Position numbers and translations under genes: made by a program. This document shows, piece by piece, positions 1-30,788 of a DNA stretch of 30,788 nt. The stretch comes from a virus, in IMG/VR virus record IMGVR_UViG_3300032291_000246, positions 1 through 30,788 of that record; one strand, given 5' to 3'. The notes under the pieces were generated by a model. The model ran no database searches. It was not told where the DNA came from and saw nothing but the letters and a program-made list of their open reading frames with translations. Numbering within the stretch: the first letter of the stretch is position 1; each line of letters begins with the position of its first letter.

Positions 1-85
1 ATCATTAAGAGTATGGAGAGGTAAGGATAGAACAGCCATCTATCCACCCTTGGAGAATCTATGGCTAAAAGAAAAGGATAAGACA

Positions 86-481
86 ATGGATTTATTTGGA
101 TATGAATCACCAAAGCCAAGGACTGATGAGGGTTTTGAAGAATTTTGGAATGCTTACCCAAAGTGTTTTAGAAAAGGCGAAAAGACTGCCTGTAAAAAAA
201 AATGGGTTGAATCTTATTACTTCAGCCAAAAACAAACCATCTTAAAACACGTTCAATGGATGGCCACCACAGAGCAATGGTTAAAAGATAGCGGTGCATG
301 GATACCAGCACCCAAGGTTTATCTTAATCAGCAAAGATGGGATGGCGCTGACATTCCTGATTTAAAACCCAGACCAACTATTGACCCTGCATTGGCCAAG
401 ATTGCCGATGATAGCAAAAAGGCTGCGCCCATGCCAGACCATATCCGCAAGCAAATACAAGACATTAAAAGGAAAACATGA
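86..481 (+). CDS. Phage replication protein, DnaT/O-like C-terminal domain (possibly partial)
   Basis: The product from ATG 86 (131 residues) carries the FEEFWNAYPK ... KGEKTACKKKW ... APKVYLNQQRWDGA pattern. This pattern is typical of the C-terminal domain of phage replication proteins that recruit the host helicase (lambda O / DnaT-like or helicase-loader type). ATG 86 has an AAGGA Shine-Dalgarno about 8 bases upstream, which supports it as a start. However, the same frame is open to the left edge (from base 2, with a TTG at 50), and the upstream peptide VWRGKDRTAIYPPLE looks like the end of a winged-helix DNA-binding domain. The true gene may therefore begin outside the window. The other frame has a stop at 22-24, which would suit a separate upstream gene ending there. 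The stop overlaps the next ATG by four bases (ATGA), as in most genes of this rightward cluster. Confidence 0.75.
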   Translation: MDLFGYESPKPRTDEGFEEFWNAYPKCFRKGEKTACKKKWVESYYFSQKQTILKHVQWMATTEQWLKDSGAWIPAPKVYLNQQRWDGADIPDLKPRPTIDPALAKIADDSKKAAPMPDHIRKQIQDIKRKT

Positions 482-693
482 TGAAGCAATCATTCAAACT
501 TTCATACTGCGATTACATCGCAAACATTGTTCAAAAGTCACTAATGCAGTTTGACCAAGAAAACCTGCTTGACAAGGTGGGTCGCATCAAACTGGACTTA
601 GACTTTGATGGCGTATTTAACTCTACTGTCAAAACTATTGACATTGTGGATATGCAGGGCAAAGCCTACCGCGTAACCATTCAGGAGTTGTGA
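478..693 (+). CDS. Small hypothetical phage protein
   Basis: This 71-residue protein overlaps the replication gene's stop by ATGA, which suggests translational coupling; a second ATG follows at 481. The sequence is acidic in the middle (KLDLDFDGVFNSTVKTIDIVDMQGKAYRV) and reads like a small beta-rich domain. No signal peptide, membrane segment or metal motif is visible. I do not recognise the family. It lies between a replication protein and a zinc-ribbon protein in an early/middle cluster. The coding call rests on tight packing and on the next gene having its own good ribosome-binding site just at this gene's end. Confidence 0.7.
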   Translation: MMKQSFKLSYCDYIANIVQKSLMQFDQENLLDKVGRIKLDLDFDGVFNSTVKTIDIVDMQGKAYRVTIQEL

Positions 694-694
694 A

Positions 695-880
695 ATGTTT
701 AATCCAATTACTCTTGGCCGGATTGCACCTATTCATCAATTAAAGTTTTGCAATAACTGTCAAACTGAAAAACCACCAGAAGGAGGCGTTCAGGTCAATG
801 CTAAATGGTTGTGCCAGTTGTGCTGGACACAAAAAATTACTGGCCAAAATCTGAATAAAAACAGAAGGTCGGCAAAATGA
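695..880 (+). CDS. Small zinc-ribbon-like protein
   Basis: This 61-residue protein has two CxxC pairs (CNNC at about residues 19-22 and CQLC at about 40-43), the spacing of a small treble-clef or zinc ribbon that would bind one zinc ion. A strong AGGAG Shine-Dalgarno lies about 8 bases before ATG 695, inside the end of the preceding gene. The tail is basic (QNLNKNRRSAK), compatible with nucleic-acid binding. The stop overlaps the next ATG at 877 by ATGA. The fold follows from the Cys pattern. The function is unknown; small zinc-ribbon proteins of this kind are common beside phage replication and recombination genes. Confidence 0.75.
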   Translation: MFNPITLGRIAPIHQLKFCNNCQTEKPPEGGVQVNAKWLCQLCWTQKITGQNLNKNRRSAK

Positions 881-1209
881 ATGAAGAAATTAGCCCATTT
901 AAAGCACTTGATTTCATTCGCGACAACGCGCCTGGCTACGCCCAAGCCAAGGCCAACGTGGTTTATATGACCGAATACCGCAAAACAATTAAAGCCATGC
1001 TCATGGCAGCCAGTAGAGAAAAGACAGAATCAGCCAAAGAAACCTACGCCTATTCCCACCCTGAATACAAAGCCCATTTAAAAGCCCTAGAAACGGCTGT
1101 AGCAGAGTCTGAACGCCTTAGATGGCTTATGGTAGCGGCAGAGGCCAAAATCGCTGTCTGGCGCAGTTTAGAGTCTTCCAACCGCGCAGAAGGAAGGGCA
1201 ACAACATGA
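877..1209 (+). CDS. Helical phage protein of early/middle cluster, unknown function
   Basis: This 110-residue, mostly helical, charged protein contains YAQAKANVVYMTEYRKTIKAM and a C-terminal LRWLMVAAEAKIAVWRSLE segment. This pattern (an Ala/Glu-rich helix ending in IAVWRSLESSNRA) recurs in proteobacterial phages beside replication and HNH/recombination genes, where it is usually listed as hypothetical. An AAGG ribosome site precedes ATG 877. It overlaps both neighbours by ATGA. No catalytic motif is visible. A helical, possibly oligomeric accessory protein for DNA replication or recombination is a guess from position only. Confidence 0.75.
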   Translation: MNEEISPFKALDFIRDNAPGYAQAKANVVYMTEYRKTIKAMLMAASREKTESAKETYAYSHPEYKAHLKALETAVAESERLRWLMVAAEAKIAVWRSLESSNRAEGRATT

Positions 1210-1367
1210 TGGGAAAAATTGTTGCTTGTCTGCCAAACAGACCTGATGCCAAATGCGAAAACTGCAAACGCTATCAGGTTGCTAATGCTCAGTACTTTGT
1301 GAACGTCAAGAATTCCAAAGACAAAGCCTGCATTTATGTCCCAATTTCTTTACAGGTGAAATTATGA
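1206..1367 (+). CDS. Small protein with CxxC motif, hypothetical
   Basis: This product of 53 residues starts at ATG 1206, which overlaps the previous stop (ATGA) and follows an AAGGAAGG Shine-Dalgarno. Longer in-frame extensions upstream lie entirely inside the previous gene and are not needed. It has KCENCKRY (a CxxC) plus two further cysteines, one near the start and one near the end, so a small metal site is possible. The end overlaps the next ATG by four bases. The family is not recognised. The call rests on operon packing and start signals. Confidence 0.65.
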   Translation: MMGKIVACLPNRPDAKCENCKRYQVANAQYFVNVKNSKDKACIYVPISLQVKL

Positions 1368-1582
1368 AATCAGATGAAGATTTTGAATTTGAACGTATTG
1401 AGCGCGAAAACAAACTTAAATCTAGTGGAATGGATTGTTGTACATACGATTGCAATCAAGGCCGTAATTGTCCAGTACGCAATAAAACGCTAGAAGAAGT
1501 GGCCAAAGAATTTGAAAAAATGAAGCCATTTGGTGATACGGCTCAGTCATTTGCCCAATTTGTTCGGGGTTTAATGAAATGA
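1364..1582 (+). CDS. Small Cys-rich phage protein (CNQGRNCPVR motif)
   Basis: This 72-residue protein has an acidic N-terminus (DEDFEFERIERENK) followed by a Cys cluster, DCCTYDCNQGRNCPVRNK. The CxxxCNQGRxCPxR signature is common in very small proteins of proteobacterial phages, including many in Burkholderiales, of unknown function. It may bind zinc. An AGGTGA ribosome site precedes ATG 1364, and ATGA overlaps are present at both ends. The motif is the main clue to host lineage in this half of the window and is only suggestive. Confidence 0.75.
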   Translation: MKSDEDFEFERIERENKLKSSGMDCCTYDCNQGRNCPVRNKTLEEVAKEFEKMKPFGDTAQSFAQFVRGLMK

Positions 1583-2034
1583 AAAAGCAGACTAAACGCA
1601 AGCATTGGAAACTTTTGGATGTTATCCATCATGCCATTACTGGCGCTGGCATTACCCAAGAACATATATTGGATAAACTGCGAATGACTGAACTGGCCTC
1701 GCTCGATGCAATGACAAGGGGTCTAGGAACACTTCAGGATTGGCAAGAATTGACCGACATGATGAACATTTGTGAGGTCATGGCAATAGAAGGCATCGGG
1801 CCAGAAGCCTTGCCCTATTGCAAAGCCGCACAAGAGGCCCTAGAACAAGCCGCATTGCGTTATCAAAGCACTATGCGGATGGGACTATCAGGAACGGGAA
1901 TAAATGCTTTGCGCGAGGTTTTTGAGTACCACGATTTGCAAAGGCGAAGCATCCCCCGCAGCCAGTACGAAAAAATGATTATCAAAACCCGTCAACGCAT
2001 CCAGAGCAAAGCCAAAGAAGTGGTCGTTTTATGA
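1579..2034 (+). CDS. Phage protein of unknown function (151 aa)
   Basis: This is a helical protein with segments DWQELTDMMNICEVMAIEGIG, EALPYCKAAQEALEQAALRYQ and GINALREVFEYHDLQRRSIPRSQYEKM. I recall similar proteins in Burkholderiales prophages, in the early-to-late switch region just before recombination nucleases, but with no assigned function. No DNA-binding helix-turn-helix or catalytic motif is clear. The basic N-terminus (MKKQTKRKHWK) could contact nucleic acid. ATGA overlaps exist at both ends. A regulator such as an antiterminator is possible from position only. Confidence 0.7.
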   Translation: MKKQTKRKHWKLLDVIHHAITGAGITQEHILDKLRMTELASLDAMTRGLGTLQDWQELTDMMNICEVMAIEGIGPEALPYCKAAQEALEQAALRYQSTMRMGLSGTGINALREVFEYHDLQRRSIPRSQYEKMIIKTRQRIQSKAKEVVVL

Positions 2035-2543
2035 ACCACAATAAAAGATACATCAATATCTATTTAACAAAAACAGAATATGAGATTTGCCAGTTTATTG
2101 GCCAAATGCGCCACAAAATAACAGCACAAAATGTTTCTGAAGGCAGACAAGACACCAGCAAAGACCCTGTTCAAATGTGTGTTGATGGGGTTATTACTGA
2201 ATATGCTGTGGCCAAAACACTTAATCTAAACTTTGATTTCAATTGTAATTTTAGAAAGTTTGGCGCCGATTTAACCTTGAGAGATGGCAGGCCACTGGAG
2301 GTTAAAAGCACAACAACCGTAGGCGGTAATCTCAATGCTGTGCGAGGTTCTGTCGCCAAGCCAGCCGCAATTTTTGTCTTAACAGAAATTCACGCATCTC
2401 ATATTCGGCTTGTCGGATGGATTGGGCGAGCAAGGCTTCTTCATCCTGATAACCTAAGAAATGTTGGTCGGGGTGAATTTTACTCTGTTGCTCAATCTGA
2501 ACTTTATCCATTTGATGAAAAATATTACAAAGAAACACTATGA
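2031..2543 (+). CDS. PD-(D/E)XK-like nuclease-fold protein
   Basis: This 170-residue protein has an N-terminal helical part and then a nuclease-like core. E57 (in GVITEYAVAKTL), D80 (in FGADLTL) and E90-V-K92 (in PLEVKS) form the E...D-x9-ExK arrangement of the PD-(D/E)XK superfamily. This superfamily includes Holliday-junction resolvases, exonucleases and restriction enzymes. The following strand-rich region (AAIFVLTEI, IRLVGWIGRARLL) suits the rest of that fold. A role in phage recombination or genome processing is inferred from the fold and from the Ref-like HNH gene directly downstream. The gene starts at an ATGA overlap and its 3' end overlaps the next gene by 29 bases. Confidence 0.75.
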   Translation: MNHNKRYINIYLTKTEYEICQFIGQMRHKITAQNVSEGRQDTSKDPVQMCVDGVITEYAVAKTLNLNFDFNCNFRKFGADLTLRDGRPLEVKSTTTVGGNLNAVRGSVAKPAAIFVLTEIHASHIRLVGWIGRARLLHPDNLRNVGRGEFYSVAQSELYPFDEKYYKETL

Positions 2544-2793
2544 ACAAGTTGCATCACTTGGGTGCATTTTGTGCCGATATCTTGCCTTTGGACAAACGCC
2601 TTGTGAAATCCACCACATCCGCAGATTTGGCGGTAAACGAGACAACGCCCCTGTTATTGGTTTATGCCCAGAGCATCACCGAGGTAACAAAGGCGTTCAT
2701 GGGCTTGGCCACAAAGGATTTGAAAAACACTACGGCATAAGCGAACACGAATTGCTGGATTTAACCACCGCGGCACTTACGCGAATAGCCTAG
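2515..2793 (+). CDS. Ref-family HNH recombination nuclease
   Basis: This 92-residue protein has a Cys/His-rich HNH core: C17-x2-C20, then C30EIHHIRR with H33/H34, N44, C51PEHHRGNKG with H54/H55, and H62. The pattern CxxC...HHIR...N...LCPEHHRGN.GVHG matches the RecA-dependent nuclease Ref of phage P1 and its short phage homologues. Ref cuts DNA at RecA-formed displacement loops. ATG 2515 is the first in-frame ATG that leaves this domain intact without a long extension. It lies inside the preceding gene and has no good Shine-Dalgarno, so coupling is likely. The 3' end runs 17 bases into the oppositely oriented endolysin gene. Confidence 0.85.
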   Translation: MKNITKKHYEQVASLGCILCRYLAFGQTPCEIHHIRRFGGKRDNAPVIGLCPEHHRGNKGVHGLGHKGFEKHYGISEHELLDLTTAALTRIA

Positions 2794-3199
2794 TTCCTTG
2801 TTTGTCAATAATTAACGCTTGTTTGCGTGGCGTTCCACCCGATTGATTGGTAATGCTTACGTGCGTCCAGCGGTCGAATTCCCGAATTACTTGGTCGTAA
2901 GGTAGGTCAGACGCGATGATAGCCCTGACAACTTGGTCTGGGGTCATGCCTGGCACTCGAATATCAGCCGCACAACCAATCCGGTGCTGTGATGTGTCTT
3001 TGCTGCCTACCGCGTCATTTACCGCTTTAGACCTGAACGCACTGTTAACCATAATTGGTTTACCACCAAGAACGGTTTTGACTGCCTCAAGGAATTCAGC
3101 CAATCTTTGAATGTTTGCAAGTTCAGTTTCATTTGGGGTGTTATCCAAGGTTCTGTGGTCGGTGTGGGTGAGTTCTTCTAGCGTGAAATGTTCTGTCAT
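2777..3199 (-). CDS. Endolysin, M15 family peptidase (VanY/M15_3-like)
   Basis: This 140-residue enzyme has the zinc ligands of peptidase M15: H72 in SQHRIGCAADI, D79 in the same segment, and H113 in RWTHVSI. The upstream SAFRS (53-57) is also typical. These single-domain M15 enzymes hydrolyse D-Ala-D-Ala or L-Ala-D-Glu bonds in peptidoglycan and act as phage endolysins. No signal peptide is seen, so it should need the holin to reach the wall. It overlaps the holin stop by ATGA and is the last gene of the leftward late operon. Its final 17 bases overlap the Ref gene on the other strand. Confidence 0.9.
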   Translation of the reverse strand: MTEHFTLEELTHTDHRTLDNTPNETELANIQRLAEFLEAVKTVLGGKPIMVNSAFRSKAVNDAVGSKDTSQHRIGCAADIRVPGMTPDQVVRAIIASDLPYDQVIREFDRWTHVSITNQSGGTPRKQALIIDKQGTRLFA

Positions 3200-3606
3200 T
3201 TTTTACCCTTCATGTCTGCCAGTTTTTCAACTGTACGGCCACCAAAGTAAGCCAAGAAAATAATCTGACCCCACTGGCCAAGCAATTGAACATAGGATTC
3301 TTGCGCGTTATGTCCAAAGGCAGACATCATGGTGAACACAAAATAGGCCACAAAGATGGCTATAAGGGCCATAGGGCGAATATTTTTAGACAGCCAAGAG
3401 TCAGACCCCATGTCTGCTTTCCAGCGGTCTGTAACGGCTGTTTGCTCTATTTCAAATAACTTCGTGTCATTGGCCATTTTTGCCAACTCGCCATCTTGCG
3501 CCATCTTTGACAGTTCAAGTTGCGCCTTGGCTTTGGCTTCTGGGTCCGGTATTAACTTGTCTATAAGTTTTCCACCAACCGATAAAAGTGCATCAAGTCC
3601 AATCAT
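3196..3606 (-). CDS. Holin, GTA-type three-TM holin family
   Basis: This 136-residue protein starts at the ATG that overlaps the previous stop by ATGA; a longer in-frame extension upstream is unlikely. The N-terminal GLDALLSVGGKLIDKLIPDPEAKAKAQLEL matches the holin family known from gene transfer agents (GTA_holin_3TM). Two clear membrane segments follow at about residues 77-97 (RPMALIAIFVAYFVFTMMSA) and 105-125 (QWGQIIFLAYFGGRTVE). The N-terminal region is amphipathic. It would form the membrane lesion that releases the M15 endolysin encoded directly downstream. The holin-endolysin pair closes the late operon. Confidence 0.85.
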   Translation of the reverse strand: MIGLDALLSVGGKLIDKLIPDPEAKAKAQLELSKMAQDGELAKMANDTKLFEIEQTAVTDRWKADMGSDSWLSKNIRPMALIAIFVAYFVFTMMSAFGHNAQESYVQLLGQWGQIIFLAYFGGRTVEKLADMKGKK

Positions 3607-4214
3607 TGTTTTGCCCTCGCTAGCATCGTACTTGCAATTTGTAACATACCCATTGCTTTGTGTAAATCCTTTGGCTCTTTTTCCCAACCAACGGTGATTT
3701 GCCCAACAAAGCGCCCTTGCTCTGGCGGCACACTAACTCGGCATCCAAAGGTTACGCCTTTTTCAATGTACCAAAGCCCAATTTCACTTTGTGCTACGGT
3801 GTATTCGCTACAGGGTATTTCATTGGCCATCAATGCAACCACATCACGGTTGTTGGCAGAACTCTGAGTAAAAAGGCCAACATCTAAACCTTCATGGGTT
3901 CTGTCTCTGCCTTCACGGGTATATGCTCGAAACAGCACCCTTGTGCCAAACAAAGGATTGACTTTGAAAATGGCAACAATTGCTGCATCCGAATTCTTAA
4001 ACAGATGGGCCGCGACATCCTCGGCTCGGTCTTCAACGATTGTTGGCAGTTTCTTATTCTCTTTGTACGCCTCAAACAAAAAGGCTTGGTTCTGCCAGAC
4101 AAAGTATCCAGAAAAAGCAAACACCGCCATGAGTATCAGCGCAAACAGTTTGAACGGGCTATCCACATAGGATAAAACTTTGCTCAATATATCGTTTGTT
4201 TTATCCTCACTCAT
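3603..4214 (-). CDS. Membrane-anchored protein of lysis cassette, unknown
   Basis: This 203-residue protein is read from ATG 4214, which overlaps the previous stop (ATGA). It has one membrane segment at residues 20-40 (PFKLFALILMAVFAFSGYFVW) followed by a soluble domain. The soluble part (DAAIVAIFKVNPLFGTRVLF, then NEIPCSEYTVAQSEIGLWYIEKGVTFGCRVSVP) alternates strands and helices and resembles a GAF-like sensor fold. That is a pattern impression, not a proven homology. Two cysteines (135 and 158) could pair if the domain is periplasmic. Position just before the holin suggests a part in lysis, perhaps timing, but no known antiholin or spanin motif is visible. Confidence 0.8.
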   Translation of the reverse strand: MSEDKTNDILSKVLSYVDSPFKLFALILMAVFAFSGYFVWQNQAFLFEAYKENKKLPTIVEDRAEDVAAHLFKNSDAAIVAIFKVNPLFGTRVLFRAYTREGRDRTHEGLDVGLFTQSSANNRDVVALMANEIPCSEYTVAQSEIGLWYIEKGVTFGCRVSVPPEQGRFVGQITVGWEKEPKDLHKAMGMLQIASTMLARAKQ

Positions 4215-4690
4215 TTTTTCCCCGTGTAAGTCATTATGTTCCACAGAAATAAAAAGAAAATTAACACAACAATAATGCCACTGGTTGCAAACCACAAATC
4301 ATTGTGTAATTTCATCTTTGCTTTTCGCAAATCTTCTTCTTCTTTTAATCTTTCTTTTTGTAACTTAATCCGCAAATCCATCATTTGCTTGTACACATCC
4401 ATGCCGTAGCGCATCTTTATCATGCTCTGCAATTGCATATCCTGTTTTCGCATTGTCTCGCGAGCAACAGCAATTTGCATTGCTTCTTCTTCGACCGACA
4501 TCCCACTTTGGGATTTGCCAAATAACTTAGGCTTTTTCTTTTGATTTGCGCCAACGTAAAAGTTAGCCGCCGCTGTGTACCATTTGCCTAATTGACCAAC
4601 AACATCCTCAATTTCCCGCCCTGCTGATACCAATGCCTTAACGCCTTTAAAGGCAGCATTTGCCATTGCAAAAGCGGTAAGCGGGTCAAT
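4211..4690 (-). CDS. Coiled-coil tail-anchored membrane protein; probable AUU start
   Basis: The frame encodes a cationic N-terminal part, a long charged coiled coil (about residues 60-125, rich in K/E/R with MRYGMDVYKQMMDL) and one C-terminal membrane segment (FATSGIIVVLIFFLFLWNI). Similar tail-anchored proteins occur near lysis genes in aquatic phages, without known function. The first ATG is at 4666 but has no Shine-Dalgarno. An in-frame ATT at 4690 has GGGAG six bases upstream and adds IDPLTAFA, which resembles the M-DP-T-A N-termini I recall for such proteins. I therefore place the start at ATT 4690 (159 residues). If that is wrong, the protein begins at 4666 with 151 residues. Confidence 0.75.
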   Translation of the reverse strand: MDPLTAFAMANAAFKGVKALVSAGREIEDVVGQLGKWYTAAANFYVGANQKKKPKLFGKSQSGMSVEEEAMQIAVARETMRKQDMQLQSMIKMRYGMDVYKQMMDLRIKLQKERLKEEEDLRKAKMKLHNDLWFATSGIIVVLIFFLFLWNIMTYTGKK

Positions 4691-4706
4691 TTTTAACTCC
4701 CAGACA

Positions 4707-4886
4707 TTATTTCAAATGCATCAAAGAAGAATAAACTACACCAGCCATAGCAACTAGCATCGTGCCACAGGCTTTAATTAGGATGCTTTCTAACCGTTTT
4801 AAACGGGCATTAATTTGCTCATAACGAAGGGCGCATACTTCTTCATGCGTACTAAGTCTGGCATCAGTTGTTGATATTTCAGGCAT
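4707..4886 (-). CDS. Small membrane protein, 59 residues
   Basis: This short frame encodes 59 residues: MPEISTTDARLSTHEEVCAL, then RYEQINARLKRLE, then a hydrophobic end ILIKACGTMLVAMAGVVYSSLM. A short amphipathic helix with a HEEVCALRYEQINARLKRLE-type signature followed by one membrane helix is a familiar layout. Small proteins like this sit beside lysis or terminase genes of aquatic podo- and siphoviruses and resemble XhlA-like membrane proteins. Its ATG lies in the last eight bases of the glycosyltransferase gene, so the two are probably coupled. A holin-accessory or membrane-docking role is inference. The gene is easily missed because of its length. Confidence 0.7.
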   Translation of the reverse strand: MPEISTTDARLSTHEEVCALRYEQINARLKRLESILIKACGTMLVAMAGVVYSSLMHLK

Positions 4887-5943
4887 TTTTCATTGCTTCA
4901 CGGTTAGATAAAAGAAGGGGATTTTCTGGTGAGAATTTTAAGGCTTCTTCGTTAAGTTGTCTTGCTTCTTCAATTTTTCCAAGATGCCAAGCCGCAATGG
5001 ATGCGTACATATAGGGTTTTTCCTCCCATGCACTTGGGTCCATTGTGTAAACCAAGGCTTTATCTTTAATTGACAAAGCCTTTTTAGCCGTGTAATAACT
5101 CAAATCCCAATCCATTTGCATATAGGCAAACACCGACAAATCCACCCACGGCTCACGGCTGGTTGGACATTCAATTGTTGCCATTTGATACCACTTAAAA
5201 GCATCGTGATTGTTTTTCAGGTTCTCATAGGATTTACCTAAAAGTCGCATTGCATAACTTCTTTCGGTATTCCATACCGCTTCTGGCATTGCAAGGTACT
5301 TATGAAGCGCCACAATCGCTTCTTCCCAACGTGAATAGAAGGTTAACTCCCTAGCAAAATAAAACGCATTGCGAGGGCAGAAAGGGTCTTCCTTGACCGC
5401 CAGTTCAAGTAGCGGCATATATTGACCGCGGGATTTGGTGTTGTCGGGCAGATGCCTAACTAACAGCATATCGGTGTGTGCATATATTTCCTGTATGCGA
5501 CCATCTGGTCGGGGATACTCATGGACTGCATGATGGAATCTGTAACCATGACGGGAGAATATCTTTTCGTAAAAGAAAGAGATTCCGCAACCCCAATCAA
5601 ATTTGTAGCGAAGTCTGGTTGTTCCATCAATCCACACACGTTCAATTTCTTCACGCCAATTGGGTTCAAGCACTTCATCTAAATCTAGGCTAATAACAAT
5701 ATCAATGTCCCTTGGAAGCAATGCAATAGCGGCATTTCTTGCTAAATCAAACCGCCAAGGGCTGATGCAAATGTCATAGACAAGTGCGCCACAATTCATT
5801 GCTTGTTGGATAGTGTCATCAGATGAGCCTGTATCCGCAATTAAGATTAAATCTGCATCTTTTGCCGAATCACAAAATCGTTTTACAAATTCTGATTCAT
5901 TTTTACTAATCGCAGAAACTGCTATCTTGAGTTTTCTTGTCAT
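4879..5943 (-). CDS. Family 2 glycosyltransferase with C-terminal TPR region
   Basis: This 354-residue protein starts with a GT-A fold: KIAVSAISKNE (residues 6-16), DTGSSDDT (37-44) and the DxD-like LDLDE (86-90), which would bind the metal and nucleotide sugar. It continues with FHHAVHEYP (136-144). From about 190 to the end there are helical repeats with spacing like TPRs (NAFYFARELTFYSRWEEAIV, MRLLGKSYENLKNNHDAFKWY, SIAAWHLGKIEEARQLNEEAL). GT2-TPR proteins transfer sugars to proteins or polysaccharides. AGGA precedes ATG 5943. Its place directly after the fibre genes suggests it glycosylates a virion protein, or alters the host surface. The target is unknown. Confidence 0.9.
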   Translation of the reverse strand: MTRKLKIAVSAISKNESEFVKRFCDSAKDADLILIADTGSSDDTIQQAMNCGALVYDICISPWRFDLARNAAIALLPRDIDIVISLDLDEVLEPNWREEIERVWIDGTTRLRYKFDWGCGISFFYEKIFSRHGYRFHHAVHEYPRPDGRIQEIYAHTDMLLVRHLPDNTKSRGQYMPLLELAVKEDPFCPRNAFYFARELTFYSRWEEAIVALHKYLAMPEAVWNTERSYAMRLLGKSYENLKNNHDAFKWYQMATIECPTSREPWVDLSVFAYMQMDWDLSYYTAKKALSIKDKALVYTMDPSAWEEKPYMYASIAAWHLGKIEEARQLNEEALKFSPENPLLLSNREAMKNA

Positions 5944-5959
5944 GTCTTATCCTATTTTG

Positions 5960-6223
5960 TTAACAGTCTTGCGCGTCCTCAAAGCCAACTTGCTGTTTCA
6001 GGTCAGCATATAGACCATCCATCAGATTACCCTGTGGGGTTGGGCAGTAGAAAGCGTGTTGTGCTACTTCCTGTGCGTTTGCTTGCCTAGCGTCAGCATT
6101 GGCAGACACAGACACTTGGTACTGCACTTGGTCTTTGTTGCCAAAGATGTTGGTGATGCGGGCGTATGCGTCTGTGAATGGAACGCCTACGTTGCTTGTG
6201 GGGATAGAGATTTTTAGAGCCAT
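5960..6223 (-). CDS. Small virion-associated protein, hypothetical
   Basis: This 87-residue protein starts MALKISIPTSNVGVPFTDAYARITNIFGNKDQVQYQVSVSANADAR. It looks like a small beta-rich domain with alternating hydrophobic residues and ends in an acidic stretch. I recall comparable small proteins next to tail-fibre genes in freshwater phages, but no function is established. It starts where the YadA-like fibre gene stops (shared base at 6223), so it is part of the same transcript. A fibre-associated or decoration role is inference from position. Confidence 0.7.
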   Translation of the reverse strand: MALKISIPTSNVGVPFTDAYARITNIFGNKDQVQYQVSVSANADARQANAQEVAQHAFYCPTPQGNLMDGLYADLKQQVGFEDAQDC

Positions 6224-7506
6224 TAGAAAGTCACCTCAGTTGTTTCGATTTTTACTACCCAGCGGATTGTGGTTGCCGCCTGACCTGTAACAGTTACAGC
6301 GATACCACCGTTGGTTGTATCAGCAGTGACCGCCAAAACCCAAGTAACAGCACCTGCGTCTTGAGCAATTACCAATGGAGTAACAGCCGCAACCAAAGCA
6401 GTGGATGCAGCGTTAGCACCTCGCTTGATTGCACCCTCAAACTTCCATGAAGAAGTATCGCCAGCGGCAGTCCTTGCTGCAATGCAAGTGCCTTGGAATG
6501 TATAGGCGCTGTTGTTAGGTAGGATTAATTGGTTGGCTGTTCCAGCGGCTCCTGTGTCGCTTGCAAGCCTTGTTGCAGTTGCGTCTGTGGTTTGACGACC
6601 AAGTGATAAAGTAGCAAGTTGACTTTTGCCAGATTCAAATGTAATAGGTGAGTTACTTGCAGGGTAAACAAAATTTCCAGTAATTGACCTTGTTGTGCCT
6701 TGCGATCCACCTATAACAATAGAACCAATACCATTTGCAGTACTATATTGACCGCCAACTACAACAGCATTAGTAATGCTTGCTGTGCTTGCATTACCTG
6801 CTATTACCGCAGTATAAGCACTGTTTGCTGTGTTGGTTGTGCCACCAACAACAGCAGCACTTAAGCCGCTTGCTGTGTTGCTTGAACCGCCAACAACAAC
6901 AGTATTTGTACTGCTTGCTGTGTTGCTTGAGCCACCAACAACAGCAGAACGTTCGCCGCTTGCTGTGTTGTCTGAGCCGCCTAATATGGCCGAATAGTTG
7001 GCACTTGAATTATTTCCAACGCCACCAATGCTAGACGCATAATTAGATGAAGCAAAATTATTGTGGCCAAAATTTATGGCCGAAAAGTTGCCGCTAGATG
7101 CAGACCCCTGATTAAGAGAAACCCAACCTGTAGAATAAGGAGAACCCGCCGCCGTTCCAATAGATATACAGTTCTTTGAATAACATAAATCAATTGTTTG
7201 ACCTGGCCCAATTACAAATAATTGAAGTAGTGCACCAAAACCACTTAAATCTGGAGTTGTGATAGCAATTTTTTGGTCATTAGTTCCATATTTATTAACA
7301 ACAATTTTAATTATTTTTCCTTCTATTGGTGCTGAAGGCAATTGAACAATAATAGTAATGTTGCTACCACCAGTTCTAAAAAACTGAATAGGCGCACAAT
7401 CATCTGCTAAACATACCGAACGAACAGCGGATAGAGTTGCAAATGGCCTAAAAAAATCCCACACCTGAATTGCAGGTGTATTCTCAGATGCGAACCCCGT
7501 AAACAT
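6223..7506 (-). CDS. Tail fibre / adhesin with YadA-like head repeats
   Basis: This 427-residue protein has an N-terminal beta-rich domain (about 1-120). A run of repeats follows, of the type SAVVGGSSNTASG with a 15-residue period (about 155-265), then a C-terminal domain (about 290-427). The repeats match the left-handed beta-roll repeats of YadA-type trimeric autotransporter heads, in which each SxVxGG...NxA unit forms one turn. In phages such proteins act as trimeric receptor-binding fibres. The C-terminal part (about 295-427: LSLGRQTTDATATRLASDTG ... WKFEGAIKRG ... TIRWVVKIETTEV) looks like a separate beta domain seen at fibre ends. The stop of the preceding gene overlaps the start (TAATG). 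Confidence 0.85.
   Translation of the reverse strand: MFTGFASENTPAIQVWDFFRPFATLSAVRSVCLADDCAPIQFFRTGGSNITIIVQLPSAPIEGKIIKIVVNKYGTNDQKIAITTPDLSGFGALLQLFVIGPGQTIDLCYSKNCISIGTAAGSPYSTGWVSLNQGSASSGNFSAINFGHNNFASSNYASSIGGVGNNSSANYSAILGGSDNTASGERSAVVGGSSNTASSTNTVVVGGSSNTASGLSAAVVGGTTNTANSAYTAVIAGNASTASITNAVVVGGQYSTANGIGSIVIGGSQGTTRSITGNFVYPASNSPITFESGKSQLATLSLGRQTTDATATRLASDTGAAGTANQLILPNNSAYTFQGTCIAARTAAGDTSSWKFEGAIKRGANAASTALVAAVTPLVIAQDAGAVTWVLAVTADTTNGGIAVTVTGQAATTIRWVVKIETTEVTF
6781..6970 (-). repeat. Perfectly phased 45-bp tandem repeats in YadA-like fibre
   Basis: On the plus strand the core tgctgtgttg (first copy tgctgtgctt) starts at 6781, 6826, 6871, 6916 and 6961, exactly 45 bases apart each time. 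Each unit encodes 15 residues of the NTASG...SAVVGG type. The surrounding triplets vary, with third-base and small-residue changes. Confidence 0.9.
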
Positions 7507-7949
7507 TAGTAGTCCCCGCCAATAGCAGTCAGGTGGAAACCTGCGGCTACTGCTGTACCAAACGTAGCGTACACACGGTAGCCTGCCGCCAAACTAATGC
7601 CTAAAGGCAAAATAATGTCAGGCAGTTCTGCTGTTTGTGACACCGTTGTTGCAGACAGTGTGCGCTCAAGATACAGAGCGTTGTTGGCTGCTGTTGTAGT
7701 AACTGATCCGTTGTTGATCCAGATGCGGATAACAGTCGCCACGTTAGTGCCTAGCGCCCTGACCTTGATAAAGTCAAGTCGTGAGCCTTCCACCGCACCC
7801 GCTGTTTCAATCGGCCCGTAGATTGTGCCAGCAGTCAGGTCGGTTGTTGTGTTGGCTGACAAGCCGGGAGTACCTGCAGTTGCGGCTGTTCCACTAACCC
7901 AAGAGTTGACAGGGATTAGCGGAAAAATAGGGTTTGTGTTCTGTGCCAT
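7506..7949 (-). CDS. Putative tail/fibre structural protein
   Basis: This 147-residue protein is rich in Ala, Thr and Gly. It starts MAQNTNPIFPLIPVNSWVSGTAATAGT and has beta-type segments (RLDFIKVRALGTNVATVIRIWINNG, LPLGISLAAGYRVYATFGTA). The hydrophobic pattern suggests a jelly-roll-like beta sandwich, as in many small phage fibre or decoration proteins. It lies between the collagen-like and YadA-like fibres and ends in a TAATG overlap with the next gene. I recognise it as a recurrent phage protein but not as a named family. A fibre-associated or receptor-binding role is inference. Confidence 0.75.
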   Translation of the reverse strand: MAQNTNPIFPLIPVNSWVSGTAATAGTPGLSANTTTDLTAGTIYGPIETAGAVEGSRLDFIKVRALGTNVATVIRIWINNGSVTTTAANNALYLERTLSATTVSQTAELPDIILPLGISLAAGYRVYATFGTAVAAGFHLTAIGGDY

Positions 7950-10061
7950 TTACATTGCTCCAATCATCCAAGTATCAAGTTTTGCTTTTGGAGGTGATGA
8001 GCCACCACCACCACCAGCGATATTTACTGTTACATCACTACCTACGTTTGTAGCAACTACACCTGCACCAGTAAAGTTAAGGCTAGTTGCAGAAGAAGTT
8101 AGTGTCGTGCCTTCGTCTTTAATTGCTAGTGAAGAACCCGCACCCGCAGGGCCAGTTGGTCCTGTAGGGCCAGCAACTGTGGAGTCAGCACCAGTTGGTC
8201 CAGTTGGGCCTGTCGTACCAGTAGAGCCTGTAGGTCCAGTAGGACCTGCAATCCCCTGAATTCCCTGTGCGCCTGTTGGACCGGTTGGGCCAATTACGCC
8301 TTGTATACCTTGCGCCCCTGTTGGTCCTGTTGGCCCAATATCACCTTGAATACCCTGAATGCCTTGTGCCCCTGTAGGGCCTGTAGGTCCTTGTGCGCCT
8401 GTTGTACCTGTTGAACCCGTTGGACCAGTAGGACCAGCAACACCTTGTATGCCCTGAATACCTTGAGGGCCTGTAGGGCCAGTTGGACCAACCACCCCTT
8501 GAATACCCTGTGGACCTGTTGGGCCTGTAGCGCCTTGTATGCCCTGTGGGCCAGTAGGACCGACATCACCCGTGGGACCTGTAGGGCCTTGAATTCCTTG
8601 TGGTCCTGTTGCGCCTGTCGGTCCTGTAGGTCCATTTGCGCCTGTAGGTCCAACCTGTGTGTACATCACTTGCGTTGCAGTGAAAATAATTGATGGCGTT
8701 CTAGGATAATTTCCACTTGCCGCCAATGTTTCTATTGAAACGCTAGTATTTGTTGTTTGCCAAAATACTTGAATGTAGTCATTAGCGGCTAAATCCAAAA
8801 CAAAATTGACAGTAACAATTTCTGATGAATATGCACTACCTTGTTTGTCAGGGATATCATAATGTGAATTTGTATCAGTTAAATTTGTGCCGTTTTTCTT
8901 TAGCCAAATTTGTGTTGAACCAAGGCTATTGCTTGAATTGGTAAACTGAATTGAAAATGTAAGGCTATAAACACCCACATAAGCAAAAGTGACACGGCTA
9001 CCTGATGTAACAGAAACACCATTGTTTGATGTATCTGCACTATTTAAACTAATTGCATAAGCAGTATTGGTTGCCGCGGCAGTTTGTGTTGTTGTATCCC
9101 AAAAAGAACCCCAATAACCTAATGCGCCTCCTGCGCCTGTGCTACCAGTAGGACCTGTTGGGCCTATCGAACCTGTATTGCCCGTAGAGCCTGTAGGCCC
9201 TGTAGGTCCAGTAACACCCTGAATGCCTTGTGAACCCGTTGGACCTGTTGGCCCTGCATTTCCTTGGATACCCTGTGCGCCTGTAGGTCCAGTTGGGCCT
9301 GCAACAGTTGATGCCGCACCAGTTGGCCCAGTATTACCTTGAATGCCTTGTGCGCCTGTTGGCCCTGTAGGGCCTTGAATTCCCTGTGTTCCAGTTGGAC
9401 CAATAACACCTGTTGGACCTGTAGGCCCTGCTACTGTAGAGCCTGCACCTGTTGGGCCTGTTGGTCCTGTGCTACCTGTATAGCCTGTAGGTCCTATTGC
9501 GCCTGTTGGCCCTGCCACAGTAGATGCCGCGCCTGTTGGTCCAGTAGGTCCGTTAGGGCCAGTTACGCCTTGTGGTCCTGTAGGGCCTGTATTTCCAACA
9601 AATCCCATTGGCCCCTGATTTCCTGTAGGTCCTGTAGGTCCTGCAACTGTGGATGGCGCACCCGTTGCCCCTGTCGGGCCAGTAATTGAATTGCCTTGTG
9701 CGCCAGTCGGACCTGTAGGGCCTTGAACTGTGGATGCCGCCCCTGTTGGCCCAGTTGAGCCTGTTGGACCAGTTGGGCCTTGAACTGTAGAAGCCGCCCC
9801 TGTTGGACCTGTAGCACCAATAGGTCCTGTAGCGCCTGTAGGCCCTTGAACACTAGATGCTGCTCCTGTAGGTCCAGTTGGGCCAAGCGGTCCTGTAGGG
9901 CCACCCACACCTTTGTCAACCAATACATCAATGCGGGGCTGTGGAACAACCTCAAGGTTTACGCCTCGGTTGCTATCAATTAATAGTTGTACGTTGTTTT
10001 CATCCGTTACAACAACCTGAACCCCTCTGTTGGCAGGGGATACGATTATTCCCTTTGTCAT
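7950..10061 (-). CDS. Collagen-like tail fibre protein with internal globular domain
   Basis: This 703-residue protein has a non-repetitive head (1-55, [20 protein letters not shown]) that probably attaches to the tail. A long Gly-X-Y region dominated by GPTGPTG triplets follows (about 55-310). A globular beta domain of about 150 residues comes next (about 314-467, starting [14 protein letters not shown]). A second Gly-X-Y region follows (about 470-635), then a C-terminal domain ([20 protein letters not shown], ending in a glycine run and IGAM) of a type I recall at phage fibre ends. The Gly-X-Y runs should form a collagen triple helix; Thr is frequent at Y, as in other bacterial and phage collagen-like proteins. 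Start and stop overlap the neighbours closely (ATGA with the gene before). Confidence 0.9.
8140..8655 (-). repeat. Distal Gly-X-Y collagen-like repeat block
   Basis: Imperfect 9- and 18-base repeats encode GPTGPTG and GIQGIQG units after the globular domain. Codons vary, so the DNA repeat is degenerate while the protein repeat is strict. Confidence 0.85.
9125..9900 (-). repeat. Proximal Gly-X-Y collagen-like repeat block
   Basis: Imperfect 9-base-derived repeats encode [22 protein letters not shown] and related units before the globular domain. [16 protein letters not shown] blocks recur several times, which points to expansion by unequal exchange. Confidence 0.85.
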
Positions 10062-10546
10062 ACAACCACGATGCCATCAGAGCGAACCAAAAACAACAAA
10101 AAGATGATTTGGTCATCAGCAGGAGTAGAACCACTAGCAGGGAATGAAACCTTGACCCGACCTGAATAGCCTACGCAGTTTGTTGCGTTAATTTCTAGTT
10201 GGGCATCAGTAGTAATCAAGCCCCAAGTAGTAGAGTCAATCACCAATGTGCAAGTGCCTGCTACCGCAACAATGTTGGATACGGTTAGCGGAATAGCAGT
10301 CGGTGGCGGGTTGTAATCTGCAATGTCAAAGGTCAAGCCATTGCGGGTATCAATGATGTTTGTGACTTGCCTACGAACAATCTGTGCGTTGATGGTTGCG
10401 CCAGTAAGATTGATTGGCAGGTTTGTATTAGAATTTGTAAATGTTAAATTCCAATAAGTATTCTGGTTGTAAACCAATTCGCCAGCAAGAATTGGATTGT
10501 CGAAGCCCGACACTTGAGCAAGTGTATTTTTGTTGAAAATCGCCAT
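10058..10546 (-). CDS. BppU-like tail/baseplate structural protein
   Basis: This 162-residue protein has [33 protein letters not shown], then [41 protein letters not shown] and a strand-rich end ([27 protein letters not shown]). The [11 protein letters not shown]...[10 protein letters not shown] layout is reminiscent of small beta-sandwich proteins that start fibre or baseplate clusters (BppU N-terminus-like). I cannot confirm that family by sequence alone. It overlaps the collagen-like gene by ATGA and follows an 83-base gap, so it may open a sub-operon of fibre genes. GGGAA is the ribosome site. Confidence 0.75.
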
Positions 10547-10573
10547 AGCGTTCCCTAAACTTAGTTAGAACAT

Positions 10574-10588
10574 CCGTGATTCTCACGG
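10574..10588 (-). repeat. Short hairpin in leader of fibre cluster
   Basis: A perfect 6-bp inverted repeat CCGTGA-3 nt-TCACGG lies in the 83-base gap between the tail chaperone and the BppU-like gene. No T-run follows on the minus strand, so it is not a standard terminator. It could stabilise the downstream mRNA. Confidence 0.35.
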
Positions 10589-10619
10589 GCTAATGGTGTA
10601 GTGTCTTTTTTTACATTCT

Positions 10620-10630
10620 ATCGTCAAATT
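10620..10630 (-). promoter_or_regulatory. Shared AATTTGACGAT motif, copy 1 (candidate promoter/operator)
   Basis: The 11-mer AATTTGACGAT (minus strand) occurs here, in the gap before the fibre genes, and again before TerS. It contains a TTGACG -35-like element. At this site the best -10-like element, TAGAAT, lies at once downstream and is at 17 bases from TTGCGC instead. Promoter function is unproven. Confidence 0.25.
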
Positions 10631-11040
10631 TAAGTTGGCGCAACAGGCCAAACAACATTAAATGGATAACCTGATTGACTAGGAATATCCCGAAGTTCTT
10701 GACGATAGGTTGCCCAAGCCGCTTGTTGTGCAGTAGTTAAAGGGCCATTAGGTAATTGAGTCCAATCACTTGCATAAAGCAATCTTTGCCTTTTAGATGA
10801 AACATCAGAAACAGCCATAGTTTGATCTTTAACCCATTGCTTTGTAGTGAAATCAAAAACAGAGTATTGATCTGGCTTTGATGGTATTTCTACAGCCTCA
10901 CCATTTTCAATGTAAAAAGCGGAATCATCAATAGAACCTTGAATATACGTTTCGCCATCTTGAAGTTGTGCCTGTATATCGTTTGTTTGTACAACTCTAA
11001 GAATTTGCCCTGTTGTTTCAGAATAAATTGTGTAAGTCAT
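10630..11040 (-). CDS. Tail fibre assembly chaperone-like protein (Phage_tail_APC type)
   Basis: This 136-residue protein has an N-terminal beta domain (ILRVVQTNDIQAQLQDGETYIQG) and a C-terminal signature RQRLLYASDWTQLPNGPLTTAQQAAWATYRQELRDIPSQSGYP ending in VVWPVAPT. The SDWTQ...AW..YRQ.LRDIP motif marks phage tail assembly chaperone-type proteins encoded beside fibres. It overlaps the gpJ-like gene upstream by ATGA. It probably assists folding or trimerisation of a fibre, or of the collagen-like or gpJ-like protein. Some homologues are virion parts, so the chaperone role is family-based inference. Confidence 0.85.
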   Translation of the reverse strand: MTYTIYSETTGQILRVVQTNDIQAQLQDGETYIQGSIDDSAFYIENGEAVEIPSKPDQYSVFDFTTKQWVKDQTMAVSDVSSKRQRLLYASDWTQLPNGPLTTAQQAAWATYRQELRDIPSQSGYPFNVVWPVAPT

Positions 11041-14000
11041 CGTTTTGTCTCGATTGCAAATAATGAACGGTTAGAGAGGCCAGCGTAAGCAGTGATGCTA
11101 CCGGCAGGCGCTTGACTAAAAACTTGTATGCGATATGTGTAAGTTCCCGCTGATGGAGTGTCAGAATAAGACATCGATGGATTTAAACCACCTTGCATTA
11201 AAACAGTTGTATCCCTAACCAATCTAAATTGCGGGTTAAAACTTCCCGTGTTATCTCCATCAACATAGGCTCCTGAAATCGGGCTACCTGATGAAGCAAT
11301 AAAAACTTGGTTTCCACTTGTTGTAATAGACAATGTTTGTGCGTCTTGCCAAGTGCTTCCCGCTGTATTTAAATAACTTGCAGATGTAAAAGCACTAGAA
11401 GTCAAAGTAACAGCATTAGCATTAATATTTCCAGTGGCAACCACATTGCCATTCAACGACATTTGAGTGCCGTTGTAGGAAATGTTTGTTGTGGAATTGC
11501 CCAATGCAAATGTGCCATCAGTATTGATCTTTGCACCTGCACCTGTCATCGTAGTGCCAGACACCGCAGGACTTGAACCCACGCTCAAAGATGACCCACT
11601 AATTGAACCCGCTGTAATCGTTCCTAAATTGGCTGTGATTGCCGATAGGGTAGACACCGACATTCTGTCAGCAGTAATTGTGTTTGTGGCAATCTGTGTT
11701 GCTGTGATGGTACTAGCAGCAATCTGTCCAGCAGTAATCGTATTAGCCGCAATCTTGCTTGCGTCAATTGTGTTTGCTCCAATGTTCCCTGCCGCTAAAA
11801 CGCCAATCTGAGCCGTACCAATAGCCGCGCTATTTATGTATGTTGATACGTTAGCAGTAGTGATTGCATTGATATAAGCAAAAGCGCCAGCACCCAAAGT
11901 TCCAAGTGAAACATTGCTATTTAAGATTCCTGCGGGCGCATTTGATAAATCAGTTGCCACAGCGTTAATGCCAGTAGCGGTAACTGTACCGCCACCTGCG
12001 CCCGACAAAATTCCATTGCTACCAATTGAAATATTGCTATTGAGCCAACCCGAAGGTGCAACTATGTAAGAAGCCGCATTTACAGTTGCACCAGAACCAA
12101 AAATAATATTTCCTGAAGCATCTTTAATTGTTAAGTTGCGTGAATCAATATTGCCAGCAGTTACTGTGTTACTTGCAATTTGTCCAGCAGTAATTGTGTT
12201 GGCAGCAATCTTAGACGCATCAATTGTGTTGGCGCCAATATTTCCTGCTGTGAGAACGCCAACTTGTGCAGTCCCAATAGCTGCACCTGCGATGTATGTC
12301 GTTGCATTGGCAGAAGTGATTTGGCTCAAATAAGCAAAACCACCTGCACCCAAAGTTCCAAGTGTCACGCTACTATTTAAAATTCCCGCTGGTGCATTTG
12401 ATAGATCTACATTGACTGCATTAATTCCCGCAGGCGTTACAGCACCACCACCTGCGCCAGATAAAGTGCCATTTGAATTAATTGATATTGCGCTATTGGC
12501 AACAGCAGTTCCAGAGCCAGAGCCGATTCCATAAAGGCTGTTCGCAGAAATATAAATACTAGTGTTATCAACAATAGTTCCATTTCCAGAACCAATGCCA
12601 GAAATAGCACCCGCAGAAATTGTGATATTGGTGTTTAGCCATCCAGACGCAGGAGTAATATTGGCAAAGTTTAGCGGAGTGCCGTTACCCAAAATCACAT
12701 TGCCTGAACCGTCTTTTAATGTCAGGTTGTTTGAGTTAATGTTTGATGGAAAAACTACTGTTCCATTGAGTGTGATTGCTGAACCGTCATAGGTAATGTT
12801 ATTGGTTGAGTTACCGACCGCAAAGTTACCAGACGAGTAAATGACCGCGCCTGAACCCGTCATTGTTGTGCCACTAATTGCACCCGTGTTAGATTGAATC
12901 GTTCCAGAAACAGTCAAGTTTCCTGTGTTAGCAGTAATCGCAGAAAGGCTGCCAACCTTCAACGCAGAAAGATAAGGGACATTCCAGACCGTGTTACCCG
13001 TTACAGGATCATAGATACCGTCTGACTGATAAACAGATTCACCCGCAGTAATTGTTGGTGGCTGTGCAACCCAAACAGTTCCTGCTCCCCAAGAATTATT
13101 TGAAGGAAATGATGCACTTCCTGATGTTGTGATGGTCGTCGGTGTTGTATCTAAAGAACTCAAAGTTGTTTTGGAGTAGCAGATTCGAGCAGATGCACCT
13201 TGATTGCCAGTAGAGCCAGTACCGCCTGTCGGTCCTGTTGGGCCTGTAGCACCAGTAGCGCCATTAGTACCCGCATAACCTGAAGCAATAATGCTAGACA
13301 AGCCCCAATTAATTGTGGTGGTGGTAGCCGTAGCCGTATCAGAAATATTGACCGTAGCCGCCCAAAGTGTAAAACCTGCACTTGGCGAACTTGTAATTGA
13401 TGTACTCCAACCCGATGGCGCGGCATAACTACTGGTTGACCATGTATAAGTTGTAGTCCCTGTTGGGCTAGAAGGCAATGTAGCTGCCCACAAATAAACT
13501 ACAGGTCTTGCAGTCTGAAGGCCATTAGTACCATTAGTTCCATTAGTACCATTGGCGCCATTTGCACCGTTAGCAGTCACAGAAGATATAGTAAAACCAC
13601 TTGTCCAACTGATTGTTGAAGTAGTCGTTCCAGCCGCCACCACGGTAGGTTTAATGGCTGTCCAAAGTTGAATTCCCGCAGTATTAGGATTAGCAGGAAT
13701 AGTTGTTGTCCAACCACCACCGCCTGAATAACTTGCGTTAACGCCTGTTGCCCAAGTGTAGGTTGATGTGCCACTAGGATTAGACGGGGTTGTGGTGGCC
13801 CATTGATAAAGAGTAGGGTTAGCCGCTTGGTTGCCATCAGCACCAGCACTTCCTGTTGCACCTTGATCAACAAATACAAATTGCAAAATTGCTGTTGCGC
13901 CTTGAGATACAACACCTAAAGAAGATTTATAACGTACAGGAACAGTTAATGTTGCTGGTGATGAACTCATTGCTGTTGGGATTCCCCATTGAGCAAATGT

Positions 14001-16130
14001 GCCACCGTCAGTAATTGAACCCATAACCAAGCCGCCTGATGTAGATACATCCGCATTGCCTGTGGTTGATGATGCGCCAATACGCCAAGTGTTATCTACA
14101 AAAGACGCATCACTATCTGCTTGAGCCGTTACAAAGTCAATTGCACCACCAGCGGCAGAGCCGTACAGTTGTGTAATCAATCCTGTAAAAGACGGAACAA
14201 GTGATGAATTTCTTGGAACTTGCATCACGATTGGTGAGAAAGTTGCCAAGAACGTACCAGCCACCGCAGTTGTTGTTGGGTTTGGCAACCAACTAAATCC
14301 TGTAGATGATGGAGAAAGAATAGATGCGCCTGATTCGTTTGCTACCTTAAAGGAGAAGTAAAAAGTATTTGTAGGCAAATTAATGTCAGAAAATGTGACA
14401 TTGGTAGAAGGTGAAAATGGTTGTGAATTTGATGCTGTCTCAACACCCCATACAGTCCAATCTGTAACGCTAGGGCTAGAAACAGTTGTGTAAAACAAAG
14501 TAATTTCTGTAACCCTGCCAGTTGCCGGTACACCGCAAACAACATCAAAGTGAGGAATAGTGGCTGTGGTGTTAATGTTTGCAACCGTGGGCGCAGTTAA
14601 GTTGCTAAAGAAATTAGGATTTGACAGGTTGCTATTTGGTGTAGCCGCAAACGCCACAATGGAATAATTGTCATACACCGCTGAGTTGTATTCATTTAAT
14701 TCCAACGACGCGCCCAAATTGCCGTCAGGCAAAGATGCCTCGGAAACCTTAATGACGCGGAACAATTTGTCTGTCCAACCATAAGCGGAATTGGTAACGC
14801 TAATCACGTCGCCCGCGTCCACTTGGATGCCGTTATAAGTTGTGGCAAACGTGACAATTAAATCTTCACGCGCTTGCTCAAGCATCCTGTTAGCAAGGTA
14901 TTGCGCTTGCACAGAATCATTAACCATGCTCAAAGTAACTGTGTACTTGTTATCTGGTTCGTTTGCAAATTTAAGTATCTCAGGCGTGTTGAGATAAACA
15001 TAATCTGATTGGTCACGATTTAACTTGCTTGGAAACTGCGCTTGAATTTGGTTAATGCTAGAAGCAATGTCAAAAGCACTAACGCGGATTTCACCAATGA
15101 TATTTGAGTCATTAAAAGCAAAAGATGCTGATTCTGCTTTGTTAATAACAATAGACCATTTACCTGTAGCCGCGTTATATTGATTCCATGAATCGCAAGC
15201 CAACATAATTTGGTCAAGATTGGACAACACGTCTTGACCTGTGTCCATTACACCGTTGATGCGGTAACGTGCTTGCGTTGCGCTACCACCGCTTGCGGGT
15301 TCATACGTAATTGTCTCGTCCGAATACGTATTCAACGCGGTTGCTGTTGTTGCGTCCACAATGGTTGTATCCATTGCACAGCCATACTTGTCGTTTGTGA
15401 TGTAGTCATACCAAACATCGCCCGGCTTTGCTACACCTGTGCTATTTAAATAATGCGAAGCCCGAAACGTGATGGGTTGCATCTGTGTTGTGCCAGCATC
15501 CCTGTTGTAAACCATCTTAATAATAGCAAAGGCCAAGCCATTCATTTGACGACCGCTAGAAGGCCATCTTTGGCCCACAGCAATATCAGAGCCACCCATC
15601 ACAGAATTAGGCAACGCAGAACCATTTAACGCAGTAATAGTTCCTGCTTCATTTGATTTGTACAGATTGATAAACAAGTTGCCTGAAATCTTTGTCTGAA
15701 TATTGCCTGCGCCATCGGTAAGGCTAACTACTTTTGTCGGGTCTGCTCCATCAAATGTAATTGTCTGGTCTTGCCAATACATTTTTGTTGTATCAAACGT
15801 AAACTGACCATTAGGGCTAATTTGAGAAATAGCCAAAACGTAATACATTGTTTTTTGGTCTGTTGACAACACGGCATCAATAAACACACCGCCAAGGTAA
15901 GCATCGCCATAAACAATTGGCAAACTGTTTGTAGTGGCTGGAGGAACTTGTTGGCGAACACCGTTATCGACATTTTGATTAGCATTGCCTGAAGTAAATG
16001 CGCGGGTCACAATCATTGACACGGCAAAGTTAATTGCAAACGTAGCCGCAACCAATCCAAAACTACCAAGGGCAGCAGCAGCCATAAAGGTGCTACCGTA
16101 AATTGCCGAAAGAATAAGTGACGCTGGCAT
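11037..16130 (-). CDS. gpJ-like tail tip / host specificity protein
   Basis: This 1697-residue protein starts with a hydrophobic region (LILSAIYGSTFMAAAALGSFGLVAATFAINFAVSMIVTRAF). It continues with NSLPIVYGDAYLGGVFIDAVLSTD and ANRMLEQAREDLIVTFAT.YNGIQVDAGDVISV (about residues 410-445), as in the phage tail-3/gpJ central region. The C-terminal two-thirds are modular. Two NP/RP-LYxW modules (about residues 770-870 and 870-950) are separated by short Gly-X-Y links. A third Gly-rich link (about 950-980) and a beta domain follow. Then come two copies of a 152-residue repeat (TLGTLGAG.FAY.., GVL.AGNIGANTIDASKIAANTITAGQI). gpJ proteins form the tail tip and bind the receptor. The next gene overlaps its end by ATGA. 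Confidence 0.9.
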   Translation of the reverse strand: MPASLILSAIYGSTFMAAAALGSFGLVAATFAINFAVSMIVTRAFTSGNANQNVDNGVRQQVPPATTNSLPIVYGDAYLGGVFIDAVLSTDQKTMYYVLAISQISPNGQFTFDTTKMYWQDQTITFDGADPTKVVSLTDGAGNIQTKISGNLFINLYKSNEAGTITALNGSALPNSVMGGSDIAVGQRWPSSGRQMNGLAFAIIKMVYNRDAGTTQMQPITFRASHYLNSTGVAKPGDVWYDYITNDKYGCAMDTTIVDATTATALNTYSDETITYEPASGGSATQARYRINGVMDTGQDVLSNLDQIMLACDSWNQYNAATGKWSIVINKAESASFAFNDSNIIGEIRVSAFDIASSINQIQAQFPSKLNRDQSDYVYLNTPEILKFANEPDNKYTVTLSMVNDSVQAQYLANRMLEQAREDLIVTFATTYNGIQVDAGDVISVTNSAYGWTDKLFRVIKVSEASLPDGNLGASLELNEYNSAVYDNYSIVAFAATPNSNLSNPNFFSNLTAPTVANINTTATIPHFDVVCGVPATGRVTEITLFYTTVSSPSVTDWTVWGVETASNSQPFSPSTNVTFSDINLPTNTFYFSFKVANESGASILSPSSTGFSWLPNPTTTAVAGTFLATFSPIVMQVPRNSSLVPSFTGLITQLYGSAAGGAIDFVTAQADSDASFVDNTWRIGASSTTGNADVSTSGGLVMGSITDGGTFAQWGIPTAMSSSPATLTVPVRYKSSLGVVSQGATAILQFVFVDQGATGSAGADGNQAANPTLYQWATTTPSNPSGTSTYTWATGVNASYSGGGGWTTTIPANPNTAGIQLWTAIKPTVVAAGTTTSTISWTSGFTISSVTANGANGANGTNGTNGTNGLQTARPVVYLWAATLPSSPTGTTTYTWSTSSYAAPSGWSTSITSSPSAGFTLWAATVNISDTATATTTTINWGLSSIIASGYAGTNGATGATGPTGPTGGTGSTGNQGASARICYSKTTLSSLDTTPTTITTSGSASFPSNNSWGAGTVWVAQPPTITAGESVYQSDGIYDPVTGNTVWNVPYLSALKVGSLSAITANTGNLTVSGTIQSNTGAISGTTMTGSGAVIYSSGNFAVGNSTNNITYDGSAITLNGTVVFPSNINSNNLTLKDGSGNVILGNGTPLNFANITPASGWLNTNITISAGAISGIGSGNGTIVDNTSIYISANSLYGIGSGSGTAVANSAISINSNGTLSGAGGGAVTPAGINAVNVDLSNAPAGILNSSVTLGTLGAGGFAYLSQITSANATTYIAGAAIGTAQVGVLTAGNIGANTIDASKIAANTITAGQIASNTVTAGNIDSRNLTIKDASGNIIFGSGATVNAASYIVAPSGWLNSNISIGSNGILSGAGGGTVTATGINAVATDLSNAPAGILNSNVSLGTLGAGAFAYINAITTANVSTYINSAAIGTAQIGVLAAGNIGANTIDASKIAANTITAGQIAASTITATQIATNTITADRMSVSTLSAITANLGTITAGSISGSSLSVGSSPAVSGTTMTGAGAKINTDGTFALGNSTTNISYNGTQMSLNGNVVATGNINANAVTLTSSAFTSASYLNTAGSTWQDAQTLSITTSGNQVFIASSGSPISGAYVDGDNTGSFNPQFRLVRDTTVLMQGGLNPSMSYSDTPSAGTYTYRIQVFSQAPAGSITAYAGLSNRSLFAIETKR
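11560..12910 (-). repeat. Long internal duplications in gpJ-like gene
   Basis: Two copies of a block are 456 bp (152 codons) apart: the same AGNIGANTIDASKIAANTITAGQI segment lies near 11745-11800 and 12200-12260. A second pair, SGTTMTG.GA...G.FA.GNST.NI.Y.G..(I/M).LNG.V, lies near 11430-11570 and 12740-12880 and flanks them. The copies differ at many silent and some coding positions. Confidence 0.85.
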
Positions 16131-16133
16131 TTT

Positions 16134-16580
16134 TTAGTCCCTGAAAAAAGTTGCTTCTAGGGGTTTGTAACCCCGCTTTGTGTAATCTATTAAGGGTGAA
16201 TTTGCCATTACCGTAGTACAGACAAAATCAACACGTTTGTTATTCAGCATATCTTGAGCAAGTTCATCAAACTTAACCCACAATCGACCGCCCAACGATT
16301 TGCCTCGATGCTCTGGCATTACCCACCAAGCCAATTCACGCAATTCCAAAACCTTTGGACACCAAACATTTGGAGTAACTATGGCTGCAATCATTCCCCT
16401 GTGGTCATCATCAATCAGGATAAATCCCCGACCACTTAGCATTTGGAATATCAACTGTCCAACGTGGTCTGAGTTATGTGTCTCAGGCTTTGTTAAAACG
16501 GGTATAGGCGCTTCATTTGCATACTCTCGCATCATCCATACCAAAACTGGAATATCGTGTCTTGTTGCTTGTCTTATCAT
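16134..16580 (-). CDS. GNAT family N-acetyltransferase
   Basis: This 148-residue protein starts MIRQATRHDIPVLVWMMREYANE. It has the GNAT core LRELAWWVMPEHRGKSLGGRLWVKFDELA, where the P-E-H-R-G...G-G-R-L segment is the acetyl-CoA pyrophosphate-binding motif A. It ends TKRGYKPLEATFFRD, a typical GNAT C-terminal strand. It transfers an acetyl group from acetyl-CoA to an amine. It lies between a DUF2163-like tail protein and the gpJ-like protein, in the place where NlpC/P60 tail peptidases usually occur. Its substrate could be a virion or host protein, and phage-encoded GNATs in tail clusters are known from aquatic phages. The substrate is unknown. Confidence 0.88.
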   Translation of the reverse strand: MIRQATRHDIPVLVWMMREYANEAPIPVLTKPETHNSDHVGQLIFQMLSGRGFILIDDDHRGMIAAIVTPNVWCPKVLELRELAWWVMPEHRGKSLGGRLWVKFDELAQDMLNNKRVDFVCTTVMANSPLIDYTKRGYKPLEATFFRD

Positions 16581-17378
16581 TTACATACCCGCATCACCAA
16601 GACTTGCATAACCAGAATCAGATGGGGCATCAGTTGAAGATTGACTGCCACCAATAGGAGCAGAGCCAAAGTCAAAATAAGTCGAAGCAATTACTGGAAC
16701 TCTGTCCATGCTTGTATCGCCAGCATAAAAGTTTTTCCATACCGTTGGATTTGTTTTTAATCCACTAATACGGTTTTGCAAGATGGTACGAAATGAGGAG
16801 CAACTAATTGAGCAGGTAGCAACGCGGCTACGCATTTGTTCGTTCCAATCCTCAGTCACAGAAAAGTTACCAACATAACCCTGATACCGCTTAAAAAACT
16901 GTAAGGTTGGGGTTGTGATAATTTGGTTGTTAGCGTCAAAGAATCCGCGCCAAACTTCTACCAATGAACCTTTAATATCTGCGCCAAGAATAACAGCCAC
17001 ATTAGCGCCGTCAACGCCAGTCAAAGCAATAGTCAAATCACCGCTAGTCGCTTTTGTTTCCCGCTTAATGTCGCCAATACTTAAAAGGCTACCCAAGTTT
17101 GTAAAAGTTGTACCGCTGACTGTGATTGGTGAAGCGGCATTGCAAAAAGTGTAAACATTACCAGCCGTACCAGAACCAGAGCCTGCGCCTGTAGCAGTAA
17201 AAGTAATGCCAACCGTGTTTGCTGACGCTCCAATTGCGACAAAGTTGGTTGTTCCAACAACTTGAATGGTGTATGTATTGCCAATAACAAAAGCACCCGC
17301 ATTTGCTGATGTTGTGAGTTTGACAAACTCGCCATAGTTAATTGATGGGCTTGCTAAAGCCGCTATTGTTGTACTCAT
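16581..17378 (-). CDS. DUF2163-like minor tail protein with inserted module
   Basis: This 265-residue protein has the tail-tip arrangement GEFVKLTT ... VYTFCNAASPITV ... GSLLSIGDIKRETKATSGDLTIALTGV ... ADIKGSLVEVWRGFFDANNQI ... NPTVWKNFYAGDTSMDRVP. This is the layout of DUF2163-type proteins that lie between the tape measure and gpJ (lambda L/gp13-like position). Between LTTSA and VYTFCN there is an extra segment at about residues 26-74 with the pattern YTIQVVGTTNFVAIGASANTVGITFTATGAGSGSGTA. I recall this as a recurring module in unrelated phage structural proteins. The protein ends with a Ser/Gly-rich tail. It overlaps its neighbour upstream by ATGA. Confidence 0.85.
   Translation of the reverse strand: MSTTIAALASPSINYGEFVKLTTSANAGAFVIGNTYTIQVVGTTNFVAIGASANTVGITFTATGAGSGSGTAGNVYTFCNAASPITVSGTTFTNLGSLLSIGDIKRETKATSGDLTIALTGVDGANVAVILGADIKGSLVEVWRGFFDANNQIITTPTLQFFKRYQGYVGNFSVTEDWNEQMRSRVATCSISCSSFRTILQNRISGLKTNPTVWKNFYAGDTSMDRVPVIASTYFDFGSAPIGGSQSSTDAPSDSGYASLGDAGM
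17157..17303 (-). other. Inserted YTI-GTTxFxxIGA beta module (about 48 residues)
   Basis: Removing codons 26-74 leaves a continuous match to the ordinary DUF2163-like N-terminus (…KLTTSA|VYTFCNAAS…). The segment itself is Gly/Thr/Val-rich and probably a beta-hairpin stack. It looks like an insertion cassette in a structural protein. Confidence 0.55.
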
Positions 17379-18025
17379 CCTGTAATGTCCTCTCTAAATA
17401 CAAAAGGCGCATCCCACGCAACAAACGCGCCATTAGTCATTGGGTTGAGTGTATAGGTAGGACAGGTTTCTGCCAACATATAAAACGTACAAGCAGAACC
17501 AACCGCGGTCAATGTACCAACGCTAGGCGTGCCGATAACGGGACGGTGCAGGGTTACAGCCACCGTTGAGCCAGAGCCTCGCAAAACGTTATCTGTGACC
17601 TTATAGGGGTATAAACCTAACTGGAGGAAGTCACCAGCCTTAAACACATAAGCAGAAGATGAAACCGAAGGCAAGTTGCCCACGGAAATAGTTGTTGCAT
17701 TAGCCGATGGAGATGATGCCAATGTCAAAGCATTTACTTGCCCTGTTGTTAAGTCGCCTTGATAGGCAACAAACCAAGAAAGGTTTGTACTGGCAAATGA
17801 AATGCTCTCAGGCAACTGGCGGTCTTTGTTGTCAATAGCCTGAATGATATTGCGAACCTGTGGGTAATACAGGTAATTGTGAGGGGTCACAGTAAACACC
17901 CAAGGCACAGAAGTCAAGTATTGAGCCACACGAACTTGACCTGAACGGCTTACTTGTTGACCAACAGTTCTACGGTTATTTACCGTCATGGATTGCTGAA
18001 TATCAAATATTGTCTGTAGCGACAT
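17375..18025 (-). CDS. Minor tail protein, lambda M-like position
   Basis: This 216-residue protein starts MSLQTIFDIQQSMTVNNRRTVGQQVSRSGQVRVAQYLTSVPWVFTV. It shows beta-rich segments (YYPQVRNIIQAIDNKDRQLPE, ASSPSANATTISVGNLPSV, VKAGDFLQLGLYPYKVTDNVLRG). I recall near-identical openings in freshwater-phage tail proteins placed between the tape measure and the DUF2163-like gene. The location matches lambda gpM or distal-tail proteins, which attach the tail tube to the tip. It shares one base (TAATG) with the tape-measure stop and overlaps the next gene by ATGA. No enzymatic motif is seen. Confidence 0.8.
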   Translation of the reverse strand: MSLQTIFDIQQSMTVNNRRTVGQQVSRSGQVRVAQYLTSVPWVFTVTPHNYLYYPQVRNIIQAIDNKDRQLPESISFASTNLSWFVAYQGDLTTGQVNALTLASSPSANATTISVGNLPSVSSSAYVFKAGDFLQLGLYPYKVTDNVLRGSGSTVAVTLHRPVIGTPSVGTLTAVGSACTFYMLAETCPTYTLNPMTNGAFVAWDAPFVFREDITG

Positions 18026-20043
18026 TATGTTCTCCCGTAACTTGTAGCAAGGTTTTTCTCACCGTATTTATTTGCCGCCCAAATAGCCGTAGAACTTCCA
18101 AGCAGTCTATCTTCAAATGATTTAGTGTCAATTGCGTTGATGTAATTGTTTGTTATGTTTGTAGTGCCGCCCATGCCGCTTAATGCGTGATTAGGAATAA
18201 CTGTTCCCGATGACCTTGGCACAAACAGTTCAGGGCCACGTTCACCAACAACATAAGGGGTATTGGCAGAAGCAGAACCGCCTTCGGCTAAGAAGCCGCC
18301 AAGGTCTTGATTGCCGTATGCGTTACCAGTACCAAAGCCACCACCGGAATACATTGCAAACAAAGATTTAAAAATGCTTGTTGTTGATGCCCTTAACTGA
18401 ATTGCAATTAAGTCTTGAATAATGCTTCTGGCTAAATCTTTAAAACTTGCCTTGCCAGTACGCACAAATCTGTCAATGGCAGATTCCATATTGCCCATCA
18501 AAGAATCAAAGGCTTTTGCGCCCATTTCTAATTCTGTTGGCATATCACGCAAGAATCTTTGCGCTTGTTTTGTAATGCCTTCTTCAAAAGTACCCTCGCG
18601 CAAACCTCTTGTTAAACGATATTTTTCTTTTGCAATGGCCAATGATTTTTCTGCCAAAGCAGTTTCACGAGCCTCTGCCTCTGCCCTTGCTGTTGCTGTC
18701 AAATCTCTACGAGCATCAATTTCTTCAAGATTTCTTGAAAGTTGTTGACGAATCAACATCTGCTCACGCTCTAGCGCGTAATCTTCTTGACGTTTATTGC
18801 TGGAATTCATTTCCAATAACATCAATTCTTTTTCGTTTTCTAGTGCAATGCCCATCAACCTTTGACGTTCTGCAACTGCGCCATTTCCTTTTTCGTAAGA
18901 ACTAAAGAAATCTGCTCTTGCCTTTGCATCTTCTTCCGCTGCCTTTTGTGCATTAGCCGCACCTTGCGCGTACAGTTGCATCTCTCTTTTTCGAGCCGCT
19001 TCTGCTTCTTTAGATTCAGAAACATTACGCCTATTCCCTGAACCGCCAGCAGAAATAGAAGGTTTTTTGTTTAGCAATGCGTCAATTGAATTACCATATT
19101 CACTGACACCCATTACTTTATTTACAAATCTATCAAGGTCTTGCCGAGCAATAATGTCGGCCATTTCCTTTTTACCAAATACATTTTCAAAATCTTTGTC
19201 ATCATAAGATGGGATAACACTTTTAAAGATTGTTATCGTTAATTGCATTTGTCTAAGCAAACCGCCTAAAACAAATGCCACTTCCGCAATTGATATTGCT
19301 ATTGTTTGGAAAACAGTTTTAAATATTGGACCCAGAATATTTGTTTCACCGGCTAAATCTTTGATGTAATCAATACTTGCTTTTAAAACGGGACCCAATT
19401 GCGTAGCCAATGTAACCATTACATTGCGGGATGTTTGTGCTAACAAATCGTAAGTGTCAGCGGCGGCTTTAATTGCTTTTTCTTGTTCTGCAATAATTGG
19501 ATTAACTTCGCCCATTCTTTGAGCAAAACCAACCATGTCAACGCCTTTGGCGGCTTTGGAAAAAACCTCCATTGATTTAGCACTACGCGTAATTGGGTCT
19601 TCAATTTTTCCTAAGTTGGCAACTAATTTGTTTAACAGTTCTTCTTGGGAAAGTTTGCCTAAATCTTTTAAACTAATTCCTAACGCAATTGCTGTTTTTT
19701 GCGCTTTATCAGAACCGCCAGCCGCTTCATCAATAAACTTTGCAAACGCTGACAGCATCTTGCCTGCGTTATCTGCTTTGCCGCCAGAATTGGCCAAAGC
19801 ATTGGATAACTGCAAAACTGTACCAATTGCGACTTCATTGGCTTCTGCTACGTCTGCCAAATCATCAGCGTATTTAATTGCCGCGGCACTGGCGGCCACC
19901 AAAGCGGTTGCAGCAATCTTGCCGTATTTTTCAGCAGATTGGCTGAACTGTTCTAGTTTCTTTCCAGCCGCGTCTAAGCCCTTGCTAAACTCCGCTGAAT
20001 CTAAGCCTAGAACAACGCCAAGGCGGGCAATCATATTAGCCAT
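18025..20043 (-). CDS. Tail tape measure protein (lambda-type C-terminus)
   Basis: This 672-residue protein starts ARLGVVLGLDSAEFSKGLDAAGKKLEQF. Long helical, Ala/Glu/Lys-rich segments follow (about 10-210), then a hydrophobic stretch (about 240-275, IGPIFKTVFQTIAISIAEVAFVLGG type). A highly charged coiled coil comes next (about 340-480). The C-terminal part FKDLARSIIQDLIAIQLRAS ... GGFLAEGG ... YVVGERGPELFVPRSSGTVIPN is characteristic of lambda tape measure C-terminal regions. It sets tail length and enters the membrane on injection. At about 1.5 Angstrom per residue the tail would be near 100 nm, a siphovirus value; this is an estimate. It lies directly behind the frameshifted chaperones, as expected. 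Confidence 0.95.
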   Translation of the reverse strand: MANMIARLGVVLGLDSAEFSKGLDAAGKKLEQFSQSAEKYGKIAATALVAASAAAIKYADDLADVAEANEVAIGTVLQLSNALANSGGKADNAGKMLSAFAKFIDEAAGGSDKAQKTAIALGISLKDLGKLSQEELLNKLVANLGKIEDPITRSAKSMEVFSKAAKGVDMVGFAQRMGEVNPIIAEQEKAIKAAADTYDLLAQTSRNVMVTLATQLGPVLKASIDYIKDLAGETNILGPIFKTVFQTIAISIAEVAFVLGGLLRQMQLTITIFKSVIPSYDDKDFENVFGKKEMADIIARQDLDRFVNKVMGVSEYGNSIDALLNKKPSISAGGSGNRRNVSESKEAEAARKREMQLYAQGAANAQKAAEEDAKARADFFSSYEKGNGAVAERQRLMGIALENEKELMLLEMNSSNKRQEDYALEREQMLIRQQLSRNLEEIDARRDLTATARAEAEARETALAEKSLAIAKEKYRLTRGLREGTFEEGITKQAQRFLRDMPTELEMGAKAFDSLMGNMESAIDRFVRTGKASFKDLARSIIQDLIAIQLRASTTSIFKSLFAMYSGGGFGTGNAYGNQDLGGFLAEGGSASANTPYVVGERGPELFVPRSSGTVIPNHALSGMGGTTNITNNYINAIDTKSFEDRLLGSSTAIWAANKYGEKNLATSYGRT

Positions 20044-20401
20044 GTTTTACCTCAAACAATTTCTTATCAAACCCTTGAGCCTGCGTCATAAACATTAAAA
20101 GGCTATCGTTAACAGCCGCCTCTTTGCTACTTTCAGGCAACGGTGGATAGATGTAATCATACGCACTCCCAAGTATATTTGCTAGTTTATATGGAGGCGA
20201 ATTAGCCGCCCTCATATAGTTAAAAACACCGTTTGTCAGCGTGGCCAATTGCGTCAGCAATCCATAGTTGCCAATCAACCCATCCGCATACATTGTTTGA
20301 ATATTGGCCATCGTCACATCATCTAACTCAGAAATTGTCTCGGTTGTATGCCCGTTGAAAATCATTGCTGCTATACATTGACTTTTCAACGAGCCAATTA
20401 G
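20036..20401 (-). CDS. Tail assembly chaperone T part, expressed as GT by -1 frameshift
   Basis: The open frame encodes about 121 residues when entered at CTA (20401). It lies in the -1 frame relative to G and has only a TTG at 20389 with no ribosome site. It starts LIGSLKSQCIAAMIFNGHTTETISEL and is helical, with a Tyr/Leu-rich middle. In lambda the T domain is made only as a GT fusion and loads the tape measure with G. The slippery heptamer GGGAAAC at 20407-20401 supports expression as a fusion of about 281 residues (160 + 121). The tape measure gene overlaps its end by 8 bases. Confidence 0.85.
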   Translation of the reverse strand, partial: LIGSLKSQCIAAMIFNGHTTETISELDDVTMANIQTMYADGLIGNYGLLTQLATLTNGVFNYMRAANSPPYKLANILGSAYDYIYPPLPESSKEAAVNDSLLMFMTQAQGFDKKLFEVKHG

Positions 20402-20880
20402 TTTCCCCGACTTTCCTTATATGTTGGGCTAATTGCTTCACCAATTTTTTCAACGATTTGCAACTGTACCGACATAGGGAATTCATCCTCAATGTCCTGA
20501 TATGTCAAATCTTCTAGGCTTGCACCTTCTAACTCAGGCACAAGCAATTTAAAGAATTCTGTTATGCGAGCCTCTGTAATAGCCTTGTTCTTGGCCGCTT
20601 CGCGCATTGAGCGACCATCAACCAAAATGTCGTTTTCAACAAACTTAAATTCCTCAGTCTGGTTGCTTTCAAACTGCATCAAAGGTTTTGTTAATTCTTG
20701 ATATATTTTTTCTATCGTTTCGTCATTTGGATTTGTGACTTTTGTATAAATCTCATCCGATTCGGCCATCAAAGGAATACGCACCTTAAATGTATGACCG
20801 CCAAGTTCAAACGAACGAACCAATAGGTTCTTCTTATTTGTCTGATACTTTTCACCAAATGCTGAACTAAATTTCGTCAT
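20398..20880 (-). CDS. Tail assembly chaperone G-like protein
   Basis: This 160-residue protein starts MTKFSSAFGEKYQTNKKNLLVRSFELGGHTFKVRIPLM. It carries an acidic/helical rest with DDVL-like segments (TEEFKFVENDILVDGRSMREAAKNKAI, ASLEDLTYQDIEDEFPMSVQLQIVEKIGE). Position between the gp10-like gene and the tape measure, plus the slippery site at its stop, identifies the G-type chaperone. It escorts the tape measure during tail assembly and is not in the mature virion. The stop TAA at 20398-20400 immediately follows the heptamer, so a fraction of ribosomes slips to the T frame. Confidence 0.85.
   Translation of the reverse strand: MTKFSSAFGEKYQTNKKNLLVRSFELGGHTFKVRIPLMAESDEIYTKVTNPNDETIEKIYQELTKPLMQFESNQTEEFKFVENDILVDGRSMREAAKNKAITEARITEFFKLLVPELEGASLEDLTYQDIEDEFPMSVQLQIVEKIGEAISPTYKESRGN
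20401..20407 (-). other. Programmed -1 frameshift slippery heptamer GGGAAAC
   Basis: The G frame reads CGG GGA AAC TAA. The heptamer G-GGA-AAC has the XXXYYYZ form in the correct phase, so P- and A-site tRNAs can re-pair on GGG AAA. Translation then continues as CTA ATT GGC TCG TTG in the T frame. Lambda uses GGGAAAG at the same place. Confidence 0.85.
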
Positions 20881-21425
20881 TTCTGTTTTGCCTTGTATTG
20901 ATTTAACCGCCTACCGATAATATCTCCAAGCCTTTTGGCGGTGTTAGGGGCTTGGGATTCCATTGCTGGCCTCAAATACGGATGTGCCGGATTGTGAGCA
21001 GAGCCAAATTCTTGTGCTATTGCGCGAGCATCGCTTTTGATTCCCATAAAAGCATCAGCATTTTCAACGCCCATTTTCTTGAGTTTTTTACGGCTGCTTA
21101 TTAAGCCTTTGCCCTCGCTCATGGCTTTTAACTTCTTGCCAGGCGCTGTGGTCACCACCGCAATAACTGAATCTTTTTCGGTAATATATTTCGACCTTCT
21201 GTCGCGCCTAGTGGGTCGTCTTGCTTCTACCTGTAGGGATAATCTTAATGCGCCCGTGTCCATCGGTGCATTGGCAACCGCTTGTGATAAAACAGGTTGC
21301 ATAGCCTCTCGTGCGGCTGGCACTAAGATTTTACTTGTGGCTTTTTTGTCGCCAATGTCTTGAGCCAATTCTTCAAATGCGGCAAGCACATCTTTCAAAC
21401 CTTCAATTTTGAAAGATGCCTGCAT
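20877..21425 (-). CDS. HK97 gp10-like tail completion protein
   Basis: This 182-residue protein starts MQASFKIEGLKDVLAAFEELAQDIGDKKATSKILVPAAREAM. It has the HK97_gp10-like features VPAAREAMQPVLSQAVANAPMDTGALRLSLQVEAR and AIAQEFGSAHNPAHPYLRPAMES. In HK97-like phages proteins of this family are tail-completion/tail-terminator-associated and are usually encoded before the major tail gene. Here the gene lies after the major tail protein and two small unknowns. The Ala/Lys-rich C-terminus (GRRLNQYKAKQK) is basic. ATGA-type overlap joins it to the G gene. Confidence 0.85.
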   Translation of the reverse strand: MQASFKIEGLKDVLAAFEELAQDIGDKKATSKILVPAAREAMQPVLSQAVANAPMDTGALRLSLQVEARRPTRRDRRSKYITEKDSVIAVVTTAPGKKLKAMSEGKGLISSRKKLKKMGVENADAFMGIKSDARAIAQEFGSAHNPAHPYLRPAMESQAPNTAKRLGDIIGRRLNQYKAKQK

Positions 21426-21428
21426 GAT

Positions 21429-21653
21429 TTAACCCGCCTTAATAATCTTATGAAAAATCAAGTGGTTTACTTGAATAGCGTAGTTCACCACTTCTTCGGG
21501 AGTCATCTTGTCTGCGTGATTCTGGGCAATCTGGTGCGCCAAGTTAACCGCAGTCATTCTCTGTTGAGAAAAGCCAAACCAATCCTTTCGAGATTCGGCT
21601 TGGCTTACTAGGAAACCCAAAAGGTCATTGCTGTCTTTTATTGTCGTGGTCAT
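21429..21653 (-). CDS. Small hypothetical protein in tail cluster
   Basis: This 74-residue, mostly helical protein (TTTIKDSNDLLGFLVSQAESRKDWFGFSQQRMTAVNLAHQIAQNHADKMT) has no membrane segment or Cys motif. Neighbouring gaps are only three bases on each side, so it is a real member of the tail transcript. I do not recognise it. A small accessory factor for tail tube assembly is possible by position only. Confidence 0.65.
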   Translation of the reverse strand: MTTTIKDSNDLLGFLVSQAESRKDWFGFSQQRMTAVNLAHQIAQNHADKMTPEEVVNYAIQVNHLIFHKIIKAG

Positions 21654-21656
21654 GTT

Positions 21657-21854
21657 TTATTCTGTTAATTTTTTGGTTGGTACATACGGAAAGTATGTAG
21701 CAAGGTGTTGAAGAACTGTGAATTCTTCTGTATCAGGAGTAGCCTTTGCCAAAGCATCAGCCACTTCTTTTGCATCCAACTCCATGCCCCTGACCGCAAG
21801 GTCAAAGGGCAAATAGGTGCTAGTCAATAAAGTAATCGCGTCTTTAAGGGACAT
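21657..21854 (-). CDS. Small hypothetical protein in tail cluster
   Basis: This 65-residue protein (MSLKDAITLLTSTYLPFDLAVRGMELDAKEVADALAKATPD…) has predicted helices and an acidic middle. It sits two bases after the major tail protein and three before the next gene. No known domain is visible. Small helical genes right behind the major tail protein are common in siphoviruses and are mostly uncharacterised. Confidence 0.65.
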   Translation of the reverse strand: MSLKDAITLLTSTYLPFDLAVRGMELDAKEVADALAKATPDTEEFTVLQHLATYFPYVPTKKLTE

Positions 21855-21856
21855 GA

Positions 21857-22351
21857 TTAGGTGCTGGCAGACCAGCCGTATTGATTGCCACGGGGATGGA
21901 TGCTGAATGTCACTTTGGCTTCAGCGCCTGGGGCTGAGTCAATAGTCCACTGGCTAACGCGGCCATTGAAGGCGTAGTTAACAATGCCTGTGCCATCTGT
22001 TGCAGAAATCACAAAGGTGCGGTCAATCGTACCGTTGTAAGCATCAGCGCGAAGCAACAACAACACGGTGTCGCTAGGATTCCAAGCGGCTGTGATGGTC
22101 ATGCTAGTAGGAGCAGATTGCACAGGAATCTTGTCCGATTGGCGTGAACCAGCAATAGAGAAAGATGCAACTGCATCATCTTGGCCAAAAGCAGGGATTG
22201 CTTCCACTGGAACTAAATTGCCAGAAATTGCCAAAGCAGAAACGCTGGCATAAGTCGACAAGTTTGCAATTGTCAAAGGTGTTGGAGTGGCGCTAGGCTG
22301 TGCATATAGTGTTGCACTAAAGCCGGGCAAAATTTTTGTTGGTAAAGCCAT
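21857..22351 (-). CDS. Major tail (tube) protein
   Basis: This 164-residue beta-rich protein begins MALPTKILPGFSATLYAQPSATPTPLTIANLSTYASVSALAISG. It carries VEAIPAFGQDDAVASFSIAGSRQSDKIPVQ and IDSAPGAEAKVTFSIHPRG. The size, composition and a strong ribosome site (TTTAAAGGAAACTTAAAATG) fit the abundant tail tube subunit. The gene lies after the tail terminator and before the chaperones. Tube proteins polymerise around the tape measure and form the DNA conduit. No immunoglobulin-like C-terminal domain is present. Family name is not certain, but position and properties are clear. Confidence 0.85.
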   Translation of the reverse strand: MALPTKILPGFSATLYAQPSATPTPLTIANLSTYASVSALAISGNLVPVEAIPAFGQDDAVASFSIAGSRQSDKIPVQSAPTSMTITAAWNPSDTVLLLLRADAYNGTIDRTFVISATDGTGIVNYAFNGRVSQWTIDSAPGAEAKVTFSIHPRGNQYGWSAST

Positions 22352-22387
22352 TTTAAGTTTCCTTTAAAGAGTTGAATGAATCGTGTC

Positions 22388-22810
22388 TTATGATGGAATA
22401 TCAATGGTGCAATCAATAAAGATTTGCGCCAACTTATTCTCGTTGTCATAACTGTTATACAGCCACTGGCAATCTGCTTTTGATATATTAAATCCACCGT
22501 CAGCAGGGTTTCCCAACATACCGCTATAACCGTGTAGAGATTGTAGTACTTGATTGGAAATTGTAAAACCGTCTTCTATAACTTGCGTGAAAATGCTTAT
22601 CTGGAATACTGGTCGATCAATCCCTTTTACAGACTGATACGAGCCTGTATAAACCTCTTGGTGAACATTTCTTAGCATCCAAGTAATGAACTTAGGCTGC
22701 GTTGCAAAATTGCGGTTAAAAGCCGCATATACAGGCACAGGCGTGACAATGTTTTGCAGTTGATACTGGATTGCCTTGCCGTAGTTAATGACGTTGTTTT
22801 GAACTGTCAT
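22388..22810 (-). CDS. Tail terminator / tail completion protein (DUF3168-like)
   Basis: This 140-residue protein has VPVYAAFNRNFATQPKFITWMLRNVHQEVYTGSYQSVKGIDRPVFQISIF and TISNQVLQSLHGYSG. The pattern with P-V-Y....R-P-V-F-Q-I-S and later helices resembles DUF3168-type tail completion proteins. These form a hexameric ring that stops tail tube growth and joins the tail to the head. It overlaps the head-closure gene by ATGA. It is followed by a 36-base gap with the major tail protein ribosome site. The role is assigned by family likeness and order. Confidence 0.8.
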   Translation of the reverse strand: MTVQNNVINYGKAIQYQLQNIVTPVPVYAAFNRNFATQPKFITWMLRNVHQEVYTGSYQSVKGIDRPVFQISIFTQVIEDGFTISNQVLQSLHGYSGMLGNPADGGFNISKADCQWLYNSYDNENKLAQIFIDCTIDIPS

Positions 22811-23151
22811 ACAGCCACCACAGGGTCATTGCGAACGCACAAAAACTTAACTGTCATGCGGTCATCCGATTCCCTAACACTATCCACCCGCCAGTCAAAC
22901 GATTTCCATGTTAGGGAATAAGCATTTTGATTGTCAATAATTGTTTTGGTGTTCGGTGTATAGTTCAAAGTAAATTCAACAATGTCAGAATAAACCCTGT
23001 ACTTGTCAGAGATGCGGACACTGTTGGCCACAGAGCGAACACGCGCACGAGTTTCAAACCATTTTGTAATAGTAGTTGATTGTTCACCAAAAGAACTTTT
23101 CCCAAAAGAAAGGTTGTTAATGGTTATGTTCTCAAAACGTGCGATTCCCAT
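22807..23151 (-). CDS. Head closure / head-tail adaptor protein (gp16-like)
   Basis: This 114-residue beta-rich protein starts MGIARFENITINNLSFGKSSFGEQSTTITKWFETRARVRSVANSV. It has a SPP1 gp16 / head-tail joining type C-terminus (YSLTWKSFDWRVDSVRESDDRMTVKFLCVR). Such proteins close the portal channel in the finished head. The start is eight bases after the connector stop, and the gene overlaps the tail terminator gene by ATGA. Assignment rests on size, beta content and order. Confidence 0.75.
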   Translation of the reverse strand: MGIARFENITINNLSFGKSSFGEQSTTITKWFETRARVRSVANSVRISDKYRVYSDIVEFTLNYTPNTKTIIDNQNAYSLTWKSFDWRVDSVRESDDRMTVKFLCVRNDPVVAV

Positions 23152-23159
23152 TTACTGCC

Positions 23160-23822
23160 TCACATGATGAGTGGTTTGTAAGGTCTTAGCAATGTTGCTA
23201 CACCAAATGGAACTTCATGCAATTTGCCATCAGTTGTGTTTGAACGGTTGTTATACAAGTGGGTCAGCAACATCAATGCTGCCTGTTTAATTACAGGGTA
23301 AGTAGAAATAAACGCAGAATTTTGCGTATAAGTCACCACGATTGGGTTGGCCACAGTCTGATTCAACGTGTTAGGGATTGTGTTCAAAATAACACGATTA
23401 CCCGTTGGGTCGTATGAATATTGTGTTGATGCAATCGTAACTGGTACTGTGTTTGATGTGGAATAAAACTCCACCTTGTTAATGATTACGCCAACCGTGT
23501 TAAAGGCAGTTACGGCCACTTCAGGTAAGTCCAAAAACACCGCTGTGTTGTACAAGCCAAAGTTAGGGTAATAGACCTTGTAGGTGGTTGGATAAATAGC
23601 CGCACCAATAAAGTCTTCAATGGCCATCCTTGTGGCCAGTTCCAAAGACTGCAAGTATGTGTCTTGGCTTTCATCATCAAACAAATTTAATTGTTGCGTG
23701 ATTTCAGAAAGGGTTAGCCAAGGCGTTGCTACGTCACGGTCAACTTGCTCAAATTTGGCGTAGTTAAACGGATTCCGCTGGTCGGAATAAAAGGGCGCGA
23801 GGGTTTGATTCTCGACAGCCAT
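23160..23822 (-). CDS. Head-tail connector (gp6-like)
   Basis: This 220-residue protein includes TPWLTLSEITQQLNLFDDESQDTYLQSLELATRMAIEDFIG in the N-terminal part and PVIKQAALMLLTHLYNNRSNTTDGKLHEVPFGVATLLRPYKPLIM at the end. W.L.L.E....L......YL..L...A...IE..I and KQA.LMLL.H.Y.NR....G...E.P.GV..LL.PYK are characteristic of HK97 gp6-like connector proteins (phage_GP6 family). It attaches under the portal. Only three bases separate it from the second capsid gene. Confidence 0.88.
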   Translation of the reverse strand: MAVENQTLAPFYSDQRNPFNYAKFEQVDRDVATPWLTLSEITQQLNLFDDESQDTYLQSLELATRMAIEDFIGAAIYPTTYKVYYPNFGLYNTAVFLDLPEVAVTAFNTVGVIINKVEFYSTSNTVPVTIASTQYSYDPTGNRVILNTIPNTLNQTVANPIVVTYTQNSAFISTYPVIKQAALMLLTHLYNNRSNTTDGKLHEVPFGVATLLRPYKPLIM

Positions 23823-23825
23823 GTT

Positions 23826-24854
23826 TTATACACCAACCAAACGGATGCCAGCAAACGGGTCCCGAACGGTACTTACAAGGCGTTTCTCTGCGAACAGAGT
23901 CACAAAGCCTGGGGCCGTTTGTTCCATTGCTTGCACGCTCATTTCTTCAACGTCAGCAATCGTTACAAATCTTGGCCAGTTAGCCAAGTAAATATTAAAT
24001 TTGCCCGCACCTGTTGTTTGCATATTTGGATTTGCAATAACAGGGAAGCCAAACACATTCATAACAGCACCGCCATCATCATCGCCAACTTCTGCGAATT
24101 GTTTGATAGCAGTAGCACCGCCAAGGTTACGCAATTCGTGAATTGTCTGTGGGTGCATCATCCACGCAGTGCCAGGCAAGTTCCAATACTGTGCAGGGAA
24201 CAAACGAGCCATGTCTGTAATGTCAGAATATGTGACTGCTGCTGCGGCTTGTGTAAATGTAGCAATCGAATGAATACCGTTTGTGATTGCAGTACCGCTA
24301 GAGCCATAAGCAGATGAAGCGGCACTTGCGTACATATTTAATCCGCGCAAACCACTTGTGCCACCGTTGGCAGTAGTAGTTGAACCCGCTTGGTCATTAT
24401 TCAGCACCATTGATGCGCCTTCGATTTGTGCAAATTCAAGCATCAAATCATCAATGATTGTCTGGTCAAGATAGTTAATGTCAGACATAACCGCAGTACG
24501 CACAGGCAACTGGGCTGTAATCACACGGGTAGGCAATTGCCAGATTGATGTGGCGGTGTTTGGAGTACCGCTGTCTGGCGTAAATGTATAGCCAAAAGGA
24601 TTTGTCTGGTTGGCCGCATTACCTGTCTTTGCCACAAATTGCACAGCAGAACCAGCCGCAGACACAACGCGAGACATAGCGCGAATAGGATTTGCAAAAC
24701 GTAATGTTGCAAAAGCATCATCAAAATAAGTGCGACCACCAATATCAGCACCAGACCCTGTAAGCGTTGATGCTTCACGAAGATCAATCTTTACTTTGCC
24801 GCCCTCTGTAATGGCTTGCTTGATGCCGTCTAGGATTTTTTGGTTTGCACTCAT
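23826..24854 (-). CDS. Second HK97-fold capsid protein (paralogue, no delta domain)
   Basis: This 342-residue protein is clearly related to the upstream capsid protein. Shared stretches are EASTLTGSGA-IGGRT (here residues 27-42; 107-122 in the other), ATSIWQL, LNNDQAGSTTTA, SGLRGLN, FGSSGTA, HSIAT and YEQTAPGF-like EQTAPGFVTLFAEKRL. It lacks the roughly 80 N-terminal residues of the upstream protein and so has no scaffold-like delta domain. The ribosome-site leader (AAGGAATTATC) resembles that of the first copy. A vertex, minor capsid or mixed-lattice role is possible. It may also be a full second major subunit. No truncation or frameshift is visible. Confidence 0.9.
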   Translation of the reverse strand: MSANQKILDGIKQAITEGGKVKIDLREASTLTGSGADIGGRTYFDDAFATLRFANPIRAMSRVVSAAGSAVQFVAKTGNAANQTNPFGYTFTPDSGTPNTATSIWQLPTRVITAQLPVRTAVMSDINYLDQTIIDDLMLEFAQIEGASMVLNNDQAGSTTTANGGTSGLRGLNMYASAASSAYGSSGTAITNGIHSIATFTQAAAAVTYSDITDMARLFPAQYWNLPGTAWMMHPQTIHELRNLGGATAIKQFAEVGDDDGGAVMNVFGFPVIANPNMQTTGAGKFNIYLANWPRFVTIADVEEMSVQAMEQTAPGFVTLFAEKRLVSTVRDPFAGIRLVGV

Positions 24855-24870
24855 TTTGATAATTCCTTAA

Positions 24871-24900
24871 AGATTAAAAGACGGGAGGCCGAAGCCCCCC
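24871..24900 (-). terminator. UUCG hairpin between the two capsid genes (attenuator-like)
   Basis: On the minus strand GGGGGGC-TTCG-GCCTCCC forms a 7-bp GC-rich stem with one G-U pair. It carries the very stable C(UUCG)G tetraloop and is followed by GTCTTTTAATC. The U-run is short (four), so partial termination is likelier than full. Confidence 0.75.
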
Positions 24901-24917
24901 ATCATTTTTTTCGCTAA

Positions 24918-26261
24918 TTAAGCGCCTGTCGCTGTGGAGCGATAGCGAATAATGGCGTTGGGGTCAACAACGCTGGAGCAAAGGCGTTTCTCACCAAAGA
25001 AAGTGATAAAGCCTGGGGCTGTCTGTTCGTATCTACGCAGAACCATGCTCAAACGGTCAACGATTGTGTGGCCGCGTGAGAAGTCACCGAAGTACATTGG
25101 GAACAGGCTTGTAGTGCCAGCAGAAGCGCCAGCAGATGTAGGAGCAGAGCAGTATGAGTTTACATACACATCAAAGCCCAACAACTTGCCAACGATGCCG
25201 TCATAAATCAGCGGAGACATACGTTCAAACACAGGCGTACCATTGTTGTCCACCAAGCCACGGATGCCAGCGAGCATCAAGGGATTGATAACAAAACAGT
25301 TGCTTGCAGACCAGTATTGCTGTGGCAAGTTGTGAATGAATTGAATCAAATCAATGTATTTCACGTTGTTTGCAGCGGCAAAACCATTGGTGGTGGTTTG
25401 GTCATAGGTTGCAATGCTGTGCAAACCGTCAGTAGAGGCAGTACCGCTTGAGCCGAAGGCCGCAGCAGAGATAGTGCCACCAGTGTAGGTTGCGTTAGAG
25501 CCAGGGTAAGAATTCAGACCACGCAAGCCTGAAGTTGCACCGTAGGCAGTAGTGGTAGAACCTGCTTGGTCGTTGTTCAAAATCATTGACAAGCCTTCTT
25601 GTTGCGAGAATTCTTGCAACATATCGTCAACAACATTTGATTCCAAACCATCAATGTCATCCAAAGCCGCAGTACGGATTGGGAATTGCACGTTGATGTC
25701 TTGCATATTCAATTGCCAGATGCTAGTGGCTTCAGTTGTAGCCGCACCGTTGTTTTGAATTGCATAGCCCCAAGCCGCACCTGCGTTGCCTGTCTTAGCG
25801 CGGAACTGATAGGTTGAACCATCAGTAGCCACGTTACGGGAAACACCTCGCATTGGGTTGAGCAAACGCAGTTTGAAGAACACGGGGTCGTAAGCAGTAC
25901 GGCCACCGATGCCAGCACCAGAACCAGTCAAGGTTGAGGCTTCTGTCAAATAGGCTTGGTGCTGTTCTTCAGATTCCCACAATTTCACTTCTGTGTGAAC
26001 GCGGTTGCTGCCTTTTGTGAAAGAAGCAAGTTGCTCTTTCACGCGACGATTCACATCACCACGAACTGTTTTAGCAGGGGTGCGAATGATCTCAGGGATT
26101 TGAATTGCAGAAACTTTGGCTTCCAAAGCGGCAAACTTTTCAGTCAACTCGGCTTTTGCGGATTCCACAGTAGTTGCGACTTCGCTTTTTACAGCGTCAA
26201 TTTTGGCTTCGTTAGACACAGCAATAGCGTCAACTTTTTCGAGTACTTTATCCATAGACAT
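24918..26261 (-). CDS. Major capsid protein, HK97 fold
   Basis: This 447-residue protein has an N-terminal charged coiled coil (about 4-55: VLEKVDAIAVSNEAKIDAVKSE...AALEAKV), typical of the cleavable delta/scaffold domain. The HK97-fold body follows from about 105 (YLTEASTLTGSGAGIGGRT...). The C-terminal part YEQTAPGFITFFGEKRLCSSVVDPNAIIRYRS is a common capsid-end signature. It follows the S78 protease, which should remove the N-terminal domain. A good AAAGGAA ribosome site precedes ATG 26261. The paralogous gene downstream is separated by a hairpin. This longer copy is taken as the main subunit. Confidence 0.92.
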   Translation of the reverse strand: MSMDKVLEKVDAIAVSNEAKIDAVKSEVATTVESAKAELTEKFAALEAKVSAIQIPEIIRTPAKTVRGDVNRRVKEQLASFTKGSNRVHTEVKLWESEEQHQAYLTEASTLTGSGAGIGGRTAYDPVFFKLRLLNPMRGVSRNVATDGSTYQFRAKTGNAGAAWGYAIQNNGAATTEATSIWQLNMQDINVQFPIRTAALDDIDGLESNVVDDMLQEFSQQEGLSMILNNDQAGSTTTAYGATSGLRGLNSYPGSNATYTGGTISAAAFGSSGTASTDGLHSIATYDQTTTNGFAAANNVKYIDLIQFIHNLPQQYWSASNCFVINPLMLAGIRGLVDNNGTPVFERMSPLIYDGIVGKLLGFDVYVNSYCSAPTSAGASAGTTSLFPMYFGDFSRGHTIVDRLSMVLRRYEQTAPGFITFFGEKRLCSSVVDPNAIIRYRSTATGA

Positions 26262-26272
26262 GATAATTTCCT

Positions 26273-27055
26273 TTAGATACGTTTTTCAAGTGCCTTGGCC
26301 AACTCACGCGCTTCAAAAGCGGCAAGCAGAGCATCGGCTTCGTTTACCACCGCATCAGGCTCACCCTGAGTTGGTAGAGATTCAAGTGGCTTAGAAACTG
26401 CCTCACGCTGTTCCAGAGCGTTCTTGAATACCAAAGATGCGGTGGTCGCATCCTTTCGAGTCAGACCCGCCTCACGCAAGGTCTTTTCGACTGAGCGAAT
26501 GTTCAAAGCACCTTCAGGGCTAAACATTTCTAATTTGTTGATTTCTGCATTTGGGTTGTTTGGATACATAACTACGGACACTTCGCGCAAGCCGCCTTTA
26601 GTAATTTGAAAGTAAGCATCTTCTGATTGGTCTGGGTTGCCATCAGCATCAACCATTTGGGCTTCTTCTGCATAAGCGCCAACAGAAACACCGCCAAACA
26701 TCTTTGGGGATTCTTTTAGGATTTGATAAAGGTCATTGCCACCAACTGTGTTTGTGTACAAGCGACCTTTGGCGGTCATGCCTTTGTCGTCAAACTCAAA
26801 TGAATTCCACTCGCCCATTGGCATACCAAGGTCGTTGTGATTTAAAAACATTGGAAGTGGTTTGTCGCCAGCATTGAATTCATCTGCCCAATCCATGAAA
26901 CCTTCGGGCTGATAGTTAAATTTGCGACCGTCTGCGCCTTCACGCGCTCCCCAAGTTGTCACTCTGGCTTCCATCATGCCTGATGGGTTTTGTGCCTCGT
27001 TTGCGCCAGCCGCTAGTTGGACCTGCGCTTCGCAAATTAGCGTGTAATTCTTCAT
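26273..27055 (-). CDS. Prohead protease, HK97 / S78 type
   Basis: This 260-residue serine protease shows MEARVTTWGAREGADGRKFNYQPEGFMDWADEF (27-60). H73 lies in PMFLNHND and S124 in FGGVSVGAYAEEA, the positions of the catalytic His and Ser in peptidase S78. A later acidic/beta region ends GGLREVSVVMYPNNP, also family-typical. The tail (about 185-260) is helical and probably scaffold-like. The enzyme cleaves the delta domain of the capsid proteins in prohead maturation. GGGGTG before ATG 27055 is the ribosome site. A 120-base gap with the portal gene precedes it. Confidence 0.93.
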   Translation of the reverse strand: MKNYTLICEAQVQLAAGANEAQNPSGMMEARVTTWGAREGADGRKFNYQPEGFMDWADEFNAGDKPLPMFLNHNDLGMPMGEWNSFEFDDKGMTAKGRLYTNTVGGNDLYQILKESPKMFGGVSVGAYAEEAQMVDADGNPDQSEDAYFQITKGGLREVSVVMYPNNPNAEINKLEMFSPEGALNIRSVEKTLREAGLTRKDATTASLVFKNALEQREAVSKPLESLPTQGEPDAVVNEADALLAAFEARELAKALEKRI

Positions 27056-27156
27056 TTATCACCCCATTGTGGATAGATTGATTATCGTCTCTTATCTTGT
27101 GGGGCTTCTCTATTCTCGCGAGTGTAACATTACTCGGTTTAATTTGTGAAGCCAAA

Positions 27157-27176
27157 ATTGCAAGTTTTTTTGCAAT
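27157..27176 (-). repeat. 7-bp inverted repeat at portal 3' end
   Basis: ATTGCAA-6 nt-TTGCAAT is a perfect hairpin at the end of the portal gene, in the 120-base portal-protease gap (27056-27175). It is AT-rich. No T-run follows on the minus strand. The gap holds nothing else certain. Confidence 0.4.
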
Positions 27177-28564
27177 CATGTTGTGCCAATATTCATTTTC
27201 CGCTTTTGGCTACCGCCACCACCGCCCGTGTCCTGTGGTGAAGTACCCTTTATAGGCTCATCAGATGAGCCACCAGATTGTAGTTCATCACCACCATCAA
27301 TACGCGGCATATTCAGATATTCACGCGCTTCGTTGGGAGTCATAATGCCAGATTTGACCGCGGCTGTCACAAAATTCATTTGGTCAAGCGGTGCGCCTTT
27401 TAAAAAATCTTTTGTATCAAAGCGCACACAAAGGTTTGGATAACCTTTAAACAAATGCTGTTTTAATTTTTGCTCAACGCTAATAACGGTTGGATACATA
27501 ACCGTTTTATAAAACTCATCCAACATAGTCTGAGTATTATTATATTTGCCATCGGCAATTCCAAGCATTGCAGGCGGTACACCAAACAAACCGCAAATGC
27601 GCTTCATGGTTTGAATTTTCAGATTGGCCGCGTCAGCATCTTGTAGATTTAGCATCTTGATGCTTTCATATGTCATGCCTTGATCGAGCAACATACCCTG
27701 ACCCGACTTGGATGGGTCTGTGGCCCTGCTGCCAGTCATTTGATTCCAAGTTTCTTTAATCCGAGCCGCGATTTCTTTGTACTTTGCGTCAGGAATAACT
27801 TGATCGGTCTTAAAAATGCCAGAAGGTTTAGCACCGTTCTGCATAATGAAGTTGGCGTAAATATCAATGTCTTGGTCTAGCGCAATTAACTCTGTGGCCA
27901 AGATGCCTTTGTTAAAGCCAGACGAGCCTTGCCATGCCGCTTCTTTGATGTGCATGATTTGATGTGCATCCAAAGGCGTGTCTTTGCTAAAGCCGTATGA
28001 GGGTGAACTTAGAACATAAGACGGATAGTTGCCTGGAGTCAATTTGACCGTAATCAGCGTGGCATCCATGTTGTACATCTCAATTGGAGTCTGCACAGGG
28101 TCTTTTTGGTCTTTTCTCCACCACAGGGTAAAGGATTCACCAGCAAGGTCTTGCCACATCATCCATTGATACCAAAATTCATAGGCGCTTTGGAAGTTAT
28201 TTGGGTTGTGCAACAAATTCAGCACTTGTTGGGCTTTACCCTTGTCTCTGGCGCCAACACTAGGGTCTGCCAAGGCATCTACCAAATTGCCATCTTTATT
28301 CTTGGCCATGATAGCAATACCGCATTGAGACAATGCCCTTGCCTTAACGCCAACGCATCCCATCACGGTGGAATTGCGTGTCAAAGCAGACATATCCAAC
28401 ACGCGGCCTGCGGTGGTGGTGCTAGATGTTGTTACATACAGTAATTGCTGAGAGGGCTGCTGGCGATTCTGCCCCATGATTACTTGGTTGCCCAACTGCA
28501 ATTGGCCAAGAACTGCGTTAGATTCAGTTACTTTTTTTCTGCTGAAAACATCCAAAATGCCCAT
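27176..28564 (-). CDS. Portal protein, HK97 type
   Basis: This 462-residue protein begins MGILDVFSRKKV and contains VMGCVGVKARALSQCGIAIMAKN, YEFWYQWMMWQDLAGESFTLW and the signature CGLFGVPPAMLGIADGKYNN (about 321-340). It ends ...MTPNEAREYLNMPRIDGGDELQSGG followed by a Gly-rich tail. These are classic phage portal (HK97 type, Pfam Phage_portal) segments. Twelve copies form the DNA entry channel and bind the terminase. AGGAG precedes ATG 28564. Its stop is followed by a 120-base gap. Confidence 0.95.
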   Translation of the reverse strand: MGILDVFSRKKVTESNAVLGQLQLGNQVIMGQNRQQPSQQLLYVTTSSTTTAGRVLDMSALTRNSTVMGCVGVKARALSQCGIAIMAKNKDGNLVDALADPSVGARDKGKAQQVLNLLHNPNNFQSAYEFWYQWMMWQDLAGESFTLWWRKDQKDPVQTPIEMYNMDATLITVKLTPGNYPSYVLSSPSYGFSKDTPLDAHQIMHIKEAAWQGSSGFNKGILATELIALDQDIDIYANFIMQNGAKPSGIFKTDQVIPDAKYKEIAARIKETWNQMTGSRATDPSKSGQGMLLDQGMTYESIKMLNLQDADAANLKIQTMKRICGLFGVPPAMLGIADGKYNNTQTMLDEFYKTVMYPTVISVEQKLKQHLFKGYPNLCVRFDTKDFLKGAPLDQMNFVTAAVKSGIMTPNEAREYLNMPRIDGGDELQSGGSSDEPIKGTSPQDTGGGGGSQKRKMNIGTT

Positions 28565-28594
28565 GTTTTTCTCCTAAATTTCCGCAATCCTACA

Positions 28595-30265
28595 TTAAAA
28601 CGAGCGAAATCCAAAACTATCGCTAACATAGGGATTATCTAACGAACAATGAGCCGCAATAATCATAGATATGATGCCGTCAACCTTTGCACCTTTGTCT
28701 GCTTCGTTCTTACGCACTTTAATATTGCCGTTAACATCCACGAAACAAGAGCAGTTTCCTAATTGCCATCCAACAAAAGGATTGCCATCATGCTTAATTT
28801 GTTGATTCAAAATTAACTTTTCAATGTACTTACTTGGGTTATTTAGGACCGCCATGCCCTGGCCAACCTTTTTTACAGGCAGTCCAGCATCGTGCAATCT
28901 GGCCACCAAAGAGGCTGCGTTGTATGCGTCATATCCAACTTCTTTGACGTTGTATTTTTGACACTGTTGGTTAATGATGTAATCGCTAATCTCGCGGTCA
29001 TCCATCACATTGCCTTCTGTCAACTTCAGAATTCCACTAGCAATGGCCACATTAAAAATGTCCAAATAGTGTTTGGGAATATGGGCTAGAGAATCTTCCG
29101 GCAAAAAAAACTGCCATTCGGCTTCATAATCCAATTCACCAAATCTTTTTAAAGTACAAACGGCATTTAAATCTCGCGTTGCTGCCAAGTCAAACCCGAT
29201 AAAAACCGCTTCTGGGTCTTTGCGTGGCTCAACAATAATTGCCGCAGGGTCATCCCAATGCTGTCTGTCAAGCCATGCCGCATTAGATGAAACCCAGATA
29301 TTGAGGGTTTTGCAAAGAAACTCATTAAGTGCCGCTGGCTTATGTTTGGCTTCCTCTGCCCGTTGTGCAATGGCATCCTCATAAACCGATATTCCATGCA
29401 TTGGATTGGCTTTTGCCCAATTCACAGGGTCACGCCAGTCATCACCTAAATCTAGGCCGTAGAGCAAGCCAAACCACCGCGGGTTGTCAGTTGCCTCGCC
29501 ACGAAGCATCGACTGATACATGGACAAGTCCTCATAAAACTTTGTGTCCTTCGTGAACGAGGCGGTCGTAATATACACCCGAAGTGGGTTTTGTCTGGCC
29601 ACCATACCTGAGTGCAAAACCTCAATTGAGTTGCGGTCAACAATCTGCGCGGCCTCATCCACCACCACCGCAGACGGGTTTTTGCCGTCACCAGTCTTCT
29701 TTGTATCACGGCTCAACGCCTTGAACATAGACTGCGAATCGCCTCTTTTACCAATGCTAAATTTAGTAGGGGTAAATAATTCAGCCAGTTCTTTGGGCAT
29801 AGATTCCACAAAACCTTTGGCAGCATCAAACACAATTGTTGCCTGCTCCCTGTTTGTGGCTAAAGTAAACACTTCAGGACCAGCCTCGCCAAACAGTAAC
29901 TCATAAAGGGTTAACACCGCAGTCAGAGTTGACTTGCCAGCCTTCCTTGGAATAAACAAAATAACATCCGTCACCATCCGCTTGTTTAGGGTTTTCTTTG
30001 ACCTAAACCCGTAAATGGCGCAAATAAGCAATATCTGGAACGGCTCAAGCACAACCGATTGCCCTGCCTGTGGGCCTTTTGTGTGTTTTAGCGTAGCCGC
30101 AAACTGTAAAACATGGTCAGGCGCTCGGCTGTCAAACACCCATTCCCATTCTTTGTTTTCCAACTGGTTGATGAATCTCTGGCAAGCCAGGCGCACATCG
30201 TTGCAAACATTTATCTCGCCCTTGGCCACCGCATGAGCATAGGCTATACCGTCTTGATAATTCAT
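28595..30265 (-). CDS. terL: Terminase large subunit (HK97 type)
   Basis: This 556-residue packaging motor has an ATPase domain with Walker A PRKAGKST (106-113) and Walker B SAVVVDEA (198-205). The nuclease domain has acidic residues in FIGFDLAATRDLNAV (about 355-365), VGYDAYNAASLVARL (about 445) and KVDGIISMI (about 528). FQ...ICAIYGFR (76-88) is the adenine-binding start. This is the Terminase_1 layout of HK97-like phages. It hydrolyses ATP to pump DNA into proheads and cuts concatemers. It overlaps the small subunit stop by ATGA. Confidence 0.96.
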   Translation of the reverse strand: MNYQDGIAYAHAVAKGEINVCNDVRLACQRFINQLENKEWEWVFDSRAPDHVLQFAATLKHTKGPQAGQSVVLEPFQILLICAIYGFRSKKTLNKRMVTDVILFIPRKAGKSTLTAVLTLYELLFGEAGPEVFTLATNREQATIVFDAAKGFVESMPKELAELFTPTKFSIGKRGDSQSMFKALSRDTKKTGDGKNPSAVVVDEAAQIVDRNSIEVLHSGMVARQNPLRVYITTASFTKDTKFYEDLSMYQSMLRGEATDNPRWFGLLYGLDLGDDWRDPVNWAKANPMHGISVYEDAIAQRAEEAKHKPAALNEFLCKTLNIWVSSNAAWLDRQHWDDPAAIIVEPRKDPEAVFIGFDLAATRDLNAVCTLKRFGELDYEAEWQFFLPEDSLAHIPKHYLDIFNVAIASGILKLTEGNVMDDREISDYIINQQCQKYNVKEVGYDAYNAASLVARLHDAGLPVKKVGQGMAVLNNPSKYIEKLILNQQIKHDGNPFVGWQLGNCSCFVDVNGNIKVRKNEADKGAKVDGIISMIIAAHCSLDNPYVSDSFGFRSF

Positions 30266-30732
30266 CCGGCAAACGGTCCTTTAAGGAATTGCGCCACAGG
30301 GCTGTCTTCTTCCTGTTTGCCAGCAGACAAACGGCTTCTAGGGGTCAACCCTAATTCGTTCATCAATTGAATAATCAACGTCATGGTCTTATTCCGCACA
30401 GACAAATAAGGATTAGGACCAACTGTTTTGCCATCATTAAACTTAGAAACAATACCACCGCGTTTAATTGCCTCGGTGCATTTCACATAAGTATCAATAT
30501 GGTCGGCCAGCATCGCCAACGTGTGTTTGTCTTGGTCATTCCCAATGCCGTACACGTTATAAAGAAATTCTGCCGTTTCCTCAATAAATTGAGTCTTGTC
30601 CCACGCCTCTGGGTTATCCACCCACTCCGCTTTAGGAATTCTCTTTTTTAAATTGTCAGGCAGCATCTTGGGCATACCCCTTTTTGGAGTAGTCCCGTCA
30701 ACTAAATGAAGTTCTGGTGGCTTTTGGTTCAT
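30262..30732 (-). CDS. terS: Terminase small subunit, P27 family
   Basis: This 156-residue protein has a basic N-terminal part (GTTPKRGMPKMLPDNLKKRIPKAEW). The middle is helical (EETAEFLYNVYGIGNDQDKHTLAMLADHIDTYVKCTEAI), and the signature is NPYLSVRNKTMTLIIQLMNELGLTPRSR, which is diagnostic of the P27-type (Terminase_4) small terminase. It recognises the packaging start and activates the large subunit. It is the first gene of the leftward late block. A weak Shine-Dalgarno (GTTGAG) precedes ATG 30732. Confidence 0.92.
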   Translation of the reverse strand: MNQKPPELHLVDGTTPKRGMPKMLPDNLKKRIPKAEWVDNPEAWDKTQFIEETAEFLYNVYGIGNDQDKHTLAMLADHIDTYVKCTEAIKRGGIVSKFNDGKTVGPNPYLSVRNKTMTLIIQLMNELGLTPRSRLSAGKQEEDSPVAQFLKGPFAG

Positions 30733-30748
30733 AACTCAACTGTAATGT

Positions 30749-30788
30749 ATTACCCCCCAATCGTCAAATTCATTTGCGGGTAATTGGG
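30749..30788. repeat. Overlapping inverted repeats upstream of terS
   Basis: ATTACCC (30749-30755) pairs with GGGTAAT (30778-30784), and CCCAAT (30756-30761) pairs with ATTGGG (30783-30788). The pairings are mutually exclusive in part. A packaging (cos/pac) or operator element is possible, but the window ends here. Confidence 0.35.
30760..30770 (-). promoter_or_regulatory. Shared AATTTGACGAT motif, copy 2 (candidate late promoter)
   Basis: The same 11-mer as at 10620-10630 lies 27 bases before TerS. As a -35, TTGACG is followed 17 bases later by TACAGT (4 of 6 to TATAAT). Initiation would then fall close to the TerS ATG, which is unusual. Promoter role is uncertain. Confidence 0.3.

Follow-up and report, generated by a model that had tools for sequence, protein, structure and literature searches.

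The window analysed here, a stretch of 30,788 nucleotides from a virus of freshwater bacteria (IMG/VR virus record IMGVR_UViG_3300032291_000246, positions 1 to 30,788), contains a head operon in which genes encoding the small and large terminase subunits, a portal protein, an S78-family prohead protease, two capsid proteins termed MCP1 and MCP2, and a head-tail connector follow one another in the order typical of HK97/GTA-like operons (Table 1). Both capsid ORFs were found where the original prediction had placed them. As in HK97-type phage operons, terminase, portal and prohead protease accompany the capsid genes, as reflected in Pfam matches and in the related IMG/VR loci, and no separate scaffold gene was seen in the MCP1/MCP2 operon.

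Table 1. Features of the head operon and of the region between and within its two capsid genes.
Feature	Position in window	Strand	Evidence or remark
Terminase small subunit	30262..30732	(-)	PF05119 4.7e-14
Terminase large subunit	28595..30265	(-)	PF20441 + PF03354
Portal protein	27176..28564	(-)	PF04860 2.4e-59
S78-family prohead protease	26273..27055	(-)	PF04586 1.5e-10; upstream of MCP1
MCP1, HK97-type major capsid protein, 447 aa	24918..26261	(-)	PF05065 2.4e-28; phrog_10 major head protein
Hairpin GATGGGGGGC-TTCG-GCCTCCCGTC then TTTTAATCTT, MCP1/MCP2 gap	24880..24903	(-)	consensus scan
MCP2, paralogous capsid protein, 342 aa	23826..24854	(-)	PF05065 1.1e-18; 44% identity to MCP1
Recombined segment, MCP2 body; end points approximate	23850..24760	(-)	sliding and gene-by-gene identity
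Head-tail connector (adaptor), directly after MCP2	23160..23822	(-)	PF05135 3.1e-5; phrog_40 head-tail adaptor Ad1

Elsewhere in the window, the tail region encodes a 703-aa protein with collagen-like GPTGPTG repeats (7950-10061 (-); PF01391 7.9e-46), and a PF00583 GNAT acetyltransferase lies within the tail operon (16134-16580 (-)). Further ORFs encode an NTASGxxSAVVGG-type repeat protein weakly matching an ice-binding beta-roll model (6223-7506 (-)), a protein with weak matches to both glycosyltransferase family 2 and TPR models (4879-5943 (-)), and a PF16786 RecA-dependent nuclease family protein (2461-2793 (+); 1.7e-9).

MCP1 and MCP2 are clear paralogues, as originally claimed. BLASTP aligned the two with 150/341 identities (44%; E=4e-74), every shared stretch quoted in support of the claim was found, and the PF05065 model was matched at 99.8 bits by MCP1 and at 68.1 bits by MCP2, relative to a curated cut-off of 24.2. 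Because the alignment starts at L105 of MCP1 and at L25 of MCP2, MCP1 contains some 80 additional N-terminal residues, again as predicted, and these were modelled by AlphaFold, albeit at low confidence, as helices spanning residues 3-52 and 66-83. The N-terminal arm comes to about 108 residues in MCP1, in which some 105 aa make up a delta-like helical domain, and to about 28 residues in MCP2, where the delta-like domain is absent and a conserved arm leads into the shared EAS(T/A)LTGSG motif. As such, tandem paralogy and loss of the delta-like domain from the second copy both stand, and the assertion that MCP2 starts almost where the mature protein should begin needs qualifying, given the retained arm. 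The similarity of the ribosome leaders, offered as a further sign of duplication, does not serve as such, since the leaders of the two genes differ in most relatives and the likeness is hence not family-wide.

Foldseek searches with AlphaFold models of MCP1 (mean pLDDT 51) and MCP2 (mean pLDDT 55), low-confidence models generated from input alignments of 40-50 rows, returned GTA and HK97 capsids with a probability of 1.00 in each case. A lack of the HK97 capsid fold in MCP2, one of the outcomes named as refuting the original prediction, was thus not seen in these models, and as their mean pLDDT values are only 51-55, domain limits considered below lean on what is known of HK97. A profile search with MCP1 matched the GTA capsid (5.5e-9), and PDB searches with single sequences yielded weak GTA matches and nothing else.

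The closest match to either protein in an annotated phage, and the sole close one, was found in Methylophilaceae phage P19250A (KX815270), where MCP1 (58% identity to the window) and MCP2 (56%; annotated 'hypothetical protein') are encoded in the same order, with the same intergenic hairpin and within the same gene order. P19250A has been grouped with phages that infect methylotrophs of the LD28 (freshwater) and OM43 (marine) groups (PMC8163748). When 80 IMG/VR loci were picked on the basis of MCP1 alone, providing an unbiased test for MCP2, the latter was found directly downstream of MCP1 in 74; in the remaining six, the contig ends 18-277 nt past MCP1. Both genes are also present on three MAG contigs titled Beta-, Gamma- and Alphaproteobacteria. 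The search for phages with the same pair called for originally thus succeeded, both in an isolate and in environmental loci, and the pair is a family trait common to hundreds of relatives rather than a local oddity. Seven more distant relatives (e.g., Bcep176, D14E and ST64B) encode a single capsid protein at the same place. No mention of the second capsid protein of P19250A was found in papers on that phage group, nor was anything on this lineage found among the open-access papers searched for tandem or duplicated phage capsid genes.

In a tree of 57 MCP1, 57 MCP2 and seven single-capsid proteins, built by a quick method and with long outgroup branches, MCP2 was set apart by a fully supported branch and MCP1 by a weaker one (66), with the single-capsid proteins falling outside both groups. 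MCP1-MCP2 identity was essentially the same when both proteins came from one locus (0.418) as when they came from different loci (0.415). Together with the tree, these values point to one old duplication with no later homogenisation, and rule out a recent duplication. The tandem duplication proposed originally was therefore confirmed, although as an ancient, family-wide event rather than a local one. A comparison of selection on each copy, as had been suggested, revealed purifying selection on both, with median pairwise dN/dS values of about 0.10 for MCP1 and 0.085 for MCP2. Neither copy is thus decaying, and with both ORFs intact, the notion of MCP2 as a decaying second copy was rejected.

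The interval separating MCP1 from MCP2 contains a GC hairpin and, after it, a run of T residues. A hairpin of >=10 kcal/mol (dG<-10) with a T-rich tail was found after MCP1 in 114 of the 114 loci in which all six genes are present (median dG -17.6), a criterion passed at 0-8% of the junctions after terminase, portal, protease, MCP2 and connector, and by 3% of shuffled MCP1-junction sequences. The 114 loci are not all independent, but 51 distinct intergenic sequences exist among 57 diverse representatives, and compensatory changes were detected in all 6 core pairs of the hairpin, which presumably acts as an intrinsic terminator. As the MCP1-MCP2 gap usually spans only 47-77 nt, there is little room for a separate MCP2 promoter, such that MCP2 is probably expressed by read-through together with low-copy genes. 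A hairpin after the capsid gene was also seen in several single-capsid relatives, so that the signal probably predates the duplication and may simply be ancestral. What the hairpin argues for is a low copy number of MCP2, and not penton identity; the key point is that MCP2 sits downstream of it. At two loci (L103, 5462-5998; L205, about 5923-6500), an ORF assigned to a homing endonuclease family (phrog_314) lies between hairpin and MCP2; that of L103 drew no Pfam match, the assignment coming from PHROGs.

The differences between the paralogues are unevenly distributed. The ratio of identity between paralogues to that within each was 0.83 in the NNDQAGS/SGLRGL loop, 0.77 in the N-arm and 0.70 in the spine helix, and was lowest in the predicted A domain, A-loop included (0.46-0.55, as compared to 0.62-0.83 elsewhere), a region that is somewhat more variable within each paralogue as well. 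In HK97-like capsids, the capsomer axis is ringed by A-loops. MCP1 contains the canonical A-loop motif L-x-D-x-NG-x-P-x-F, the D-x-NG-x-P-x-F portion of which is related to KDADGRFLW of the GTA capsid; the A-loop of MCP2 is divergent and lacks the motif. MCP2 was more variable at 60 sites constrained in MCP1, with the reverse being true of 17 sites, an asymmetry expected of a subunit that experiences fewer environments. Only four sites are fixed and different between the two proteins.

The possibility that the two roles are reversed, with MCP2 being the main lattice protein, or that the copies are redundant and interchangeable, could appeal to both proteins matching PF05065. It is, nonetheless, very improbable, since MCP1 alone combines a delta-like domain, the canonical A-loop motif and a position before the hairpin, and since the agreement of same-locus and cross-locus identities speaks against homogenisation and recent redundancy. 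Were MCP2 instead to replace MCP1 at variable hexamer and pentamer positions, altering stability or surface, a mixed lattice would result. The likeness of the N-arm and P domain in the two proteins renders co-assembly plausible, and in Family 2B two-component encapsulins, HK97-fold proteins indeed co-assemble, in varying proportions and with tiling that is irregular (PMC12407261). Such mixing is, however, unlikely here, as conservation of gene order, of placement on the low-copy side of the hairpin and of A-domain divergence suggests a fixed role. Moreover, a closed, defined shell is required for phage genome packaging.

MCP2 has also followed a history of its own. Relative to one IMG/VR locus, L150, identity is 92% for terminase, 92% for portal, 84% for protease, 96% for MCP1 and 79% for the connector, yet only 63% for MCP2; relative to another, L005, the corresponding values are 60, 69, 60, 66 and 54%, with MCP2 reaching 86%. 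Sliding identity places the switch within the shared EASTLTGSGA motif, at about 24760, and the return where MCP2 ends, at about 23850, with the flanking genes keeping the L150-like lineage. This pattern shows that the MCP2 body alone was exchanged by recombination in the window, from a distant L005-like relative, and, given the switch points, that the arm and hairpin stayed with the resident L150-like lineage. Across 71 loci, distances correlate with those of MCP1 less well for MCP2 (rho 0.50) than for the connector (0.74) or the portal (0.67). In the same 71 loci, large terminase subunit distances correlate poorly with those of every other head gene (rho 0.08-0.27), which suggests that terminase is exchanged separately from the other head genes. 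Variants of MCP2 were likewise encountered. In eight loci (L183, L184, L188-L191, L218 and L224), MCP2 is extended at its N-terminus by a phrog_2859 domain of some 100 aa, and in L185 (6095-7336), the protein contains an insert of about 70 aa in the E-loop region that matches tail-fibre families phrog_21413 and phrog_38233. These variants point to tolerance to change at MCP2.

Exchange of the MCP2 body as the sole replaced part in the window, the poorer tracking of MCP1 by MCP2, and the tail-fibre-like domain in the E-loop region of L185 MCP2 would all fit a capsid-fold protein serving as an exchangeable surface or decoration element, swapped for adhesion or environment and located at the vertex or some other site. 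This is rather unlikely, in that HK97-fold motifs and a dN/dS of about 0.085 exceed the needs of a free decoration protein, and would in any case not be incompatible with a vertex role. The N-terminal phrog_2859 domain, the missing delta-like domain and the low copy number expected could, in turn, reflect a protein that controls head size or acts only in assembly and is missing from mature virions. An assembly factor would not usually be expected to possess an entire capsid-fold body, maintained by purifying selection and with its lattice motifs conserved, and this explanation is considered quite improbable.

The explanation best accommodating these observations, held with somewhat better than even confidence, is that MCP1 forms the hexamers and that MCP2 is a dedicated minor capsomer produced by read-through, probably the penton, in an arrangement for which T4 gp23 and gp24 are the main precedent but of independent origin. 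According to this scheme, the major capsid gene, which was duplicated in tandem long ago in P19250A-like siphophages, would have given rise to a two-protein HK97 shell. MCP1 has retained the delta-like domain, probably a built-in scaffold cut away by the S78 protease, and would furnish the abundant hexamers. An intrinsic terminator right after MCP1 would curtail transcription, such that MCP2 would be made in smaller amounts via read-through, alongside the low-copy connector and tail proteins. MCP2 retains the parts predicted to mediate lattice contacts, namely, the N-arm, spine and P domain, with the putative A domain, which would surround the capsomer axis, being altered. As such, MCP2 would most likely occupy the pentameric vertices, like gp24 beside gp23. 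A vertex role, one of several options raised in the original prediction and the best of these, gains support from the conserved intergenic hairpin, A-domain divergence and the gene-hairpin-gene layout of T4. Termination at the hairpin is inferred, as are incorporation of MCP2 into virions, the number of copies there, assembly into pentamers and processing of the arm. Weighing against this reading are the small number of fixed differences between the paralogues, the raised A-domain variability within each of them and the lack of detectable sequence similarity of MCP2 to gp24. A broader proposal, advanced tentatively and given less than even chances, is that a widespread lineage of freshwater siphophages evolved, without any link to T4, a terminator-metered penton from the duplicated capsid gene, and that the mature body alone can be swapped between phages while the arm remains resident, making the vertex an exchangeable module in a head whose other parts are inherited together.

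If true, this would represent a second, apparently independent, case of a vertex gene beside that of T4, found in small HK97/GTA-like phages, and would allow residues distinguishing hexamers from pentamers to be compared across hundreds of natural pairs that are still 44% identical. It would also bear on annotation, with the second capsid protein of P19250A currently being listed as hypothetical, and the conserved hairpin would offer a simple mechanism of stoichiometry, open to test in cultured phage.

Among the closest known systems, Family 2B encapsulins differ in defining a cellular compartment devoid of portal, terminase and protease, in which mixing is irregular and involves no known fixed site; with these three genes adjoining MCP1 and MCP2, assignment as a two-component encapsulin was rejected. 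The best solved-structure matches of MCP1 and MCP2, namely the Rhodobacter capsulatus GTA capsid (Rcc01687) and HK97 gp5, differ in that hexamers and pentamers both derive from one capsid gene. P19250A differs from the window in nothing essential. The 37-kb genome of JBD30 is housed in a T=7 head comprising 415 subunits (PMC11445458); at this geometry, a genome of about 38 kb would correspond to 360 hexamer and 55 penton subunits.

T4 is the textbook example of separate hexamer and vertex genes, with gp24, explained as a duplicate of gp23, forming pentamers at the eleven non-portal vertices. As in the window, T4 encodes tandem capsid-fold paralogues near a prohead protease, the second gene lying just downstream of the first. 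Used as a yardstick, T4 presented a hairpin and U-run after gene 23 and before the vertex gene 24, bearing out the original comparison with gp23/gp24 in terms of gene-hairpin-gene layout, and just as a homing endonuclease ORF can separate the two capsid genes at L103 and L205, so segD lies between genes 23 and 24. The N-terminal part is likewise long in the first protein and short in the second: the T4 protease shortens gp23 by 65 residues and gp24 by 10 (PMC9958956), to be compared with the arms of MCP1 and MCP2, where cleavage is presumed. The A domain is also implicated in the hexamer/pentamer difference in both systems, in that mutations enabling gp23 to stand in for gp24 fall in the A domain of gp23, at the intra-capsomer interface (PMC9958956). 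By contrast, gp23 and gp24 are much less alike (28% over 278 aa) than are MCP1 and MCP2 (44%), and the T4 genome comprises 169 kb, rather than the nearly 38 kb of P19250A with its HK97/GTA-type operon and S78 protease. No significant BLAST match was obtained between MCP1 or MCP2 and gp23 or gp24, and membership of MCP2 in the gp24 family was rejected at the level of sequence. Still, the parallels in bypass mutations and propeptide lengths favour MCP2 as a separate capsomer type, the simplest being the penton, and MCP2 may thus work like gp24.
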